Of a stretch of DNA of 64,000 bases, positions 1 through 64,000 are shown one piece after another (the first letter of the stretch is position 1; every line of letters begins with the position of its first letter). Below the pieces are notes generated by a model. The model had not been told where the DNA came from. It did no database searches and was given only the letters and a program-made list of their open reading frames with translations. The position numbers and the translations under genes are program-made. Source of the stretch: Paracoccaceae bacterium (lineage in GTDB: Bacteria > Pseudomonadota > Alphaproteobacteria > Rhodobacterales > Rhodobacteraceae); assembly GCA_024742575.1 (NCBI GenBank), contig JANSYF010000001.1, positions 1 through 64,000 on the forward strand, in the 5' to 3' direction.

Positions 1-640
<640 letters not shown>

Positions 641-685
641 TCACCTGACACGGGCGAAGTTGACGTGTCACGCCCCAACGTCACG

Positions 686-1867
686 TCACGGCCTGTCGTA
701 TTCCGCCGCGTGACGCCCGGCCCAAAGCCCTGTCGCGAAACACGCGGTCAGCAGATAGCCCCCCGTGGGCGCATCCCAATCCAGCATCTCACCCGCGCAG
801 AACGTACCGGGCCGGCCCTTAAGCATGAGCGTGTCGTCAAGCGCATCAAAGGACACCCCCCCTGCGGTCGAGATGGCTTCGTCCATCGGGCGCAACCCGG
901 CATGGCGGATGGGAAGCGACTTGATCACCTGCGCGAGTGCGATTGGATCATCCGGCAATGGATGCACAAACTCCCGCAAAATGGCCTGAGCAGCGGGAGA
1001 TAGCTTCAACACTCGCCGCAAATGGTTCGACAGGCTGGCCTTGCCCTTGGGCTTCGCAAGACGGTCGGACACCACCTCAAGGCTTAGGTCGGGTAGCAGG
1101 TCCAACGTCAAAGCAGCCCCTTCACGCAAAGACGGGGCCAGCGGATAAACCCCGCCACCCTCAAGTCCACGCTGGGAGATCACCACCTCGCCGCGCGAGA
1201 CCTGAACGCCCGCGTGCAGGGCGATGCCTTTTAGCGGAGCGCCAAAATGGCGGACTATGTGATCGGACCACTCCATCACCAGCCCCACATTGGACGACTG
1301 AAACGGCGTGACTTCGATCCCATTCGCTGCGAAACGTTCTGCCCATTGCCCGTCGGACCCCAGCCGCGCCCAGCTTGCGCCGCCCAGCGCAAACACCGTG
1401 ACGCGCGGGGTCAAAACACGCGCGCCTTCTGGTGTTTCGAAATGATGGATGTTGCGTTCCCAATCGACCCAACGCCAACGGGTGTGCCGTTCAAGACCCA
1501 ACGCGTCCAGCCGTGCCAGCCATGCGCGCAGCATGGGCGACGCTTTCATCGCATGGGGAAACAGCCGCCCGGTCGATCCGGTGAAGGTGGTTTGTCCAAG
1601 ACCTTCGGTCCACACCTTGACCTCATCCGGCCCAAACGCCTTGAGACAGGCGCGCATGGTGGGATGCAGCCCTTCGCCGTACGACGCCAGAAACGGCCCG
1701 AACGCCTGCATCTTGGTCAGGTTCAACCCCGACTTCCCCGCCATCAGGAACTTGCGGCCAATGGACGGTTTCGCCTCGACCAGAGTGACCACTCGCCCTG
1801 CCTTTAACAGCGCCTCGGCCGCCATCAGGCCAGCAGGCCCGCCTCCGATGACCAGCGCATCCGTCAC
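686..1867 (-). CDS. NAD(P)/FAD-dependent flavoprotein, HI0933/YhiN-like (TIGR03862 type)
   Basis: This is a 393-residue protein with a Rossmann FAD-binding motif GGGPAG at residues 8-13, followed by GRKFLMAGKSGLNLTK near residues 37-52, the signature of the HI0933/YhiN flavoprotein family. The C-terminus carries the second FAD contact (FCAGEMLDWDAPTGGYLL). Length fits the TIGR03862 subfamily. The family's substrate is not established, so no reaction is claimed. Its ATG overlaps the stop of the upstream MscS gene by four bases (ATGA), so the two are probably co-transcribed. fadH follows 66 bases downstream on the same strand. Confidence 0.85.
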   Translation of the reverse strand: MTDALVIGGGPAGLMAAEALLKAGRVVTLVEAKPSIGRKFLMAGKSGLNLTKMQAFGPFLASYGEGLHPTMRACLKAFGPDEVKVWTEGLGQTTFTGSTGRLFPHAMKASPMLRAWLARLDALGLERHTRWRWVDWERNIHHFETPEGARVLTPRVTVFALGGASWARLGSDGQWAERFAANGIEVTPFQSSNVGLVMEWSDHIVRHFGAPLKGIALHAGVQVSRGEVVISQRGLEGGGVYPLAPSLREGAALTLDLLPDLSLEVVSDRLAKPKGKASLSNHLRRVLKLSPAAQAILREFVHPLPDDPIALAQVIKSLPIRHAGLRPMDEAISTAGGVSFDALDDTLMLKGRPGTFCAGEMLDWDAPTGGYLLTACFATGLWAGRHAAEYDRP

Positions 1868-3192
1868 TCTTTCAGGGGTGCGTTGCGCAGTTCAACAACA
1901 CGGTGGGGATAGGGGATTTCGATATTGTGCTCTTTCAGCGCGTTCCAAATCAGGAACAACACATCCGAGGCGTATTTGTTCTTGCCATCGTCAATGCCAT
2001 TCACCCAGAACTCTACGCCAAAGTCGATGCCGCTGTCACCGAACCCGCGCAGTTCCACATCGGGCGGTTCGGGGGATTGCAGCACGCCGGGATGCTTTGA
2101 GACCGCGTCTACGATGATGTCAGGCACCAGATTGATGTCGGTGTCATAACTGACCGAGAACGCCACATCGAGCCGGTTGGCGCTGCCCTGATCGGAATAA
2201 TTGATCACGCGGGTGGTGATGAAATCCTCGTTCGGCACCACGATCCATCGCCCGTCAAAGGTTTCAAGGATCATCGCGCGGGCGGTGGTTTTGACGATGG
2301 TGCCCGCCTCGCCATTGTCGAGTTCGACATAGTCGCCGACCGTCGCCTGCCCTTCCAAGAGCAGGATCACACCCGAGATGTAATTCGACGCGATCTTTTG
2401 AAGGCCAAAGCCCAGACCCACACCAATGGCGCCACCCAAAACAGCAAGCGAGGTGAGCGGCACACCCATAATGTTCATCAACAGAACGAAGGCGACGCCA
2501 AAGATCAAAAGCTCTGCTGCTTTGGCCGCCAGCTGCCTTGTGGCAGGGCGCATCTCTTCCTGTTTGTTGATATAGGCGGCCGATTGATCGTTTGACCAGC
2601 GCCCCAACCAGAACAACAGCGACCCGGCGATCACACCGCGCAGCAGCGCCATGACGGAGAACGAGATGTTTCCCAGCGAAAGGATTGTGTTGGTCAGACG
2701 TTCGGTCAGTAGATCGAGCAGCCCCACAGCATAGAGAGCCACAACAGGCAACAGAACGTAGCGGCCCAGCAATTTCAGGAACGGATCAGTGATGATGTCC
2801 CGCACAAGCACGCGCGCTGCCAGAAAAAGGAACACACCCTTGCCGAACGCGATGACCGTGCCGGTTCCAAACACTCCGCGCGTGACCTGTTCGCCAATCG
2901 CCGCGAACACGTACGCCAGCACTGGCAGCAGCAGCGGCACCGTCAACAACAACATGCGGCGCATTCTGGACAGGATCGAAGTGCTGTCCTCGGGGGGGAT
3001 GAACACGCGTGTCAGCGTCGGGCGCAAGCGCCGCGTCAGGATCACGGCGACGAAATAAGCCAGAATAAGCAGCGCGAATTGCGACCACGCCGCCGGGGAC
3101 AACAGCCACCCCAACGCGATCTCGTAACCCTGGATCGCGAAAGCCACAGCTTTCTGGACGATGGGCGGTTGCGCCGACAGATCCCAATCCAT
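1864..3192 (-). CDS. MscS-family mechanosensitive ion channel
   Basis: The product is a 442-residue membrane protein with several N-terminal transmembrane segments. The MscS pore-lining helix and beta domain follow, seen as GGAIGVGLGFGLQKIASNYI and then ISGVILLLEGQATVGDYVEL. The C-terminal alpha/beta part (DINLVPDIIVDAV, PYPHRVVEL) is typical of the family. Such channels open on membrane tension and release solutes during hypo-osmotic shock. I start at the ATG at 3192 (MDWDLSAQPP), preceded by AAGGGAA, rather than the ORF-track start at 3327. The extra 45 residues would run into the promoter of the divergent HNH gene and look like shadow sequence. The stop overlaps the start of the flavoprotein gene. 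Confidence 0.9.
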   Translation of the reverse strand: MDWDLSAQPPIVQKAVAFAIQGYEIALGWLLSPAAWSQFALLILAYFVAVILTRRLRPTLTRVFIPPEDSTSILSRMRRMLLLTVPLLLPVLAYVFAAIGEQVTRGVFGTGTVIAFGKGVFLFLAARVLVRDIITDPFLKLLGRYVLLPVVALYAVGLLDLLTERLTNTILSLGNISFSVMALLRGVIAGSLLFWLGRWSNDQSAAYINKQEEMRPATRQLAAKAAELLIFGVAFVLLMNIMGVPLTSLAVLGGAIGVGLGFGLQKIASNYISGVILLLEGQATVGDYVELDNGEAGTIVKTTARAMILETFDGRWIVVPNEDFITTRVINYSDQGSANRLDVAFSVSYDTDINLVPDIIVDAVSKHPGVLQSPEPPDVELRGFGDSGIDFGVEFWVNGIDDGKNKYASDVLFLIWNALKEHNIEIPYPHRVVELRNAPLKE

Positions 3193-3283
3193 GACGATTC
3201 CCTTGATTTTTCGCCGTTGTGTTTCAGCTAGATGCCTTGACCCACGCGCCAGCACAAGCCTCGCGGACCGGAGACCTGCCGCT

Positions 3284-3604
3284 GTGACCGACACTGATCC
3301 GATTTGCCCTTTGTGTTTGCGCCCCATTCCTAAGGGCGTGAAGCAAAGTCAACACCACCTGATCCCCAAGCTGAAAGGTGGCAAAGGTGGGCCAACCATC
3401 CTTGTGCATCACATCTGCCATCAGGAGATTCACGCCACGCTGACCGAAGCGGAACTGGCGCGGGCGTTTAACACGCCCGACACGTTGCGGGCGCATCCAC
3501 AGCTTGCCGGGTTCTTTGAGTGGGTTTCCAAGCGGCCACCCGAGTTTCATGCACGTGGGCGCAGCAGCCTGCGCAAGCAAAGGTCGCGTAAACGCAAGAG
3601 ATAG
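3284..3604 (+). CDS. Small HNH-type nuclease-like protein
   Basis: From a GTG at 3284, preceded by GGAG about 12 bases upstream, a 106-residue protein is read. A CPLCLRP zinc knuckle near its start is followed by SQHHLIPKLKGG and LVHHICHQEIH, the arrangement of His/Asn-His metal ligands seen in HNH endonucleases. The C-terminus is very basic (RSSLRKQRSRKRKR), consistent with nucleic acid binding. The ORF-track start at 3161 would add 41 residues antisense to the mscS start and is not favoured. The gene is a monocistron divergent from mscS. No restriction or toxin partner is visible. The cellular role is unknown. Confidence 0.72.
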   Translation: MTDTDPICPLCLRPIPKGVKQSQHHLIPKLKGGKGGPTILVHHICHQEIHATLTEAELARAFNTPDTLRAHPQLAGFFEWVSKRPPEFHARGRSSLRKQRSRKRKR

Positions 3605-3708
3605 GGCCGGATCGGACCCATTAAAGGTTTGTTAACCAGCGCTCCAATGCGTGCATATACGCGCAAAATATGCGCATTTTGTGATTATTGTGCAAATTTA
3701 CATATTAC

Positions 3709-3730
3709 CTATCTTGAGGCTGAAAGATAG
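3709..3730 (+). promoter_or_regulatory. Inverted repeat in front of the pirin gene
   Basis: CTATCTT and AAGATAG form perfect 7-base arms around an 8-base spacer, ending 14 bases before the pirin ATG and just upstream of its AGGAG ribosome-binding site. The preceding 100 bases are AT-rich for this genome and contain ATGCGCAT-type palindromic sequence. It may be an operator or an mRNA hairpin at the translation start. No regulator is identified. Confidence 0.35.
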
Positions 3731-3744
3731 ACAGGAGCACCGAG

Positions 3745-4683
3745 ATGAGTTGGAACCCAGCCCTAGATCCGCATTGCCCCACCGGAGATCAGGTGGACGC
3801 CATCGAGACCGTTATCATCCCGCGCGCACGCGATCTGGGTGGATTCGAAGTGCGACGTGCGCTGCCTGCGCCACGTCGCCAGATGGTTGGGCCGTTTATT
3901 TTCTTCGACCAGATGGGGCCTGCGGAGTTCCTGCCGACCAAGGGGCTGGACGTACGGCCACATCCGCATATCGGGTTGGCGACGATTTCGTATCTGTATC
4001 GGGGTCGGATGCATCACCGCGACAGTCTGGGCACCGATGCGTGGATTGAACCGGGTGCGGTAAACTGGATGGTGGCGGGGCATGGGATCACGCATTCGGA
4101 ACGCATAGACGACGAAACGCAGACCGATCCGATGCCGTTTTTCGGAATCCAGACATGGGTCGCCTTGCCCAAGGATCACGAGGACCGCGCGCCAGAGTTC
4201 GAGCATGCGCCGGTGGAGGCGTTGCCGTTCCTTGAGGGCGAAGGGAAATCCGTGCGGCTGATCCTTGGCGATGCGTGGGGCGAACGTGCTCCGGTCAAGA
4301 CCGCGTCCGAGATGTTCTATGCCGATGCGGTGCTTGAGGCGCGGGCGGCCATTCCGTTGCCCGACAATCACGAGGATCGCGGGGTGTATGTCGTGGAAGG
4401 ATCAGTGACAATTGCGGGGGAAACCTATGAGGCGGGGCGGATGATGGTGTTCCGTCCGGGAGACAATCTGTCATTGCAGGCTGGGCCGATGGGCGCGCGG
4501 GTGATGCTTCTGGGTGGGGAAACGCTGGAAGGGTCGCGGTATATCTGGTGGAACTTCGTGGCGTCTTCACAGGAGCGCATCGAAGAGGCCAAGGAGGCGT
4601 GGCGTGCCGGAGATTGGGCGTCCGGGCGGTTCCATTTGCCGCCGGGGGACGATGCGGAGTTCATCCCGTTGCCGGATCGGTAA
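3745..4683 (+). CDS. Pirin family protein (cupin dioxygenase superfamily)
   Basis: The 312-residue protein has the two-cupin layout of pirins. The N-terminal domain shows RPHPHIGLATISYL (His73, His75) and AGHGITHSER (His117, Glu119), matching in spacing the four Fe ligands of human pirin (H56, H58, H101, E103). The C-terminal half holds the pirin_C segment (LLGGETLEGSRYIWWNFVAS). Bacterial pirins include quercetinase-active and regulatory members, and the sequence does not say which applies. An AGGAG site lies 9 bases before the ATG. The gene has its own upstream AT-rich region with a dyad. No LysR-type partner is adjacent. Confidence 0.92.
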   Translation: MSWNPALDPHCPTGDQVDAIETVIIPRARDLGGFEVRRALPAPRRQMVGPFIFFDQMGPAEFLPTKGLDVRPHPHIGLATISYLYRGRMHHRDSLGTDAWIEPGAVNWMVAGHGITHSERIDDETQTDPMPFFGIQTWVALPKDHEDRAPEFEHAPVEALPFLEGEGKSVRLILGDAWGERAPVKTASEMFYADAVLEARAAIPLPDNHEDRGVYVVEGSVTIAGETYEAGRMMVFRPGDNLSLQAGPMGARVMLLGGETLEGSRYIWWNFVASSQERIEEAKEAWRAGDWASGRFHLPPGDDAEFIPLPDR

Positions 4684-4810
4684 GACTATTTGACGTCGTC
4701 GGGGCAAGAGCTGAAGACCCACGCCACCACCTTCAGACCTGCATCGCATTATTGGTGAGGGGGAACTGGTCGCAACCCATTCGACCTACTACAATTTTGG
4801 TCCGAAACCG

Positions 4811-5329
4811 ATGGTGGCCTTCGATGTGTTTCGCATTGAAAGTGGCAGGATTGCTGAGCATTGGGATAATCTGATCCCGTTGCGTGACGCACCGAACCTT
4901 GCTGGGCGAACACAGATAGATGGTTCCATCGAGGTGACGGACCTTAATGAAACGGAAGCGAACAAGGCGCTGGTGATTGACCTGCTAGAGCGCATGTTCA
5001 TCGGCGGTGAACAGCTCGATATCACTCAATTCATCAACCCCGCGCGATATCTGCAGCACAACCCAGATGCCGGGGACGGCTTGGACGGCCTACAGGCCTT
5101 GATGCAGGCCAATGCCGCCGCGGGCATGAAGATGCGATACGATGAGATTGGTATCGTCGTGGCGGAGGGTAATTTTGTCCTGACTGGTGCATCCGGCGCA
5201 TTGGGCGAGCAACCCACCGCATTCTACGATCTTTGGCGTCTTGAAGACGGTCTAATCGTCGAACACTGGGACATCATCGCCCCGATCCAGACAGAGAACT
5301 TGCCCGAGGGATACCCCGGAAAGTTTTGA
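4811..5329 (+). CDS. Tandem SnoaL/NTF2-like protein, apparently truncated at the 5' end
   Basis: The ORF encodes 172 residues. It holds the tail of one SnoaL-like domain (FDVFRIESGRIAEHWDNL) followed by a complete second one (YLQHNPDAGDGLDGLQAL near residue 75; LWRLEDGLIVEHWDIIAP near 150). The reading frame stays open upstream to a stop at 4712 and encodes DLHRIIGEGELVATHSTYYN, normal family sequence, but has no usable start codon. The first domain has therefore lost its N-terminal half, or a frameshift near 4735 hides it. There is no good ribosome-binding site before the ATG at 4811. The gene may be a decaying remnant. SnoaL-like folds act as isomerases or hydrolases, and the substrate is unknown here. 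Confidence 0.6.
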   Translation: MVAFDVFRIESGRIAEHWDNLIPLRDAPNLAGRTQIDGSIEVTDLNETEANKALVIDLLERMFIGGEQLDITQFINPARYLQHNPDAGDGLDGLQALMQANAAAGMKMRYDEIGIVVAEGNFVLTGASGALGEQPTAFYDLWRLEDGLIVEHWDIIAPIQTENLPEGYPGKF

Positions 5330-5372
5330 CGGCCGAAGCCGTTACACAGAACCCAAAAACGGAGCGCGCTTG

Positions 5373-5789
5373 ATGTCGGATCAAACCTATCCAAAGTGGA
5401 TTTATTATTACCTGTGCTTTGTGACCGTCGTCTCGGTGGTATTTGCCATCATTATCTACGTCAATCCCGCAGCGATGTGGGGGCATTGGCGGGCAGCAGA
5501 GGCCGAAGGCGCTTTTGATCTGGTCGGGCCCGCTGGCTTGTTCTGTGCCCGCAATCTTGGGACCGCGGCCATGGGTGTCTATGTCTTGATCCATAGGTCA
5601 CGGCCCATGATGGAAGCCTTCTTGGTTTTTCGCATCGTCGTTGACCTACTTGACGGGACACATGCACTTTTTGGCGGGCACACACCTATAATCTTTATCG
5701 GCTTCAGCACAGCAGCACTGGAAATGATCATGTTCATTCGTCTGAAGCGGTTTGGTAGAGCCGGTTCTTTCGACGTAAAAACGGAGTAG
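5373..5789 (+). CDS. Small multi-pass membrane protein of unknown function
   Basis: This 138-residue protein has four predicted hydrophobic segments: residues about 8-28 (WIYYYLCFVTVVSVVFAIII), about 50-68, about 80-95 and about 105-122. I prefer the ATG at 5373, which has GGAG 9 bases upstream, over the TTG one codon earlier used in the ORF track. It follows the truncated SnoaL gene by 43 bases on the same strand, so the two may once have formed a unit. I do not recognise a named family beyond a DoxX/DUF4345-like look (few charges, short loops). No function is assigned. Confidence 0.65.
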   Translation: MSDQTYPKWIYYYLCFVTVVSVVFAIIIYVNPAAMWGHWRAAEAEGAFDLVGPAGLFCARNLGTAAMGVYVLIHRSRPMMEAFLVFRIVVDLLDGTHALFGGHTPIIFIGFSTAALEMIMFIRLKRFGRAGSFDVKTE

Positions 5790-5828
5790 TCGACACGCAG
5801 CTCTAGCGCAGCATCCAACACCAATGGG

Positions 5829-5975
5829 ATGTACCGGCGGCGCTGCGCACCGATGTCGACAGTTCAAATATTGGCCAACGACGAAGTCTACCGTGTGATC
5901 AGTTTTGTCGTGCGGGTGGAAAAGTACAAAAAGCGGAAGCCTAAATTCGACGTGCCAGAGTTGATCCGTTTTTAA
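5829..5975 (+). pseudogene. Possible gene fragment ending against the GntR gene
   Basis: A short frame (ATG at 5829 or 5853, stop TAA at 5973) encodes 40-48 residues ending DVPELIRF, preceded by the strongly basic VRVEKYKKRKPKF. The composition looks like a real protein C-terminus rather than noise, but I cannot name a family and there is no ribosome-binding site. It sits in a 180-base stretch between two genes and overlaps the GntR stop by 4 bases. Together with the truncated SnoaL gene just upstream, it suggests this 1.2 kb segment has suffered deletions. Confidence 0.3.
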
Positions 5976-6619
5976 TTCTTGAGCCCGGCAATCAACTGCT
6001 GGAACTTTTCGCCTTGGACTGTCACGTGGGCGCGCAGCAACTTGGCGGCCAGTTCGGAGTCTCCTGTCTTCAGCGCTTGGATAATCTCGTCATGTTCAGC
6101 GAGAGATTGGGCCATGCGGCCGCGAAACCGGAGTTGAACGCGCCGGTACGGCTTTAATCGATTCTGCAAGCGCAAGGCTTCGCCCAGCAAATAGGAGTTT
6201 GTGGCACCTCGATAGATCTCCTGATGGAAGATCTCATTTTCATGGTAGTATTCTGCGGCATCTTCTTTTTCGACGGCATCCCTGCATCTGCGATTGGCAT
6301 CGCTTAGGCGCTCTAGACCTTCATCGGTCATTCTAGCCGCCGCGAAACGACCGCAGGCGGCTTCTAGTTCCGCCATGGTTTCAAACATTTCTAGCAATTC
6401 TACCGGGCCTGGTTGGCGGATGAAAACGCCTCGGCGCGGAATTTGTTCAGCCATGCCGGACATTACAAGTCGCTGCAGTGCTTCCCGAACAGGGGTCCGC
6501 GACACACTGAACTGTTCCGCGAGTCTGATCTCATCAAGTCTTTCGCCGTCCTTGTATTCCCCTTGGAATACAAGCTGTTCCAGCGACTCCGCGATTTGAT
6601 CTGCCCGTTTCAATCCCAT
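5972..6619 (-). CDS. GntR-family regulator, FCD (FadR) subfamily, probable malonate regulator (MatR-like)
   Basis: The 215-residue protein has an N-terminal winged helix (LDEIRLAEQFSVSRTPVREALQRL at about 25-48), the hallmark of GntR proteins. An all-helical FCD ligand-binding domain follows (LEAACGRFAAARM; HENEIFHQEIYRGATNSYLL; AEHDEIIQALKTGD). The gene is divergent from a TRAP transporter operon that ends in malonyl-CoA decarboxylase and malonyl-CoA synthetase. This is the same context as MatR of Rhizobium, a malonate-responsive FCD regulator. A TTGTATACAA palindrome lies in the shared intergenic region. The malonate ligand is inferred from this context. Confidence 0.85.
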   Translation of the reverse strand: MGLKRADQIAESLEQLVFQGEYKDGERLDEIRLAEQFSVSRTPVREALQRLVMSGMAEQIPRRGVFIRQPGPVELLEMFETMAELEAACGRFAAARMTDEGLERLSDANRRCRDAVEKEDAAEYYHENEIFHQEIYRGATNSYLLGEALRLQNRLKPYRRVQLRFRGRMAQSLAEHDEIIQALKTGDSELAAKLLRAHVTVQGEKFQQLIAGLKN

Positions 6620-6666
6620 AAAGATTTCATACTACAATTACCCAATGGAGCGCAAGGTATTGATTT

Positions 6667-6676
6667 TTGTATACAA
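6667..6676. promoter_or_regulatory. Candidate GntR/MatR operator between regulator and malonate operon
   Basis: A perfect 10-base palindrome TTGTATACAA, embedded in TTTTTGTATACAAGAAT, lies 84 bases before the transporter ATG and 47 bases before the regulator ATG. FCD-type GntR proteins commonly bind TGTA-TACA dyads, and the Rhizobium MatR site is, from memory, of this form. Binding by the adjacent GntR protein is inferred. Confidence 0.6.
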
Positions 6677-6759
6677 GAATGTTGACTGGTGATGCAAAGG
6701 GGGCAATGGTGGGTCATTGCCGAACCTGAGGTGAGTCGGCTTACAAATGGGAGGACACC

Positions 6760-7749
6760 ATGAAAATGAAATTTCTTACGACTGTCGCCATGGTTGCAGC
6801 TATGGGTATCGGTTCGGTCGCGAACGCCAAAGAACTTCGTCTGTCGCATCAGTGGTCAACACAGGACATACGCAACCAAGTCGCGCAGATTGTTGCTGAT
6901 GAGGTTGCCGCAGCCGACGTCGATCTTGAAATCAAGATTTTCGGATCAAGATCACTCTTCAAACCACGCGAGCAATATCGCCCCTTAAGCCGTGGCCAGC
7001 TGGACATGACGGTCTTGCCGCTGAGCTATGCTGGCGGGCAACAACCTGCCTTCAACCTTACGCTGATGCCTGGCTTGGTGAAGAACCACGACCACGCCGC
7101 CCGTCTGAGCAATTCTCCGTACATGGAAGCCCTCGAAGAAAAGATGGCAGAAGATGATGTGATGGTGCTGGTTCACGGCTACTTGGCCGGTGGCTTTGTC
7201 GGCAAGGACAAGTGCATCACCAAGCCTGCCGATGTTGACGGCCTTCAGACGCGGGCTGCTGGGAAGGCCTTCGAACAGATGCTTGCCGGTGCGAATGCAT
7301 CGATCACATCGATGGCGTCGTCCGAGATCTACAACGCGATGCAGACCGGCATTCTGAATGCCGCAAATACATCGTCTTCCTCGTTCGTTTCCTATCGGAT
7401 CTACGAGCAAGCCGCCTGCTACACGCCAGCTACTGACGACGTTGCACTGTGGTTCATGTATCAGCCTTTGCTGATGAACAAATCAACCTTCGAAGGTCTG
7501 AGCGCTGAACAGCAAGAGGCCTTGTTGGCCGCGGCGGAAAAAGCCGAGGCCTACTATCTCGAAGAAGCAAAGAAGCAGGACGCCGCTTCTGTCGAGGTCT
7601 TTGAAAAGGCGGGTGTGGAGATCGCACAAATGTCGGCGGAAGACTTCGCGGAATGGCGCGCACTGGCGCAGGAAACTTCCTACAAAGCGTTTGTCGAGGA
7701 TGTTCCAGACGGCCAGGCATTGCTGGATATGGCTCTCGCCGTCGAGTAA
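6760..7749 (+). CDS. TRAP transporter substrate-binding protein (DctP type), probable malonate binding
   Basis: A 329-residue periplasmic protein with a clear signal peptide (MKMKFLTTVAMVAAMGIGSV, cleavage after VANA). The mature part has the DctP fold: LRLSHQWS at the start, the LQTRAAGKAFEQML region and the family-typical SSEIYNAMQTGILNA, where the conserved Arg just before binds the carboxylate of the ligand. GGGAGG precedes the ATG. It is the first gene of an operon with TRAP membrane subunits and malonate-activating and decarboxylating enzymes, so malonate is the likely ligand. A TRAP system for malonate (MatPQM) is described in Sinorhizobium, as I recall. Substrate assignment rests on context. 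Confidence 0.88.
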   Translation: MKMKFLTTVAMVAAMGIGSVANAKELRLSHQWSTQDIRNQVAQIVADEVAAADVDLEIKIFGSRSLFKPREQYRPLSRGQLDMTVLPLSYAGGQQPAFNLTLMPGLVKNHDHAARLSNSPYMEALEEKMAEDDVMVLVHGYLAGGFVGKDKCITKPADVDGLQTRAAGKAFEQMLAGANASITSMASSEIYNAMQTGILNAANTSSSSFVSYRIYEQAACYTPATDDVALWFMYQPLLMNKSTFEGLSAEQQEALLAAAEKAEAYYLEEAKKQDAASVEVFEKAGVEIAQMSAEDFAEWRALAQETSYKAFVEDVPDGQALLDMALAVE

Positions 7750-7760
7750 GTCCGCCAAAG

Positions 7761-7785
7761 GCGACTGCCCACAAGTGGCAGTCGC
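7761..7785 (+). promoter_or_regulatory. Intercistronic hairpin after the TRAP binding-protein gene
   Basis: GCGACTGCC and GGCAGTCGC form perfect 9-base arms around a 7-base loop, starting 11 bases after the stop of the binding-protein gene and well before the next start at 7825. There is no T-run, so it is more likely an mRNA 3' stabiliser or partial terminator. Such an element would allow more binding protein than membrane subunits to be made. Confidence 0.55.
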
Positions 7786-7824
7786 TAAACATTAAATTCC
7801 CAAATCCATGGAAGGAAAGCTGAC

Positions 7825-8373
7825 ATGGCTGGCCAAAGCTCAGCCGTCACATCGCGCACGGGTAATAACCCCTTTTTGCGCGGTGTAGCGGCCCTCTCTA
7901 CCCTAGCCGGTTGGTGCTCTGCGGCCATGATTGTTGCTGCCGTCGCTATCACCTGCCAAATGATTTTCGTACGTTTCGTTTTGAACCAATCGACCGTTTG
8001 GCAGACAGAAGCTGTCGTTTATCTGGCCATTGGTGCCACATTGATTGGGCTGCCTTATGTGCAGCGACTTCGCGGACACGTTAACGTCGACCTAATCCCG
8101 CTAGCATTGTCCAAAACCGCTCGGTTTTACATGTATCTGCTCACTATGGCGCTTTCGATTTCGATCGTCGCTATCGTTCTGTTTTATGGGTACGAGCACT
8201 GGCACCTTACCTACGAGCGCAACTGGAAATCGGATACAATCTGGGCTGTCCGACTCTGGATCCCCTATCTCTCAATTCCTGTTGGGTTTGGCCTGCTCTT
8301 GCTTCAGCTTATCGCTGATTTGGTCGCCGTCCTCTTGAAAATTGACACTCCGTTTGGCTTGGAGGACGTGTAA
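7825..8373 (+). CDS. TRAP transporter small permease (DctQ type)
   Basis: This is a 182-residue membrane protein with four hydrophobic helices (about 30-50, 65-85, 100-122, 145-168), including the DctQ-typical TVWQTEAVVYLAIGATLIGL. DctQ subunits bridge the periplasmic binding protein and the large DctM permease in Na+-driven TRAP uptake. GGAAGG lies before the ATG. Its stop TAA overlaps the ATG of the next gene (TAATG), so translation is probably coupled. Confidence 0.87.
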   Translation: MAGQSSAVTSRTGNNPFLRGVAALSTLAGWCSAAMIVAAVAITCQMIFVRFVLNQSTVWQTEAVVYLAIGATLIGLPYVQRLRGHVNVDLIPLALSKTARFYMYLLTMALSISIVAIVLFYGYEHWHLTYERNWKSDTIWAVRLWIPYLSIPVGFGLLLLQLIADLVAVLLKIDTPFGLEDV

Positions 8374-9689
8374 TGGATCCGATCCTACTTGGTGGCATCG
8401 TCGCGATCGCGACAATCATGGTGCTTTTCTCCGGCGTTTCTGTTGCACTCGGACTGCTGATCGTTTCAGCTGGTTTCTTGCTGATCTTCGATGGTCTGCG
8501 CTCGCTTGAGCTGATCCCCGAGATTCTTTTTGGTAAGCTCGACAACTTTGCGCTCCTGTCGATCCCGATGTTTATCATCATGGGTTCGTCAATTGCATCG
8601 ACCAGAGCAGGTGCCGACCTTTACGAAGCCCTTGAACGTTGGCTGACCCGCGTGCCTGGCGGTTTGGTGATCTCCAACTTGGGTGCCTGCGCGCTGTTTG
8701 CGGCGATGTCCGGGTCCAGCCCGGCCACTTGTGCTGCGATTGGTAAAATGGGCATCCCCGAGATGCGCAAGCGTGGCTATCCCGATGGTGTGGCGGCGGG
8801 TTCCATCGCGGCAGGCGGGACACTGGGCATCCTGATCCCGCCATCTGTGACGATGATCGTCTACGGTATTGCAACGGAAACTTCGATTGGCCGCCTGTTT
8901 CTTGCTGGCGTTTTGCCGGGCCTTTTGCTTGTGGCGCTTTTTATGGCGTGGTCGCTCTATTCAACGTGGAGGTCGGGCGACAAGCAGTTGTTGTCAGCAG
9001 GTAATTACACTTGGAAAGAGAAGTTCGAAATCCTACCGCGTGTTTTGCCTTTTTTAGCGATCATTGTCGGCGTTCTCTACGCCATGTATGGCGGCATCGC
9101 GACACCCTCTGAGACGGCTGCAGTTGGCGCACTTCTTTGCCTGCTTATCGCCATGATCATCTACAAGCTGTGGAACCCCAAGGACCTTTGGTTAGTTCTG
9201 CGGGACAGCACCAAGGAAAGCGTGATGATCATGTTCATCATAGCAGCCGCTGGTGTGTTCTCATACATGCTGTCGAGCCTGTTCATCACGCAAGCGATTG
9301 CGGAATGGATCGGGACTTTGGACGTAAACCGCTGGGTGCTGATGACCTTTGTCATGCTGTTCCTTTTGGTTGCTGGGTTCTTCTTGCCGCCGGTGGCTGT
9401 GATCCTGATGGCTGCGCCAATCCTATTACCGATCATCACAACAGCCGGTTTCGATCCGATCTGGTTCGCGGTTGTTCTGACGATCAACATGGAGATTGGA
9501 CTCATATCGCCACCGGTGGGCTTGAACCTTTACGTGATCAACGGCATCGCACCGGATATCTCGCTCAAGACCATTCTGAAAGGGTCGCTACCGTTTGTTG
9601 CCTGCATGGTGATCGCCATCATCCTGCTCTGCTTCTTTCCTGGCATTGCGACATGGTTGCCTGACTTCGTGATGGGGGAAGCGGTATGA
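8373..9689 (+). CDS. TRAP transporter large permease (DctM type)
   Basis: A 438-residue, very hydrophobic protein of the DctM/ion-transporter superfamily with about twelve transmembrane segments. Family-typical stretches are SIPMFIIMGSSIASTRAGAD, MSGSSPATCAAIGKMGIPEM, IAAGGTLGILIPPSVTMIVY and NMEIGLISPPVGLNLYVING. It forms the transport channel with the DctQ subunit just upstream and uses a cation gradient to import the probable malonate ligand. Its stop overlaps the start of the malonyl-CoA decarboxylase gene (ATGA), tying the transporter to malonate metabolism. Confidence 0.92.
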   Translation: MDPILLGGIVAIATIMVLFSGVSVALGLLIVSAGFLLIFDGLRSLELIPEILFGKLDNFALLSIPMFIIMGSSIASTRAGADLYEALERWLTRVPGGLVISNLGACALFAAMSGSSPATCAAIGKMGIPEMRKRGYPDGVAAGSIAAGGTLGILIPPSVTMIVYGIATETSIGRLFLAGVLPGLLLVALFMAWSLYSTWRSGDKQLLSAGNYTWKEKFEILPRVLPFLAIIVGVLYAMYGGIATPSETAAVGALLCLLIAMIIYKLWNPKDLWLVLRDSTKESVMIMFIIAAAGVFSYMLSSLFITQAIAEWIGTLDVNRWVLMTFVMLFLLVAGFFLPPVAVILMAAPILLPIITTAGFDPIWFAVVLTINMEIGLISPPVGLNLYVINGIAPDISLKTILKGSLPFVACMVIAIILLCFFPGIATWLPDFVMGEAV

Positions 9690-10933
9690 GCTACTTCAGC
9701 GGCTTGATTTCGACGGTTTTCGAGCGGCGCTATCGCAAGGCGCTTTCAGATGAAGTCGATGGTAGAACAACCTCCGAGCTCTGTGAGGCGCTGCTGAGCA
9801 GTCATGGGGAGGTGTCAGGCACTACACTGGCACGCAACCTGCTTGATCGCTATGCGGCGATGGGCTCTGATGAGAAAACAGAGTTCTTCAAGTTCATGAC
9901 ACATGAGCTTGAAATTGACCCTGCCGACGTCATCAGCACACTGAACGCTTACAAGGACAAACCCGGTAAAGGCACCTATCGTGCCTTTGCCGCAGCCTGC
10001 GAGCCGCAACGTCAGGAGTTGGCAAGACGGCTAAATCAAGTGCCGGGCGCTACGGGCCAGTTGGTTCAGATGCGCAAGGACTTGCTGGGCTTGATGAAAG
10101 AGCACCCGGACTTTGAACCTCTGGATGTGGACTTCAGGCACCTGTTTGCATCCTGGTTCAACAGAGGTTTCCTGGTTCTGCGTCCGATTGATTGGGGCAG
10201 TCCGGCTGAGATTCTTGAGAAGATCATTGCATATGAAGCAGTGCATGAAATCGACAGCTGGGATGACTTGCGGCGGAGACTGAAACCCACCGACCGCCGC
10301 TGCTTTGGCTTCTTTCATCCGTCGATGGCCGACGAACCACTCATCTTCGTAGAAGTTGCTTTCACCAAGGGTGTACCAAGCTCGGTTCAAGACTTGCTCG
10401 CAGATGAACGCGATGAGATCCGGGCGGAAGACGCTGATACCGCCGTGTTCTATTCAATTTCAAACTGTCAGTCGGGTCTTGCGGGTATCTCCTTTGGCAA
10501 CTCGTTGATCAAACAGGTCGTTTCTGACCTCTCGAAAGACCTGCAAAACCTCTCGACATTTGTGACCCTGTCACCAATCCCCGGCATGAATAAATGGCTG
10601 GGCGGAACACAGCTGGGCGCTGCAACGGCCGCCGACAATCAGGCATTGGCTGCTCATTACCTTCTGGAAGGCAAGAGATCGGACGGTATGCCGTATGATC
10701 CGGTTGCACGGTTTCACCTTGGCAATGGAGCGATGGTACACGCTGTCCATGCCGAAGCTGACGTGTCACCCAATGGTCGCAAACAATCAAACGGGGCCAT
10801 GGTCAACTACCTCTACGACCTCACTCAAATCTCACAAAACCACGAACAATTCGTAGGTGAAAAGACAGTGGTCGCATCTGCCGCAGTGAAGGCACTGAGC
10901 CGGTCGATAGCCGCGAAAAGCCAAGGAGATTAA
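9686..10933 (+). CDS. matA: Malonyl-CoA decarboxylase
   Basis: The 415-residue protein matches the MCD family along its length. The N-terminal helical domain ends near LRPIDWGSPAEILEKIIAYE. The GNAT-like catalytic domain has CFGFFHPSMADEPLIFVEVA, LSPIPGMNKWL and the active-site region ARFHLGNGAMVHAVH. It converts malonyl-CoA to acetyl-CoA and CO2 in the cytosol. With the synthetase downstream and the transporter upstream it completes malonate to acetyl-CoA. It overlaps the DctM gene by four bases and is followed by matB after two bases. Confidence 0.94.
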   Translation: MSYFSGLISTVFERRYRKALSDEVDGRTTSELCEALLSSHGEVSGTTLARNLLDRYAAMGSDEKTEFFKFMTHELEIDPADVISTLNAYKDKPGKGTYRAFAAACEPQRQELARRLNQVPGATGQLVQMRKDLLGLMKEHPDFEPLDVDFRHLFASWFNRGFLVLRPIDWGSPAEILEKIIAYEAVHEIDSWDDLRRRLKPTDRRCFGFFHPSMADEPLIFVEVAFTKGVPSSVQDLLADERDEIRAEDADTAVFYSISNCQSGLAGISFGNSLIKQVVSDLSKDLQNLSTFVTLSPIPGMNKWLGGTQLGAATAADNQALAAHYLLEGKRSDGMPYDPVARFHLGNGAMVHAVHAEADVSPNGRKQSNGAMVNYLYDLTQISQNHEQFVGEKTVVASAAVKALSRSIAAKSQGD

Positions 10934-10935
10934 TC

Positions 10936-12453
10936 ATGGCAAACCCTTTGTTTGATGCTCTTTTCGGTAAACACCAAGGCAAGACAACGCCGTTTCTTGA
11001 GTTGGCGGATGGCACGATCATTGCGCACAACGACTACCTTGAGCTTGCAGCGCAATATGCGCATGTGTTCACACAGCTTGGCGTCAAGTCGGGCGATCGC
11101 GTTGCGGCCCAGATAGGAAAATCTCCGCAAGCTCTTGCCGTCTACGCGGCATGTGTCCAAGCCGGCATCGTGTTCTTGCCCTTGAATACCGCGTACACGC
11201 CAGATGAAGTTTCGTACTTTGTCGAAAACAGCGGCGCGCGGGTGATGCTTTGCGATGGCAAACGATCCGAAGCGCTGGAGCCGATTGCAAAGGCAACGGG
11301 TGCAATTCTCGAGACACTGAACAACGATGGAAGCGGCAGCTTTACAATGCAGGCTAAGGCCATGCCATCCGCATTCCCAACTGTCGATCGAACTGAAGAC
11401 GATTTAGCGGCATTTCTTTATACGTCGGGGACAACAGGACGCTCTAAGGGAGCGATGTTGACACAAGGCAACCTACTTTCGAATTGCGAAGCCCTGGCAG
11501 AGGAATGGGAATTCACATCTGAAGACGTTCTTATTCACGCGCTACCGATTTTTCACACACACGGTTTGTTTGTGGCTACGAACATTTCGCTACTGGCGGG
11601 CAGCAAGATCTTCTTCATGCCCAAGTTCGACTTGGATGTCATTATCGATCGGATGCCGACAGCGACAACAATGATGGGCGTGCCAACATTCTATACCCGA
11701 CTTCTGGAAGATGAGCGTTTCACCAAAGAGTTGGCGCAGGACATGCGGCTGTTCGTTTCTGGCAGCGCACCACTTCTCGCAGAGACACATGTGCAATTCG
11801 AACAGCGTACCGGCCACCGTATTCTGGAACGCTACGGCATGACCGAAACCAACATGAATACGTCAAACCCATACAGGGGAGAACGTCGCGCTGGCACAGT
11901 TGGCTTCCCGCTGCCTCGCGTCGAGATCAAGATCACCGACAGCAAATCCGGAGCAACCTTACCTCAGGGCGAAATCGGCGAAATTGAGGTGCGCGGTCCA
12001 AACGTGTTCAAAGGCTATTGGCAAATGCCAGAGAAAACAGCCGCAGAGCTGCGTGCGGATGGCTTCTTCATCACTGGTGACCTTGGGCGGATCGATGAAG
12101 ACGGCTATCTGCACATCGTCGGCCGCAACAAAGATCTGATCATCTCTGGTGGCTACAACATTTACCCTAAAGAGATCGAGCTTCTGTTGGATGATGAAGA
12201 TGGCGTTCTAGAAAGCGCCGTCGTCGGTGTGCCGCATCCCGACTTTGGCGAAACGGTTATCGGGGTGCTTGTTGCGGAATCCGGCGCAGAGCTCGACCTT
12301 GACGCAATCAAGAAAAATATCGGGTCGTCGCTTGCACGCTTCAAACACCCGCAAAAGCTGGTCGTGTTGCCAGAACTGCCGCGCAACACAATGGGCAAAG
12401 TGCAAAAGAAAGCATTGCGCGATGCCTACAAGGACCTGTTTGCGCCCGCTTGA
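10936..12453 (+). CDS. matB: Malonyl-CoA synthetase (malonate-CoA ligase)
   Basis: A 505-residue ANL-superfamily enzyme. The phosphate loop is [16 protein letters not shown] (about 155-170), the adenylate-binding motif is [10 protein letters not shown], and the hinge and C-terminal motifs are [20 protein letters not shown] and [13 protein letters not shown], where the Lys is the catalytic lysine for adenylation. The length and context next to malonyl-CoA decarboxylase identify it as MatB, which makes malonyl-CoA from malonate, CoA and ATP. AAGGAG lies before the ATG. It is the last intact gene of the operon. Confidence 0.93.
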
Positions 12454-12695
12454 CCCCCCTGAACTGGACTGCGGTCGCGTCGAACGTGCCGTGGACCATT
12501 ATTTATGGTTCGCTGGTGCTGATCGAAGGGGTTGAGGGTCATTCTGGCGGCACAAATCCGGACTTTGCCAACTGGCATGATGTTGGCTGTATTGTGATGG
12601 CCAGCCACAGACCCGGCCTGCAAGACTATTTGCTCGGTTCAACCGCCGCGCGCGTCCTGCGTCATGCCAATTGCTCTGTCTACGTTGTCAGATAA
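12450..12695 (+). pseudogene. Universal stress protein (UspA family), 3' remnant
   Basis: The last 45 or so codons encode [20 protein letters not shown] followed by [18 protein letters not shown], which is the ATP-binding C-terminus of a UspA-family protein. The upstream part of the frame does not resemble the family. A shifted frame nearby reads [20 protein letters not shown], which could be the missing middle, so a frameshift plus loss of the 5' end is likely. It overlaps the matB stop and has no ribosome-binding site of its own. Confidence 0.6.
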
Positions 12696-12755
12696 CGCGC
12701 GGCAATTTCGTGATTGAGTGACAGAATTTTTGCTTGGCTAAGCTTTGGTGCGTCG

Positions 12756-13082
12756 TCAGCTTGCGTTCATCCGCTCTACGTAGACGCGCATTTCTTCGGC
12801 CTCGTGACGGGCGTCGCGCAGACCTTCCATGGCAGCCGAAAGCTCTGCCTCGGTCTGGGCCAACTGGTTGGTCAGTTCCGCTTCGCGCTGTTGCAGGTAG
12901 GTGATCGCCTGATCGCGGGTTTCTTCGGCCTCGTGGAGTTCCTGACTCATGCGCTCAAGTTGATCCATGTCGGCTTGGCTTACACGGGTGAAGCGGTGGA
13001 CAAGCCAATTGGCAAACCATCCGAGGCAGAATGCCACGAAGAGAATAATCGCTGTCGTGATGACAAACTCAGTTCTGTCCAT
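12756..13082 (-). CDS. Membrane-anchored coiled-coil protein, unknown function
   Basis: A 108-residue protein with one N-terminal transmembrane helix (FVITTAIILFVAFCLGWFAN, residues 5-24) followed by a long predicted coiled coil rich in Glu, Gln and Leu (residues about 40-105). The start is the ATG at 13082 (MDRTEF). The extra 20 residues of the ORF-track start are basic shadow sequence. It overlaps the 3' end of the OmpA-family gene by 14 bases, so the pair is translationally coupled and may work together in the envelope. No named family is recognised. Confidence 0.75.
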   Translation of the reverse strand: MDRTEFVITTAIILFVAFCLGWFANWLVHRFTRVSQADMDQLERMSQELHEAEETRDQAITYLQQREAELTNQLAQTEAELSAAMEGLRDARHEAEEMRVYVERMNAS

Positions 13083-14991
13083 CGCTGTTGTCCTCTGCGC
13101 CGTCGCTTTGTGATGTTTCGTCTGTCGGCGCGGGATCTGCAATACTTTCCAGCGTTGTTTCTGTCTCTTCCACCGGTTCAGGACGCCGCAACTTGAATTC
13201 GATGCGGCGGTTGGCCTCTCGGCCTTCTTCGGTGTCGTTGGTGGCGATGGGTTGTTCCTCGCCGTAGCCCCGCACTTCGTAGCTGGCGGTCAGAACGCGG
13301 CGTTGGCGCAGCGCATCGACCACCGCTTGTGCGCGTTCTTGGCTCAACTGTTGGTTCATCACCTCACGCCCTTGGCTGTCGGTGTGGCCCGCGATCACGA
13401 GGGGGATGTCGCCACAAAGCTGCAACAGCTCTGCGATCTCGTCCATGATATCTTGCGTGGCGGAGTCGAGGGTCGCCGACCCCGGCTCAAAGGTGATTTT
13501 GCGGTCGCCTATGATCTCGACAATCTGGGCTTCGCATTCTTCGGGTGTCGGAATGCCCAGTAGCGGATCAAGCTTTTCCTCGTAAGTCACCTCGATCTCG
13601 AACAATTCGCTTTCGCCCAATTTGTCGGCCAAGAGGCCCGCTATGTCGGAACTGGCATTCTGGTTTCCGGTAATGCCGGTGATCGACAGTGCGTCAGGGG
13701 TCACCACGACCACGCCATTCGACAGGCGCGACAGCGCTTCCAATCCAGCAAGAACGCGGCTGGACCAGTTTGCCGGCAGCGTTTCATCGACACGCGCGGT
13801 GGTGCGTACGGTGGATGAGCCAAACGCGGCACGGGCAAAGCTATCCGCGGTTTGACGGGCGATTTCGCTGTTGATGCGACCGCGCAATTGCACATCGCCT
13901 TCAGGACTACGCGTAGCGGTGAATTCGGGAATACCTTCGGGCGCAGCTTCGGGGGGCGTTGGCAGGGTGGCGTTGACCACGAAAACGTCCGGCAGATCGG
14001 TTTCAAGCGCGCCAACAACCCGGTCGAACAATGACTGGTCCGTGCCCTCGAGCGCGAAAAGTGTCACGTCAGCGTCTGCAAAAGTGATGTTTCCGCCGCC
14101 AAGTTGAACAATCGCGCTGATGCCCATTGCGGCTGCCGATCCCCATTCGTTGGTCGGTGTCCCAAGGCCAAGGCGACAGTCCAGTTTGCCTTCCATTCCC
14201 GCCGCCGCAGCCGCTTTGAGGATTTCGGTACGGTCATCTTCTGTGGGGGCGGCGCACGCATCGAACCGCACACCGTCAGCATCCTTGATAAAGCGCAAGG
14301 TGAACGGGGAAATGACAGGTCGCGGTGCGGTGATGTCAAGCGCAAGACGCAGGTCATTGCCCGCGCGGCGGGCCAGATCAGCTTCGACCCGGAGACGGGC
14401 ATCTTCGTTTGCGGCGGCGCCTTTTATGGCCACACGGCCCGCCTCGATCGAAATCTTAGAGCGGTCCAGAACGCGCAGCACGGACACCGCATAATCCAGC
14501 GCGTCCTCCAGTCCGTCTGGTACCGGGTATTCTGCGGTTTCCAGAAGGTCGGACACTGGTACGTCCGGCACGGCGCGGGTGATGTCTTCTAGCAATTGTT
14601 CGCGATCGACGGCCGCAGGTAAAAGCCCGATCATCGACACGCCGGTGTCATTGCGAAGCAGTTCGACCGAGAAGCGGGGCGGTGCGATACCGTCACTGTC
14701 GATAATGTCGATCTGGTCGATGACGCGGGCAGAATCAACAACACGTCCCGCCGCGCTAAGAGCTTGAAACCGCGCGGCTTCGGTTGGTGCGGTTCCGATC
14801 AAAAAGACCAGCAATCCGTCGGTGTCGACATCGGCCCATGTGAGGGCATCACGGTCCAATTCAGTGCGCACAGCCCGCTCAGAGCTTTCCTCGACAGCAC
14901 CTGCGGCGACCCAAGCGGCCCCAACACTGAGGACCGAAGCTATGGCAAAGGCACAAAAGAGGATGAAAACAGAAGACAGGCGCATCAACAT
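13069..14991 (-). CDS. Large OmpA-family (OmpA/MotB C-domain) envelope protein
   Basis: The product has 640 residues. An N-terminal hydrophobic segment (VFILFCAFAIASVLSVGAAW) serves as signal or anchor. A long middle region with BON-like repeats follows (e.g. LPANWSSRVLAGLEALSRLS, then VTPDALSITGITGNQN). The C-terminal OmpA peptidoglycan-binding domain is at about 495-605 (LVIAGHTDSQGREVMNQQLS; EEGREANRRIEFKL). The NRRIEF motif holds the Arg that contacts diaminopimelate. A Glu/Asp-rich tail follows. It probably links membrane and cell wall. Start could be the first or third codon (MLM). There is no clear Shine-Dalgarno sequence. Confidence 0.85.
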   Translation of the reverse strand: MLMRLSSVFILFCAFAIASVLSVGAAWVAAGAVEESSERAVRTELDRDALTWADVDTDGLLVFLIGTAPTEAARFQALSAAGRVVDSARVIDQIDIIDSDGIAPPRFSVELLRNDTGVSMIGLLPAAVDREQLLEDITRAVPDVPVSDLLETAEYPVPDGLEDALDYAVSVLRVLDRSKISIEAGRVAIKGAAANEDARLRVEADLARRAGNDLRLALDITAPRPVISPFTLRFIKDADGVRFDACAAPTEDDRTEILKAAAAAGMEGKLDCRLGLGTPTNEWGSAAAMGISAIVQLGGGNITFADADVTLFALEGTDQSLFDRVVGALETDLPDVFVVNATLPTPPEAAPEGIPEFTATRSPEGDVQLRGRINSEIARQTADSFARAAFGSSTVRTTARVDETLPANWSSRVLAGLEALSRLSNGVVVVTPDALSITGITGNQNASSDIAGLLADKLGESELFEIEVTYEEKLDPLLGIPTPEECEAQIVEIIGDRKITFEPGSATLDSATQDIMDEIAELLQLCGDIPLVIAGHTDSQGREVMNQQLSQERAQAVVDALRQRRVLTASYEVRGYGEEQPIATNDTEEGREANRRIEFKLRRPEPVEETETTLESIADPAPTDETSQSDGAEDNSDGQN

Positions 14992-15044
14992 TCCGCGTCA
15001 GTTGAGAATGGCAAAGCGATACGCTGCAGCGCCCCGGATGGCAA

Positions 15045-16010
15045 TCACGCGAAAACGGCAGCGGCGAAAAACAGCACAGGGATCAGCCCCGCATCCCGGT
15101 TCGACCGGAAGAGTTGTAAAAGACGGGCCATATCGTCGAGTTTTAGCCGACGCATTTGCCACATCATGTGCCAGCCCATCGCCCACGGCCCCCCAAGCGC
15201 GATCACCAATGCAAAGATCTCGCCCCGAGGGGCGGCGAGGATGATGGCGAACCCCATCAGCGTCACGGTCAAAACAAGAAACCACGCAAGATATCTGGGG
15301 GTCTTTTCGCCGAAAAGCCGGGCGGTGGATTTCACGCCGATCAACGCATCGTCTTCGGTGTCCTGATGGGCGTAGATCGTATCGTAGAACAGCGTCCATG
15401 CCATACCAGCGAGGTAAAGGCACACAGCTGGCCATTGCAGTTGACCTGTATGTGCCGTCCACGCCAGAAGCGCGCCCCAGTTGAAGGCGATGCCAAGAAA
15501 CACCTGCGGCCACCATGTAAAGCGTTTGGCAAAGGGATAGATAGCCACCGGCACCAGCGCGATGATCCCAAGCAGAATCGCCTGCATGGGAAAGGTGATC
15601 AGGATGCAGAACGCAATCAAAGACTGGAACACCGCCCAGACCAGAGCCTGTTTCACCGTCACCTGACCCGAGGGAATCGGCCGTGACGCAGTGCGTGCGA
15701 CCGAGCCGTCGAAATCGCGGTCGGTGATGTCGTTCCAAGTGCAACCCGCGCCGCGCATCAGGAACGCGCCGATGCCACACCCAAGAATGATCCACGCATC
15801 AAACAACCGGGCTTCACCCGTGTGAAACATCGCCAAAAGAGTGCCCCAGACACAGGGCAGATACAGCAACCATGTGCCGATGGGTCTGTCCGCGCGGCTG
15901 AGCCGAAGATAGGGACGCGTCCATGCCGGGGCCAGCGTGTCGACCCAATTACCCGTGACGGCGTCGGCAACCTGACCGCTCTGGTCTGGTGAAATCTGCG
16001 GGCCGGGCAT
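15045..16010 (-). CDS. ubiA: 4-hydroxybenzoate polyprenyltransferase
   Basis: A 321-residue membrane prenyltransferase. The first Asp-rich motif is GCTWNDITDRDFDGSVARTA and the second is YDTIYAHQDTEDDALIGVKS, both Mg-diphosphate binding. Multiple transmembrane helices surround them. UbiA attaches the polyprenyl tail to 4-hydroxybenzoate in ubiquinone synthesis. The ATG at 16010 is chosen because GGAG lies eight bases upstream and the N-terminus then matches alphaproteobacterial UbiA (NWVDTLAPAWTRPYLRLSRA). The ORF-track start adds 35 residues antisense to rsmE. The divergent rsmE start is only 12 bases away. Confidence 0.93.
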   Translation of the reverse strand: MPGPQISPDQSGQVADAVTGNWVDTLAPAWTRPYLRLSRADRPIGTWLLYLPCVWGTLLAMFHTGEARLFDAWIILGCGIGAFLMRGAGCTWNDITDRDFDGSVARTASRPIPSGQVTVKQALVWAVFQSLIAFCILITFPMQAILLGIIALVPVAIYPFAKRFTWWPQVFLGIAFNWGALLAWTAHTGQLQWPAVCLYLAGMAWTLFYDTIYAHQDTEDDALIGVKSTARLFGEKTPRYLAWFLVLTVTLMGFAIILAAPRGEIFALVIALGGPWAMGWHMMWQMRRLKLDDMARLLQLFRSNRDAGLIPVLFFAAAVFA

Positions 16011-16022
16011 ATGTGTTGCTCC

Positions 16023-16754
16023 ATGACTGAAAAACTGCGTGCGAAAGTCAGGCTTTTTGTAGAGCAGCCGCTTGGGGCGGTACAACCTGTTCCTCTGACG
16101 CGGGAACAGGCACATTACCTGTTTGGCGTGATGCGGATGGCGGTGGGCGACGCGGTCGCGCTGTTCAATGGGCGCGATGGCGAGTGGCAGGCCGACGTGG
16201 CCGAGGCGGGCAAACGTGGAGGCATCTTGGTCTGTCGCGAGCAGTCACAGCGGCAAGTGATGCCGCCGGACCTATGGCTGCTGTTCGCGCCGATCAAGAA
16301 AGCGCGCACCGATTTCATCGTCGAAAAGGCGACAGAGATGGGCGTGCGGCGCATTGTGCCGGTGCAGACTGCCCACACCAATTCCGAACGCATCCGGCAA
16401 GACCGATTGCAGGCACATGCGGTCGAGGCGGCAGAACAATGCGGCGGGGTGTTCGTGCCAGAGGTGGCGGAACTTACCAAGCTTGATCGGCTCTTGAGTC
16501 ATTGGGACAGCGGGCGGCGGATCGCGTTTTGTGACGAGGCGCTGGCTGGAGAGACCGGGCGTCTACCCGATGTGCCGGGACCATGGGCGATCCTGATCGG
16601 GCCAGAAGGCGGGTTTTCAGAGGACGAACGCAAACGGCTGCGGGGGCTGGACTATGCCACACCGATCAGCCTTGGGCCACGTATTTTGCGGGCTGATACG
16701 GCGGCGGTGGCGGCGCTGACCCTTTGGCAAAGTACGCTAGGAGATTGGGCGTGA
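16023..16754 (+). CDS. rsmE: 16S rRNA m3U1498 methyltransferase
   Basis: A 243-residue SPOUT-class methyltransferase. The N-terminal PUA-like part begins KVRLFVEQPL. The catalytic knot shows KKARTDFIVEKATEMGVRRI, then LIGPEGGFSEDE and LGPRILRADTAAVAALTLWQ, all diagnostic of RsmE, which methylates N3 of U1498 in 16S rRNA. The start is the ATG at 16023. The region before it has no clear ribosome-binding site and the ubiA start codon lies just 12 bases away on the other strand, so the transcript may be leaderless or start inside ubiA. A double hairpin follows the stop. Confidence 0.93.
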   Translation: MTEKLRAKVRLFVEQPLGAVQPVPLTREQAHYLFGVMRMAVGDAVALFNGRDGEWQADVAEAGKRGGILVCREQSQRQVMPPDLWLLFAPIKKARTDFIVEKATEMGVRRIVPVQTAHTNSERIRQDRLQAHAVEAAEQCGGVFVPEVAELTKLDRLLSHWDSGRRIAFCDEALAGETGRLPDVPGPWAILIGPEGGFSEDERKRLRGLDYATPISLGPRILRADTAAVAALTLWQSTLGDWA

Positions 16755-16757
16755 CGA

Positions 16758-16800
16758 ATTTTCGGTCAACCGAAAATCGCACATCCGCCGACGGATGTGC
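16758..16800 (+). repeat. Paired hairpins after rsmE
   Basis: Two strong inverted repeats stand almost back to back. ATTTTCGGT/ACCGAAAAT (16758-16777) is separated by one base from GCACATCCG/CGGATGTGC around CCGA (16779-16800). There is no T-run. They lie in the 64-base gap between rsmE and the next gene. The layout resembles the paired hairpins at 18791, 32418 and 57420. Confidence 0.7.
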
Positions 16801-16818
16801 CGCAACGGGTGACACGCG

Positions 16819-17349
16819 ATGAACTTTATCCGCCCCGAAGTGCGCGCGGTGATCCTGCGCTGGCGCGAAGCGCTGGTCGGGGCCGCGATACTGCTGCTTG
16901 GACTTTACTGGGCTCTTGGCGTGACGCCGGGCTTGCTTGTCTGGATCGGCTATCTGGCGCTGTTTCTAGGGGCCGCCTTGTTTTTTGCCGGTTTGCAACG
17001 CGGACGCGCGCGGATGGGCGGCGGCGGGCCGGGCGTGGTGCAAGTAATCGAACGACGCATCGGCTATTTCGGGCCGCTGAATGGTGGATTGGTCGATCTT
17101 GACGCGGTGACCTCGCTCAGCCTCGACCCGACCGAACACCCGCGCCACTGGGTCATCACACACGAGGGCGGGCCCGCACTGCACATTCCCGTAAATGCCG
17201 AAGGAGCGGATGTGTTGTTTGATGCTTTCGCCAGTCTTCCCGGCCTTAGTCCCGGCCGTGTCGCATCGACCTTGAAACATGAGGGCACCGCGCCAATTGT
17301 GCTTTGGCGCAGACCTGACCTTGAGAAACGCATTACGCGCCTGCATTGA
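16819..17349 (+). CDS. Membrane protein of unknown function
   Basis: A 176-residue protein with two adjacent N-terminal transmembrane helices (residues about 18-36 and 38-58) and a soluble C-terminal domain of about 110 residues with predicted beta strands (VVQVIERRIGYFGPLNGGLV, WVITHEGGPALHIPVNAEGA). It lies between rsmE and gshA on the same strand. I recognise no named domain. The clean coding frame, the hydrophobic pattern and the lack of any better competing frame support a real gene. Confidence 0.75.
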   Translation: MNFIRPEVRAVILRWREALVGAAILLLGLYWALGVTPGLLVWIGYLALFLGAALFFAGLQRGRARMGGGGPGVVQVIERRIGYFGPLNGGLVDLDAVTSLSLDPTEHPRHWVITHEGGPALHIPVNAEGADVLFDAFASLPGLSPGRVASTLKHEGTAPIVLWRRPDLEKRITRLH

Positions 17350-17412
17350 CAGCCTCGAAAAATCAGCCCAAGGCTGACCTCTATCAAAGAGCAGACAGAC
17401 CGGAGACGCGCC

Positions 17413-18783
17413 ATGTCGATCCCACAATCAGGTGGCGGGCCCATCGAACATCAAGACCAGTTGGCTGAATATCTGGCCTCGGGCTGCAAGCCCAAGGAAG
17501 ACTGGCGCATTGGCACCGAACACGAGAAATTCGGCTATTGCAAAGACAGTCTAAAACCGCTGCCGTACGAAGGCGAGCGGTCGATTCTGGCGGTTTTGCA
17601 GGGCCTACGTGACGCGCACGGATGGGCGCCGGTCGTGGAAGGCCAATACCTCATCGGTCTTGAAAAAGACGGCGCGAACATCTCGCTCGAACCGGGCGGA
17701 CAGCTGGAGCTATCGGGTGCCCCGCTTGAGACGATTCATCAGACCTGCGACGAGGTGAACGATCATCTGCGCGATGTGAAGGATATCGCCGACAAGATCG
17801 GTGTTGAGTTCATCGGGCTGGGCGCGGCGCCGATCTGGCAGCACGAAGACATGCCGCTGATGCCCAAGGGGCGTTACAAGCTGATGGACAGCTACATGTC
17901 CAAGGTCGGCACTTCTGGCACGACCATGATGCGCCGGACCTGCACCGTACAGGTGAACCTCGACTTCTCATCCGAAGCGGACATGGTTCAAAAGATGCGC
18001 GTTGCGCTGGCCTTGCAGCCGGTGGCAAACGCGTTGTTTGCCACCTCGCCCTTCTTTGAAGGCAACCTGAATGGGCACAAAAGCTGGCGCGGACGGGTCT
18101 GGCGGCATTTGGACGATGCACGCACAGGGATGTTGCCCTTTGTCTTTGAGGACGGTTTCGGGTTCGAGGCTTGGGTGCAATACGCGCTCGATGTGCCGAT
18201 GTATTTTGTTTACCGCGACGGGGTGTATCACGACGCACTGGGGCAGTCGTTCCGCGATTTTCTCAAAGGCGAGCTGCCTGCGTTGCCGGGCGAAACACCG
18301 ACGCTGTCGGATTGGGCAGATCACCTAACGACGATTTTCCCCGAAGCGCGGGTAAAGAAGTTCATCGAGATGCGCGGGGCAGATGGTGGCCCGTGGCGGC
18401 GTCTGTGTGCCTTGCCCGCGTTCTGGGTTGGCCTGACTTACGATCAATCGGCGCTTGATGCGGCTTGGGATTTGGTCAAAGGCTTGGATGCCGAGACCCG
18501 CGAAGGGCTACGCGTGGCCGCGTCCATCGACGGACTTCAGGCCGAGGTGAACGGGATCAAGATGCACGATCTGGCGCGCGAAGCCTTGAAGATTTCAGAG
18601 GCTGGTCTGGTGGCGCGCGCGCGACCCGGTGCCGGAGGGCTGGTGCCGAACGAGACCCATTTCCTGAACGCGCTGAAGGAAAGCGTCGAGACGGGTAAGA
18701 CTCTCGCTGACGAATTCATCGACCATTACAATGGCGATTGGAACGGTGATATCAGCCGGATTTACGGCGAATACAGCTACTGA
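17413..18783 (+). CDS. gshA: Glutamate-cysteine ligase (plant/alphaproteobacterial type)
   Basis: The 456-residue protein belongs to the GCS2 (plant-type) family, which makes gamma-glutamylcysteine, the first step of glutathione synthesis. Diagnostic stretches are WRIGTEHEKFGY near residue 33, LEPGGQLELSGAPL near 97, and MRRTCTVQVNLDFSSEADM near 175. The start ATG at 17413 is preceded by GGAGACG. The gene is convergent with ggt, whose product degrades gamma-glutamyl compounds, so glutathione synthesis and breakdown lie tail to tail. Confidence 0.94.
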   Translation: MSIPQSGGGPIEHQDQLAEYLASGCKPKEDWRIGTEHEKFGYCKDSLKPLPYEGERSILAVLQGLRDAHGWAPVVEGQYLIGLEKDGANISLEPGGQLELSGAPLETIHQTCDEVNDHLRDVKDIADKIGVEFIGLGAAPIWQHEDMPLMPKGRYKLMDSYMSKVGTSGTTMMRRTCTVQVNLDFSSEADMVQKMRVALALQPVANALFATSPFFEGNLNGHKSWRGRVWRHLDDARTGMLPFVFEDGFGFEAWVQYALDVPMYFVYRDGVYHDALGQSFRDFLKGELPALPGETPTLSDWADHLTTIFPEARVKKFIEMRGADGGPWRRLCALPAFWVGLTYDQSALDAAWDLVKGLDAETREGLRVAASIDGLQAEVNGIKMHDLAREALKISEAGLVARARPGAGGLVPNETHFLNALKESVETGKTLADEFIDHYNGDWNGDISRIYGEYSY

Positions 18784-18790
18784 GGCGCCG

Positions 18791-18837
18791 CACCTTTTCC
18801 AAAAGGTGTGCCCGGCTTATCAAAAAGCCGGGCACAC
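18791..18837. repeat. Paired, overlapping hairpins between convergent gshA and ggt
   Basis: CACCTTTT/AAAAGGTG (18791-18808) is followed by a 13-base perfect stem GTGTGCCCGGCTT/AAGCCGGGCACAC (18806-18837). The two share the bases GTG, so both full stems cannot form at once. The position between two convergent genes suggests a bidirectional transcription terminator or 3' mRNA stabiliser. Confidence 0.7.
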
Positions 18838-18840
18838 GAA

Positions 18841-20421
18841 TCAATAGCCGATTGCAGCCCCATCCTTGCGCGGGTCCGACGCGCCTTCGAGCACACCGTT
18901 TTCATGGATCAAGATGGCCTGAGCACCGCCAATGCCCGTGGCCGGAACAGAGACGCTGTGGCCCAGATCGGACAGTCCCTGACGCACCGCGTCGGAGTAC
19001 CCTTTCTCAACCTTCATATCGCCGTATTCACTGAAACAGCGCGGCGCGTCGATGGCCGCCTGCGGATCCATTCCGTAGTCGACAACGTTGGTGACAAAGC
19101 GGGAATGGCCGGTGGACTGGTACTGGCCGCCCATCACACCAAATGGCATCAGCAGCTTGCCGTTCTTCCGCAGCATCGCCGGGATGATCGTGTGCATGGG
19201 GCGTTTACCGCCATTGGCCTCGTTTGGATGACCATCTTCCAGGGTGAATCCCGCACCGCGGTTCTGGAACAGCACGCCGAATTTGTCGGATGCCACACCG
19301 GAACCAAAATCCTTGAACACGGAATAGATCAGCGACACCGCCATGCCGTCGCGGTCGATCACGGTCAGGTAGATCGTTTCTTTGTGGACAGCTTCGGTCA
19401 GCGGGCTGGCGCTGGGCATGGCGCGGTTGGGGTTTATTAGGGCCGCCAGCTTTTCACCGGTCTTCGGGTCCAGCATATGCGCCAGACGCGTCATGTGATC
19501 CATGTCGCTCAGAAAACGGTCGCGAGCGTCATAGGCGAGCTTGGTTGCTTCGGCTTCGATATGTGCACGTTCAAGGCCGAACGGGTCCATGGACGGCAGA
19601 TCGAACTGCGCAAGGATGTTGTTCAGCAGAATTGCAGTTGCCCCCTGCCCGTTGGGCGGATGTTCGACCAACTCTATCTCTTTGTAGCTACCGCTGATCG
19701 GGGTTGTGTAATCACTGCGAGTGTTCGCGAAATCCTCGAGCGTGTGAACACCGCCGATGGCCCGCAACGAAGCCACCATGTCTTCTGCAACTTCGCCTTC
19801 GTAAAATCCCTTGCGGCCTTCGGCGGCGACGCGGCGCAGCGTTTCAGCCATCATTGGGTGGTGGAACAGTTGTCCCACCTGCGGCGGCTTGCCGCCATCG
19901 GTGTAGAACTGGCGCGCCGCACCGTGCAGGTTTTCATGATGGTTGGCCCAGTCAAAACCTACACGCGGCGCAACCGGCACCCCTTCTTCAGCATAGTGGA
20001 TCGTGGGCGCGAGAACGGCATCCAGACCCAACCGTCCGTAATCCTCGGACAACCGGCAGAATGCGTCCATTGCGCCGGGAATGGTAACAGGCTCAGGCCG
20101 CCCAAAGAGCGGCATCTTATCGAGACCAGATGCGCGCAGCGCAGCGCCTGACAGCGCCGCAGGGGCCCGTCCCGACCCGTTCAGACAGACGATATCTTCA
20201 GTTCCGGCCGGTTTGACCAACACGAAACAATCGCCGCCGATCCCGGTCATAGCCGGTTCGCAAAGGCCCAAAAGTACCGCGCCTGCGATCGCGGCATCCA
20301 CGGCATTGCCGCCCTGCTTCAAAATGTCGATTGCGGTTTGCGATGCCAATGGGTGCGATGTGGCGCACATACCGTTGGCCGCCATAACCGCAGAACGGCC
20401 GGGCATGTGGAAATCACGCAT
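18841..20421 (-). CDS. ggt: Gamma-glutamyltransferase family protein
   Basis: This 526-residue protein is of the Ntn-hydrolase GGT family. The N-terminal half shows SHPLASQTAIDILKQGGNAV and VDAAIAGAVLLGLCEPAMTG. The nucleophile Thr appears in HKETIYLTVIDRDGMAVSLI, aligning with TTHYSVVD of E. coli GGT, which marks the cleavage point between large and small subunits. The glycine pair of the oxyanion hole region is in MPFGVMGGQYQSTGHSRFV. There is no signal peptide, so the enzyme should stay in the cytosol, unlike E. coli Ggt. Related acyltransferases or acylases (cephalosporin acylase-like) share this fold, so the exact substrate is open. Confidence 0.87.
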   Translation of the reverse strand: MRDFHMPGRSAVMAANGMCATSHPLASQTAIDILKQGGNAVDAAIAGAVLLGLCEPAMTGIGGDCFVLVKPAGTEDIVCLNGSGRAPAALSGAALRASGLDKMPLFGRPEPVTIPGAMDAFCRLSEDYGRLGLDAVLAPTIHYAEEGVPVAPRVGFDWANHHENLHGAARQFYTDGGKPPQVGQLFHHPMMAETLRRVAAEGRKGFYEGEVAEDMVASLRAIGGVHTLEDFANTRSDYTTPISGSYKEIELVEHPPNGQGATAILLNNILAQFDLPSMDPFGLERAHIEAEATKLAYDARDRFLSDMDHMTRLAHMLDPKTGEKLAALINPNRAMPSASPLTEAVHKETIYLTVIDRDGMAVSLIYSVFKDFGSGVASDKFGVLFQNRGAGFTLEDGHPNEANGGKRPMHTIIPAMLRKNGKLLMPFGVMGGQYQSTGHSRFVTNVVDYGMDPQAAIDAPRCFSEYGDMKVEKGYSDAVRQGLSDLGHSVSVPATGIGGAQAILIHENGVLEGASDPRKDGAAIGY

Positions 20422-20735
20422 AGGAATTGTCCCTCTGTTTTGTCGGGTAAAATAGGCGGACGCAGGGGCGCGTCAATCCGATGATGCAAGGAGGGAAGGA
20501 AGTACCTCGACGCCGCGCACTGGGTGGGGGCTGTTAACGGCGCGACGTCGAGGTGAAGCTTTGTGCAGCTACCCTTACGGTTTGACGTTCAACCAAGGCC
20601 ACAATTCGGAGCGATTGCGACCATTCCTTGTCATCGTTTCTCAAATCCAGGGATATTTACCCCTGATTTTAGGACTATATCCGCTTTGGCGACAAACTTA
20701 CCAAACATGACTGAACTGGGGCAGACCAATCGACT
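20422..20735. other. Intergenic region upstream of ggt with a long-range dyad
   Basis: This gap of 314 bases separates the anti-sigma-type gene from ggt. It holds a dyad CCTCGACGcCGCG (20505-20517) facing CGCGACGTCGAGG (20541-20553) with 12 of 13 bases pairing and a 23-base spacer. The rest shows no convincing gene. The ORF at 20563-20790 has no ribosome-binding site and runs into the opposing gene. The region probably contains the ggt promoter and the end of the upstream transcript. Confidence 0.4.
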
Positions 20736-21167
20736 TCAACGCAAGTCAAAACGCAGAGATAAACGGTTTGTGTCGGCGTGCCGGTCATAATCCAGCGTAG
20801 AAACGAGAGAGCGAATCAATAGCCAGCCGTATCCACCTTCGCTTAAAGACTCAGGGTCGGGCGCGTGTCCTGTCGGGATTGCAAGATTTGGTAAAGGGCG
20901 CCCCCAGTCGATCAGGTCTATTCTCAGGCTTTGCCTGGACAAAGAAATGCGCAGCGCCAATGCACCGAAACTCAAGCCGTCATAGGCGTGCTCCACGATA
21001 TTGTTGACGGCTTCTGCCAATACAATTTCAACGTCATCGCGCAGCGGCGCGGCCTTTGAACCTGCCAATGCCTTCATCGATGCTCGCAGAACATCCGGCG
21101 TAGCCTCACTTATCGCGGGCACGCAAAGAGCAACCAGAATTGATTTGTCAGGTTTTTTCGCAGGCAA
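20736..21167 (-). CDS. Anti-sigma regulatory factor, RsbW/SpoIIAB-like kinase
   Basis: The protein has a GHKL ATPase core: VEIVLAEAVNNIVEHAYDG (N box with Glu and Asn), then IDLIDWGRPLP (G1 box) and SEGGYGWLLIRSLVSTLDYD (G2 box). Such kinases phosphorylate a STAS antagonist and hold a sigma factor. The start is uncertain. A TTG at 21167 with AGG upstream gives 143 residues and a short overlap with the STAS gene. The ORF-track ATG at 21239 would lie deep inside the STAS gene. The partner STAS gene is directly upstream. The target sigma factor or other client is not in this window. Confidence 0.78.
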   Translation of the reverse strand: MPAKKPDKSILVALCVPAISEATPDVLRASMKALAGSKAAPLRDDVEIVLAEAVNNIVEHAYDGLSFGALALRISLSRQSLRIDLIDWGRPLPNLAIPTGHAPDPESLSEGGYGWLLIRSLVSTLDYDRHADTNRLSLRFDLR

Positions 21168-21486
21168 CGGCCTGATCCGCGTTGGCGTGGATCGCAAAGA
21201 TCGTGTCCATACGGGTGAGTCGGAATACTTTGTCCACAATGGGTTGCATTGCGGCCAGCTCTAGCGTCTGCCCAGGGCACAATTGCTTCATCGACGCGAC
21301 GACGGCACCTAGTCCGCTTGAGTCGATAAAAGTGACTTTTTGCAAATCCAGAATGAATCGGCCTTCTTTCTTTCCGGTCAGAGTCCTCATCTCTTCCTTG
21401 AAATGAAGCGCGATGGGCGCGTCGATGCGCGTGGCATTGACGCGGATCATGGTGGCGGCGGGGTAGTGTTCGACAATCAGTTCCAT
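21148..21486 (-). CDS. STAS-domain anti-sigma factor antagonist
   Basis: A 112-residue single STAS domain (RsbV/SpoIIAA-like). The phosphorylation loop is FIDSSGLGAVVASMKQL at about 53-69, with the conserved Ser pair in DSSGLG. In partner-switching systems the unphosphorylated form binds the RsbW-type kinase and frees its client. Here the kinase gene follows with a 20-base overlap, so the two are made together. The gene is divergent from the thiolase gene downstream on the plus strand, 93 bases apart. Confidence 0.88.
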   Translation of the reverse strand: MELIVEHYPAATMIRVNATRIDAPIALHFKEEMRTLTGKKEGRFILDLQKVTFIDSSGLGAVVASMKQLCPGQTLELAAMQPIVDKVFRLTRMDTIFAIHANADQAVACEKT

Positions 21487-21579
21487 GGTGCCTCGGCCTA
21501 TGATTTGCCGGATACCCTAGACGCCAATCCTTACCATCCGGTATGCAAGGCCAAACAGGCGATATTGGGGAGAGATCAC

Positions 21580-22743
21580 ATGGCCGAGGTTGTTATCGCA
21601 GGTGCTGCGCGCACTGCGATGGGGGGCTTTCAGGGTGCGTTTTCCGAAGTATCCGCCGTCGAACTTGGCGGCGCTGCTATCCGCGCTGCCTTGCAACAAG
21701 CTGGCAAGCCGCATGTTGACGAAGTTCTCATGGGATGCGTCTTGCCTGCCGGTCAAGGGCAGGCGCCAGCAAGACAAGCTGGTTTTGCCGCCGGTCTGGG
21801 TGAAGAGGTCCCAGCGACCACGCTCAACAAAATGTGCGGTTCCGGCATGAAAGCCACAATGATGGCGTTCGATGCCATTGCCCTTGGTCGCGCAACCACC
21901 ATCATTGCGGGTGGCATGGAATCGATGACCAACGCGCCGTACCTGTTGCCCAAGATGCGCGGCGGCGCGCGAATTGGGCATGGTCAGGTGATTGACCACA
22001 TGTTCCTCGACGGTCTGGAAGACGCCTATGACAAGGGCCGCCTCATGGGCACCTTTGCCGAAGACTGCGCCGAGGCGTTCCAATTCACCCGCGAGGCACA
22101 GGACGAATACGCGCTTCGGTCACTGTCCAACGCGCTTGACGCGCAAAAGACCGGTGCCTTCGAACACGAGATCACATCCGTTACGATCTCCACCCGCAGG
22201 GGCGCGGTGACGGTGTCCGAAGATGAACAGCCCGGCAACGCGCGCCCCGACAAAATCCCGACACTGAAACCTGCTTTCCGCAAGGACGGCACCGTGACCC
22301 CCGCCAACAGTTCGTCCATTTCGGACGGCGCGGCCGCGATGGTTCTGACCACCGCAGAAGCTGCCGGGAACAGCGCCCGCGCCCGCATCATCGGTCATGC
22401 AAGCCATGCGCAAGCGCCCGGCCTTTTCACGACGGCCCCAGTTCCCGCGGCGCAAAAGCTGCTCGACCACATCGGCTGGAGCAAAGACGATGTGGACCTT
22501 TGGGAGGTCAACGAAGCCTTCGCCGTGGTGCCCATGGCCTTCATGCATGAAATGGGTCTCAGCCGGGACATCGTGAACGTGAATGGCGGCGCTTGCGCCT
22601 TGGGGCATCCCATCGGCGCGTCCGGCGCGCGGATTATGGTCACGCTTCTGAATGCGCTGGAGAAGCGCGGACTCAGGCGCGGTGTGGCTGCGATCTGCAT
22701 TGGCGGGGGTGAAGGCACGGCGATCGCGATTGAACGGATCTGA
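21580..22743 (+). CDS. Acetyl-CoA C-acyltransferase (thiolase)
   Basis: A 387-residue thiolase. The acyl-accepting Cys86 is in LNKMCGSGMKATMMAFDAIA. The other active-site motifs are [34 protein letters not shown] and GGGEGTAIAIERI near the C-terminus. In the last of these the usual second catalytic Cys context (CIGGGEG) is present. The ATG at 21580 follows GGGGAGAG. The ORF-track start at 21340 is antisense to the STAS gene. It is a second thiolase besides phaA at 62.6 kb and may serve fatty acid, branched-chain or aromatic degradation. No pathway genes are adjacent. Confidence 0.92.
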   Translation: MAEVVIAGAARTAMGGFQGAFSEVSAVELGGAAIRAALQQAGKPHVDEVLMGCVLPAGQGQAPARQAGFAAGLGEEVPATTLNKMCGSGMKATMMAFDAIALGRATTIIAGGMESMTNAPYLLPKMRGGARIGHGQVIDHMFLDGLEDAYDKGRLMGTFAEDCAEAFQFTREAQDEYALRSLSNALDAQKTGAFEHEITSVTISTRRGAVTVSEDEQPGNARPDKIPTLKPAFRKDGTVTPANSSSISDGAAAMVLTTAEAAGNSARARIIGHASHAQAPGLFTTAPVPAAQKLLDHIGWSKDDVDLWEVNEAFAVVPMAFMHEMGLSRDIVNVNGGACALGHPIGASGARIMVTLLNALEKRGLRRGVAAICIGGGEGTAIAIERI

Positions 22744-22822
22744 TCTTCTCTGTTTCACAAATACCTCGGGGGTGAGGCCACAGGCCGAGGGGGCAGCGCC
22801 CCCTTCCCCGCTTTACCAAAGG
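22744..22822 (+). repeat. GC-rich interspersed repeat, copy 1
   Basis: Starting at the thiolase stop, the sequence ATCTTCTCTGTTTCACAAAT leads into ACCTCGGGGG, a GAGGCC/GGCC(G)-rich segment, and the hairpin GAGGGGGCAGCGCCCCCTTC. It shares its end block and its hairpin with copy 2 at 55010-55080 (ATCTTCTCTGGTTCAAAAAT), and has the same layout as copy 3 in inverse orientation. Such elements are frequent between genes in Rhodobacteraceae (from general experience). Confidence 0.65.
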
Positions 22823-22829
22823 TACAGAC

Positions 22830-23288
22830 ATGACAGTTGATTACCCGACCCTCGCCAAGACCATCGCAGCGTTGACCGAGGGCGAAGGCGATACGGTCAG
22901 CCTGATGGCGACCATCGCTTGCGAGGTGCACACCTCTGACGACCGCTTCGACTGGACGGGCTTTTACCGGGTGGCCGGTCCTGAGTTGCTAAAGATCGGG
23001 CCGTATCAGGGTGGGCATGGTTGCCTGACCATCCCGTTCTCACGTGGCGTCTGCGGCGCTGCCGCCCGCACTGGCGAGGTTCAGCTTGTGCCGGATGTAG
23101 ACGCCTTTCCCGACCATATCGCCTGTGCCTCCTCAACCCGGTCTGAGCTGGTCTTGCCAGTCTGGAACAACAAAGGCCGCCTTCTGGGCGTATTCGATAT
23201 CGACAGCGATCAGCCGAATGCATTTACGCAAGAGGATGCAAAGGCGCTGACCGCAATTCTGCACGACACATTTGCCCAAGTGGCCTGA
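22830..23288 (+). CDS. msrC: GAF-domain free methionine-(R)-sulfoxide reductase
   Basis: A 152-residue GAF protein with the three redox cysteines of fRMsr: Cys65 in GGHGCLTIPF, Cys75 in GVCGAAARTGE and Cys99 in PDHIACASSTRSE. These correspond to Cys84, Cys94 and Cys118 of the E. coli enzyme. It reduces free methionine-R-sulfoxide using thioredoxin. Length is usual for the family. It lies just downstream of repeat copy 1. Confidence 0.88.
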   Translation: MTVDYPTLAKTIAALTEGEGDTVSLMATIACEVHTSDDRFDWTGFYRVAGPELLKIGPYQGGHGCLTIPFSRGVCGAAARTGEVQLVPDVDAFPDHIACASSTRSELVLPVWNNKGRLLGVFDIDSDQPNAFTQEDAKALTAILHDTFAQVA

Positions 23289-23360
23289 CCCGCAACCAGC
23301 CTCGACAATATCGAATATTCTGCCATGATCCGGTGAACACGATCAGGCCGGAAAACATCT

Positions 23361-24233
23361 TTGCGCGTTGCCTTCACCATTGATGACCTACCCCTCTGGC
23401 CGATGTCATACCCTCCGGAAGGATACACTGCAGACGGGATTGTGACCTCCATCCGCGCAGCGTTGCGCGAACATGAGATCCATGGCGTCTACGCCTTTTC
23501 CAATGCCTGGCCTTTGGACAAACATCCCGAGATGGCCAAGATTCTCGACGATTGGGTTGCGGATGGGCATCACATCGCCAATCACACCTGTCATCATATC
23601 GAGCTTCCGGATGTGAGCGCCGACGCGTTCATCGCTGACATCGACGCGGCGGAAGACAGGCTTGCGCCTTGGCTGGACAAAGCACCGCTCAAGCTATTTC
23701 GCCATCCCCTGTGTCATTGGGGCGAGACGCCGGACAAGCTTGCCCGTGTAAATGCCCATCTCAAGCTGCGTGGCCTGACACCGGTGGATGTCACGTCATG
23801 GGCTTATGAATGGACATGGAACCGGGCGTATCGGAATGCTTTAGATGCGCAGGACGACGCAGCTCTTTCCTTCGTCAAATCCAGCTTCCTTGATTTCGCC
23901 GTGTCGCAGCTCAGGCATGACATGTTGGCGGCGGAACACTGGTTTGGGGAACCTGTCGTCGGGATCACACTTGGACATAACGTGCCTTTCTTTGCAGACA
24001 TCGCGTCCGATTACTTTGGACGCCTGAAAGATGAAGGCGTAGTCTTTACCGCACTGGAAGAGGCTCTTTCCGGTCCAATGCAAAGCGCCGTTGGATCGGT
24101 GGTTTCGAAAGACTTTCTGGTCCTTCAGCAAAAGCTTGCGGCTGCGGCGGGTCAGACCATTCCTAAGTTTCCCGAAGACCAGATCGCGATCCACGCGAAG
24201 ATCGTTGAAATGGCCAAAGGGCAGACGGGATGA
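23361..24233 (+). CDS. Polysaccharide deacetylase family protein (NodB-like)
   Basis: The 290-residue protein begins RVAFTIDDLPLWP, where the Asp pair is the first NodB motif, and has ANHTCHHIELP (His-x3-His, second motif) near residue 75 and RHPLCHWGETPDKLARV (third motif region). Metal-dependent deacetylases of this type remove acetyl groups from glycans or related amides. The start must be the TTG at 23361, because the upstream frame has a stop at 23331 and no ATG or GTG. There is no signal peptide, so a cytosolic role is likely. The substrate is unknown. Confidence 0.82.
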   Translation: MRVAFTIDDLPLWPMSYPPEGYTADGIVTSIRAALREHEIHGVYAFSNAWPLDKHPEMAKILDDWVADGHHIANHTCHHIELPDVSADAFIADIDAAEDRLAPWLDKAPLKLFRHPLCHWGETPDKLARVNAHLKLRGLTPVDVTSWAYEWTWNRAYRNALDAQDDAALSFVKSSFLDFAVSQLRHDMLAAEHWFGEPVVGITLGHNVPFFADIASDYFGRLKDEGVVFTALEEALSGPMQSAVGSVVSKDFLVLQQKLAAAAGQTIPKFPEDQIAIHAKIVEMAKGQTG

Positions 24234-24320
24234 TTTCCTTGGGTCCACTACGTTCATCCTCGACGAGGACCATGCGCTGTCAGATTTCCTAAAAGGGACC
24301 ATTGCCGCCGTGATTCAGGC

Positions 24321-24395
24321 TTACGCAATGCCAATGAAAGACAGAACGGCAAGGACGATTACAACGAGGCCGACAAGGTAGATGATGCGGTTCAT
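24321..24395 (-). CDS. 24-residue single-helix membrane peptide
   Basis: Too short for the ORF track. On the minus strand an ATG at 24395, with AAGGA seven bases upstream, opens the peptide MNRIIYLVGLVVIVLAVLSF followed by IGIA and TAA. It is almost entirely one hydrophobic helix with a positive N-terminus. Very similar tiny peptides appear in many Rhodobacteraceae genomes in my experience. Function is unknown. It lies in a 332-base gap and is divergent from the XRE-cupin regulator. Confidence 0.68.
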   Translation of the reverse strand: MNRIIYLVGLVVIVLAVLSFIGIA

Positions 24396-24496
24396 GGAGT
24401 GGTCCTTGGTTTATGTTGAATACCCCTCCAACCAGCCGACCCCGGATTTGGTTCCATCCTCCCAAACAAAGGAGCGTTGGCGACCGCGTCACGATG

Positions 24497-24519
24497 GTGA
24501 AAATTTCTTTTGAATTTTC
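24497..24519. promoter_or_regulatory. Inverted repeat upstream of the XRE-cupin operon
   Basis: TGAAAATT and AATTTTCA form perfect 8-base arms around TCTTTTG, 48 bases before the GTG of the regulator. Two related half-sites follow (ATGAAATTCC at 24532, GAAATTTC at 24547). This cluster looks like an autoregulatory operator for the XRE protein, and the region also serves the divergent 24-residue peptide. Binding is inferred. Confidence 0.45.
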
Positions 24520-24566
24520 ATCAAACCGTGTCATGAAATTCCAAGCAGAAATTTCACGGGCGAGTC

Positions 24567-25139
24567 GTGCAGCACGATCCGGTTCTTCACAGCAAGACGC
24601 TTGGCGCGGACCTTCGGGCGCTGCGCAAGGCGCGTGGGCTGACGCTTCAGGATATCGCGGATCGGCTGGGGCGCTCGGTGGGGTGGGTCAGCCAGATCGA
24701 ACGCGATCTTTCCGAGCCGTCGATCACCGACCTGCGCCACATCGCCAAGCTATTCGATGTGCCTGTGTCGCTGCTCTTTGGCACGCCACAGGCAGCGGCC
24801 GACGAGGCGGGTTACGTGGTGCGCGCCGGAGCGCGGCGACCCATCGGCAGTGGCGATAGCGGTCTGGTCGAAGAACTTTTGTCACCTGACCTGTCGGACG
24901 ATTTCGAGGTGGTGCATTCAACCTTCCAACCGCACAGCCGCATCGGTGAAGTGGTCACCCGACCAACACAGGAGGTGGGCTATATCCTGTCGGGTAAGCT
25001 CGATCTGATTATCAGCGACCGGCGTTTCACCCTGACCCCTGGCGACAGTTTCAGGATCAAGGCTGAACCGTTCGAATGGATCAACCCCTATGAAGACCCC
25101 GCCATGGCGATCTGGGTCATTGCGCCTCCGGTGTATTGA
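24567..25139 (+). CDS. XRE-family regulator with C-terminal cupin sensor
   Basis: A 190-residue protein with a helix-turn-helix at about residues 12-66 (LGADLRALRKARGLTLQDIA, then DRLGRSVGWVSQIERDLSEP) and a C-terminal cupin_2 domain at about 110-188 (EVGYILSGKLDLIISDRRFT, then PGDSFRIKAEPFEWINP). This XRE-cupin layout is used by PuuR-type regulators and others that sense small amines or amino acids. The start is a GTG. Its stop overlaps the start of the GFA gene, so it is the first gene of a seven-gene operon that it probably controls. Confidence 0.88.
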   Translation: MQHDPVLHSKTLGADLRALRKARGLTLQDIADRLGRSVGWVSQIERDLSEPSITDLRHIAKLFDVPVSLLFGTPQAAADEAGYVVRAGARRPIGSGDSGLVEELLSPDLSDDFEVVHSTFQPHSRIGEVVTRPTQEVGYILSGKLDLIISDRRFTLTPGDSFRIKAEPFEWINPYEDPAMAIWVIAPPVY

Positions 25140-25543
25140 TGAGCGACGCATCCCCCTCCGGCCCGGTATCCCTGACAGGAAGTTGCCTTTGCGGCGCTGT
25201 CACCTATACCGCCCATGGCGCGGCGGGGGCGCCTGCGGCCTGTCATTGCACCCAATGCCGCAAGCAATCGGGCCATGTTTGGGCGTCCTCCTACGTGCCC
25301 GACGGCACTCTTGAAATCAGGGGCGAGGTGCGCTGGTATCAGTCCTCGCCAAAAGCCAAGCGCGGGTTTTGTCCGACCTGCGGTTCGGCGTTGTTCTGGG
25401 ACCACGAGGACGACCCCTACATCTGTTTCTCGACAGGCTCCATCGACGGGCCGACTGGATTGACCCTGCGCGGTCACATCCACACCAAAACCAAGGGCGA
25501 TTACTACGAGATTAATCCCAACGACCCGCAGCGGCTGGACTGA
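25139..25543 (+). CDS. GFA-family zinc protein (glutathione-dependent formaldehyde-activating type)
   Basis: The 134-residue protein carries the cysteine pattern of the GFA/CENP-V family: GSCLCGAVTY, then CHCTQCRKQSGHVW, then GFCPTCGSALFWD, enough for two zinc sites. GFA proteins are named for condensing formaldehyde with glutathione, although most homologues are untested. The ATG overlaps the regulator stop (TGATG). Its place in an operon with formaldehyde-releasing demethylase-like enzymes makes a one-carbon role attractive, which is inference. Confidence 0.85.
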   Translation: MSDASPSGPVSLTGSCLCGAVTYTAHGAAGAPAACHCTQCRKQSGHVWASSYVPDGTLEIRGEVRWYQSSPKAKRGFCPTCGSALFWDHEDDPYICFSTGSIDGPTGLTLRGHIHTKTKGDYYEINPNDPQRLD

Positions 25544-25546
25544 CAA

Positions 25547-26170
25547 ATGCTTGACCTGGCCCTCTCCATTCCACTTTGGACCTACATCACCTTCATGGGT
25601 GCCGCGCTTGTGCTCTATATTACCCCCGGCGCAGACATGATGTTCACGCTGGCAAGCGGCATGCGCGGCGGCGCGCGGTCGGGGATGGCGGCCGCGGCGG
25701 GCATCGGATTGGGTGTGATGGGTCATGTGGTGATTGCTGCGGCAGGTCTTGCGGTGCTGCTGCTCACCTACCCTATCGCCTATGACGCGCTGCGCTATGC
25801 GGGGGCGGCCTATCTGCTCTGGCTGGCCTACCATACATGGACCGACACATCCGATCCGGCCCGCCGCGAGGGGCGCAGCGACACATGGCGCGCGTTTCGT
25901 CGTGGTTTTCTGACCAACATCCTGAACCCGAAGGTGGGCCTGTTCGTATTGGCCTTCCTGCCGCAATTCGCCGACCCTGCGCTTGGCCCGATCTGGGAAC
26001 AGATTCTGATCCTCGGCACGCTTCTCGCGTTTGGGGAACTTACTGTCTACTGCGTGCTCGGCGGGTTCGCCGGGCTGGCCGCAGCCCGCATCCAACGCGC
26101 GTCCGGCTGGATCAACAAACTTTCCGCAATCGTAATTGGCGGGCTCGCGCTACGCCTGGCTTGGAACTGA
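25547..26170 (+). CDS. LysE/RhtB-family exporter
   Basis: A 207-residue inner-membrane protein with about six transmembrane helices and LysE-family features: YITPGADMMFTLASGMRGGA near residue 25 (the GPxP-like region), FRRGFLTNILNPKVGLFVLA near 110, and a final helix after INKLSAIVIGG. LysE proteins export amino acids and related metabolites. It starts three bases after the GFA stop and ends 11 bases before the first FAD/GcvT gene, so it is part of the operon and may export an amino acid or methylated amine intermediate. Confidence 0.87.
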   Translation: MLDLALSIPLWTYITFMGAALVLYITPGADMMFTLASGMRGGARSGMAAAAGIGLGVMGHVVIAAAGLAVLLLTYPIAYDALRYAGAAYLLWLAYHTWTDTSDPARREGRSDTWRAFRRGFLTNILNPKVGLFVLAFLPQFADPALGPIWEQILILGTLLAFGELTVYCVLGGFAGLAAARIQRASGWINKLSAIVIGGLALRLAWN

Positions 26171-26181
26171 GGAGACCAAAC

Positions 26182-28620
26182 ATGTCCGATTTCCCCACCA
26201 CCACCCGCGTCGTCATCATCGGCGGCGGCGTCGTTGGCGCATCCTGCGCCTATCACATTGCAAAGGCGGGTTGGGATTGCGTGCTTCTGGAGAAGAACGA
26301 ACTGACTGCCGGGTCTACATGGCATGCGGCAGGCAACTGTCCGTCCTTCAGCAGCTCATGGGCGGTGATGAACATGCAACGGTATTCGCTGGAGCTTTAT
26401 CGCGGGCTTGCCGACGAGGTGGATTATCCAATGAATTACCACGTCACCGGGTCCATCCGACTGGCACACAGCAAAGAACGGATGCAGGAATTCGAACGCG
26501 CTCGCGCCATGGGCCGGTATCAGGGTCTCGACCTCGAGATGATGGCGGTCTCGGACATGAAAGACCGCTACCCTTTTATGGAAACGCACGATCTTGCCGG
26601 TGGTCTTTATGACCCTGACGATGGCGACATCGACCCGGCGCAGCTCACGCAGGCGCTGGCCAAAGGTGCGCGTCAGATGGGCGCGAAAATCGAACGCTTC
26701 TGCCCCGCGACAGGCGTGACACGCAAGGGTGACGAGTGGATCGTGCACACCGAAAAGGGTGACATCACCTGCGAGAAAGTGGTGAACGCTGCGGGTTACT
26801 ATGCCCAGCGCGTCGGTGAATGGTTCAAGCCCTATGGCGGGCGCACCGTTCCGATGACCGTGATGAGTCACCAGTATTTCCTGACCGAACCGGTGCCTGA
26901 GTTGGAAGCGTGGTCGAAGGAAAACGGCAAGCTGCCGCTACTGCGCGATGTGGACAGCTCGTACTACCTGCGGCAGGAAAAGTACGGTTTGAACCTTGGA
27001 CCGTACGAACGGAACTGTAAGGCGCATTGGGTCACCCCGGACGACACGATGCCAGATGATTTCAGCTTCCAGCTATACCCAGACGATCTGGAACGTCTCG
27101 AATGGTATATCGAAGACGCAATGGCCCGCGTGCCGATCCTTGGCGCGTCGGGTGTCGGTCGCGTCATCAACGGACCGATCCCCTATGCGCCCGATGGCCT
27201 GCCGCTCATCGGCCCGATGCCGGGTGTGCCCAACGCGTTCGAGGCTTGTGTGTTCACCTTCGGCATCACGCAAGGCGGCGGTGCGGGTAAGGTGCTGGCC
27301 GAATGGGTCACCGAAGGCCAGACCGAATGGGATATGTGGGCGGTCGATCCGCGCCGGTACACCGACTACGCCGATCAGGACTATTCCGATCAAAAGGCGA
27401 TCGAGGTCTATGGCCACGAATACGCCATGCATTTCCCCCGTCACGCATGGCCTGCGGGGCGCGACAAGAAGCTGTCACCGGTGCATGACAAGATTATCGC
27501 GGCAGGCGGTGTGATGGGTGCCTATAACGGCTGGGAACGCGCCAACTGGTTCGCGCAGCCGGGCGATGACACCTCCGAGGAAGCAACCCAGACTTGGGCG
27601 CGTTCCGGTCCGTGGCAGCAGCGCATCAAGGAAGAATGCGAAGCCGTGCGCGATGCGGCTGGCGTGGTCGCCATTTCAGGCTTCACCCGACTGGCGGTCG
27701 AAGGCCCCGGAGCGCGCGCGCATGTCGATGCACTCACCTGTTCATCCCTGCCGAAACCGGGGCGCGTGGGTCTGGCTTATTTTCCCGACGATCGGGGCCG
27801 CATCCTGACCGAGATGTCGGTGATCCCGCAAAGCGACGATGCGATCTGGCTGATCACCGCCGCCGTCGCTCAATGGCACGACCGTGACGTTTTGCTGCGT
27901 GATCTGCCCGAGGGAGTGACCGTGCAGGACCGCACGACGAAATACGAATGCTTCCTTGTGACCGGGCCTAAATCCCGCGAGATGCTCGCGCCTTTGACGG
28001 ATGCCGACCTGACCTTGCCTTGGCTGTCCTACCAAGAGGCGCAGGTCTGCGGCAAATCCTGCGTCCTGTTGCGCGTGTCGTTTGCGGGTGAATTGGGATG
28101 GGAGGTGCACTGCCTGACCGAGGATGCGCCCGAAATCTACGACGCCATTCTGGGGGCAGGGGCAAAACCGTTTGGCATGTATGCGCTCAACGCGCTGCGG
28201 ATCGAAAAGGGCTACCGCGCGTGGAAGGGTGATCTGTCGACCGACTATACCTTGCTGCAAGGCGGGCTGGATCGTTTTGTAAAACTCGACAAGCCCCAAG
28301 ATTTTCCCGGCAAAGCGGCTTTGCAAAGCGAAAAACAGCAGGGCGTGACGAAACGCTTTGTGACCTTGACCGTCGATGCGGGCGAGTCTGATGCACCCTA
28401 CATGTCGACGCTCTGGCATGACGGACAGGTCGTCGGCGAAACGACCAGCGGGGACTGGGGCTACCGGGTGAACACCTCAATCGCGCTGGGCATGCTGCGC
28501 GCCGAACTTGCGGTGCCCGGTACGGAACTTGAAATCGACATCTACGGAGACATGCGCAAGGCGATCGTACAGAATGATGAGCCCCTCTGGGATCCGCAAA
28601 ACGAACGGCTGCGTGCCTAA
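26182..28620 (+). CDS. FAD-dependent dimethylglycine/sarcosine dehydrogenase-like protein with GcvT domain (1)
   Basis: The 812-residue protein starts at the ATG at 26182 (GGAG just upstream), not at the ORF-track start inside lysE. The N-terminal DAO domain has VVIIGGGVVGASCAYHIAKA (FAD binding) and AGSTWHAAGN, where His48 matches the covalently flavinylated His of dimethylglycine dehydrogenase. An FAO middle domain follows (TYNGWERANWF-like region near 450). The C-terminal half is a GcvT/aminomethyltransferase fold (about 480-812; SFAGELGWEVHCL, LRIEKGYRAWKGDLSTDYTL) that binds tetrahydrofolate in relatives. It should oxidatively demethylate an N-methyl amine, passing the carbon to folate or releasing formaldehyde. 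Confidence 0.87.
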   Translation: MSDFPTTTRVVIIGGGVVGASCAYHIAKAGWDCVLLEKNELTAGSTWHAAGNCPSFSSSWAVMNMQRYSLELYRGLADEVDYPMNYHVTGSIRLAHSKERMQEFERARAMGRYQGLDLEMMAVSDMKDRYPFMETHDLAGGLYDPDDGDIDPAQLTQALAKGARQMGAKIERFCPATGVTRKGDEWIVHTEKGDITCEKVVNAAGYYAQRVGEWFKPYGGRTVPMTVMSHQYFLTEPVPELEAWSKENGKLPLLRDVDSSYYLRQEKYGLNLGPYERNCKAHWVTPDDTMPDDFSFQLYPDDLERLEWYIEDAMARVPILGASGVGRVINGPIPYAPDGLPLIGPMPGVPNAFEACVFTFGITQGGGAGKVLAEWVTEGQTEWDMWAVDPRRYTDYADQDYSDQKAIEVYGHEYAMHFPRHAWPAGRDKKLSPVHDKIIAAGGVMGAYNGWERANWFAQPGDDTSEEATQTWARSGPWQQRIKEECEAVRDAAGVVAISGFTRLAVEGPGARAHVDALTCSSLPKPGRVGLAYFPDDRGRILTEMSVIPQSDDAIWLITAAVAQWHDRDVLLRDLPEGVTVQDRTTKYECFLVTGPKSREMLAPLTDADLTLPWLSYQEAQVCGKSCVLLRVSFAGELGWEVHCLTEDAPEIYDAILGAGAKPFGMYALNALRIEKGYRAWKGDLSTDYTLLQGGLDRFVKLDKPQDFPGKAALQSEKQQGVTKRFVTLTVDAGESDAPYMSTLWHDGQVVGETTSGDWGYRVNTSIALGMLRAELAVPGTELEIDIYGDMRKAIVQNDEPLWDPQNERLRA

Positions 28621-29036
28621 TGCAAAACCGTCCCGCCCGCAGTCCAGACTGGCAAGACTGCCATAAAGGCCCGATCGCGCCGCGCCACGCGACGGCGCGG
28701 CAGGCCTTTGAGACTGGCTTTGACAGCTTGCCGGGTTGGGTCGGTTTGGCCCTGCGCGGACGGGACCGCGTCGTCAAACCTTTTGGCCTTGCAACCGTTT
28801 CGGATAGAGACCTGTCGATGACGTCCCTCCCGGTTCTGGAAGAGACGCCAAACACCTACGAGGTCGGGGTCGAAGACTCGCATCTGACCTTCACCTTGCA
28901 AACCAATCTGGACCACGGGATCGTGTCTGTCATCACGCGCATCTGGTTCAGTCATTGGATGGGTCGGTTTTACCTTGCCACCGTGCTTTTGCCGCACAAA
29001 TACATCCTGCGACACGCAATAAGGGCTTTGGCATGA
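28620..29036 (+). CDS. DUF2867 domain protein
   Basis: A 138-residue protein whose stretches FETGFDSLPGWVGLALRGRD and LPVLEETPNTYEVGVEDSHL match the DUF2867 family (SRPBCC-like) as I remember it. No function is known for the family. The ATG overlaps the TAA of the preceding dehydrogenase gene (TAATG) and its stop overlaps the start of the next gene (ATGA). It is thus locked between two enzymes of N- or S-methyl group transfer and may be a small binding or helper protein for them. Confidence 0.75.
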   Translation: MQNRPARSPDWQDCHKGPIAPRHATARQAFETGFDSLPGWVGLALRGRDRVVKPFGLATVSDRDLSMTSLPVLEETPNTYEVGVEDSHLTFTLQTNLDHGIVSVITRIWFSHWMGRFYLATVLLPHKYILRHAIRALA

Positions 29037-29950
29037 CACAAATTACACTTCTCGACGGTGGTATGGGGCAGGAACTGATCCGCCGCGTTGGCAAGGCGAC
29101 ACCGCTTTGGTCGACACAGGCGCTGATTGATAAACCGGGGCTTGTTGCCGAGGTGCACGCCGATTACGCGGATGCCGGAGCATCCGTGGCGACAACCAAT
29201 TCCTACGCCCTGCACCGCGACCGTCTTCGAGGCGGTGCAAGCAATCACTACGCATCCGATGGTATTGAGCTTGCCAATATTGAGGACCAGCTTGAACCGC
29301 TTTGCAAAGCTGCGCTGAAAGAGGCTGCAACCGTTCGTGATCGCAGCCGGGTGGCCGCGTCTATCGGGCCGCTGGCTGCCAGTTATCGCCCGGACTTACA
29401 CCCCGATTTCGATTCTGCGGTTCCGCTTTATGCCGAGGTTGCAAAATTTCTGGCACCCGGCAGCGATGTGCTCTTGTTTGAAACCATCGCATCCGTCGAC
29501 GCCGCGCGCGCCTGCCTCGCGGCGGGTCGCCAAACAGATCGCCCGGTCTGGCTTGCCTTTACCGTTGACGACGAAGACGGCAGTAAATTGCGTTCGGGTG
29601 AGCCGATGGCAGAGGCGGCGGCAATCGCTGCGCAAGCCGATGCCGCACTAGCCAATTGTTCGGCCCCCGAAGCCATGCCTGCAGCGCTAGCCGCTTTGGC
29701 CGCAGCCAACGTACCGATGGGTGCCTATGGCAACGCGTTCAAGATGATCACCAAAGCGTTCATCGAAGGCGGCACGACCGCTGACAACTTGCCCACACGC
29801 GAAGACATGACGCCAGACGTCTATGCCACCCATGCCATGGCATGGGTCGATCAGGGTGCGACCCTCATCGGCGGATGCTGTGAAACCGGGCCTGCCCACA
29901 TTTCTGAAATCGCCCGAAGGCTGACCGCCGCAGGGCACACAATCGTCTGA
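29033..29950 (+). CDS. Homocysteine S-methyltransferase family protein (betaine-homocysteine type)
   Basis: The 305-residue barrel protein begins TQITLLDGGMGQEL, typical of the S-methyltransferase family, and has the three zinc cysteines: Cys209 in LANCSAPEAM and Cys282-Cys283 in IGGCCETGPAHI. TNSYALHRDRL near residue 55 is a further family motif. Such enzymes move a methyl group from betaine, S-methylmethionine or similar donors to homocysteine, giving methionine. The start is the ATG at 29033, overlapping the DUF2867 stop. Between two dimethylglycine dehydrogenase-like genes, a betaine-type donor is plausible, as its product would be dimethylglycine. Confidence 0.86.
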   Translation: MTQITLLDGGMGQELIRRVGKATPLWSTQALIDKPGLVAEVHADYADAGASVATTNSYALHRDRLRGGASNHYASDGIELANIEDQLEPLCKAALKEAATVRDRSRVAASIGPLAASYRPDLHPDFDSAVPLYAEVAKFLAPGSDVLLFETIASVDAARACLAAGRQTDRPVWLAFTVDDEDGSKLRSGEPMAEAAAIAAQADAALANCSAPEAMPAALAALAAANVPMGAYGNAFKMITKAFIEGGTTADNLPTREDMTPDVYATHAMAWVDQGATLIGGCCETGPAHISEIARRLTAAGHTIV

Positions 29951-29971
29951 CACTTCACCGGAGTTCTTGTC

Positions 29972-32416
29972 ATGCCCATACCCACACATGCCCGCGCCGT
30001 CATCATCGGTGGTGGTGTCATCGGTTGTTCCGTTGCCTACCACTTGACCAAGCTGGGCTGGACCGATGTGGTGCTGCTGGAACGTAAGCAGCTGACGTCA
30101 GGCACGACATGGCATGCGGCAGGATTGATCGGGCAATTGCGGGCGTCATCCAACATGACGAAGCTGGCAAAATACACAGCCGATCTTTATTCGACCATCG
30201 AAGAGGAAACCGGCGTTGCCACCGGGTTCCGCAAAGTAGGGTCAATCTCGGTTGCATTGACCACTGAACGTCACGAAGAATTGCGCCGTACCGCAGGGAT
30301 GGCACGGGCCTTTGGCGTGCCTGTCGAAGAAATCGACACAGCCGAGATCAAACGGAAATACGCACATCTGAACACCAGCGATGTCGTGGGTGGTGTCTAT
30401 TTGCCCAGCGATGGCCAAGGCGATCCGGCCAACATCGCGCTGGCGATGGCCAAGGGCGCGCGGCAGCGCGGAGCGCAAATTTTCGAGCGGACAAAGGCCA
30501 CCAAAGTCACACGTGACTGGCAGCGGATCACGTCTGTCGACTGGGCGTCAGAAGATGGCACCAGCGGCACCATAACCTGTGATCACGTCGTCAATTGCGC
30601 AGGGATGTGGGGCCGTGAGGTTGGTCAGATGCTGGGCGTGAACGTGCCACTTCAGGCGTGCGAGCATTTTTACATTGTTTCCGAACCCATCCCTGGCCTT
30701 GAGGCTTTGCCGGTACTGCGCGTGCCGGATGAATGCGCCTATTACAAAGAAGACGCCGGCAAGATGATGCTGGGCGCATTCGAGCCCAAGTCAAAGCCCT
30801 GGGGAATGAGCGGTATTCCCGAAAGTTTTGAATTCGATCAGCTGCCCGAGGATTTCGACCATTTCGAGCCGATCTTGGAGGCGGCCGTGAACCGGATGCC
30901 GATGCTGGCCGAAGCGGGAATTCACACGTTTTTCAACGGGCCGGAAAGCTTTACCCCCGACAATGCCTATTACCTTGGCCAAGCCCGCGAGATGGATAAT
31001 GTCTGGGTCGCCGCCGGATTTAACTCAATCGGCATCCAGTCGGCGGGCGGAGCGGGTATGGCGCTGGCGCAATGGATGGAAGACGGGGCCAAGCCGTTCG
31101 ATCTGGGCGATGTGGACATTGCCCGCGAACAACCTTTCCAGCGCAACCGCCGCTATCTGAAGGAGCGGGTGACAGAGACTTTGGGTCTTCTTTACGCCGA
31201 CCATTATCCGTACCGGCAAAAGGCCACCGCCCGCGGTGTGCGCCGCACGCCATTCCATCAGCAGCTTTTGGAGCGCGGCGCGGTGATGGGGGAAATCGCA
31301 GGTTGGGAGCGTGCGAACTGGTACGCGACCGAAGGTCAGACACCCGAATACGCCTATAGTTGGAAGCGGCAAAATTTCTTTGAAAACGTCGCGCATGAAC
31401 ACAGAGCGATCCGCGAAAATGTCGGCATGTATGACATGTCCTCCTTTGGTAAACTGCGGGTGGAGGGACCGGACTCTGAGGCGTTTTTGAACTTTGTCTG
31501 TGGCGCGGATATGTCGGTACCGGTGGGCAAGATCGTCTACACCCAGTTTCTGAACATGCGCGGCGGAATAGAGGCAGATGTCACAGTAACCCGCCTGTCT
31601 GAAACGTGCTTCCTTGTCGTAACACCGGCTGCCACGCGCGCCGCAGATCAGACTTGGCTGCAACGCCATGTGGGCGACCACCGAGTGGTCATCACTGATG
31701 TGACGGCAGGCGAAGCTGTGCTTGCCGTGATGGGACCAAATGCGCGCAAGGTTATCCAGTCTGTGTCACCCAATGAATTCTCGAACGAGGCTAACCCTTT
31801 TGGGACTGCGCAAGAAATCGAGATCGGCCTTGGCACGGCGCGGGTGCACAGGGTGTCCTATGTCGGAGAGCTGGGCTGGGAGATCTACATCTCTGCCGAT
31901 CAGGCCGGGCATGTGTTCGAGACGCTTTGGGAGACAGGACAGGATCATGGCCTGACCCTGTGTGGAATGCATGCTATGGACACTTGCCGGATCGAAAAGG
32001 CGTTCCGCCATTTTGGCCATGATATCACCTGCGAGGATCATGTTCTGGAGGCCGGGTTGGGCTTTGCCGTGAAAACTGCAAAACCTGATTTCATCGGACG
32101 CGATGCGGTTTTGCAAAAGCGCGAGACCGGTTTGCAAACCCGGATGGTGCAGTTCCGCCTGACCGACCCCGAGCCGCTGCTCTATCACCACGAACCGATC
32201 CTGCGGGATGGGGAGATTGTTGGCTACCTGAGTTCCGGTGCATATGGACACCATCTGGGCGGTGCCATCGGCATGGGATACGTGCCGTGTGTGGGTGAAA
32301 CTGCGGAGAAGGTGTTGGCGTCGACCTATGAGATCGATGTCGCAGGCGTGCGGGTCAAAGCAGAAGCTTCGCTCAGACCGATGTATGATCCGACGTCAGC
32401 GCGGGTGCGAGGGTAG
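29972..32416 (+). CDS. FAD-dependent dimethylglycine/sarcosine dehydrogenase-like protein with GcvT domain (2)
   Basis: An 814-residue paralogue of the protein at 26182 with the same architecture. It has VIIGGGVIGCSVAYHLTKLG for FAD, GTTWHAAGLIGQLRAS with His48 as likely covalent FAD site, and NCAGMWGREVGQM. A GcvT half shows YVGELGWEIYISADQAGHVF and MDTCRIEKAFRHFGHDITCE. It is closer than copy 1 to classical dimethylglycine/sarcosine dehydrogenases (e.g. GLIGQLRASSNMTKLAKYTA). Two such enzymes in a row could handle successive demethylations, for example dimethylglycine then sarcosine. It ends the operon and a paired palindrome follows the stop. Confidence 0.89.
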   Translation: MPIPTHARAVIIGGGVIGCSVAYHLTKLGWTDVVLLERKQLTSGTTWHAAGLIGQLRASSNMTKLAKYTADLYSTIEEETGVATGFRKVGSISVALTTERHEELRRTAGMARAFGVPVEEIDTAEIKRKYAHLNTSDVVGGVYLPSDGQGDPANIALAMAKGARQRGAQIFERTKATKVTRDWQRITSVDWASEDGTSGTITCDHVVNCAGMWGREVGQMLGVNVPLQACEHFYIVSEPIPGLEALPVLRVPDECAYYKEDAGKMMLGAFEPKSKPWGMSGIPESFEFDQLPEDFDHFEPILEAAVNRMPMLAEAGIHTFFNGPESFTPDNAYYLGQAREMDNVWVAAGFNSIGIQSAGGAGMALAQWMEDGAKPFDLGDVDIAREQPFQRNRRYLKERVTETLGLLYADHYPYRQKATARGVRRTPFHQQLLERGAVMGEIAGWERANWYATEGQTPEYAYSWKRQNFFENVAHEHRAIRENVGMYDMSSFGKLRVEGPDSEAFLNFVCGADMSVPVGKIVYTQFLNMRGGIEADVTVTRLSETCFLVVTPAATRAADQTWLQRHVGDHRVVITDVTAGEAVLAVMGPNARKVIQSVSPNEFSNEANPFGTAQEIEIGLGTARVHRVSYVGELGWEIYISADQAGHVFETLWETGQDHGLTLCGMHAMDTCRIEKAFRHFGHDITCEDHVLEAGLGFAVKTAKPDFIGRDAVLQKRETGLQTRMVQFRLTDPEPLLYHHEPILRDGEIVGYLSSGAYGHHLGGAIGMGYVPCVGETAEKVLASTYEIDVAGVRVKAEASLRPMYDPTSARVRG

Positions 32417-32417
32417 C

Positions 32418-32471
32418 CAGAAACTTCGTACGAAGTTTCTGCAGTGGCAGGATTTTCATACGAAAATCCTG
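32418..32471 (+). repeat. Paired palindromes after the demethylase operon
   Basis: A perfect 24-base palindrome centred on ACTTCGTACGAAGT (32418-32441) is followed after six bases by arms CAGGATTTTC/GAAAATCCTG around ATAC (32448-32471). It begins two bases after the TAG of the last operon gene. The same design, with TTCGTACGAA at the centre, recurs at 57420. It likely acts as a transcription end or mRNA-stabilising structure. Confidence 0.75.
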
Positions 32472-32510
32472 AGCCTTGTTCTGGGCTCCCAAGCTGCGTA
32501 GACGGTGCAG

Positions 32511-33155
32511 ATGATCGATTATCGCCCGCCCGACATACCGCTGGACATCCTGCACGAGGATCACGAAATTCTTGTCGTGAATAAACCTGAAGGACTTTTG
32601 TCGGTGCCGGGGAAGGGACCGGAGCTGGCCGACTGCCTGATCGCGAGGTTGGAAGCGGCATATCCACAAGTTCTGCTGGTACATCGGCTTGATCGGGACA
32701 CGTCGGGCGTGATGGTTTTTGGCCTCACGCCGCATGCCCAGCGCCATCTGGGACTGCAGTTCGAAAAACGGCAAACGAAGAAAACTTATCTTGCCCGCGT
32801 TGCAGGACGGTTGGAGCCGAAGACCGGGACAGTGGACCTGCCCTTGATCGTAGACTGGCCAAACCGCCCCTTACAGAAGGTTGATCGTGAGACCGGAAAA
32901 CCCGCAGTGACGGACTGGCGGGTGATGAAATCGTCAGACGCGGAAAGCCGAGTGAAGCTGTTTCCGCAGACAGGGCGCAGCCATCAGCTGCGAGTGCATA
33001 TGCTGGCGTTAGGTCATCCGATTTTGGGTGATCCACTGTATGCGTCCGAGACTGCAGATCAGCACCCGCGTATGATGCTACATGCTGAGGAATTGCGGCT
33101 GCGGCACCCGGATGGCGGTGAAGGAGTGAAGTTTCGGGTGGCGGCCCCCTTCTGA
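32511..33155 (+). CDS. rluA: RluA-family RNA pseudouridine synthase
   Basis: A protein of 214 residues (216 if the in-frame GTG at 32505 is used). The catalytic motif HRLDRDTSG holds the nucleophilic Asp, and GRSHQLRVHMLALGHPILGD near residue 165 is the C-terminal signature. Length and overall match, including WPNRPLQKVDRETGKPA, agree with E. coli RluA, which modifies U746 of 23S rRNA and U32 of tRNAs. There is no S4 domain, as expected for RluA. The target is inferred from this similarity. Confidence 0.9.
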   Translation: MIDYRPPDIPLDILHEDHEILVVNKPEGLLSVPGKGPELADCLIARLEAAYPQVLLVHRLDRDTSGVMVFGLTPHAQRHLGLQFEKRQTKKTYLARVAGRLEPKTGTVDLPLIVDWPNRPLQKVDRETGKPAVTDWRVMKSSDAESRVKLFPQTGRSHQLRVHMLALGHPILGDPLYASETADQHPRMMLHAEELRLRHPDGGEGVKFRVAAPF

Positions 33156-33164
33156 CGGGGTTTG

Positions 33165-33249
33165 GACGTTGGCGCGTCCGACATGCGCAGCCTGCGGCTG
33201 CGCGATTTGCATATTTGTAAAAAGAAGAAGCAGGGGGCCCGCGCCCCCT
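33165..33249 (+). repeat. GC-rich interspersed repeat, copy 3 (opposite orientation)
   Basis: After rluA come three hairpins, GGACG/CGTCC (33165-33180), GCGCAGCC/GGCTGCGC (33185-33203) and AGGGGGC/GCCCCCT (33232-33249). The last two flank CATATTTGTAAAAAGAAGAA. The layout (GC hairpin, TATTT-rich purine-rich linker, GGGGGC hairpin) corresponds to the inverted copies 1 and 2. It lies between convergent rluA and the aldehyde dehydrogenase gene and can serve as terminator for both. Confidence 0.6.
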
Positions 33250-33263
33250 ACTGTGTTTTTAGT

Positions 33264-34703
33264 TTATTCGGCGGCCCAGCCAGAGACGGCTTTGACTTCG
33301 AGGAAATCCTCGATGCCCCAAACGCCGCCCTCGCGGCCATTGCCTGACTGCTTCATGCCACCAAAGGGTGACCCGGCAGAGCGTCCTTCGCCGTTCATTT
33401 CCACCATACCGGACCGCAGTTGACGGGCCAGTCGATTGCGCCGCCCGCCATCCTGACTTTGGACATAGTTGGTCAGACCGTAGACGGTGTCATTGGCGAC
33501 TTGCACCGCCTCTTCCTCGGTCTCGAACTTCATGATCGACAGAACAGGGCCGAAGATTTCCTCGCGCGCGATGGTCATGTCGTTGGTGACATCGGCAAAG
33601 ACCGTGGGACGCACATAGAAGCCCTTGTTCAGGCCATCAGGGCGTCCAGTGCCGCCGGTGACAAGACGCGCGCCTTCGTCGATGCCTTTCTGGATCAAGT
33701 CCTGAATTTTCTGCCACTGGGTCGCATTCACCACGGGGCCGATATGGCGGCCCTCGGCAGAGGCGGGGCCAACGCTGATCTTCGCGGCGATTTCTCCTGC
33801 TTCTTCGACCACGCGATCGTAGATCGGCGCTTCGACCATCATGCGCGAGGGTGCGTTGCAAGACTGGCCAGTGTTCTGCATCATGTGCAGCACGCTGCGT
33901 TTCACAGCCTTTTCATCGGCATCCGCGAAAATCAGATTTGCGCCCTTACCGCCGAGCTCCAGATGTACCCGCTTGAGCGTGTCGGCGGCGGCTTTGGAGA
34001 TCAGTTTGCCTGCGCGGCTTGAGCCGGTGAAGCTGACCATGTCCACGTCAGGATGCGCCGAAAGCTGGCTGCCAACGCCGACGCCATCGCCGTTCACGAG
34101 GTTGAAGACGCCCGGCGGGAACCCTGCCTCATGCATCATTTCGGCAAACAGCATCGCGTTGAGCGGGCTTTCTTCGGATGGTTTGAGCACCATTGTGCAG
34201 CCCGCAATGGCGGCAGCGCCGACCTTGAGCGTGACTTGGTTCATCGGCCAATTCCACGGCGTAATCAGCGCGCAGACACCCACCGCTTCGTAGATGATCC
34301 TGTCCTTGGGGCTGTGATCATTGAGCGGTCGGTCGAATTCGAATGACTTGGCTGCGTCGATGAAGTTTTGCAGATGCCACGTACCCGCACCGACTTGGCT
34401 TGCTCGCGACATGTCGATGGGTGCGCCCATTTCGACACTCATGGCTTGCGCCATTTCTTCTCCGCGCGATTGAAAAATCTTGAGCAGTTTTTCCACCAGC
34501 GCGATGCGTTCGGCGGGTTGCGTAGCCATCCATGACGGGAATGCATCCTTAGCGGCGGCAACCGCCGCGTCAGTGTCCGCCTGACCGCCAAGGGAAATCA
34601 CCGCGCAAGGCTCTTCGGTGGACGGATCAATGACATGGTGGTCACGTCCTTCGACGGGATCGACCCACTCTCCGTTGATGTAGAATTGGCGTTTCTCGAT
34701 CAT
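33264..34703 (-). CDS. Aldehyde dehydrogenase family protein
   Basis: A 479-residue NAD(P)-dependent aldehyde dehydrogenase. Key parts are LITPWNWPMNQVTLKVGAAA (NAD site), VSFTGSSRAGKLI (Rossmann glycine turn), VHLELGGKGANLIFADAD with the general-base Glu, and NTGQSCNAPSRMMVEAP with the catalytic Cys near residue 285. EEIFGPVLSI completes the set. The Asn-Ala-Pro after the Cys, in place of the usual Thr-Ala, is seen in a subgroup often linked to 3-succinoylsemialdehyde or unknown aldehydes. Substrate unknown. Divergent from the peroxiredoxin gene. Confidence 0.92.
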   Translation of the reverse strand: MIEKRQFYINGEWVDPVEGRDHHVIDPSTEEPCAVISLGGQADTDAAVAAAKDAFPSWMATQPAERIALVEKLLKIFQSRGEEMAQAMSVEMGAPIDMSRASQVGAGTWHLQNFIDAAKSFEFDRPLNDHSPKDRIIYEAVGVCALITPWNWPMNQVTLKVGAAAIAGCTMVLKPSEESPLNAMLFAEMMHEAGFPPGVFNLVNGDGVGVGSQLSAHPDVDMVSFTGSSRAGKLISKAAADTLKRVHLELGGKGANLIFADADEKAVKRSVLHMMQNTGQSCNAPSRMMVEAPIYDRVVEEAGEIAAKISVGPASAEGRHIGPVVNATQWQKIQDLIQKGIDEGARLVTGGTGRPDGLNKGFYVRPTVFADVTNDMTIAREEIFGPVLSIMKFETEEEAVQVANDTVYGLTNYVQSQDGGRRNRLARQLRSGMVEMNGEGRSAGSPFGGMKQSGNGREGGVWGIEDFLEVKAVSGWAAE

Positions 34704-34833
34704 CTGATTGTCTCCCCTCAGAGCATTGCAGACGACACTGTGTCACCCCCGCGTTCCCCTCGCAAGGGGGTGTAAGTGACCGATGCACTGCCTATGTTTC
34801 CGTCAAACGTCACACCCCAAAAAGGAGGCAATC

Positions 34834-35487
34834 ATGGGCTTGCGTATCAACGATGAAATTCCCAACCTGACCGTGGAAACTGACCAAGGGACAATCACCC
34901 TGCACGACTGGATCGGCGACAGCTGGGCGATCCTGTTTTCGCACCCGAAGGACTTTACACCCGTCTGCACCACCGAGTTCGGCGCCGTCGCGCAATTGGC
35001 CGATGAATGGGCCAAACGCGGCACCAAAGTGATGGGCATTTCCGTCGATGGTGTCGAGGATCACAAGAAGTGGAAAGGCGATATCGAAGCAACATCTGGA
35101 TCCAAGGCTGGGTTCCCGATCATTGCGGATGAAGACCTGACCGTGGCAAAGGCGTTCGACATGCTGCCTGCGGAATACGTGCTGCCAGATGGCCGGACGC
35201 CTGCCGACAGCGCAACCGTCCGCGTTGTATTCATCGTCGGGCCTGACAAGAAACTGAAACTTTCGATGACTTATCCGATGACAGTCGGCCGCAACTTTGC
35301 CGAGGTGCTGCGAGCTTTGGACGCGCTGCAGACATCGGCGCGGGAAAATGTCGCCATGCCCGCGAACTGGACTGTCGGGCAGGACGTCATTGTGCCGATG
35401 TCGGTCAGCGACGCGGATGCAATTGCCAAATACGGCAAGATCGAAACCGTGCTTCCTTACCTGCGCAAGGCCAAGCTGCCATCGTAA
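34834..35487 (+). CDS. 1-Cys peroxiredoxin (Prx6 type)
   Basis: The 217-residue protein has LFSHPKDFTPVCTTEFGAVA with peroxidatic Cys45, and no second cysteine anywhere in the sequence, which makes it a 1-Cys enzyme of the Prx6 class. Its extended C-terminal domain (YPMTVGRNFAEVLRALDALQ onward) also fits Prx6. It reduces peroxides, using glutathione or ascorbate in relatives. A strong AAGGAGG site sets the start at 34834. The ORF-track start 51 bases earlier lacks one. A terminator-like hairpin follows. Confidence 0.92.
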   Translation: MGLRINDEIPNLTVETDQGTITLHDWIGDSWAILFSHPKDFTPVCTTEFGAVAQLADEWAKRGTKVMGISVDGVEDHKKWKGDIEATSGSKAGFPIIADEDLTVAKAFDMLPAEYVLPDGRTPADSATVRVVFIVGPDKKLKLSMTYPMTVGRNFAEVLRALDALQTSARENVAMPANWTVGQDVIVPMSVSDADAIAKYGKIETVLPYLRKAKLPS

Positions 35488-35513
35488 GCTGTTGCTCTTT
35501 TCAGCACGAAGAC

Positions 35514-35542
35514 AGGCCGGGGGTACCTCCTTTGGCCTTTTT
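35514..35542. terminator. Terminator-like hairpin between peroxiredoxin and OmpA-like gene
   Basis: AGGCC and GGCCT pair around an inner GGGGG/CCTCC stem and are followed by a run of five T on the plus strand, which suits termination of the peroxiredoxin transcript. The convergent OmpA-like gene ends at its 3' edge. Confidence 0.5.
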
Positions 35543-36486
35543 CATTGCACCGAGATCAGAACCGCCTCGACCCGGCGGTTCGCCTCTCGGCCCGCCTCGG
35601 TCAGGTTGGTGGTGCGGGGGGACAGAAAGCCGACGCCATCAGCAGCGACCTGCGACGCAGACACGCCGCGCGCAATGACATAAGCGCGGGCGGCCTCGGC
35701 GCGGCGGCGTGACAGGGCGACATTGGCTAAAAGCGATCCGGTTGCGTCGGTATGGCCGACAAAGGTGATCTGCCGGGTCGGATTGGCCGTCAGGTAGGCC
35801 ACCACCGCATCCAGCGATTGCACCGATCCGTCGCCAAGCGATGCCGACCCACTTGCGAAGTCGAGATCCGCCAGCACCACGTGGCCTGCGCTTTCCAATT
35901 GCGCCACCACGTCCCCTGCGCCTTCGGGAATCACAACCGACGGCGCGTTCGAGACGGACAAGGCAGGTCTTCCGGGTGGGCCGACTTCGATCAGTTGCAG
36001 GAACACGGATTCGCCATCGCGGCTGACCAGAAGGCTGAGTGCTTGGGTCGCGTCCGCCGATTTGGCGGACAGGAAGCGATAGTCCGACAGATCGACATAC
36101 ATGTTCGGCGCCCGCAATACGTCGATGCCAAAGCGGAAATCGAATCCACCGCAGCTTCGGGCGGTGCATTCGAAGAAGATATCGAAGCGATCCGCCATGA
36201 GCTGTTCGCGTATCGGCCCAAGGACTTGCCCGGTTGTGATGCCCGCGCCGGAAATGCGCCATGCCGTTCTTCGGACTTCGCCTTCGAGCGCGGCGACAGG
36301 CACGCCGTTCGCTTCGGTCCACGCCCCGATGGGCAGGTCATAGCTACCGGAGGGCGTGATCCGCGATACGGTTTCGCGCGCACCAATGGGCAAAGCAAGG
36401 TCCAAAGCGGCAGCGGGCAGACCCAACAGACTCGCCCCGAAACAAAATCCCAAAACTTTAGCGCGACTGCGCGTGATACTCATCAT
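35542..36486 (-). CDS. OmpA-family outer membrane/periplasmic protein
   Basis: The 314-residue protein has a signal peptide (residues 1-27, KVLGFCFGASLLGLPAAALD), a middle domain of unknown fold with a likely disulphide (FFECTARSCGGFDFRFGIDV), and a C-terminal OmpA domain at about 205-312 (FASGSASLGDG; ITFVGHTDATGSLLANVALS; EAGREANRRVEAVLI). NRRVE contains the Arg for peptidoglycan binding. Start could be either of two adjacent ATG codons. Its 5' end overlaps the end of the AhpD-like gene by 29 bases. This gene, the AhpD-like gene, the GNAT gene and the CinA-like gene overlap in series. Confidence 0.88.
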   Translation of the reverse strand: MMSITRSRAKVLGFCFGASLLGLPAAALDLALPIGARETVSRITPSGSYDLPIGAWTEANGVPVAALEGEVRRTAWRISGAGITTGQVLGPIREQLMADRFDIFFECTARSCGGFDFRFGIDVLRAPNMYVDLSDYRFLSAKSADATQALSLLVSRDGESVFLQLIEVGPPGRPALSVSNAPSVVIPEGAGDVVAQLESAGHVVLADLDFASGSASLGDGSVQSLDAVVAYLTANPTRQITFVGHTDATGSLLANVALSRRRAEAARAYVIARGVSASQVAADGVGFLSPRTTNLTEAGREANRRVEAVLISVQ

Positions 36487-37030
36487 TGGGCCGCATATCC
36501 GTGGCGCTGGCCACGCGGTTGGTCATGTTGAAAAACCCGGCAACGTTCGCGATATCCCAAATATCGCGATCACTAAACCCGGCATCACGCAGCGCCTCAC
36601 GGTCGAACTCCGCGATCTCGGAACTGAATTTGGTGATCTTCTCGGCAAAGGCCAGCATCGCACGGTGACGGTGCGGCAGGTCAGCCACCCGCCAATTCAT
36701 CACCAGCATCTCGCCCAGCTTCGGATCGCCGGACAGAGCACGCACCGCTGCGCCATGGGCGGTGAGGCAGTAGAAACACTTGTTGATCGAACTGACGACC
36801 ACCGCGATCATCTCGCGTTCCAACTTGCTAAGGCCACTGCCTGCCAGCATCAGATCGTTATACATCGCAGTAAAAGCGTCTAGCTTATCGATGTCGAAAG
36901 CATAAGCCTTTAGAACGTTTGGGATCATGCCCAACTTGTCCTCGCAGACATCAAAGTATTTTTGTGTCTCTGGGGGCAATGGATCGACAATCGGCAGGTT
37001 GAGTGCCGTGGGAAGCGTGTCTTTGGTCAT
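36458..37030 (-). CDS. Peroxidase-related AhpD/CMD-like protein
   Basis: A 190-residue alpha-helical protein of the carboxymuconolactone decarboxylase/AhpD superfamily. The redox motif is INKCFYCLTAHGAAV, Cys85-x-x-Cys88 with the following His, as in alkylhydroperoxidase D. The longer N-terminus and the tail GFFNMTNRVASATDMRPNDE place it in the uncharacterised peroxidase-related group (TIGR01926 type). It overlaps its neighbours on both sides, so it is co-translated with the GNAT and OmpA-like genes. Confidence 0.88.
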   Translation of the reverse strand: MTKDTLPTALNLPIVDPLPPETQKYFDVCEDKLGMIPNVLKAYAFDIDKLDAFTAMYNDLMLAGSGLSKLEREMIAVVVSSINKCFYCLTAHGAAVRALSGDPKLGEMLVMNWRVADLPHRHRAMLAFAEKITKFSSEIAEFDREALRDAGFSDRDIWDIANVAGFFNMTNRVASATDMRPNDEYHAQSR

Positions 37031-37764
37031 TCGGTATCACTTGTGTTTGGTAAGATGCGATAGTGATAGTGTCCCACAACCTGCATCCCTAGGGAAGCAT
37101 AGAGGCGGTTAGCCCCTTCATTGGTCTGAGTGCACAGAACGCTCATCCAGTCCGCGCCATTCGCTTTGGCCCAATGCGCCGCCTGACGCATCAGCCACAC
37201 CCCCATACCCTTGCGGCGGTGCACTTTTGCAATTTCGAGCGCGTGGACCATGGCAATGCCTTCGGAGATCGCACAGTACCCGGTGCCTGCCGGTTTGTCG
37301 TTGATCCGCCCCAGTATACCCGTCTTGGGAACATCGGCGCGTTCCATCACGGCAATGCGGTCCGGGCCAATTCCACCCGCATCCCAGAGGTCGCGCATGA
37401 TCGCCAAAGGTTCCCAAATGACAAAGGCGGTTACGCGGGGCACCGCAACATCGGTCAACTGGTCGACCGGACACATCCAGAGGTTCACCGGGTCGATGAT
37501 CTCGTACCCTCGGTCGGCGAGGGCTGCGTCCAGTGCATCGTCGCCTTCGCGGATCATGAAAAGCGCGTCCTGCCCCAGCAAACCCATAGCGGTTTCCGCC
37601 GCAACCAGATCATCGTCGCCCCACGCGCCCTCTGCTGTAGCTGCGCTAACACGCTTGCCGCCTCCTGCCCCGTTGCGCAACATCCACGGGCCTGCGGGCG
37701 TGCGATCTGCGGGCGGCCATGTGGCCTCGGTCACCGCATAAAGCGTTTGGACCGTCGGTGTCAT
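37027..37764 (-). CDS. GNAT-family N-acetyltransferase
   Basis: The 245-residue protein has the GNAT acetyl-CoA motif near the C-terminus (ALEIAKVHRRKGMGVWLMRQ, with R/Q-x-x-G-x-G/A as RRKGMG) followed by LCTQTNEGANRLYASLGMQV, a typical final strand and helix. The N-terminal half (TWPPADRTPAGPWMLRNGAG) suggests a second, degenerate GNAT-like domain. The acceptor is unknown. Its stop overlaps the AhpD-like start (ATGA) and its start overlaps the CinA-like stop. Confidence 0.85.
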   Translation of the reverse strand: MTPTVQTLYAVTEATWPPADRTPAGPWMLRNGAGGGKRVSAATAEGAWGDDDLVAAETAMGLLGQDALFMIREGDDALDAALADRGYEIIDPVNLWMCPVDQLTDVAVPRVTAFVIWEPLAIMRDLWDAGGIGPDRIAVMERADVPKTGILGRINDKPAGTGYCAISEGIAMVHALEIAKVHRRKGMGVWLMRQAAHWAKANGADWMSVLCTQTNEGANRLYASLGMQVVGHYHYRILPNTSDTE

Positions 37765-38483
37765 GACGCAAATTCTTCAGCTAGGCGCGCCATCACGTGA
37801 TCCACCCGCGCGCCGTCGCTGCCCCGCACCACGATGTTGGATCCATACGCCCCGTTCTGCTGGAACGGGTAAGAACCGATGGAAAGATCCGGGAAATCGG
37901 CGGCGATCTGGCCCAGTGGCCCTGCGATATCGCCTTCGCCGCGATCCACCCGCAGGGTCTGTGACAGGATTGGCGCGCCACCTGTCAGTGTTGGGATCAC
38001 GCTGGCGACCATCGCCTGAAAGACCGAGGGTACCCCTGCCATCACATGTACGTTGCCAATGGTGAAGCCGGGCGCGATAGAGACCGGGTTTTCGATCAGC
38101 CCGGCCCCATCGGGAATACGCGCCATGCGCTTGCGGGCGTCGTTGAATTCCATACCTCGGCTGTCGTAATGCGCCTGCAAGAGGGTCGCCGCATCGTCGC
38201 GCACGTCGATGGACACTCCAAACGCTGCCGCCACACAATCGGCGGTGATGTCATCATGTGTCGGCCCGATCCCGCCCGAGGTGATCACGGTGTCATGCGC
38301 CGCACGCAAATCGTTCAACGCCGAGACAATCGCATCGCGGTCATCGCTGACAATCCGCACCTCGCGCAGGGTGATACCCACCTTGGTGAGTTCCTGCGCC
38401 AAATGGTGCATGTTGGTGTCGCGGGTCCGGCCTGACAGGATCTCGTCGCCGATCACCAGCATGGCTGCGGTTGGATTGGGCAT
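37761..38483 (-). CDS. CinA-like molybdopterin-binding-domain protein
   Basis: A 240-residue protein consisting of the MoaB/Mog (COG1058) domain: AMLVIGDEILSGRTRDTNMH near the start and TVITSGGIGPTHDDITADCV at about 70-90 are the CinA N-terminal signatures. The C-terminal nicotinamide-nucleotide amidase domain of full CinA is missing, which is usual for the short form in alphaproteobacteria. Relatives hydrolyse ADP-ribose or FAD-like pyrophosphates. It heads the four-gene overlapping set reading leftwards and is divergent from sfsA. Confidence 0.88.
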   Translation of the reverse strand: MPNPTAAMLVIGDEILSGRTRDTNMHHLAQELTKVGITLREVRIVSDDRDAIVSALNDLRAAHDTVITSGGIGPTHDDITADCVAAAFGVSIDVRDDAATLLQAHYDSRGMEFNDARKRMARIPDGAGLIENPVSIAPGFTIGNVHVMAGVPSVFQAMVASVIPTLTGGAPILSQTLRVDRGEGDIAGPLGQIAADFPDLSIGSYPFQQNGAYGSNIVVRGSDGARVDHVMARLAEEFAS

Positions 38484-38529
38484 GCGCTGCCTCCTTGATC
38501 CGGGTTTTGCTCAGGTATAGGCGTGGCTT

Positions 38530-39246
38530 ATGCGCTTTCAAACCCCTCTTGTTCCGGGCACCCTCATCCGGCGGTACAAACGCTTTCTGGCCGATGTCAT
38601 ACTTGCCGACGGGCAGGAGATCACGGCGCATTGCGCCAACCCGGGGTCGATGATGGGTCTGGCCGATCCGGGATTGCGCATCTGGCTTGAGCCGAACGAC
38701 GACCCCAAAAAGAAACTCAAGTTCGGGTGGCGCTTGGTCGAGCACGGGAACGGGCATTTCACCGGGGTCGATACGGCGGTGCCGAACCGGATGTTGAAAG
38801 CGGCGCTTGAGGCCCGCGAGGTGCCCGGGCTGGATGTTTTCGATACCCTTCGGGCTGAAGTGCCGTATGGAGAGAAAAGCCGGATTGATTTCCTGCTCCG
38901 CAGCGACAGTGCACCTGACACCTATGTCGAGGTCAAATCCGTCACACTGTCGCGGCAGCCCGGACTAGCGGAATTCCCCGACAGTGTGACTGCGCGTGGC
39001 ACCAAGCACTTACAGGAATTGGCCAACATGGTCACCCATGGGCACCGTGCGGTGATGCTTTACCTCGTGCAGCGGACAGACTGTGAGCGCATGACCCTCG
39101 CGCAGGATATCGATCCCACCTATGCACAGGGTTGGAATGCCGCCACTGCCGCTGGTGTTGAAACGCTCGCGCTGGATTGCCACATCAGCCCCGACGCTAT
39201 TCAGCTGGGCAAACCAATCCCGATGGTCGCGCCGTCTGAGCCGTAA
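38530..39246 (+). CDS. sfsA: SfsA family protein (sugar fermentation stimulation)
   Basis: The 238-residue protein shows the SfsA signatures ITAHCANPGSMMGLADPGLR near residue 32 and VEVKSVTLSRQPGLAEFPDS near 138, followed by RGTKHLQELANMVTHGHRAV. The fold combines an OB domain and a PD-(D/E)xK nuclease-like core (the Glu-Val-Lys). In E. coli it binds DNA and affects maltose metabolism, although the true activity is unsettled. The 46-base gap to the divergent cinA-like gene probably holds both promoters. Confidence 0.93.
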   Translation: MRFQTPLVPGTLIRRYKRFLADVILADGQEITAHCANPGSMMGLADPGLRIWLEPNDDPKKKLKFGWRLVEHGNGHFTGVDTAVPNRMLKAALEAREVPGLDVFDTLRAEVPYGEKSRIDFLLRSDSAPDTYVEVKSVTLSRQPGLAEFPDSVTARGTKHLQELANMVTHGHRAVMLYLVQRTDCERMTLAQDIDPTYAQGWNAATAAGVETLALDCHISPDAIQLGKPIPMVAPSEP

Positions 39247-39313
39247 TGTCGCGCCTCTGGCAAAACCATGCACAGAGGGCTAAAACCGACACAAGAATTA
39301 CTGGAGTTCCCTT

Positions 39314-40129
39314 GTGAACAATAATCACGATGGTCGCATGACGCGCGAAGGTATCCGCATCCACGAGGCCGCAGATTTTGCTGGAATGCGCAAAGCCGGG
39401 GAACTGGCCGCGCGTATCTTGGATGACGTGGCCGCGCATGTATTCGTTGGACAGACCACAGCCGCGCTGGATGATTTCATCCGCACCGAGGTAGAAAAAG
39501 CAGGCGCTGTATCGGCCACCATTGGGTACAAAGGCTACCAACACGCTAGCTGCATCAGTGTAAATCACGTGGTGTGTCACGGCATCCCCGGAGACAAGAC
39601 ACTCAAGGATGGCGATATACTCAATATCGATGTGACGGTGATTGTCGACGGGTGGTTCGGCGACACCAGCCGCATGTATGTGGCGGGTAAGCTGAGCCGT
39701 AAAGCAGAACGCCTGATCCAAGTCACTCATGACGCTTTGTTCAAGGGGATTGAGGCGGCTAAGCCCGGCAACACGTTCGGTGACATCGGTCACGCTATCC
39801 AGACTTTTGTCGAGGCGAACCGCATGTCCGTTGTGCGCGATTTCTGCGGCCACGGTTTGGGCAGGGTGTTCCACGCGCCGCCAAACGTGCTGCATTACGG
39901 GCGTCCCGGAACGGGGCCGCGTCTAGAGGAAGGCATGTTCTTCACGATCGAACCGATGGTGAATCTTGGTCGGCCCGAAACCAAGGTTCTGTCCGACGAC
40001 TGGACCGCAGTGACGCGGGACAAATCCCTGTCAGCGCAGTTTGAGCATTCGATCGGCATCACCTTTGATGGCTGCGAGGTGTTCACGCCATCTCCGTCGG
40101 GTCGGTTCCATCCGACCTACGACACCTGA
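39314..40129 (+). CDS. map: Type I methionine aminopeptidase
   Basis: A 271-residue enzyme beginning at a GTG with GGAG seven bases upstream. The pita-bread fold metal ligands are all visible: Asp in NIDVTVIVDGWFGDTSRMYV (two Asp), His in FCGHGLGRVFHAPP, Glu in GMFFTIEPMVNLG and Glu in LSAQFEHSIGITFDG. His in YQHASCISVNHVVCHGIPGD positions the substrate. It removes the initiator methionine from new proteins. It stands downstream of sfsA on the same strand. Confidence 0.94.
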   Translation: MNNNHDGRMTREGIRIHEAADFAGMRKAGELAARILDDVAAHVFVGQTTAALDDFIRTEVEKAGAVSATIGYKGYQHASCISVNHVVCHGIPGDKTLKDGDILNIDVTVIVDGWFGDTSRMYVAGKLSRKAERLIQVTHDALFKGIEAAKPGNTFGDIGHAIQTFVEANRMSVVRDFCGHGLGRVFHAPPNVLHYGRPGTGPRLEEGMFFTIEPMVNLGRPETKVLSDDWTAVTRDKSLSAQFEHSIGITFDGCEVFTPSPSGRFHPTYDT

Positions 40130-40143
40130 CCGATCATCCGTCC

Positions 40144-40827
40144 ATGGACTGTGTTCCGACCCGTGTTTTGACCATCGGGTGCAGCTGCATCAATCGCTTC
40201 CAGTTTGAGTTCTTTCAGGCCCGGCACCCTGGTTCCGAATGCCATTTTGTCCGATCCCTGTTCGACTGGAATATCGTGTCTTTGGTTGGAACAGAATCCA
40301 TTCTTAGTCGTGCTGTCGATGGCAGTTTGCTAAGCGTGCTGCAGGACAAATCCGGATATTATGTCGAATGGGATGTGCTTTTGTTTCACCAAGACTTGCC
40401 CGGCGTTTGTTTTTTTCACGAACAAGGCATCGCAAAGACATTCGATGACCCCACTCAGAAAAACAGCCTCGTCAGCAAACTGATCCACCAAGCGGAACCG
40501 TTCCTGACTCCGTATTACGCAGGCCAGACGCATCTGATCTGGTCCAACATCCAACCAAACCTGCCCGACACCGTGAACAACGTAACGCCATGGGACACGT
40601 TCCAACTGAGCACCCAACGCCACACCGCGATAAAAACCTTGGGGAAAGCGTTGTTCGGGGCCGATACGGCCTTTTCGTTCTTGACCATTGCTGGTGATGT
40701 TGCTGCTGACTTGGTCGGCGCGCCAGACGTTCAGGTGATCGACCTACCGCGCGGTTCTGAATACGAAGGACCACCTGACCTCTACGACTCGCTTCTTGCG
40801 GGTATCGTCGAACGGCCACACACCTGA
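40144..40827 (+). CDS. Protein of unknown function, possibly related to DUF1796
   Basis: A 227-residue protein with no close family that I can name securely. The start ([20 protein letters not shown]) and [12 protein letters not shown] faintly recall the DUF1796 putative papain-like cysteine peptidases, which have an N-terminal Cys-Asn region and an FDW motif. [15 protein letters not shown] may supply the later His. Codon usage is a little less GC-rich than in the neighbours. It starts 14 bases after map and is followed by hisC. No function is assigned. Confidence 0.65.
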
Positions 40828-40907
40828 TACAGCAATTCACTGGGATGGTTTGTCGCTTTCCCTTGTCGGTTCGCACCGCTAAACCATCTGCCATAGCGGA
40901 GGCAAAG

Positions 40908-41993
40908 ATGACGAAGATCACACCACAACCCGGGATCATGGATATTGCGCTGTATGTCGGTGGCAAATCACATATCGACGGCGTGTCGAACGTGGTCAAA
41001 CTCAGCTCGAATGAAAACCCCTTCGGGCCCAGCCCCGCCGCACAGGAAGCGGTGCGGCGCTCTGTTCTCGACCTGCATCGTTATCCGTCGACGGATCATG
41101 CGTCGTTGCGGGCTGCCATCGCAGACGTCTATGGCTTGAACGCAGATCAGATCATTTGTGGGGTCGGGTCGGACGAGATCATCACCTTTCTCTGCCAAGC
41201 CTATGCCGGGTCGGGTGATGAGGTGATCCATACCGAACACGGCTTTGCACTCTACAAGATCTGTGCTTTGGCGGCAGGTGCGACCCCGGTTGAAGTGCCC
41301 GAGCATGACCGCGTGACCGACGTCGATGCGATCCTTGCCGCATGTACCGACAAAACCAAGCTGGTTTTTATTGCCAACCCGAACAATCCGACAGGAACCA
41401 TGATCGGTCTGGCAGAAATCGAACGTCTTGCTGAGAACCTGCCGCCACAGACGCTGTTGGTACTGGACGGTGCTTATGCCGAATTCGTCGACGGTTATGA
41501 CGGCGGTGCCGCCCTAGTGCATGCGCTGAACAACGTAGTGATGACCCGCACATTCTCCAAGATCTACGGTTTGGGCGGGCTGCGCATCGGTTGGGGCTAC
41601 GCGCCGCAAGACGTGATTGATGTGCTCAACCGCATCCGTGGTCCGTTCAACCTTTCCGGAACAGCGCTTGCTGCGGCGGAAGTGGCCGTTCGAGACACCG
41701 CCTATGTGGAAAAATGCCGCCTCGAAAACACTCGTCTGCGTGCCTGGCTGGCTGAAGCGCTCGCCGAGCATGGAGTACCGTCTGACACGTCGATGGCAAA
41801 TTTCGTGCTTGCCCGATTCACTGACGAGGCCGAGGCCGAAGCCTGTAATCTTTATCTGCAGTCACAGGGGCTGATCGTCCGTCAGGTCGGGTCATACAAT
41901 CTGCCATTCGCGCTGCGCATCACCGTCGGGGACGAAGCCAGTTGCCGCCGCGTGGCGCATGCGGTTGGTCAGTTCAAGGCAGGTGCACGATGA
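40908..41993 (+). CDS. hisC: Histidinol-phosphate aminotransferase
   Basis: The 361-residue type I PLP aminotransferase starts at the ATG at 40908 (GGAGG just upstream). Motifs are [20 protein letters not shown] near residue 27, [14 protein letters not shown] (cofactor Asn), [15 protein letters not shown] (Asp-x-x-Tyr) and [20 protein letters not shown] with the PLP lysine, and the C-terminal Arg in [11 protein letters not shown]. In this group the gene next to tyrC often also transaminates aromatic oxoacids. The stop overlaps the start of the prephenate dehydrogenase gene. Confidence 0.92.
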
Positions 41994-42901
41994 ACCCTAT
42001 TTATGATCGTGTGGCCCTGATTGGTCTGGGCCTGATTGCTTCGTCGATGTTCTGGGCTATGAAACGCGGTAGCCTTGCTGGACACGTCGCAGGTTACGCG
42101 CGCAGCGCGGAAACCCGAGACACCGCCCGACGGATCGGTCTTTGCGACACTGTCTGCGACACGCTGGCCGATGCAGTGTCGGACGCTGACCTTGTTGTTC
42201 TCGCCGTTCCCGTGGGTGTGATGGGCGACCTCGCCGCAGAGATCGCGCCGTATCTGAAGCCGGGCGCGACTGTAACCGATGTCGGCTCTGTCAAAGGGCA
42301 GGTCATTGCGGATGTGACGCCGCATATCCCAGACGGCGTTCATTTCGTCCCAGCCCACCCCTTGGCCGGGACCGAACACTCCGGCCCGGAATCCGGCTTT
42401 GCAACGCTTTTTGACAACCGTTGGTGTCTGATCGTGCCGTCAGAGGGCAGCGCGCCCGAACCTGTCGACACGCTGTCGCGCTTTTGGCGCGGGCTTGGGG
42501 CCAACGTCGATGTGATGGAGCCGGATCATCACGACCTCGTTCTGGCGGTCACTTCGCATTGCCCCCACTTGATCGCCTATACGATGGTCGGTGTGGCCGA
42601 TGATTTGCGGCGCGTGACCGACAGCGAAGTCATCAAATACTCCGCTGCCGGTTTCCGGGATTTCACCCGCATTGCGGCTTCGGATCCTACGATGTGGCGG
42701 GATGTTTTTCTAACAAACAAGGACGCGACGCTGGAAGTCCTTGGACGTTTCACCGAAGAGCTTTTTGCGCTACAACGGGCCATCCGACAAGGTGACGGTC
42801 CAATGCTTCACGACTACTTCACGCGCACGCGCGCAATCCGCCGGGGGATCATCGAAGCAGGTCAGGACACGGCTGCACCGAACTTTGGGCGATCTGGGTA
42901 G
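41990..42901 (+). CDS. tyrC: Prephenate/arogenate dehydrogenase
   Basis: The 303-residue protein has an N-terminal Rossmann domain ([20 protein letters not shown]) and the TyrA catalytic region [20 protein letters not shown] with the key His, plus [20 protein letters not shown]. It oxidatively decarboxylates prephenate or arogenate in tyrosine synthesis. There is no ACT or chorismate mutase domain. The ATG at 41990 overlaps the hisC stop (ATGA), and HisC plausibly provides the transaminase step for tyrosine. Confidence 0.91.
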
Positions 42902-42909
42902 GGCGATCG

Positions 42910-43797
42910 ATGCGTGTGACGAGTGTTCTGGTTTGGGTTTGGATCATTATGGCAGGCGCGGCTCTTGCGGCTCCGGACACATCCCTCCGACCGATTGCAC
43001 GCGAAGACAATACATCCGCTTCCATGTCGCTTGGAAACACCCGACCAATGGCACGGCCTGCCCTTCTTGAGGCCGCGTTGGTCAGCCAGTTGGCCCGGCA
43101 ATTCGAAACCGTCGCCGATCCCGGTTTCCAACATGCACTTGCCAGCCAGACCAACATAGCAACTCGCGCCTTTGCCGCCGTATCTCCCCAAGCGACCGGG
43201 TTGTCGATCCGTCCGAACCTTCGGCCTTACAGCATGGTGCAAAAGGCTATGGCAAAGCGCCGTGCCCGGGCCAAGGGGGCCGTGTGCGGCGATCCGGATA
43301 TTCAGGGCGAAACCGTTGGTTTTGTTCCCGGCCGCCTATCCGCTTGCGGCATTCAAGACGCGGTCAAAGTGCGGTCCGTCTTGGGCATAACGTTAAGCCA
43401 GCAAGCTGTATTGGATTGCAAAACAGCGAAAGCCGTCAAAACTTGGGTCCGAAAGGGTATGAAACCTGCCGTGGGCAACACCGGGGGGGGCGTGTCCCAG
43501 ATAAAGGTCGCCGCGCATTACGCCTGCCGGACGCGCAACAATCAGCCCGGGGCGAAGATCAGCGAACATGGCAAGGGTCGGGCGATCGACATTTCGGGTT
43601 TCCGCCTTCGCGATGGATCCGAGATCACACTCCTTCAGGATTGGAACCGACGCGGCACCGGGGCAATGCTGCGCAAGATGCACCAAAGCGCATGCGGAAT
43701 TTTCGGAACTGTTCTTGGCCCAGAGTCAGACCGGTTTCACAAGGATCATTTCCATTTCGACACGGCCCGCTACCGCAGTGGTTCGTTCTGCCGCTGA
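42910..43797 (+). CDS. Extensin-like C-domain secreted protein
   Basis: A 295-residue protein with a signal peptide (VLVWVWIIMAGAALAAPDTS, cleavage near residue 20). The C-terminal extensin-like domain at about 110-294 has cysteines paired along CGDPDIQGE, SACGIQDAV, DCKTAKAVKTWV, YACRTRN, QSACGIFG and FCR, and the metal-type His/Asp set KISEHGKGRAIDISGF and RFHKDHFHFD. These His/Asp residues resemble a D-Ala-D-Ala peptidase-like fold, so a cell-wall role is plausible. It follows tyrC by 8 bases and ends two bases from convergent fliP. Confidence 0.88.
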   Translation: MRVTSVLVWVWIIMAGAALAAPDTSLRPIAREDNTSASMSLGNTRPMARPALLEAALVSQLARQFETVADPGFQHALASQTNIATRAFAAVSPQATGLSIRPNLRPYSMVQKAMAKRRARAKGAVCGDPDIQGETVGFVPGRLSACGIQDAVKVRSVLGITLSQQAVLDCKTAKAVKTWVRKGMKPAVGNTGGGVSQIKVAAHYACRTRNNQPGAKISEHGKGRAIDISGFRLRDGSEITLLQDWNRRGTGAMLRKMHQSACGIFGTVLGPESDRFHKDHFHFDTARYRSGSFCR

Positions 43798-43799
43798 CC

Positions 43800-44528
43800 T
43801 TAATTGTAGGATCGCACAAGGCTTTCCGCCACAAGCGCCCACCCGTTCGCCACAACAAAAAACGCGAGCTTGAATGGTAGCGATACAATCGCTGGCGGCA
43901 CCATCATCATGCCCATCGACATCAACACAGCTGCAACCACGAGATCTATGATGAGAAAAGGCAGGAAGATCAGGAATCCAACTTGAAACGCACGGGAGAG
44001 TTCCGAAAGCAAAAAGGTTGAGATCAAGACAGAAAGGGGCGTATCGGGGTTCGCCTCTGTCAGGTTCAGATCTGACCTGATCCGGGCCATTGTCGCAAAA
44101 GTGTCAGGGTCAACCTGCGCCGCCATGAAAATCCTGAAAGGCTCGAACCCGCGCTGGAAGCCTTCTTCAACTTCGACCTCACCATCCAGCAGTGGTCGTA
44201 CCCCTTGCTCCCAAGAGTCGAGCAAAACTGGCTCCATCACAAAGAACGTTAGAAACAGCGCGATGCTGATAATCAGCATGTTCGGAGGTGACTGCTGCAG
44301 CCCAATGGCTTGCCGCAAGATCGACATCACGGTCACGATGAACGGAAAGCAGGTAACGGTTACGACAATCCCTGGCGCAATACTGAGCACCGTAATCAAT
44401 GCGATCAGGTTGAGTGTTGTCGCGGTGATGGACCCGCCATCACCGAGGTCTAACGACAAACTTTGCGCCGACGCCCCAGACGCTGCCAAAAGGCTGATCA
44501 CCACAACGATGGGACCGACGCGGTTCAC
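43800..44528 (-). CDS. fliP: Flagellar export apparatus protein FliP
   Basis: The 242-residue protein has a cleavable signal peptide (VVVISLLAASGASAQ) and the FliP helices: VTVTCFPFIVTVMSILRQAI near 60, PPNMLIISIALFLTFFVMEP near 85, FLLSELSRAFQVGFLIFLPF near 170 and IDLVVAAVLMSMGMMMVPPA, the diagnostic FliP motif. FliP forms the core of the export gate with FliQ and FliR. The start is a GTG two bases beyond the fliN stop. fliQ and fliR are not in the window. Confidence 0.94.
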   Translation of the reverse strand: MNRVGPIVVVISLLAASGASAQSLSLDLGDGGSITATTLNLIALITVLSIAPGIVVTVTCFPFIVTVMSILRQAIGLQQSPPNMLIISIALFLTFFVMEPVLLDSWEQGVRPLLDGEVEVEEGFQRGFEPFRIFMAAQVDPDTFATMARIRSDLNLTEANPDTPLSVLISTFLLSELSRAFQVGFLIFLPFLIIDLVVAAVLMSMGMMMVPPAIVSLPFKLAFFVVANGWALVAESLVRSYN

Positions 44529-44530
44529 CG

Positions 44531-44827
44531 TTAAAGACCAGAAGGGCCAAGATCATTGACATCGACCAGTCGAACACAAAGCTGACCTTGCTGCTCTCCG
44601 CTTTCGCCAACTTCCAGAACACCCATCCCGATCAGGCGATCACCCACATACAGCTCGACCATATCCTCGACTCGCTTATCGAGCAGCAGAACTGACCCTT
44701 CTTCAAGTTGTAATAGGTCACGGACAATAGGGCGGGCACGGCCCACTGATACCAAGATTTCAATCGGAACATGTGTAAAGGCCGCTTCGACCTTGCGGGA
44801 ACCAAGAGCGTCAGTTGAGTTATCCAT
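44531..44827 (-). CDS. fliN: Flagellar motor switch protein FliN
   Basis: A short, 98-residue FliN consisting of just the SpoA/C-ring domain: VPIEILVSVGRARPIVRDLL near residue 20, LLLDKRVEDMVELYVGDRLI and GMGVLEVGESGEQQGQLCVR. It lacks the longer acidic N-terminus of enterobacterial FliN. It builds the cytoplasmic C ring and binds FliH. It overlaps fliH by eight bases, and fliP follows after two bases, consistent with one transcript. Confidence 0.92.
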   Translation of the reverse strand: MDNSTDALGSRKVEAAFTHVPIEILVSVGRARPIVRDLLQLEEGSVLLLDKRVEDMVELYVGDRLIGMGVLEVGESGEQQGQLCVRLVDVNDLGPSGL

Positions 44828-45422
44828 GAGCGCGTCTCTCCGGTGTGTCGTGAAGCACCGTATGCACAGCCTGCGCGATCTGGGCTGAAACGTCAGACAG
44901 ATCCACTGACAGCTCTTTTCGGCCCATTCGCAAATCCGCCCGGCCTTCTGGAATGTCGTCTGATTGTACGACTGTCACAGGAAGGTTCGTCGCTGCCGCA
45001 TTTACGAACTGCGACACCTGTTCGACGGACTCAGGTGTCACGGCAATCTCTATCTGGACGGTGCCCATCTCGCAGGCGATACGCGTGAGTTGATCGGCCA
45101 CGTGTGCGCCCAAAGTCTCGCGGGCAAGGGACGGCAGGATCTTTTTCAGGATTTCATCAAAGAGCGGACCCAGATTTGAAAGAATCTGTGCGTGGACCTC
45201 GTGATAGGTGAACGAAAGGTCTTGCAGGGTCTGAATGACCCCATCAGACAGCTGCGTGCCTTCCTCGGTCTTGGCCTTGATCGCATCATCCCAACCAGCG
45301 CGATACCCTTTGTCGAACGCCTCCAACCGTTCAGTTTCAAGCACCTCATCGGAGACGGAATGCATGCCAACTCTAGATTGCGGAGTGCCAAAATCCTCCA
45401 GGTAGGCGGAAAGTGACGTCAT
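44820..45422 (-). CDS. fliH: FliH-like flagellar export regulator
   Basis: The 200-residue protein has the FliH pattern: an N-terminal variable part, RLEAFDKGYRAGWDDAIKAK, a long helix (LSFTYHEVHAQILSNLGPLF) and a C-terminal globular part (EIAVTPESVEQVSQFVNAAA, GRADLRMGRKELSVDLSDVS). FliH holds the FliI ATPase at the export gate and contacts FliN. The identification rests on these features and its place between fliF and fliN. It overlaps both genes. Confidence 0.83.
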   Translation of the reverse strand: MTSLSAYLEDFGTPQSRVGMHSVSDEVLETERLEAFDKGYRAGWDDAIKAKTEEGTQLSDGVIQTLQDLSFTYHEVHAQILSNLGPLFDEILKKILPSLARETLGAHVADQLTRIACEMGTVQIEIAVTPESVEQVSQFVNAAATNLPVTVVQSDDIPEGRADLRMGRKELSVDLSDVSAQIAQAVHTVLHDTPERRAHG

Positions 45423-47023
45423 CTCGCGTCCTCCGGTTTTGGCTCATCAAGCCAACTGCGCAACACCTCGACTGTTTCGTTGCGCCGTTCATCGATAAGG
45501 GTTTTCAAACGGGCAACGGCATCTTCGGAGTTTGGCAGCTCAGCCTGATCAACACGCGCCGGGATCGCGGGCAGATTGATATCGCCACTTTCAGGCTCAA
45601 TCGTTCCATTCAGGACAGGAAGCTCTGGCGATTGCGCCGACGCCGATGCGTTATTTGCCAAAACAGGCAGTACGGCGTTACGTCGTCCAGGCAATAACAA
45701 CGGACGAATAACAAACACGCCCAGGATCAGAGCTACCAGACCGAATACCACCATTTGAACGAGGCTCATTGCGTCGATCTGTCCAGAGAACCAATTCTGT
45801 TCAACTGGTAGGGAACCAACGCTTTCCAACGGTTCGAAAGACAACGATTTCAGTGTGATCACGTCACCTCGGCTTTCATCATATCCGACGGCCGACGCAA
45901 CAAGATCGCGGAGCGCGGCCAATTCTTCGTCAGGTACAGGCACGAACGCGGCATTGCCTTGAGCATCGGTCTGCAGTGTTCCGTTCACCATGACCGCAAC
46001 GGTCAATCGCTTGATCGCGCCTGGCGCTTTTAGGACTTCGCGCGTTGTCTGGGACACCTCGTAGTTTAGACGCTCACGCGTTTCAGCTGATTGGCGCGTT
46101 TCCGTTTCGCTTCCTGACGCGTCGCCGTCGGGTAAGTTAGACGCGACTGTGACCGCTCCTGACCCTGCATTTTCAGATTGATCTGATCGTTCTTCGCTGT
46201 CCGAACTGATGACAAAACGACTGTCAGGGTCAAAACGACGCTCTGTTATCGATTCCGTGTCGGTGATTGAATCGATGCTGACCTCAACAACAGCGTTGCC
46301 ACGACCGACTCGTGCTTCGACAAGCCGCAGAACCCGATCGCGCAAAAGATCGCTGCGATCCTGATCACGGGCTGGATTCAATATATCCGAGTTGTCCGAT
46401 ATGAGACCCAGTTTCGAATCGATCAAAGCAACGTCTTCAGCTGCCAGCCCCGCTACTGCTGAGGCCACCAAATGCCGGATGGCTTGCGCTTGTGATCGGT
46501 CAATGGCCCCCGAACGAGCTGTGACATGAACAGAAGCGCTGGGCGCAAGATCGCGCCGAAACGGATTATCGCTTCCCGTGGCAATGTGAACCCGGGCCGT
46601 TCCGATATTGGGCGATGACACAATGGTTCGCGCCAATTCTCCTTCCTTGGCCCGCAGATATGCTGCATCGAACATCTGCGATGTGGTCCCAAACCCCGAC
46701 AGCGTATCCAAGAGTTCATATCCCTGTGCGGAAGATGCAGGCAAACCCTCTGACGCAAGTGTTAGTCGCAACTGATCACGGGCCGCAGACGCTACGAGAA
46801 TCGACGTACCCTGCACTTCGAAGGGAACACCCATTTGCTGCAGAGACTGGACCACTTCGCCAGCCGCAGCCGGATCAAGCCCGGAATACAATAGCGTCAT
46901 GCGCGGCTGAGTAACTAACCGAGACATCCCGAGAATCGCCAGAAATATCGCAATCGTTGATCCGATCACGATCGCCTTTCGCGCATTGGAAAGATTTCGC
47001 CAAATTGGCAATAGGTGCTGCAC
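45419..47023 (-). CDS. fliF: Flagellar MS-ring protein FliF
   Basis: The protein has an N-terminal transmembrane helix (AIVIGSTIAIFLAILGMSRL), the YscJ/FliF ring-building domains (LLYSGLDPAAAGEVVQSLQQ; QGYELLDTLSGFGTTSQMFD; ARVHIATGSDNPFRRDLAPS) and a second helix near the C-terminus (MVVFGLVALILGVFVIRPLL), followed by a FliG-binding tail. I set the start at the GTG at 47023 because CGGAGG lies six bases before it. The ORF-track ATG at 47047 would include that ribosome-binding site in the coding sequence. This gives 534 residues. Divergent from fliL. Confidence 0.93.
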   Translation of the reverse strand: MQHLLPIWRNLSNARKAIVIGSTIAIFLAILGMSRLVTQPRMTLLYSGLDPAAAGEVVQSLQQMGVPFEVQGTSILVASAARDQLRLTLASEGLPASSAQGYELLDTLSGFGTTSQMFDAAYLRAKEGELARTIVSSPNIGTARVHIATGSDNPFRRDLAPSASVHVTARSGAIDRSQAQAIRHLVASAVAGLAAEDVALIDSKLGLISDNSDILNPARDQDRSDLLRDRVLRLVEARVGRGNAVVEVSIDSITDTESITERRFDPDSRFVISSDSEERSDQSENAGSGAVTVASNLPDGDASGSETETRQSAETRERLNYEVSQTTREVLKAPGAIKRLTVAVMVNGTLQTDAQGNAAFVPVPDEELAALRDLVASAVGYDESRGDVITLKSLSFEPLESVGSLPVEQNWFSGQIDAMSLVQMVVFGLVALILGVFVIRPLLLPGRRNAVLPVLANNASASAQSPELPVLNGTIEPESGDINLPAIPARVDQAELPNSEDAVARLKTLIDERRNETVEVLRSWLDEPKPEDAR

Positions 47024-47145
47024 CGCTATCCTCCGAACCCAAAACATTCTGTTTCGTTGATGGGCTCGTTATTGCGCGTTCGTGTTAACAATCGGTTAGT
47101 GCCTGACCGCTAAAAGTCGAACCATGAACCACGGATGGAAGGGTC

Positions 47146-47643
47146 ATGGCACTGACTGACGCTACAGACATCGAAACAGGCAAGGGCACCAAAAAGGTAT
47201 CCAAGACCACCCTCATTCTATCCGTCATACTGTGTCTTGCAGGTGCAGCAGTCGGTTTTTTTGTCTTATCCAGCGGACTTGTCCCGACAGGAAAACAAGA
47301 GGCGCACACGTCCGAAACACACGAACTGCCCGAAGCGATGCCCGATGTTGTGTTTGTGGAAATTCCGACTCTGATTGTCACCTTGCCGCCGGGAGCAAAG
47401 AACGATCACTTACGCTTTACAGCGCAGATTGAAGTTCCCTCAAAATATCAAGCCGACGTCGAATTCCTGATGCCGCGCATACAGGACGTGTTGAACGGCT
47501 ATCTTCGCGCGCTGACTGCTGAAGACATCGAAGGTCCCGGGGCGCTTTTCCAGATTCGGCTGCAGTTGTTTCGTCGCATTGTGGTCGTTGTCGGGCTTGG
47601 CAAAGCCAACAGCCTGCTTGTGTCAGAATTCATCCTGAATTGA
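47146..47643 (+). CDS. fliL: Flagellar basal body-associated protein FliL
   Basis: A 165-residue membrane protein with one helix (TTLILSVILCLAGAAVGFFV, residues 21-40) and a periplasmic FliL domain (VFVEIPTLIVTLPPGAKNDH near 70; ALTAEDIEGPGALFQIRLQL near 125). FliL surrounds the stator and supports torque. GGAAGGG lies before the ATG. It is the first of three co-directional genes and divergent from fliF. Confidence 0.92.
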   Translation: MALTDATDIETGKGTKKVSKTTLILSVILCLAGAAVGFFVLSSGLVPTGKQEAHTSETHELPEAMPDVVFVEIPTLIVTLPPGAKNDHLRFTAQIEVPSKYQADVEFLMPRIQDVLNGYLRALTAEDIEGPGALFQIRLQLFRRIVVVVGLGKANSLLVSEFILN

Positions 47644-47652
47644 GGATCCGTA

Positions 47653-48012
47653 ATGGAATTGGTAGCCGATATTCTACTCGTGGCTGGCGCACTTGGCGCC
47701 GGACTATACTGCTTTGTTCTTTCGCGCAGGTTGACGCGTTTCACAGACTTAGAGAACGGTGTTGGTGCTGCTGTCGCGGTCCTGTCCGCGCAGGTGACCG
47801 ATTTGCAATCCGTGCTTGAGACAGCGCGAACAACCGCAAGTCATTCGACTGACAGCCTTCAAGATTTGACAACGCGGGCGGAAGATGCAGCCAAACGGTT
47901 GGAATTGATGGTCGCCTCCATGCACGATCTGCCCCCCGCACCGTCAAACCCGGCATCTGCTCCACCGCCATCAGAACCCGTGTTTGCCCGGCATGCCCGA
48001 GGTGCCGAATGA
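47653..48012 (+). CDS. Membrane-anchored protein between fliL and motE (DUF6468-like)
   Basis: The 119-residue protein has one N-terminal helix (VADILLVAGALGAGLYCFVL), a helical, coiled-coil-prone middle (FTDLENGVGAAVAVLSAQVT onward) and a Pro-rich tail. Its position between fliL and motE and its layout recall the DUF6468 proteins of alphaproteobacterial flagellar clusters. The stop overlaps the motE start (ATGA). The role is unknown but is probably in flagellar motor assembly. Confidence 0.72.
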   Translation: MELVADILLVAGALGAGLYCFVLSRRLTRFTDLENGVGAAVAVLSAQVTDLQSVLETARTTASHSTDSLQDLTTRAEDAAKRLELMVASMHDLPPAPSNPASAPPPSEPVFARHARGAE

Positions 48013-48617
48013 CACCAAAAACACATGGAAAAAGACCCGACCAGAGCCCTTCGCGTAAAGGGACACTGATCATTATCGGTACGCTTTTCATTTTGTCTGC
48101 TGGCGTGCGGTTGGCGACCGATGCCGGGCAGGTTCTTGCAAGTGAAGGCGTAGATTATGAAGCCGCTACCAATTCCGCTAGCGCAGTTGCGCAAGACCTT
48201 GCTCGCCCAGAATCATTGAACGCGGCTTTGGACGCGATCAAGCGACGCGAAAGGCGGTTGATTGATCGTGAAGCGGAAATTGACTCACGCGAAGCGTCTC
48301 TCTCGGCAGCCGAAGCTGCAATTGACCTTGAGCTGACCAAGCTGGAAGAAGCCGAACAAAGCCTGCGAGAAACGATTGCACTTGCCGCCGCAGCAGCAGA
48401 AGACGATCTTTCTCAACTCACCGCCGTCTATGCCGATATGAAACCGAAGCAAGCCGCCGCCTTGTTCGAACAGATGGATTCAACCTTCGCAGCCGGCTTT
48501 CTTGGCCGAATGGCCTCCGACAGCGCAGCACGAATTATGGCCGGAATGACGCCCGAAAAAGCCTACGCGATCAGCCTCGAATTAGCCGGACGCAACGCTA
48601 GTATTCCGCTAGAATGA
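48009..48617 (+). CDS. motE: MotE-like flagellar periplasmic chaperone
   Basis: A 202-residue protein with an N-terminal helix (GTLIIIGTLFILSAGVRLAT), a long coiled coil (RRERRLIDREAEIDSREASL and following) and a C-terminal MgtE-N-like domain (LTAVYADMKPKQAAALFEQM; ASDSAARIMAGMTPEKAYAI). This is the architecture of MotE, which stabilises MotC in Sinorhizobium motility. It is the last gene of the fliL set. tRNA-Arg follows on the other strand. Confidence 0.82.
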   Translation: MTPKTHGKRPDQSPSRKGTLIIIGTLFILSAGVRLATDAGQVLASEGVDYEAATNSASAVAQDLARPESLNAALDAIKRRERRLIDREAEIDSREASLSAAEAAIDLELTKLEEAEQSLRETIALAAAAAEDDLSQLTAVYADMKPKQAAALFEQMDSTFAAGFLGRMASDSAARIMAGMTPEKAYAISLELAGRNASIPLE

Positions 48618-48633
48618 GACACTTGGGTAACTC

Positions 48634-48710
48634 TGGTGATCCCGGCAGGATTCGAACCTGCAACCTGCCCCTTAGGAGGGGGCTGCTCTATCCAGTTGAG
48701 CCACGGGACC
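48634..48710 (-). tRNA. tRNA-Arg (anticodon CCT)
   Basis: On the minus strand a full cloverleaf can be drawn. Acceptor stem GGTCCCG pairs with CGGGATC, the D arm is GCTCAACTGGATAGAGC, the anticodon stem GCCCC/GGGGC encloses loop CTCCTAA with anticodon CCT (reads AGG), and the T arm is GCAGGTTCGAATCCTGC. The discriminator is A, and CCA is encoded (48634-48636). Without CCA the gene spans 48637-48710, 74 bases. Confidence 0.96.
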
Positions 48711-48831
48711 ACGCAGTTTAGGCATACTGATCCAATCGCAGCTTGTCATCACATCAGTCATTTTTTCACAAGCGTCGCAATCGCTTGCTGGTGCGCAGAA
48801 GATTGCGGTAACATCAAGATGACAGAATAGG

Positions 48832-49863
48832 ATGACCCCCTTGGCTAATGACGACACCCGCCCTCTGACGCTGCGCGACGTTTCAGAAGCGTCCGGCGTT
48901 TCGGAAATGACTGTGAGCCGCGTGCTGCGAAATCGTGGCGACGTTTCCACCGCGACGCGCGAACGCGTGCTAACCGCCGCTAAATCCCTTGGCTATGTGC
49001 CCAACAAGATCGCTGGGGCCTTGGCCAGCCAACGGGTCAATCTGGTTGCTGTGATAATCCCAAGTCTTCGCAACATGGTCTTCCCCGAAGTTATGTCAGG
49101 AATCAGCGCTGTCCTCGAAGAAACAGAGTTGCAACCGGTTGTCGGCGTAACGGACTATTTACCTGAAAAGGAAGAACGTGTCCTTTATGAAATGCTCTCT
49201 TGGCGCCCCTCGGGTGTGATCATCGCAGGCCTTGAACATACAGATGCGTCGCGCGCCATGCTCAAGGCGAGCGGTATTCCCGTGGTCGAGATTATGGATG
49301 TCGATGGCACTCCGGTCGACGCCATGGTTGGTATTTCACACCGCCGCGCGGGTCGCAAAATGGCCGAGGCTATTTTGAAAGCAGGCTATCAGCGGATCGG
49401 ATTTCTGGGAACCAAGATGCCACTTGATCACCGTGCTCGCAAACGCTTTGAAGGCTTTACTGGTGCGCTGGCCAAAAGTGGCGTTGAGGTCGCAGATCAG
49501 GAATTCTATTCCGGCGGATCCGCACTCGCCAAGGGGCGTGAAATGACAGAAACGCTGCTAACGCGTGATCCTGAGCTGGATTTCCTCTATTATTCCAACG
49601 ATATGATCGCCGCTGGCGGTTTGTTTTCGCTTCTTGAAAAGGGCATCGATATTCCCAACCAGATCGGATTGGCTGGGTTCAATGGAGTCGAATTGCTTGA
49701 CGGCCTCCCGCGCCAGCTAGCGACAATGGATGCTTGCCGCAGCGAAATCGGAAGAAAGGCCGCCGAGATCATATCTGAGCGAGTCAATTCACCTGAGGCA
49801 GACACCCCCAAGGTGATAGAACTGACGCCCAAAATCAGCTACGGCGACACGCTTCGGAGATAG
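48832..49863 (+). CDS. LacI-family transcriptional regulator (gluconate GntR-like)
   Basis: The 343-residue protein has a LacI DNA-binding head (LTLRDVSEASGVSEMTVSRV, then LRNRGDVSTATRERVLTAAK and LGYVPNKIAGALAS hinge helix) and a periplasmic-binding-protein-like sensor domain (VNLVAVIIPSLRNMVFPEVM; YYSNDMIAAGGLFSLLEKGI; IGLAGFNGVELLDGLPRQLA). It resembles regulators of gluconate use. It is convergent with the pyrimidine ABC operon and has no obvious target beside it. Start could be the ATG at 48832 or the TTG three codons later. Confidence 0.9.
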   Translation: MTPLANDDTRPLTLRDVSEASGVSEMTVSRVLRNRGDVSTATRERVLTAAKSLGYVPNKIAGALASQRVNLVAVIIPSLRNMVFPEVMSGISAVLEETELQPVVGVTDYLPEKEERVLYEMLSWRPSGVIIAGLEHTDASRAMLKASGIPVVEIMDVDGTPVDAMVGISHRRAGRKMAEAILKAGYQRIGFLGTKMPLDHRARKRFEGFTGALAKSGVEVADQEFYSGGSALAKGREMTETLLTRDPELDFLYYSNDMIAAGGLFSLLEKGIDIPNQIGLAGFNGVELLDGLPRQLATMDACRSEIGRKAAEIISERVNSPEADTPKVIELTPKISYGDTLRR

Positions 49864-49865
49864 AA

Positions 49866-49889
49866 AAAGGGGCCGCAAACGGCCCCTTT
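49866..49889. terminator. Bidirectional terminator between lacI-type gene and ABC operon
   Basis: AAAGGGGCCG and CGGCCCCTTT form a perfect 10-base stem around CAAA. On the minus strand the stem is followed by TTTTTCT, so it best terminates the long pyrimidine operon ending at 49915. It also lies three bases past the LacI-family stop. Confidence 0.85.
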
Positions 49890-49914
49890 ACCCTTCAGGC
49901 GCTTCAAAAAAGAA

Positions 49915-50901
49915 TCAGTTCAAAACGTCCGAAATCGCGTGCGTCCATGCCGCTGCGCCGGGATCCGCCGTGATGACCGGATCAGAGCCACCCGCCAAGA
50001 GAGTCTGAACCGTACGCTCAAAGTCAGCGGGATCAAGCGCACCATTCGACCCTGCGGTCAGTTTCGCGACCTCCCCCATCATCCGTTTCTGATGTGTTTC
50101 GGTTTGCGCTCCTGTCTCGTCGTATTCGAGAACGATCAGCGCCGCGTCATCGGGGTTTTCCTCGGCCCATTTCCATCCCTTCATCGACGCAGCAACAAAG
50201 CGCTGCATCTTGTCGACAAACGCCGGGTCGGACAGATTTTCTTCAAGCACGTAAAGACCATCTTCGAGCGTTGCGACACCCTGATCTTCGTACTTGAAAG
50301 TCACAAGGTCATCCGGGCTGACGCCCGCATCGATCACCTGCCAGTATTCATTGTAGGTCATGGTCGAGATGCAATCGGCCTGACGCTGCAACAGCGGATC
50401 GACGTTGAAGCCTTGCTTAAGGACCTCGACACCGCTCTCGCTTTTGCCGTCTGTGGAAATGCCCATTGAACTCATCCACGACATGAACGGGAATTCATTG
50501 CCAAAGAACCAAACACCCAGAGTGCGGTTCTTAAGATCATCCGGCGTCGCGATCCCGGCATCTTTCCAGCAAGTGAGCATCATGCCCGAACTTTTGAACG
50601 GCTGCGCGATATTGACCAACGGCAGGCCCTTTTCACGCGCGGCCAGCGCCGCTGGCATCCATTCGACCGTCACATCGGCACCGCCACCCGCGATGACCTG
50701 CGTCGGTGCGATGTCCGGTCCGCCCGGTTTGATTGTGACATTCAAATCGGCCTCGTCGTAGTAGCCGTTCTCCAGCGCCACGTAATAGCCCGCAAACTGG
50801 GACTGGGTGACCCACTTCAACTGAAGCGTGACATCATCCGCTGCCCATGCAGGAACAGCCAGACCAATCGCAGCCAAAGCGCCAAGTAATTTCGTTTTCA
50901 T
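49915..50901 (-). CDS. ABC transporter substrate-binding protein, NMT1/THI5-like
   Basis: The 328-residue protein starts at 50901 with GGAGG upstream and has a signal peptide (LLGALAAIGLAVPAWAADD). The mature part has the NMT1/SsuA-type fold: VTLQLKWVTQSQFAGYYVAL, VTIKPGGPDIAPTQVIAGGG and TLGVWFFGNEFPFMSWMSSM. This family binds pyrimidine-like ligands in several systems. It is the last gene of an operon with dihydropyrimidinase, so a pyrimidine, dihydropyrimidine or hydantoin-like ligand is likely. The exact ligand is not shown by sequence. Confidence 0.88.
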   Translation of the reverse strand: MKTKLLGALAAIGLAVPAWAADDVTLQLKWVTQSQFAGYYVALENGYYDEADLNVTIKPGGPDIAPTQVIAGGGADVTVEWMPAALAAREKGLPLVNIAQPFKSSGMMLTCWKDAGIATPDDLKNRTLGVWFFGNEFPFMSWMSSMGISTDGKSESGVEVLKQGFNVDPLLQRQADCISTMTYNEYWQVIDAGVSPDDLVTFKYEDQGVATLEDGLYVLEENLSDPAFVDKMQRFVAASMKGWKWAEENPDDAALIVLEYDETGAQTETHQKRMMGEVAKLTAGSNGALDPADFERTVQTLLAGGSDPVITADPGAAAWTHAISDVLN

Positions 50902-50930
50902 GTTGTAACCTCCATGTTGTCGTCTGTTAT

Positions 50931-51782
50931 TCATCCATGTCCGCGATGCGACGGGTGCCAAAACGTCACGCGCTTTTCAAACCACGCCACCAGCCCATAG
51001 AACGCAGTTCCGGCCATCGCCGCCACCGCGATTTCAGCCCAGACCAGGTCGATCGACAGGCTCCCGACCCCGGTTGAGATACGAAACCCCATACCCCGCG
51101 TGGGTGACCCAAAATACTCAGCAACGATCGCCCCAATCAATGCAAGCGTCGTCGCGATTTTGAGCCCGTTGAACACGAAAGGCAGGGCCGCTGGCAGGCG
51201 CAGCTTAAGCAACGTGTCGAAGTAACTCGCAGCATATGTGCGCATGAGATCACGTTGCATCGCGTCTGTCTCGCGCAATCCTTGCACCGTGTTCACAAGG
51301 ATCGGAAAGAACACCATCACAATGACGACCGCCGCTTTTGAGTGCCAGTCAAAGCCGAACCAGCTTACCAAAATCGGCGCAATCCCAACAATTGGGAGCG
51401 CTGCCACAAAGTTGCCGATGGGAAGAAGACCTCGTGTCAGGAACGATGACCGATCGATCAGAACCGCCGTAGCAAAGGCCGCCAGAACGCCGATGAAAAA
51501 ACCGGACAAAGCACCTTTGAGGACGGTTTGCTGGAAATCCTCCCACAGGCTATCGGTCGAGGCAGCAAAGGTTTGTGCCACCGTCGACGGCGCGGGCAAG
51601 ATCACCGGCGAGACACCAAGCCCGCGCACGATCCCTTCCCACAGCACAATCAGTGTGACCCCGAACAGCACCGGAATCAGCATGCGCACCACAAGCGACC
51701 CCCGCCATTTTGAATTCGCCAGATAGGTGTTCAGCGCCCAGGCACCGATCCAAAATACAAGCGCCGGGATCAACCAACTCAT
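50931..51782 (-). CDS. ABC transporter permease (pyrimidine-type importer), subunit 2
   Basis: A 283-residue inner-membrane permease of the SsuC/TauC type. The cytoplasmic EAA loop is DAMQRDLMRTYAASYFDTLL followed by LRLPAALPFVFNGLKIATTL, the contact with the ATPase. At least seven hydrophobic helices are visible, beginning with two extra N-terminal ones. The start overlaps the stop of the other permease gene (ATGA). The two permeases likely form a heterodimer channel. Confidence 0.89.
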   Translation of the reverse strand: MSWLIPALVFWIGAWALNTYLANSKWRGSLVVRMLIPVLFGVTLIVLWEGIVRGLGVSPVILPAPSTVAQTFAASTDSLWEDFQQTVLKGALSGFFIGVLAAFATAVLIDRSSFLTRGLLPIGNFVAALPIVGIAPILVSWFGFDWHSKAAVVIVMVFFPILVNTVQGLRETDAMQRDLMRTYAASYFDTLLKLRLPAALPFVFNGLKIATTLALIGAIVAEYFGSPTRGMGFRISTGVGSLSIDLVWAEIAVAAMAGTAFYGLVAWFEKRVTFWHPSHRGHG

Positions 51783-52711
51783 GCCTGCATCCCCATGCGT
51801 CGCAGGGTGACGCGTTGCGCCAAGTCTAGCAAGGTGACCAAAACCCCCGCAAGGATTGCCGCCGCAAACAGGGCTGCCCAGATTGCCAGCGGCGTGCCGA
51901 ACTGGTCCCCGATCAGGATGCGTGCGCCCAACCCTGAAATCGCGCCCGTCGGCAATTCACCCACGATGGTCCCAACCAATGCCGCCGCGATCCCGATCTT
52001 AAGCGAGGTAAAGAGATACGGCATCGACGCGGGCAAGCGCAGTTTCAAGAAGGCTTGGAAACCTGATGCAGAATAGGTGCGCAGCAGATCAAGCTGTGCC
52101 GCGCCCGGCGATCGCAACCCTTTGACCATGCCCACAAGAACCGGAAAGTAGCACAGGTAGGCCGATATGATTGCTTTGGGCACCGTCCGCCCCTCGATCC
52201 CAATTTGGCTCGACAGCACAATGATCATGGGTGCCAACGCCACAATTGGTACTGTTTGACTGATAATGGCCCACGGCATCAGGCTCATGTTCACGACCCG
52301 GCTGTAGACGATGGCAATCGCCCCCACCATGCCAAGCACAGTGCCCAGCGCAAAGCCCCAGAGCGTCGACTGCAGTGTGATCCAACCGTGGTAGATCAGC
52401 GACCGCTTGGACATTGATCGCCCCTTCAGTGCCATCTCGCCCGTCGTTTTCCAAAGCTCCGACCCCACCTGATTAGGTGTCGGCAGGCGCGGTCGATCAA
52501 GGCTGTAGCCCAAGTTGATATGCTCGGAATTGTCGATCATAAGCCGCCAGATCGGTTGATCGAACCGCGCGCGCGACTCGGCCGGCACAACATCTGCGCC
52601 CGCCCGTTCGGCCACATCCAGCGCCCCACGGATGTTCATCGGGGCCACAGCCGCGTACCAGATCGCGACCAAAGCGGCGAGCACGGTCAGGATGGGCAAT
52701 AAGGTTCTCAT
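51779..52711 (-). CDS. ABC transporter permease (pyrimidine-type importer), subunit 1
   Basis: A 310-residue permease of the same family. The EAA loop is GAAQLDLLRTYSASGFQAFL followed by LRLPASMPYLFTSLKIGIAA. The N-terminal helix (LLPILTVLAALVAIWYAAVA) is followed by a periplasmic segment of about 75 residues with ESRARFDQPIWRLMIDNSEH, longer than usual for this family. It begins six bases after the ATPase gene. Confidence 0.89.
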   Translation of the reverse strand: MRTLLPILTVLAALVAIWYAAVAPMNIRGALDVAERAGADVVPAESRARFDQPIWRLMIDNSEHINLGYSLDRPRLPTPNQVGSELWKTTGEMALKGRSMSKRSLIYHGWITLQSTLWGFALGTVLGMVGAIAIVYSRVVNMSLMPWAIISQTVPIVALAPMIIVLSSQIGIEGRTVPKAIISAYLCYFPVLVGMVKGLRSPGAAQLDLLRTYSASGFQAFLKLRLPASMPYLFTSLKIGIAAALVGTIVGELPTGAISGLGARILIGDQFGTPLAIWAALFAAAILAGVLVTLLDLAQRVTLRRMGMQA

Positions 52712-52717
52712 GATGCC

Positions 52718-53539
52718 TCAATCGTCATAGGCATGCCCCGCCCGCAGCCCTTCACGCACCCGATGCGCAATGGCCAGAAACTCGGGCGTATCGCGAATGT
52801 CGAGCGGACGCTCCTTTGGCAGTGGGCTGTCGATCACATCAGTGATCCTTCCCGGTCGCGGACTCATCACCACGATCTTGGTCGACAGATACACCGCCTC
52901 TGGGATCGAATGGGTGACAAAGCCAATGGTCTTTTCCGTCCGCGCCCACAGCTCCAAAAGCTGCTCGTTCAGGTGGTCGCGCACGATCTCGTCCAGAGCA
53001 CCGAACGGCTCATCCATCAGCAGGATATCTGCATCAAACGCCAGTGCCCGCGCAATCGAGGCCCGCTGCTGCATCCCACCGGACAGTTGCCAAGGATATT
53101 TCTTGCCGAAATTCGACAACTCCACGAGGTCCAGCACCCGCGCGATCCGCTCGGCTTGTTCGGCCCTCGAATACCCCATGATCTCCAGCGGCAATGCAAT
53201 GTTCTTCTCGATCGTGCGCCACGGATACAATCCCGCCGCCTGAAAGACATAACCATAGGCCCGCGCACGCCTCGCCTCGTCCGGGGTCATACCGTTGACA
53301 GTCAGCGTCCCACCCGTCGGCGTCTCAAGCGCCGCGATACAGCGCAAAAACGTCGTCTTACCGCAGCCCGACGGCCCGATGAAGCTGACGAACTCCCCTT
53401 TGCCGATATCCAGATCGATACCAGACAGCGCATGCACCGGCCCGTCATTAGTCTGAAAGGTCAGGTCCAGCGATTTTGCAGAAATCACTGGCTTGGTCGT
53501 GCTCCGGTCAGTGACCGGAGCGTCTGCTTGGTCTTGCAT
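52718..53539 (-). CDS. ABC transporter ATP-binding protein (pyrimidine-type importer)
   Basis: The 273-residue ATPase has Walker A GPSGCGKTT, Q loop VFQAAGLYPWRT, signature LSGGMQQRASIARALAFDAD, Walker B ILLMDEPFGALDE and switch His in FVTHSIPEAVYLS. It is of the nitrate/sulfonate/taurine importer class. I start at the ATG at 53539, which overlaps the hydantoinase stop (TGATG). The TTG one codon earlier in the ORF track is less likely. It powers the two permeases encoded next. Confidence 0.93.
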   Translation of the reverse strand: MQDQADAPVTDRSTTKPVISAKSLDLTFQTNDGPVHALSGIDLDIGKGEFVSFIGPSGCGKTTFLRCIAALETPTGGTLTVNGMTPDEARRARAYGYVFQAAGLYPWRTIEKNIALPLEIMGYSRAEQAERIARVLDLVELSNFGKKYPWQLSGGMQQRASIARALAFDADILLMDEPFGALDEIVRDHLNEQLLELWARTEKTIGFVTHSIPEAVYLSTKIVVMSPRPGRITDVIDSPLPKERPLDIRDTPEFLAIAHRVREGLRAGHAYDD

Positions 53540-54993
53540 CAAACCCCCGTCGCAGGGATGCCAGTCCGCTCAACCGGGCGCGGCGCAGTCAGTTCCTTCC
53601 ACGTCGACAGTGCACGGTTCACGGTCCCGTTGCCCGGTCGCTTGATGAACTGACCATGCCCTTCCTGCGTGCGTACCTCGCCATCGTGGATCGCCACATG
53701 GCCGCGCGTCAGCGTGAACCTCGGCAGTCCTTTGACATGCTGTCCCTCGAAGACATTGTAGTCGATAGACGATTGTTGGGAGTTTGCTGCAATCGTCTTG
53801 GTCTTCGCCGGGTCCCAGACAACGATGTCTGCGTCTGCCCCCACCAAGATCGCCCCTTTGCGGGGATAGCAGTTGAGGATCTTGGCAATATTGGTCGACG
53901 TCACCGCTACAAATTCATTCATCGTCAATCGGCCGGTTTCGACTCCATGTGTCCAAAGCATCGGCAGTCGATCCTCCAGTCCCCCTGTGCCGTTGGGAAT
54001 CTTGGTGAAGTCACCAACGCCATAGCGTTTCTGCTCAGTGGTGAAGGCACAATGGTCTGTCGCGACGACCGATAGTGTGCCCGATTGCAGACCTGCCCAA
54101 AGGCTATCCTGATGCTTTTTGTTGCGGAATGGCGGTGACATGACTCGGCGCGCGGCGTGGTCCCAGTCTTTGTTGAAGTATTCGCTCTCATCCAGCGTCA
54201 GGTGCTGGATCAGGGGCTCACCCCAAACGCGTTTGCCTTGCATCTTGGCGCGGCGGATCGCTTCGTGCGCTTCTTCGCACGAGGTGTGCACCACATAAAG
54301 CGGCACACCCGCCATGTCGGCAATCATGATGGCCCGGTTGGTCGCTTCTCCCTCGACCTGAGATGGGCGCGAATAAGCGTGCGCCTCGGGCCCGGTGTTC
54401 CCCTCGGCCAGCAGTTTAGCGCTGAGTTCCGCCACCACATCGCCGTTTTCAGCATGCACCATTGCGATGCCACCCAATTCGGCGAGACGGTTGAACGACG
54501 CGAACAGCTCATCGTCGTTGACCATCAGCGCACCCTTATAGGCAAGGAAATGCTTGAACGTCGTGATTCCGCGATCCTCAATGACGGATTGCATGTCATT
54601 GAAAACTTGCTCGCCCCACCACGTCACGGCCATGTGGAACGAATAATCACAATTCGCGCGGGTCGACTTGTTGTCCCACCGCTTCAGCGCATCGTGCAGC
54701 CCTTCACCTTGGTTCGGCAGACAGAAATCCACCACCATCGTCGTACCACCCGCCAGTGCCGCGCGAGTTCCGCTCTCAAAGTCATCCGAGGAATAGGTCC
54801 CCATGAATGGCATCTCGAGATGGACATGCGGATCAATTCCACCAGGCATGACATAACACCCAGTGGCATCCAGTTCCTCGTCGCCCTTCAGCTCTGGCCC
54901 GATCTCAAGGATCACCCCGTTCTCGATCAAGACATCCGCCTTGTACGTCAGGTCCGCTGTAACAACCGTTCCGTTCTTGATGACTGTGGTCAT
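53539..54993 (-). CDS. hydA: Dihydropyrimidinase (D-hydantoinase type)
   Basis: A 484-residue cyclic amidohydrolase. Zinc ligands His56 and His58 are in GIDPHVHLEMPF, the carbamylated Lys153 is in FKHFLAYKGALMV, and further metal ligands are in VHAENGD, YVVHTSCEEAHEAI and VVATDHCAFTTEQK (Asp). These match dihydropyrimidinases, which open dihydrouracil or dihydrothymine to N-carbamoyl beta-amino acids. It stands between the amidohydrolase that takes the next step and the ABC importer, and it completes the PreT/PreA pathway encoded 3 kb away. Confidence 0.95.
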   Translation of the reverse strand: MTTVIKNGTVVTADLTYKADVLIENGVILEIGPELKGDEELDATGCYVMPGGIDPHVHLEMPFMGTYSSDDFESGTRAALAGGTTMVVDFCLPNQGEGLHDALKRWDNKSTRANCDYSFHMAVTWWGEQVFNDMQSVIEDRGITTFKHFLAYKGALMVNDDELFASFNRLAELGGIAMVHAENGDVVAELSAKLLAEGNTGPEAHAYSRPSQVEGEATNRAIMIADMAGVPLYVVHTSCEEAHEAIRRAKMQGKRVWGEPLIQHLTLDESEYFNKDWDHAARRVMSPPFRNKKHQDSLWAGLQSGTLSVVATDHCAFTTEQKRYGVGDFTKIPNGTGGLEDRLPMLWTHGVETGRLTMNEFVAVTSTNIAKILNCYPRKGAILVGADADIVVWDPAKTKTIAANSQQSSIDYNVFEGQHVKGLPRFTLTRGHVAIHDGEVRTQEGHGQFIKRPGNGTVNRALSTWKELTAPRPVERTGIPATGV

Positions 54994-55007
54994 GGTTTAC
55001 TCCGTGG

Positions 55008-55080
55008 TCCTGATCTTCTCTGGTTCAAAAATACTTCGGGGGAGTCGCGCGTCGCGCGACGGGGGCAGAGCCCCCGATCT
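55008..55080 (+). repeat. GC-rich interspersed repeat, copy 2
   Basis: The sequence GATCTTCTCTGGTTCAAAAA leads to TACTTCGGGGG, a GTCGCGCG/CGCGCGAC stem and GGGGGCAGAGCCCCCGAT, ending at the amidohydrolase stop. It shares its terminal blocks and closing hairpin with copy 1 at 22744, whereas the middle stem differs. It separates the amidohydrolase and hydA genes inside what is otherwise one transcription unit. Confidence 0.68.
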
Positions 55081-56329
55081 AGCTGACGATCCCCGCCGTC
55101 TCGACGACCGCATGGAACAAAACATCCGTCCCCGCCGTCGCCCATTCCTTGGAAATCTCTTCAGCTTCATTGTGCGAGAGACCGTCAACGCAGGGACACA
55201 TCACCATCGCCGTCGGGGCCACATCGTTGATCCAGCAGGCGTCATGCCCCGCACCAGAGACAATATCCATGTGACTGTAGCCCAAACGTTCGGCGGCATC
55301 CCGGATCGCGCTGACGCAATTCTCATCAAACGCAGGAGGATCAAACTGTCCGACGATGTGGCAGTCAAACTCTACACCGATGTCCCGGCACAGCTTTGGC
55401 GCGCGTTCCATGAACTCCGCGACCATGGCGTTCAGCTTGTCGAGAAGATGCGTCCGCATATCGACGGTGAAGACCACCTTGCCCGGAATTATGTTTCGGC
55501 TGTTGGGGTAGACGTCGATATGTCCGATGGCGCCGACCGCATTGGGTTGGTTCTTCATCGCGATCTCGTGCACCAGCTCTGTCACCAGCGCCAGCCCGCG
55601 CCCTGCATTTTTGCGCATATGCATGGGGGTTGATCCGGTATGACTTTCCTTTCCGGTCACAGTGCATTCGATCCAGCGCAGACCCTGCCCATGAGTGACA
55701 ACGCCAATGTCTTTTCCCTCAGCTTCGAGGATCGGACCCTGTTCGATATGCAGTTCGAAGAAGGCGTGCATTTTGCGATCACCGACCTTTTCCGTGCCCT
55801 TCCAACCGATGCGCTCCAACTCGTCACCAAATTTCTTGCCCTGCGCATCCTCCCGATCAAACGCCCAGTCCAGCGTGTGTTTTCCCGCAAACACACCGGA
55901 CGCCAACATAGCCGGCGCAAAGCGGGTGCCTTCTTCGTTTGTCCAGTTGGTGACAATGATCGGATGTTTGGTCTTGATCCCCAGATCATTGAGAGAGCGC
56001 AGAATCTCAAGCCCTCCAAGAACACCCAGGACGCCATCGTATTTTCCGCCCGTGGGCTGCGTATCGAGGTGCGAACCCACATAAACCGGCAGCGCGTTCG
56101 GGTCTGTGCCCTCGCGCCGTGCAAACATGTTACCAATCTCATCAAGACCCATGGTACAGCCCGCATCTGTGCACCATTTCTGGAACAGCGCACGACCTTC
56201 GGCATCTTCATCAGTCAGGGTCTGGCGGTTGTTGCCACCGGCCACACCCGGCCCAATCTTGGCCATTTCCATGAGACTGTCCCAAAGACGGTCGCCATTG
56301 ATCCGCAGGTTTTCACCGGGTGCTGCCAT
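55079..56329 (-). CDS. Zn-dependent N-carbamoyl amidohydrolase (beta-ureidopropionase/allantoate type)
   Basis: This 416-residue M20-family enzyme starts at the ATG at 56329 with GAGGGA upstream. Binuclear metal ligands are visible in VYVGSHLDTQPTGGKYDGVL (His, Asp), NWTNEEGTRFAPAM (Glu-Glu), ELHIEQGPILE (His) and the C-terminal VDGLSHNEAEEIS (His). TGKESHTGSTPMHMRKNAGR is in the dimerisation domain. Enzymes of this group hydrolyse N-carbamoyl-beta-alanine, N-carbamoyl amino acids or allantoate. Beside hydA, N-carbamoyl-beta-amino acids are the expected substrate. It is the first gene of the operon. Confidence 0.92.
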   Translation of the reverse strand: MAAPGENLRINGDRLWDSLMEMAKIGPGVAGGNNRQTLTDEDAEGRALFQKWCTDAGCTMGLDEIGNMFARREGTDPNALPVYVGSHLDTQPTGGKYDGVLGVLGGLEILRSLNDLGIKTKHPIIVTNWTNEEGTRFAPAMLASGVFAGKHTLDWAFDREDAQGKKFGDELERIGWKGTEKVGDRKMHAFFELHIEQGPILEAEGKDIGVVTHGQGLRWIECTVTGKESHTGSTPMHMRKNAGRGLALVTELVHEIAMKNQPNAVGAIGHIDVYPNSRNIIPGKVVFTVDMRTHLLDKLNAMVAEFMERAPKLCRDIGVEFDCHIVGQFDPPAFDENCVSAIRDAAERLGYSHMDIVSGAGHDACWINDVAPTAMVMCPCVDGLSHNEAEEISKEWATAGTDVLFHAVVETAGIVS

Positions 56330-56387
56330 TTTGGTTCCCTCGCCGCTGGTGCCTCTTACGTCACGACAAATCACCGTTCGCAAGTTT

Positions 56388-56403
56388 TTTACCATTTGGT
56401 AAA
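56388..56403. promoter_or_regulatory. Candidate RutR-type operator at the amidohydrolase/regulator divergent promoter
   Basis: TTTACCATTTGGTAAA has perfect 7-base arms around TT, 58 bases before the amidohydrolase ATG and 113 bases before the tetR-type start. It matches the form of the E. coli RutR site (TTGACCA-N2-TGGTCAA as I recall) and the second copy before preT. Regulation by the adjacent RutR-like protein is inferred. Confidence 0.7.
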
Positions 56404-56516
56404 GTTACGATTGCAACGCGCCCCCAAGCTGTCAAGGTGTGTTCTTAAATGAGTTGATCCGCAGCGCCCCGCAACCGGGGTAGATGCCTGAATTTGAAGC
56501 GTGAGAGACATCGCCC

Positions 56517-57131
56517 GTGAACAATCCTGCCCGCAAACCAAGCCGTATTCAGACCGAAAACCGTCAGCGTATCCGCGACGCTGCCTTGGGACTGTTCGCA
56601 ACACACGGGTTCCGAGGCACCACGCTTGACCAAATCGCTGACGCTTGCGGCATGCACAAACCGAACTTGATTTACTATTATGAAAGCAAAGAAGCGATCC
56701 ATATCGACCTTCTGAATACGCTGATGGAAGAATGGCTCAACCCACTTGATTCGATGAACCCCGAGGGTGACCCACTTGAGGAAATTACTGCGTACATCCG
56801 GCGGAAGATGGAAATGAGCCGTCTATATCCGCGGGAATCTCGGCTTTTCGCCAATGAGATCGTTCAGGGCGCGCCGCGAATGTTACCGCATCTGGAGACC
56901 ACGCTGAAACCGCTCTTCGATAAACAGTGTGGGATCATTGCGAAATGGATGAACGACGGCAAAATCGCAGAAATGGACCCCGCTCACCTGATTTTTTCGA
57001 TTTGGGCCGTGACCCAGCATTATGCTGATTTCGAAGCGCAGATCGCGGTCCTGCTGCCCGGGGATGACAAACGAGAACGCGGCGCGGAGCAGTTTGTCGA
57101 AATGATGTTCCGGAAGGTGCTGATGCCGTAG
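56517..57131 (+). CDS. rutR: TetR-family regulator, RutR-like
   Basis: The 204-residue protein has a TetR helix-turn-helix (RIRDAALGLFATHGFRGTTL, then DQIADACGMHKPNLIYYYES) and a C-terminal domain matching RutR. Stretches such as SRLFANEIVQGAPRMLPHLE and AHLIFSIWAVTQHYADFEAQ parallel the E. coli protein, whose ligand is uracil. The start is a GTG. It is divergent from the pyrimidine operon, with a RutR-like dyad between them and another before preT. It is thus the likely uracil- or thymine-responsive repressor of the locus. Confidence 0.88.
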   Translation: MNNPARKPSRIQTENRQRIRDAALGLFATHGFRGTTLDQIADACGMHKPNLIYYYESKEAIHIDLLNTLMEEWLNPLDSMNPEGDPLEEITAYIRRKMEMSRLYPRESRLFANEIVQGAPRMLPHLETTLKPLFDKQCGIIAKWMNDGKIAEMDPAHLIFSIWAVTQHYADFEAQIAVLLPGDDKRERGAEQFVEMMFRKVLMP

Positions 57132-57175
57132 CGGTGTTTATCTCGGATTAACCAATGCTTCTGCACTATAGCGAC

Positions 57176-57418
57176 ATGACACAGCATCTGGTTTTTTCCG
57201 ATTCCCCGAGATTGAACGCCCCATGGCGCGATCAGTTGTTCAATACACGCGCCGCCAAGCACGGTGGTATCATTCGGCGAAACAAACACAGCATTAACCG
57301 CGAAATCGGTGTGTCTTTGCTTGTTGCTGAGGGGCGCGCACGCGGCTTCCGCCTCTACGAGGTTGGCGATGACTACGTAATCGTTTGTCACCGCCGCACC
57401 ATTCGACAGCTTTGCTAA
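57176..57418 (+). CDS. Small conserved-looking protein of unknown function
   Basis: An 80-residue protein from the ATG at 57176 (87 from 57155). It contains APWRDQLFNTRAAKHGGIIR, EIGVSLLVAEGRARGFRLYE and DDYVIVCHRRTIRQLC. I recall similar tiny proteins in Rhodobacteraceae, sometimes annotated as phosphoribosylanthranilate isomerase-like without evidence. Basic N-terminal half, beta-strand-like C-terminus. No ribosome-binding site decides between the two starts. It ends two bases before the large paired palindrome. Confidence 0.6.
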   Translation: MTQHLVFSDSPRLNAPWRDQLFNTRAAKHGGIIRRNKHSINREIGVSLLVAEGRARGFRLYEVGDDYVIVCHRRTIRQLC

Positions 57419-57419
57419 A

Positions 57420-57477
57420 GTTGCAGAAAATTCGTACGAATTTTCTGCAACGCAAGATTATTCGTACGAATAATCTT
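57420..57477. repeat. Paired perfect palindromes between convergent genes
   Basis: A perfect 32-base palindrome (57420-57451, centre AAAATTCGTACGAATTTT) is followed after two bases by a perfect 24-base one (57454-57477, centre TATTCGTACGAATA). Both are centred on TTCGTACGAA, as is the first element at 32418. They fill the gap between the small protein and preA, whose stop touches the second. A bidirectional terminator is likely. Confidence 0.8.
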
Positions 57478-58783
57478 ACTCAGCCGCCTGCGCCACTGCA
57501 GGGTTGTTCGGGTGGGTCGTCCAATCCCCATGCTCTGCTTCAACCGGACGGCCTGTCCGCTCATCAACGGCACCAGCCACTAGTTCTTCCATCGTGATGC
57601 AGGCCTCCACCGGACACACATTCACACACAGATTACAGGCCACACATTCGTCATCTTTGACCGTGAACACACGGTCCTCCGACATGGCAATCGCTTGATG
57701 CGAAGTATCCTCGCAGGCCGCGAAACAACGACCGCAGGAAATACACATATCCTGATTGATCCGCGCCTTGGTCACGTAATTCAGGTTCAGATTCTGCCAG
57801 TCACTGATATTCGGAACCGCCCGCCCGATCAGATCAGACGTCGATGCCAGTCCCTTTTCATCAAGATATTGCGACAGCCCTGAAACCATCTCTTGAACAA
57901 TTTTGAAGCCATAGGTCATTGCAGCCGTACAGACCTGCACATTACCCGCGCCCAGCGCCATGAACTCGGCCGCATCCTTCCATGTGGTAACGCCACCAAT
58001 GCCCGAAATCGGCAAACCACGCATCTCGGGAGACCGCGCAATCTCAGCCACCATGTTCAGTGCGATCGGTTTGACCGCAGGCCCACAATAGCCGCCATGT
58101 GCGCCCTTGCCGTCAATCGTCGGCTCTGGCGCGAACAGGTCAAGATCGACCGATGTAATGGAATTGATGGTGTTGATCAGACTCACCGCATCGGCACCAC
58201 CAGCATGCGCTGCCATAGCAGGTTTGCGAATGTCGGTGATATTCGGCGTCAGCTTCACGATACAGGGCATGCGCGTGTTCTGTTTCACCCAACGCGTGAC
58301 CATTTCGATATACTCTGGCACCTGACCGACGGCCGACCCCATCCCTCGCTCGGACATGCCGTGCGGGCAACCGAAGTTCAGTTCGACCCCATCCGCGCCA
58401 GTCTCTTCGACCAGCGGCAGAATCGCCTTCCAAGCCTCTTCAACACAAGGCACCATCAGCGACACGACCATCGCGCGGTCGGGATAGTCCCGCTTAACAG
58501 ACTTGATCTCACGCAGGTTCGCTTCCAAAGGCCGATCGGTGATCAGTTCAATGTTGTTAAGTCCCAAGAGCCGCCGATCCGCACCCCAGATCGCGCCATA
58601 GCGGGGCCCGTTCACGTTCACGACGGGTGGCCCAGCCTCGCCCAGCGTCTTCCAGACGACGCCGCCCCAGCCTGCCTCAAAAGCGCGGCGAACGTTGTAT
58701 TCCTTGTCCGTAGGTGGCGCCGAGGCAAGCCAGAACGGGTTCGGGCTTTTGATGCCCACGAAATCGGTTGTCAGGTCAGCCAT
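57476..58783 (-). CDS. preA: NAD-dependent dihydropyrimidine dehydrogenase subunit PreA
   Basis: A 435-residue protein with a class I/II dihydroorotate-dehydrogenase-like FMN barrel (about 5-315; VELNFGCPHGMSERGMGSAV, VKLTPNITDIRKPAMAAHAG, GLPISGIGGVTTWKDAAEFM). A two-cluster ferredoxin domain follows (CISCGRCFAACED and CVACNLCVNVCPVEA, about 335-385). It reduces uracil and thymine to dihydropyrimidines. The ATG at 58783 is set by GGGAGG. The ORF-track start is two codons longer. Downstream of preT in one operon. Confidence 0.95.
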   Translation of the reverse strand: MADLTTDFVGIKSPNPFWLASAPPTDKEYNVRRAFEAGWGGVVWKTLGEAGPPVVNVNGPRYGAIWGADRRLLGLNNIELITDRPLEANLREIKSVKRDYPDRAMVVSLMVPCVEEAWKAILPLVEETGADGVELNFGCPHGMSERGMGSAVGQVPEYIEMVTRWVKQNTRMPCIVKLTPNITDIRKPAMAAHAGGADAVSLINTINSITSVDLDLFAPEPTIDGKGAHGGYCGPAVKPIALNMVAEIARSPEMRGLPISGIGGVTTWKDAAEFMALGAGNVQVCTAAMTYGFKIVQEMVSGLSQYLDEKGLASTSDLIGRAVPNISDWQNLNLNYVTKARINQDMCISCGRCFAACEDTSHQAIAMSEDRVFTVKDDECVACNLCVNVCPVEACITMEELVAGAVDERTGRPVEAEHGDWTTHPNNPAVAQAAE

Positions 58784-58799
58784 TCTCAATCCTCCCGGA

Positions 58800-60125
58800 T
58801 CAGGCGCGCATCAGCGCATTGTGGATGTCTTCAGCGGCGTCGCGCCCTTCCGCGACCGCCGTCACGGTAAGGTCATCGCCCCCGGCAGCACAGTCTCCGC
58901 CAGCCCAGACGCCGTTGACCGAAGTGCGGCCTGGACCGGTCACGGCAATCTTGCGACCGTCGAGATCGGGCAGGTCTTCACCTGTCAGCGTTTGTCCGAT
59001 GGCCTTGAACACCTGATCGGCGGCAAGTCGGAAGGTCTGCCCGGTCGGCTTCAGTTCGTCATCCGTGAATTCGAAATCGATCTCTCGCACAGCTCCGTTA
59101 CCATGAACGGCCACTGGCGATGCGTTGGTGATGATCCGCACACCTTTGGCGGCGGCCAGGTCCTGTTCCCAGACCGAGGCATTCATCCTGTCGCGGCCCC
59201 GGCGATAGACGATCGTGACGTTCAACGCACCAAGCAATTTCGACTGAACCGCCGCATCCACGGCCGTCATCCCGCCGCCGATTACAACCACATCACGACC
59301 CACCGGCAACCTGCTTAGGTCTGTAGCCTGCCGCAGATCAGCAATGAAATCCACTGCGTCCAGAACGCCGTCTTTGTCAGCACCTGGCGCATGCAGCGCG
59401 TTCACACCACCAAGACCCATGCCAAGAAACACGGCGTCAAAGTCTGACGTAAGATTCGACATGGTGACATCGCGCCCCAGCGCCGTGTTGTTGCGGATCT
59501 CGATGCCCCCGATCTGAAGCAGCCAATCGACCTCGCGTGCGGCAAAATCTTTGGTACTCTTGTAGGCGGCGATGCCATATTCGTTCAAACCACCCGCCTT
59601 GGGCCGGGCATCGAACACAACCACATCATGTCCGTTCATCGCCAAACGGTGCGCGCAAGCAAGCCCTGCCGGACCGGCCCCGACAACGGCAATCCGCTTG
59701 CCAGTCGAGGCCGCCCGGGAGAACGGGTGCACACCCTGCGCCATCAAAGTGTCCGTCGCATAGCGCTGCAACCGGCCAATTTGGACCGGCTCACCTTCAG
59801 CGGCTTCGCGCACGCAGACCTCTTCGCACAGGGTTTCGGTGGGACAGACGCGGGCGCACATGCCGCCCATGATGTTCTGCGTCAAAATTGTCTTGGCTGC
59901 CGCCTCGGGCGTGCCGGTGGCGATCTGGCGAATGAAAAGCGGGATGTCGATATCCGTGGGGCACGCGGTAATGCAGGGGGCATCGTGGCAGAAGTAGCAT
60001 CGATCCGCCGCCACAAGCGCTTCGTGATCACCTAGAGGCGCGTGCAAATCTGCAAACCCTGCGCTGAGAGCGTCGGCGTCCAATCGACCCGAAACAACCC
60101 CTTCTTTCAAAGCTCTGGCGTCCAT
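58800..60125 (-). CDS. preT: NAD-dependent dihydropyrimidine dehydrogenase subunit PreT
   Basis: The 441-residue protein is of the glutamate-synthase small-subunit type. N-terminal cysteines for Fe-S clusters are in ADRCYFCHDAPCITACPTDI and GGMCARVCPTETLCEEVCVR, then two Rossmann motifs: VVGAGPAGLACAHRLAMNGH (FAD) and VVVIGGGMTAVDAAVQSKLL (NAD). It feeds electrons from NADH to PreA. Adjacent preA and the absence of gltB exclude glutamate synthase. CGGAG seven bases before the ATG at 60125 supports this start over the GTG at 60131. Confidence 0.93.
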   Translation of the reverse strand: MDARALKEGVVSGRLDADALSAGFADLHAPLGDHEALVAADRCYFCHDAPCITACPTDIDIPLFIRQIATGTPEAAAKTILTQNIMGGMCARVCPTETLCEEVCVREAAEGEPVQIGRLQRYATDTLMAQGVHPFSRAASTGKRIAVVGAGPAGLACAHRLAMNGHDVVVFDARPKAGGLNEYGIAAYKSTKDFAAREVDWLLQIGGIEIRNNTALGRDVTMSNLTSDFDAVFLGMGLGGVNALHAPGADKDGVLDAVDFIADLRQATDLSRLPVGRDVVVIGGGMTAVDAAVQSKLLGALNVTIVYRRGRDRMNASVWEQDLAAAKGVRIITNASPVAVHGNGAVREIDFEFTDDELKPTGQTFRLAADQVFKAIGQTLTGEDLPDLDGRKIAVTGPGRTSVNGVWAGGDCAAGGDDLTVTAVAEGRDAAEDIHNALMRA

Positions 60126-60181
60126 CTTCACACTCCGAAATCAAATTGATCTTTCCGCAAACGCTCTCATGGGTCAAAAAT

Positions 60182-60197
60182 TTTATCAACTGGTAAA
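60182..60197. promoter_or_regulatory. Candidate RutR-type operator in front of preT
   Basis: TTTATCAACTGGTAAA is a dyad with one mismatch, inside TTTTATCAACTGGTAAAA, 57 bases before the preT ATG. It is the same form and at the same distance as the site at 56388 (58 bases before its ATG), so one regulator probably controls both operons. Confidence 0.65.
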
Positions 60198-60344
60198 ATT
60201 TTCGAAACGATGCCTTTTTGTGAAATGCTGCAGTGCGGCGTTATGCATTGAGAGCGTGGCGGGTATTCCGAAGCAGAGGTACTCAGCGCGATTTCAACGA
60301 CTTAGATGATGGTGTGTAATTTTTAAGCAACGCAGAGGCATATC

Positions 60345-60560
60345 ATGGCACTGACACAGTCTTATCACGGCCAAAAGCCGAGTTTCTTTTCCAGCCTTCT
60401 TGATGGGCTGACTCGCGGCATGAGCCAGGTCGTTGAAGCGAATTCCCGCATCCGCGAAGTAGAGCGGCTGCAGGCTATGTCCGACGAGGCGCTGTCCGCT
60501 AAGGGCATCAAGCGCGATGACATCGTGCGGCACGTCTTTCGGGATTTGTACTGGATGTGA
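60345..60560 (+). CDS. DUF1127 domain small protein
   Basis: A 71-residue protein with the DUF1127 (YjiS-like) pattern in its second half: NSRIREVERLQAMSDEALSA followed by KGIKRDDIVRHVFRDLYWM. DUF1127 proteins of alphaproteobacteria are small, Arg-rich and linked to RNA turnover and phosphate or stress responses. The gene has its own terminator, which abuts that of rpsD on the other strand. Confidence 0.88.
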   Translation: MALTQSYHGQKPSFFSSLLDGLTRGMSQVVEANSRIREVERLQAMSDEALSAKGIKRDDIVRHVFRDLYWM

Positions 60561-60587
60561 TCGGGTCGATCACCGGACCTGATTGGG

Positions 60588-60624
60588 AAAAAGGGCTGCG
60601 CGGAACGCGCGGCCTTTTTCTTTT
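60588..60624 (+). terminator. Terminator of the DUF1127 gene
   Basis: AAAAAGG, a GC-rich stem (GCGC/GCGC with loop GGAAC and one bulged G) and CCTTTTTCTTTTT make a strong intrinsic terminator 28 bases after the DUF1127 stop. Confidence 0.8.
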
Positions 60625-60640
60625 TCCGATTCTTGAATGC

Positions 60641-60668
60641 AAAAAAGCCGCCCCATAGGGACGGCTTT
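60641..60668 (-). terminator. Terminator of rpsD
   Basis: On the minus strand AAAGCCGTCCC pairs with GGGGCGGCTTT around TAT and is followed by six T. It lies 56 bases after the rpsD stop, back to back with the DUF1127 terminator. Confidence 0.82.
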
Positions 60669-60723
60669 GAAACGTACGGATCGCAAAGGACAGGCGTACA
60701 GTTGAACCGTACGCCTGCTCGGA

Positions 60724-61344
60724 TCAGTTCTGAGCGTAGTATTCGATAACGAGGTTCGGTTCCATCATCACCGGGTACGGCACATCGCTGAGACCGGGAG
60801 TGCGGACGAACGTGGCCTTCATCTTAGAGTGGTCGGCTTCGATGTAGTCGGGCACGTCACGCTCGGGCAGTTGAGTTGCTTCGAGAACAACCGCGATCTG
60901 CTTGGACTTGTCACGAACCTCGATCACGTCGCCTTCCTTCACGCGGTAGGACGGGATGTTGACGCGCTGACCGTTGACGGTCACGTGGCCGTGGTTCACG
61001 AACTGGCGTGCGGCAAAAATCGTCGCAACAAATTTGGCGCGGTAGACAACCGCGTCCAAACGACGCTCGAGCAGACCAACCAGCTGTTCGCCGGTGTCAC
61101 CGCGCAGACGCTCGGCTTCGGCGAAGATGCGGCGGAATTGCTTTTCCGTCAGATCACCGTAGTAGCCCTTAAGTTTCTGCTTGGCACGGAGCTGCAAGCC
61201 GAAATCGGACATTTTGCCCTTGCGGCGCTGACCGTGCTGGCCGGGACCGTATTCACGACGATTGACGGGGGATTTCGGACGACCCCAGATGTTTTCACCC
61301 ATCCGGCGGTCAATTTTATACTTGGCAGACGTGCGTTTTGTCAC
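60724..61344 (-). CDS. rpsD: 30S ribosomal protein S4
   Basis: The 206-residue protein matches S4: [20 protein letters not shown] at the start, [20 protein letters not shown], and the S4 RNA-binding domain [20 protein letters not shown] followed by [20 protein letters not shown]. It lacks the N-terminal zinc cysteines, as in many alphaproteobacteria. It is a primary 16S rRNA-binding protein. It stands alone here, not in the alpha operon, as usual for this group. AAGGAG precedes the ATG. Confidence 0.97.
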
Positions 61345-61571
61345 GGCTGATCTCCTTCTAAGAACGACGCCCAGATGGGCGACTATGAAGGGCGTTGTCC
61401 TCTTGGGTTATGAACCCATGACAGGCATCCCCTTGCGGGGGCCACCAACACCAATGAAGCCGCGCTTATACGGTGGCGCCCGACAGAGTCAACAGACGAA
61501 TGTCTTGCGCGCTTTAAGCCTTGTTTAAGGCCTTTCATGGAAACTTTGGCAAGCCATCACAGGGGGGCGCC

Positions 61572-62399
61572 ATGCCGCATCGGGCCATTCGCAGAACACT
61601 TGGACCTTCGCCGCTTGATACGGCCGCGCAGCAACGCGACCAGAACATCCTGCACATGGTTGAAGAGGCGGTACGCCACCGCGAGGTGCGGCTTGCTTTT
61701 CAGCCTGTCGTGCAGGCACAGAAACAAGGGCAAGTCGCCTTTTATGAAGGGTTGATCCGCGTCACCGATCCCACCGGTCGTATTATCCCTGCCGGGCAAT
61801 TCATTGAAAGCATCGAAGAACGGGAAAGCGGGCGGCTTCTTGACTGTTTATCACTGGAACACGGACTGCGGACCCTGACGCAGAACCCCGGGCTTCGGCT
61901 GGCAATCAATCTTTCGGCGCGATCAATCGGCTATCCGAAATGGCGCAAGGTCTTGGAGCGTGGTCTTTCGCGAGATGCGACGGTCGCGGAACGCCTGATC
62001 CTAGAAATCACCGAAGCCTCTGCGATGCTGGTTCCGGAATTGGTGGTGCAAGCGATGCGCGATTTGCAAAAGCTGGGCATCAGTTTTGCGCTTGATGATT
62101 TCGGCGCGGGGTATACCGCACTGCGTTACTTGCGGGAATTCCAGTTCGATATCCTCAAGATAGACGGCCAGTTTATTCGGGGCATTGCAACCGACCCGGA
62201 CAACCAAGTTCTATCTCGTGCAATCATCGCCATCGCGCAGCAATTCGACATGTTCACCGTGGCTGAATTTGTCGAATCCGCACCTGATGCCCACATGCTG
62301 GGCCAATTGGGTGTCGACTTTCTTCAAGGATATTATTTTGGAGCGCCGACGGTCTCTCCTCCTTGGCAACCAATCAGAACCAGTGACGCAGTACATTGA
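61572..62399 (+). CDS. EAL-domain cyclic-di-GMP phosphodiesterase
   Basis: A 275-residue, mostly single-domain EAL protein starting at the ATG at 61572 (AGGGGGG upstream). The signature is YEGLIRV, an EGL variant of EAL. The other catalytic residues are in place: Asn in LAINLSARS, Glu in ILEITEAS, the Asp pair in ALDDFGAGYTALRYL, Lys in DILKIDGQFIRG, Glu in VAEFVES and Gln in FLQGYYFG. It should hydrolyse c-di-GMP to pGpG. There is no GGDEF, PAS or membrane segment. c-di-GMP control of motility fits the flagellar genes in the window. Confidence 0.9.
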   Translation: MPHRAIRRTLGPSPLDTAAQQRDQNILHMVEEAVRHREVRLAFQPVVQAQKQGQVAFYEGLIRVTDPTGRIIPAGQFIESIEERESGRLLDCLSLEHGLRTLTQNPGLRLAINLSARSIGYPKWRKVLERGLSRDATVAERLILEITEASAMLVPELVVQAMRDLQKLGISFALDDFGAGYTALRYLREFQFDILKIDGQFIRGIATDPDNQVLSRAIIAIAQQFDMFTVAEFVESAPDAHMLGQLGVDFLQGYYFGAPTVSPPWQPIRTSDAVH

Positions 62400-62542
62400 A
62401 CCAATTTGCCCAACGCAACCGCATGCCATGACCCTAGGTCAACGCCGCCATGCGCAATTGGCCTGAGACACCCTGTCCGGTATGCGAAGGTCCACCGTTG
62501 CTTTAGGACGGCGTGTGAATAGGTCTAGGGCCACAGGCGCAC

Positions 62543-62554
62543 TTGCGCAATAAT
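62543..62554. promoter_or_regulatory. TTGCGCAATAAT motif before phaA
   Basis: The palindrome TTGCGCAA continues into TAAT, 45 bases before the phaA ATG. The 11-base core TGCGCAATAAT recurs at 63853 before phaB. A PHB-responsive repressor of PhaR type would be a natural candidate, but this is inference. Confidence 0.45.
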
Positions 62555-62598
62555 CTCTGTGGAATCACTCTTGGACCATGACTTTGGTGGAGGGACAA

Positions 62599-63774
62599 AT
62601 GACCAACGTCGTTATAGCATCCGCCGCTCGGACAGCCGTTGGCTCGTTCGGCGGTTCTTTCGCAAACACACCCGCACATGATCTGGGCACTGCCGTTCTA
62701 AACGCACTGATCAAACGGGCAGGTATCGAGAAAGAGGCCGTTTCCGAGACGATCCTCGGTCAAGTTTTGACCGCGGCGCAGGGTCAAAACCCGGCGCGTC
62801 AGGCACATATCAATGCCGGGCTGCCGCAGGAAAGTGCCGCCTGGAGCATCAACCAGGTTTGTGGTTCGGGCTTGCGCGCTGTGGCACTGGGTGCACAGCA
62901 CATCATGTTGGGCGATGCTGATGTCGTCTGCGCCGGTGGTCAGGAAAACATGTCCATGTCGCCCCATGCCGCAAACCTGCGTCAGGGCACCAAGATGGGC
63001 GATATGAAATATATCGACACCATGATCCGCGACGGTCTGTGGGACGCATTCAACGGCTACCACATGGGCCAGACGGCTGAAAACGTCGCTGAGAAGTGGC
63101 AGATCAGCCGCGAACAACAGGACGAATTCGCTGTTGCCTCGCAGAACAAGGCCGAGGCGGCCCAGAAAGCGGGCAAGTTCGACGACGAAGTGATCGCATA
63201 CACCATCAAGACCCGTAAGGGTGACATCGTGGTCGACAAAGACGAATACATCCGTCACGGCGCGACAATGGAAGCGATGCAGAAACTACGCCCGGCCTTT
63301 ACCAAGGACGGTTCGGTCACTGCCGCAAATGCCTCGGGCCTGAACGACGGCGCGGCGGGCGTTCTTCTGATGAGCGAAGAAAACGCAAAGAAGCGCGGCA
63401 TCACGCCGATGGCCCGCATCGCGTCTTACGCAACTGCTGGTCTTGACCCATCGATCATGGGCGTCGGCCCGATCTATGCGTCGCGCAAGGCGCTGGACAA
63501 AGCGGGTTGGTCAGTTGGCGATCTTGACCTCGTTGAAGCGAACGAAGCCTTCGCTGCACAAGCCTGTGCCGTGAACAAAGATATGGGCTGGGATCCGGCA
63601 ATCGTGAACGTGAACGGCGGCGCAATTGCCATCGGGCACCCGATCGGCGCATCTGGTGCCCGCGTGCTGAACACGCTGCTGTTCGAAATGCAGCGTCGCG
63701 ATGCCAAGAAAGGCCTCGCCACACTTTGCATCGGTGGCGGTATGGGCGTCGCCCTCTGCGTAGAGCGCGGATAA
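62599..63774 (+). CDS. phaA: Acetyl-CoA acetyltransferase (beta-ketothiolase)
   Basis: A 391-residue biosynthetic thiolase starting at the ATG at 62599 with GGAGGG upstream. Cys88 in [20 protein letters not shown] is the acyl nucleophile. His in [20 protein letters not shown] and the second Cys in [15 protein letters not shown] complete the active site. Length and sequence match PhaA, which condenses two acetyl-CoA into acetoacetyl-CoA for polyhydroxybutyrate. phaB follows. Malonate-derived acetyl-CoA could feed this route. Confidence 0.95.
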
Positions 63775-63799
63775 CCTTTCGCGGATTGCACGAATATCA

Positions 63800-63824
63800 G
63801 GGGCGCTGCGAGCGCCCCTTTTTT
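63800..63824 (+). terminator. Intrinsic terminator after phaA
   Basis: GGGGCGCT and AGCGCCCC form a perfect 8-base stem around GCG, followed by six T. It lies 26 bases after the phaA stop, so phaB may be transcribed mainly from its own promoter. Confidence 0.85.
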
Positions 63825-63852
63825 GTGGCTCCCCCACAAAGCAAACAATCTC

Positions 63853-63863
63853 TGCGCAATAAT
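63853..63863. promoter_or_regulatory. TGCGCAATAAT motif before phaB
   Basis: The same 11-base sequence as in front of phaA, here within TGCGCAATAATGTTGCG, lies between the phaA terminator and phaB, 66 bases before the phaB ATG. This supports a separate, co-regulated phaB promoter. Confidence 0.45.
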
Positions 63864-63928
63864 GTTGCGTCATTAAGATCAAATCTATAACAACCTTACC
63901 AAGCCAGAACACCCAAGAGGAGACAACC

Positions 63929-64000
63929 ATGGCACGTGTAGCACTCGTCACCGGCGGCAGCCGCGGAATCGGTGAAGCCATTTCAAAGACGCTCAAGGCC
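63929..64000 (+). CDS. phaB: Acetoacetyl-CoA reductase, N-terminus, cut by the window edge
   Basis: Only 24 codons are visible. They begin MARVALVTGGSRGIGEAISK, the cofactor-binding start of a short-chain dehydrogenase (TGGxxGIG). A good AGAGGAGA site lies before the ATG. Directly after phaA, PhaB, the NADPH-dependent acetoacetyl-CoA reductase of polyhydroxybutyrate synthesis, is by far the most likely identity. Confidence 0.88.
   Translation, partial: MARVALVTGGSRGIGEAISKTLKA

What the first reader, a model, noticed from the sequence alone, without database searches (positions are those of the whole stretch)
24497..32471. Seven-gene XRE-cupin operon that looks like a methylated-amine demethylation system
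Seen: regulator, GFA zinc protein, LysE exporter, FAD/GcvT enzyme 1, DUF2867, homocysteine methyltransferase and FAD/GcvT enzyme 2 follow each other with overlaps or gaps of at most 21 bases. An operator-like inverted repeat precedes them and a paired palindrome closes the unit. Known: dimethylglycine/sarcosine dehydrogenases transfer N-methyl carbon to folate or release formaldehyde, Zn homocysteine methyltransferases use betaine-type donors, and GFA proteins are linked to formaldehyde-glutathione chemistry. Inferred: a self-regulated module that strips methyl groups from a betaine-like compound, routes them to methionine and folate, disposes of formaldehyde and exports an end product. DUF2867 and the exporter are not usual parts of the known betaine route.
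Basis: partly seen in the sequence, partly recalled or inferred. Interest (0 to 1): 0.72.

Follow-up and report, generated by a model that had tools for sequence, protein, structure and literature searches.

The report
Bacterial operon for stripping N-methyl groups
In a marine Roseobacter-group bacterium (Marivita), seven adjacent genes form a self-regulated unit, shared by most of its relatives, that very probably removes methyl groups one by one from a betaine-like nutrient; its two main enzymes were already predicted in the literature, but its on/off DNA switch and its usual partner enzyme appear not to have been described.

Summary
In detail: seven same-strand genes (24567-32416) with overlaps or gaps of at most 21 bases. 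The core is conserved. Of 71 named loci carrying the last gene with enough upstream DNA, 68 have the XRE-cupin regulator, 68 FAD/GcvT enzyme 1, 62 the homocysteine methyltransferase (HMT), 50 GFA and 48 a LysE-type exporter. DUF2867 is a rare insertion (1 of 71). The operator is real: TGAAA-N13-TTTCA occurs upstream of the regulator in 68 of 68 operons, usually as a tandem pair; shuffles reached 2. Both FAD/GcvT enzymes keep the catalytic residues of dimethylglycine dehydrogenase/oxidase. In other alphaproteobacterial families the pair sits next to an MTTB-family methyltransferase (17 of 20 loci), and in two Rhizobiaceae loci next to a Rieske oxygenase. This MTTB co-occurs with FAD2 across genera (111 both, 20 and 4 alone, 63 neither). 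Best reading: stepwise demethylation of a carboxylated quaternary amine, two methyls going to folate. The literature already assigns the R. pomeroyi pair (SPO3396/SPO3400) to sarcosine and dimethylglycine, by prediction. The MTTB partner is not the glycine-betaine type, and three Rhizobium/Agrobacterium loci add an omega-aminotransferase, so the substrate may differ. No activity was tested.

The parts
24498..24520 (.). operator dyad 1, TGAAA-N13-TTTCA
   Evidence: At least one such dyad in 68/68 orthologous promoters (window included); the most repeated dyad in shuffled sets reached 2
24534..24556 (.). operator dyad 2, TGAAA-N13-TTTCA, 36 bp after dyad 1
   Evidence: 51/68 promoters carry two or more dyads; spacing 39 bp in 33 cases
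24567..25139 (+). XRE-cupin transcriptional regulator (GTG start)
   Evidence: HTH_31 and Cupin_2; PuuR-like but below that model's cut-off; 68/71 loci
25139..25543 (+). GFA/CENP-V-type zinc protein
   Evidence: PF04828, 73 bits, cut-off 24.3; 50/71 loci
25547..26170 (+). LysE/RhtB-family exporter
   Evidence: PF01810, 120 bits; a LysE-type gene in 48/71 loci
26182..28620 (+). FAD1: FAD/folate N-demethylating dehydrogenase, closest to mammalian dimethylglycine dehydrogenase
   Evidence: DAO, FAO_M, GCV_T, GCV_T_C; 545 bits to a dimethylglycine dehydrogenase structure; catalytic residues kept; 68/71 loci
28620..29036 (+). DUF2867 protein, accessory, predicted helix-grip-like fold
   Evidence: PF11066; model pLDDT 84.5; START/Bet v 1-like matches at Z up to 7.9, at the noise level of the method
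29033..29950 (+). homocysteine S-methyltransferase family protein (HMT)
   Evidence: PF02574, 207 bits; three cysteines near-invariant in 66 sequences; 62/71 loci
29972..32416 (+). FAD2: second FAD/folate N-demethylating dehydrogenase
   Evidence: Same architecture; catalytic residues kept; ortholog in about two thirds of 198 Rhodobacteraceae genera
32418..32471 (.). two tandem 24-nt palindromes after the last gene
   Evidence: not seen beyond Marivita

Best explanation
A self-regulated catabolic operon for stepwise N-demethylation of a carboxylated methylated amine of the betaine type. The XRE-cupin protein binds the two TGAAA-N13-TTTCA sites in front of its own gene and is released or switched by the substrate or a product (inferred). 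A quaternary substrate loses its first methyl to an MTTB-type corrinoid methyltransferase, encoded elsewhere in this genome (contig C122), and/or to HMT, which passes the methyl to homocysteine (inferred). The resulting dimethyl and then monomethyl amines are oxidised by the two flavoenzymes, whose C-terminal domains hand the carbon to tetrahydrofolate (residues conserved; reaction inferred). GFA may catch stray formaldehyde and the LysE protein may export an amino-acid product (both weak inferences). The most likely single substrate series is glycine betaine, dimethylglycine, sarcosine, glycine, but the evidence does not fix it.
For: Core conserved in 68/71 loci. Operator in 68/68 and in six more distant loci. 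DMGDH-type architecture with flavin-linkage His, active-site His and Tyr, and folate-site Asp (FAD2) or Glu (FAD1, as in rat DMGDH). Same FAD1-FAD2 pair beside MTTB in other families, beside a Rieske oxygenase related to betaine demethylases, and beside EtfAB, FolD and PurU in Paracoccus seriniphilus and Agrobacterium. FAD2-MTTB co-occurrence 111/20/4/63. Literature: SPO3396 and SPO3400 named sarcosine and DMG dehydrogenase by prediction (PMC4744692); SPO3398 is annotated homocysteine S-methyltransferase (PMC4809877), matching the gene order in a R. pomeroyi genome.
Against: No biochemical or expression data for these genes. The detached MTTB gene carries the operator in only 1 of 20 genomes tested, so it is mostly not in the same regulon. 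The genome holds five other FAD/GcvT fusions that could serve glycine betaine. The MTTB partner is not the glycine-betaine type. HMT fits no curated betaine family. The co-occurrence test ignores shared ancestry.
Confidence: 0.72

Rival explanations
1. The substrate is not glycine betaine but another betaine that yields an omega-amino acid, for example beta-alanine betaine; FAD1 and FAD2 act on its dimethyl and monomethyl forms.
For: In one Rhizobium and two Agrobacterium plasmids the pair is followed by an AptA-type omega-aminotransferase (714-715 bits, cut-off 500, in the two intact copies; a broken third copy). The MTTB partner is about 25% identical to this genome's glycine-betaine-like MTTB and scores only 188 bits to a solved glycine betaine methyltransferase against 379 bits for the other.
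Against: The aminotransferase is absent from most loci and may mark a local side branch. Neorhizobium has the pair near carnitine genes, which feed glycine betaine. FAD1 is closest to a true dimethylglycine dehydrogenase among solved structures.
Confidence: 0.25
2. Two independent flavin demethylases for unrelated secondary and tertiary amines, with HMT serving methionine salvage (S-methylmethionine or SAM), so there is no single linear pathway.
For: HMT is nearest the MmuM model (132 bits, cut-off 215) and is missing from 9 of 71 loci. HMT evolves and is exchanged faster than its neighbours.
Against: FAD1 and FAD2 are adjacent or nearly so in most fetched loci from many alphaproteobacterial families and share one operator-controlled unit in Rhodobacteraceae.
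Confidence: 0.2
3. Chance neighbours or an assembly artefact.
For: The genome is a draft of 126 contigs, 87% complete.
Against: The same order recurs in dozens of isolate genomes.
Confidence: 0.01

Closest known systems
Ruegeria pomeroyi SPO3396-SPO3400 cluster (PMC4744692, PMC4809877)
   Same: Orthologous FAD1, HMT and FAD2 in the same order; predicted in the literature as sarcosine and dimethylglycine dehydrogenase steps
   Different: R. pomeroyi has a zinc dehydrogenase and a GbdR-like AraC regulator inserted and lacks DUF2867. The locus tags were matched here by gene order and one annotation, not by the sequence of strain DSS-3.
Mammalian dimethylglycine dehydrogenase and Arthrobacter dimethylglycine oxidase
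   Same: Same four-domain architecture and catalytic residues
   Different: 33-37% identity to rat DMGDH; substrate untested
MtgBCD(E) glycine betaine demethylation (PMC12478193)
   Same: Quaternary amine demethylation tied to methionine and folate; MTTB-family enzyme involved
   Different: No corrinoid or pterin protein among the seven genes; partner MTTB is a different clade from this genome's MtgB-like protein; operon HMT is not the MtgE/BHMT-type protein, which is on contig C46
BHMT-DMGDH-SARDH pathway proposed for SAR11 (PMC3160333)
   Same: One homocysteine methyltransferase-family and two demethylating flavoenzymes
   Different: HMT here fails the BHMT model; genes lie in one operon with XRE-cupin, GFA and LysE

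Membership tests
DMGDH/SARDH-type FAD-folate N-demethylases | DAO + FAO_M + GCV_T + GCV_T_C architecture | tested here: met
   Both proteins, above cut-offs
DMGDH/SARDH-type FAD-folate N-demethylases | Covalent-flavin His, active-site His and Tyr, folate-site acid | tested here: met
   Alignment with rat DMGDH and A. globiformis DMGO; roles of the residues are from general knowledge
DMGDH/SARDH-type FAD-folate N-demethylases | Activity on dimethylglycine or sarcosine | not testable with these tools
   Needs enzyme assay
Betaine-homocysteine methyltransferase (PRK07534) | Score over curated cut-off | tested here: not met
   69 bits against 338
MmuM homocysteine S-methyltransferase (PRK09485) | Score over curated cut-off | tested here: not met
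   132 bits against 215
Homocysteine S-methyltransferase superfamily (PF02574) | Family score and three zinc-ligand cysteines | tested here: met
   207 bits; C212, C285, C286 conserved in at least 97% of 66 sequences
MtgBCD glycine betaine system | MTTB, corrinoid and pterin proteins in the unit | tested here: not met
   None of the seven operon genes is of these families; three MTTB genes lie on other contigs
GFA glutathione-formaldehyde family | PF04828 match | tested here: met
   73 bits, cut-off 24.3
GFA glutathione-formaldehyde family | Formaldehyde-glutathione activity | not testable with these tools
   Needs assay
PuuR regulator | Score over curated cut-off | tested here: not met
   57.5 bits against 211
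SRPBCC/START-like fold (DUF2867) | Clear structural match | tested here: inconclusive
   Best Z 7.9; top rows mostly helix-grip proteins but within the range seen by chance

The most novel reading that the evidence does not exclude
The conserved MTTB + FAD1 + FAD2 module is a three-step demethylation pathway for a betaine other than glycine betaine (for example beta-alanine betaine), with an uncharacterised MTTB clade as its first enzyme, interchangeable with a Rieske oxygenase and supplemented in Roseobacter relatives by a new type of homocysteine methyltransferase.
Probability: 0.3. Interest if true: 0.65.

Novelty: new variant of a known kind. Interest (0 to 1): 0.42.

Why it matters
Methylated amines are abundant algal osmolytes, and Roseobacter-group bacteria are major consumers of them. 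If right, this gives a widespread operon with a readable DNA switch, names an MTTB clade that deserves a substrate test, and questions whether SPO3396/SPO3400 really are the glycine betaine steps or serve another betaine. It also shows different first-step chemistries attached to the same pair of flavin demethylases.

Tried and rejected
HMT simply replacing MTTB in Rhodobacteraceae: rejected, since some genomes have HMT-FAD2-MTTB side by side (for example G124, G143, G151, G185; coordinates), and most genera with FAD2 also have MTTB. MTTB sharing the operator: found in 1 of 20. Regulon search by pattern over 12 genomes: mostly background beyond the operon itself. The folate-site Glu of FAD1 as a sign of lost folate function: rejected, rat DMGDH has the same Glu. 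Homarine as substrate and DUF2867 in the literature: nothing useful. Beta-alanine betaine degradation papers: none found that address it. Sigma-70 promoter scan at the operator: none found. DUF2867 fold search: no Foldseek match at E <= 0.001.

Full report
Observation. The seven genes are real and tightly packed. The window belongs to a Marivita-like genome: the nearest named loci are Marivita, 94-95% identical for FAD2 protein.

Conservation. A scan with FAD2 returned 80 named loci, nearly all Roseobacter-group. In the 71 with at least 8.5 kb upstream of FAD2, the regulator is present in 68, FAD1 in 68, HMT in 62, GFA in 50, a LysE-type exporter in 48, a zinc dehydrogenase in 21, a GlxA/GbdR-like regulator in 20 and DUF2867 in 1. 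The loci were chosen by similarity to FAD2, so they are not a random sample of genomes. In 198 genera of the family drawn evenly, 131 have a FAD2 ortholog by my reading of the list.

Switch. TGAAA-N13-TTTCA occurs upstream of the regulator in 68 of 68 operons, window included; the most repeated dyad in five shuffled sets reached 2. Fifty-one have two or more sites, most often 39 bp apart; the window has 36. Consensus CGTGAAAWW...WWTTTCACG. The same site occurs upstream of the regulator in six more distant loci: Paracoccus (two), Rhodobacteraceae bacterium SC52 and three genomes of family f109. That the regulator binds it is inferred.

Enzymes. FAD1 scores 545 bits to mammalian DMGDH and FAD2 465; both keep the flavin-linkage histidine, the active-site histidine and tyrosine and the folate-site acid. 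Five further FAD/GcvT fusions exist in this genome. The one on C30 sits beside genes that I read, without a family search, as a Rieske oxygenase, an enolase-type protein and an aminotransferase.

Partner. In 20 loci taken from other alphaproteobacterial families, 17 carry an MTTB gene of one clade near FAD1. Roseibium and Fluviibacterium have it between FAD1 and FAD2. S. meliloti has it after FAD2. Rhizobium sp. and Neorhizobium have instead a Rieske protein (256-257 bits to GbcA, below its cut-off of 670; about 219 bits to a solved ring-hydroxylating entry, 3vca, that I recall as stachydrine demethylase). In this genome the MTTB of that clade stands apart on C122. FAD2 and this MTTB co-occur in 111 genera, 20 have FAD2 only, 4 MTTB only, 63 neither; Fisher p about 1e-28, without correction for shared ancestry.

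Substrate. For glycine betaine: published predictions for the R. pomeroyi pair, FAD1's similarity to DMGDH, and carnitine genes near the Neorhizobium copy. Against, or for another betaine: the MTTB partner differs from the glycine-betaine-like MTTB (C95) of the same genome, and an omega-aminotransferase of AptA type follows the pair in three Rhizobium/Agrobacterium loci. PMC12478193 reports that predicted DMG and sarcosine demethylation proteins rise on glycine betaine, choline and carnitine, but the main text does not name the loci.

HMT. It belongs to the homocysteine methyltransferase superfamily with conserved zinc cysteines but to neither BHMT nor MmuM by curated cut-offs. The BHMT/MtgE-type protein of this genome is on C46 (592 bits). 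Its role here, as methyl acceptor enzyme or as salvage, is open.

Cassette exchange. Against the Marivita locus L062, DNA identity is 80-93% across most of the operon but 58-68% over the HMT block, with DUF2867 absent from L062. The HMT tree groups the window with Pseudoponticoccus and two unnamed Rhodobacteraceae rather than with Marivita, with 100/99 support. The DUF2867-HMT block was probably exchanged.

Verdict. A real, conserved, self-regulated N-demethylation operon; chemistry class well supported, substrate open, accessory roles guessed.

Noticed in passing
window 28620-29960: DUF2867-HMT block looks exchanged: 58-68% DNA identity to Marivita L062 over HMT (DUF2867 missing there) while most of the flanking operon is 80-93%; HMT tree agrees.
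   Followed up: yes
window 32418-32471 and 57421-57478: Two places with paired palindromes built around TTCGTACGAA or TTCATACGAA, about 30 bp apart; look like a Marivita end-of-gene element.
   Followed up: partly
L028 (G000 contig C30) 215-11420: FAD/GcvT paralog beside what read as a Rieske oxygenase, an enolase/racemase-type protein, an aminotransferase and a TauD-like protein; resembles a proline-betaine cluster (by eye, no family search).
   Followed up: no
L141 (S. meliloti Ak57 pSymB) 9001-11435: FAD2 ortholog is matched in three pieces and not annotated: frameshifted gene or sequencing error.
   Followed up: no
L187 (Agrobacterium H25/79) 13911-14904: AptA after FAD2 is split in two pieces and unannotated, unlike the intact copies in L143 and L188.
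   Followed up: no
L215 (G075), about 248 bp upstream of MTTB: The only detached MTTB of 20 with the XRE-cupin operator upstream, linking it to the regulon in that genome.
   Followed up: partly
L193 6913-9864: A second MTTB (47% to the C79 type) and an N-methyltryptophan-oxidase-like protein directly before FAD1-FAD2-MTTB.
   Followed up: no
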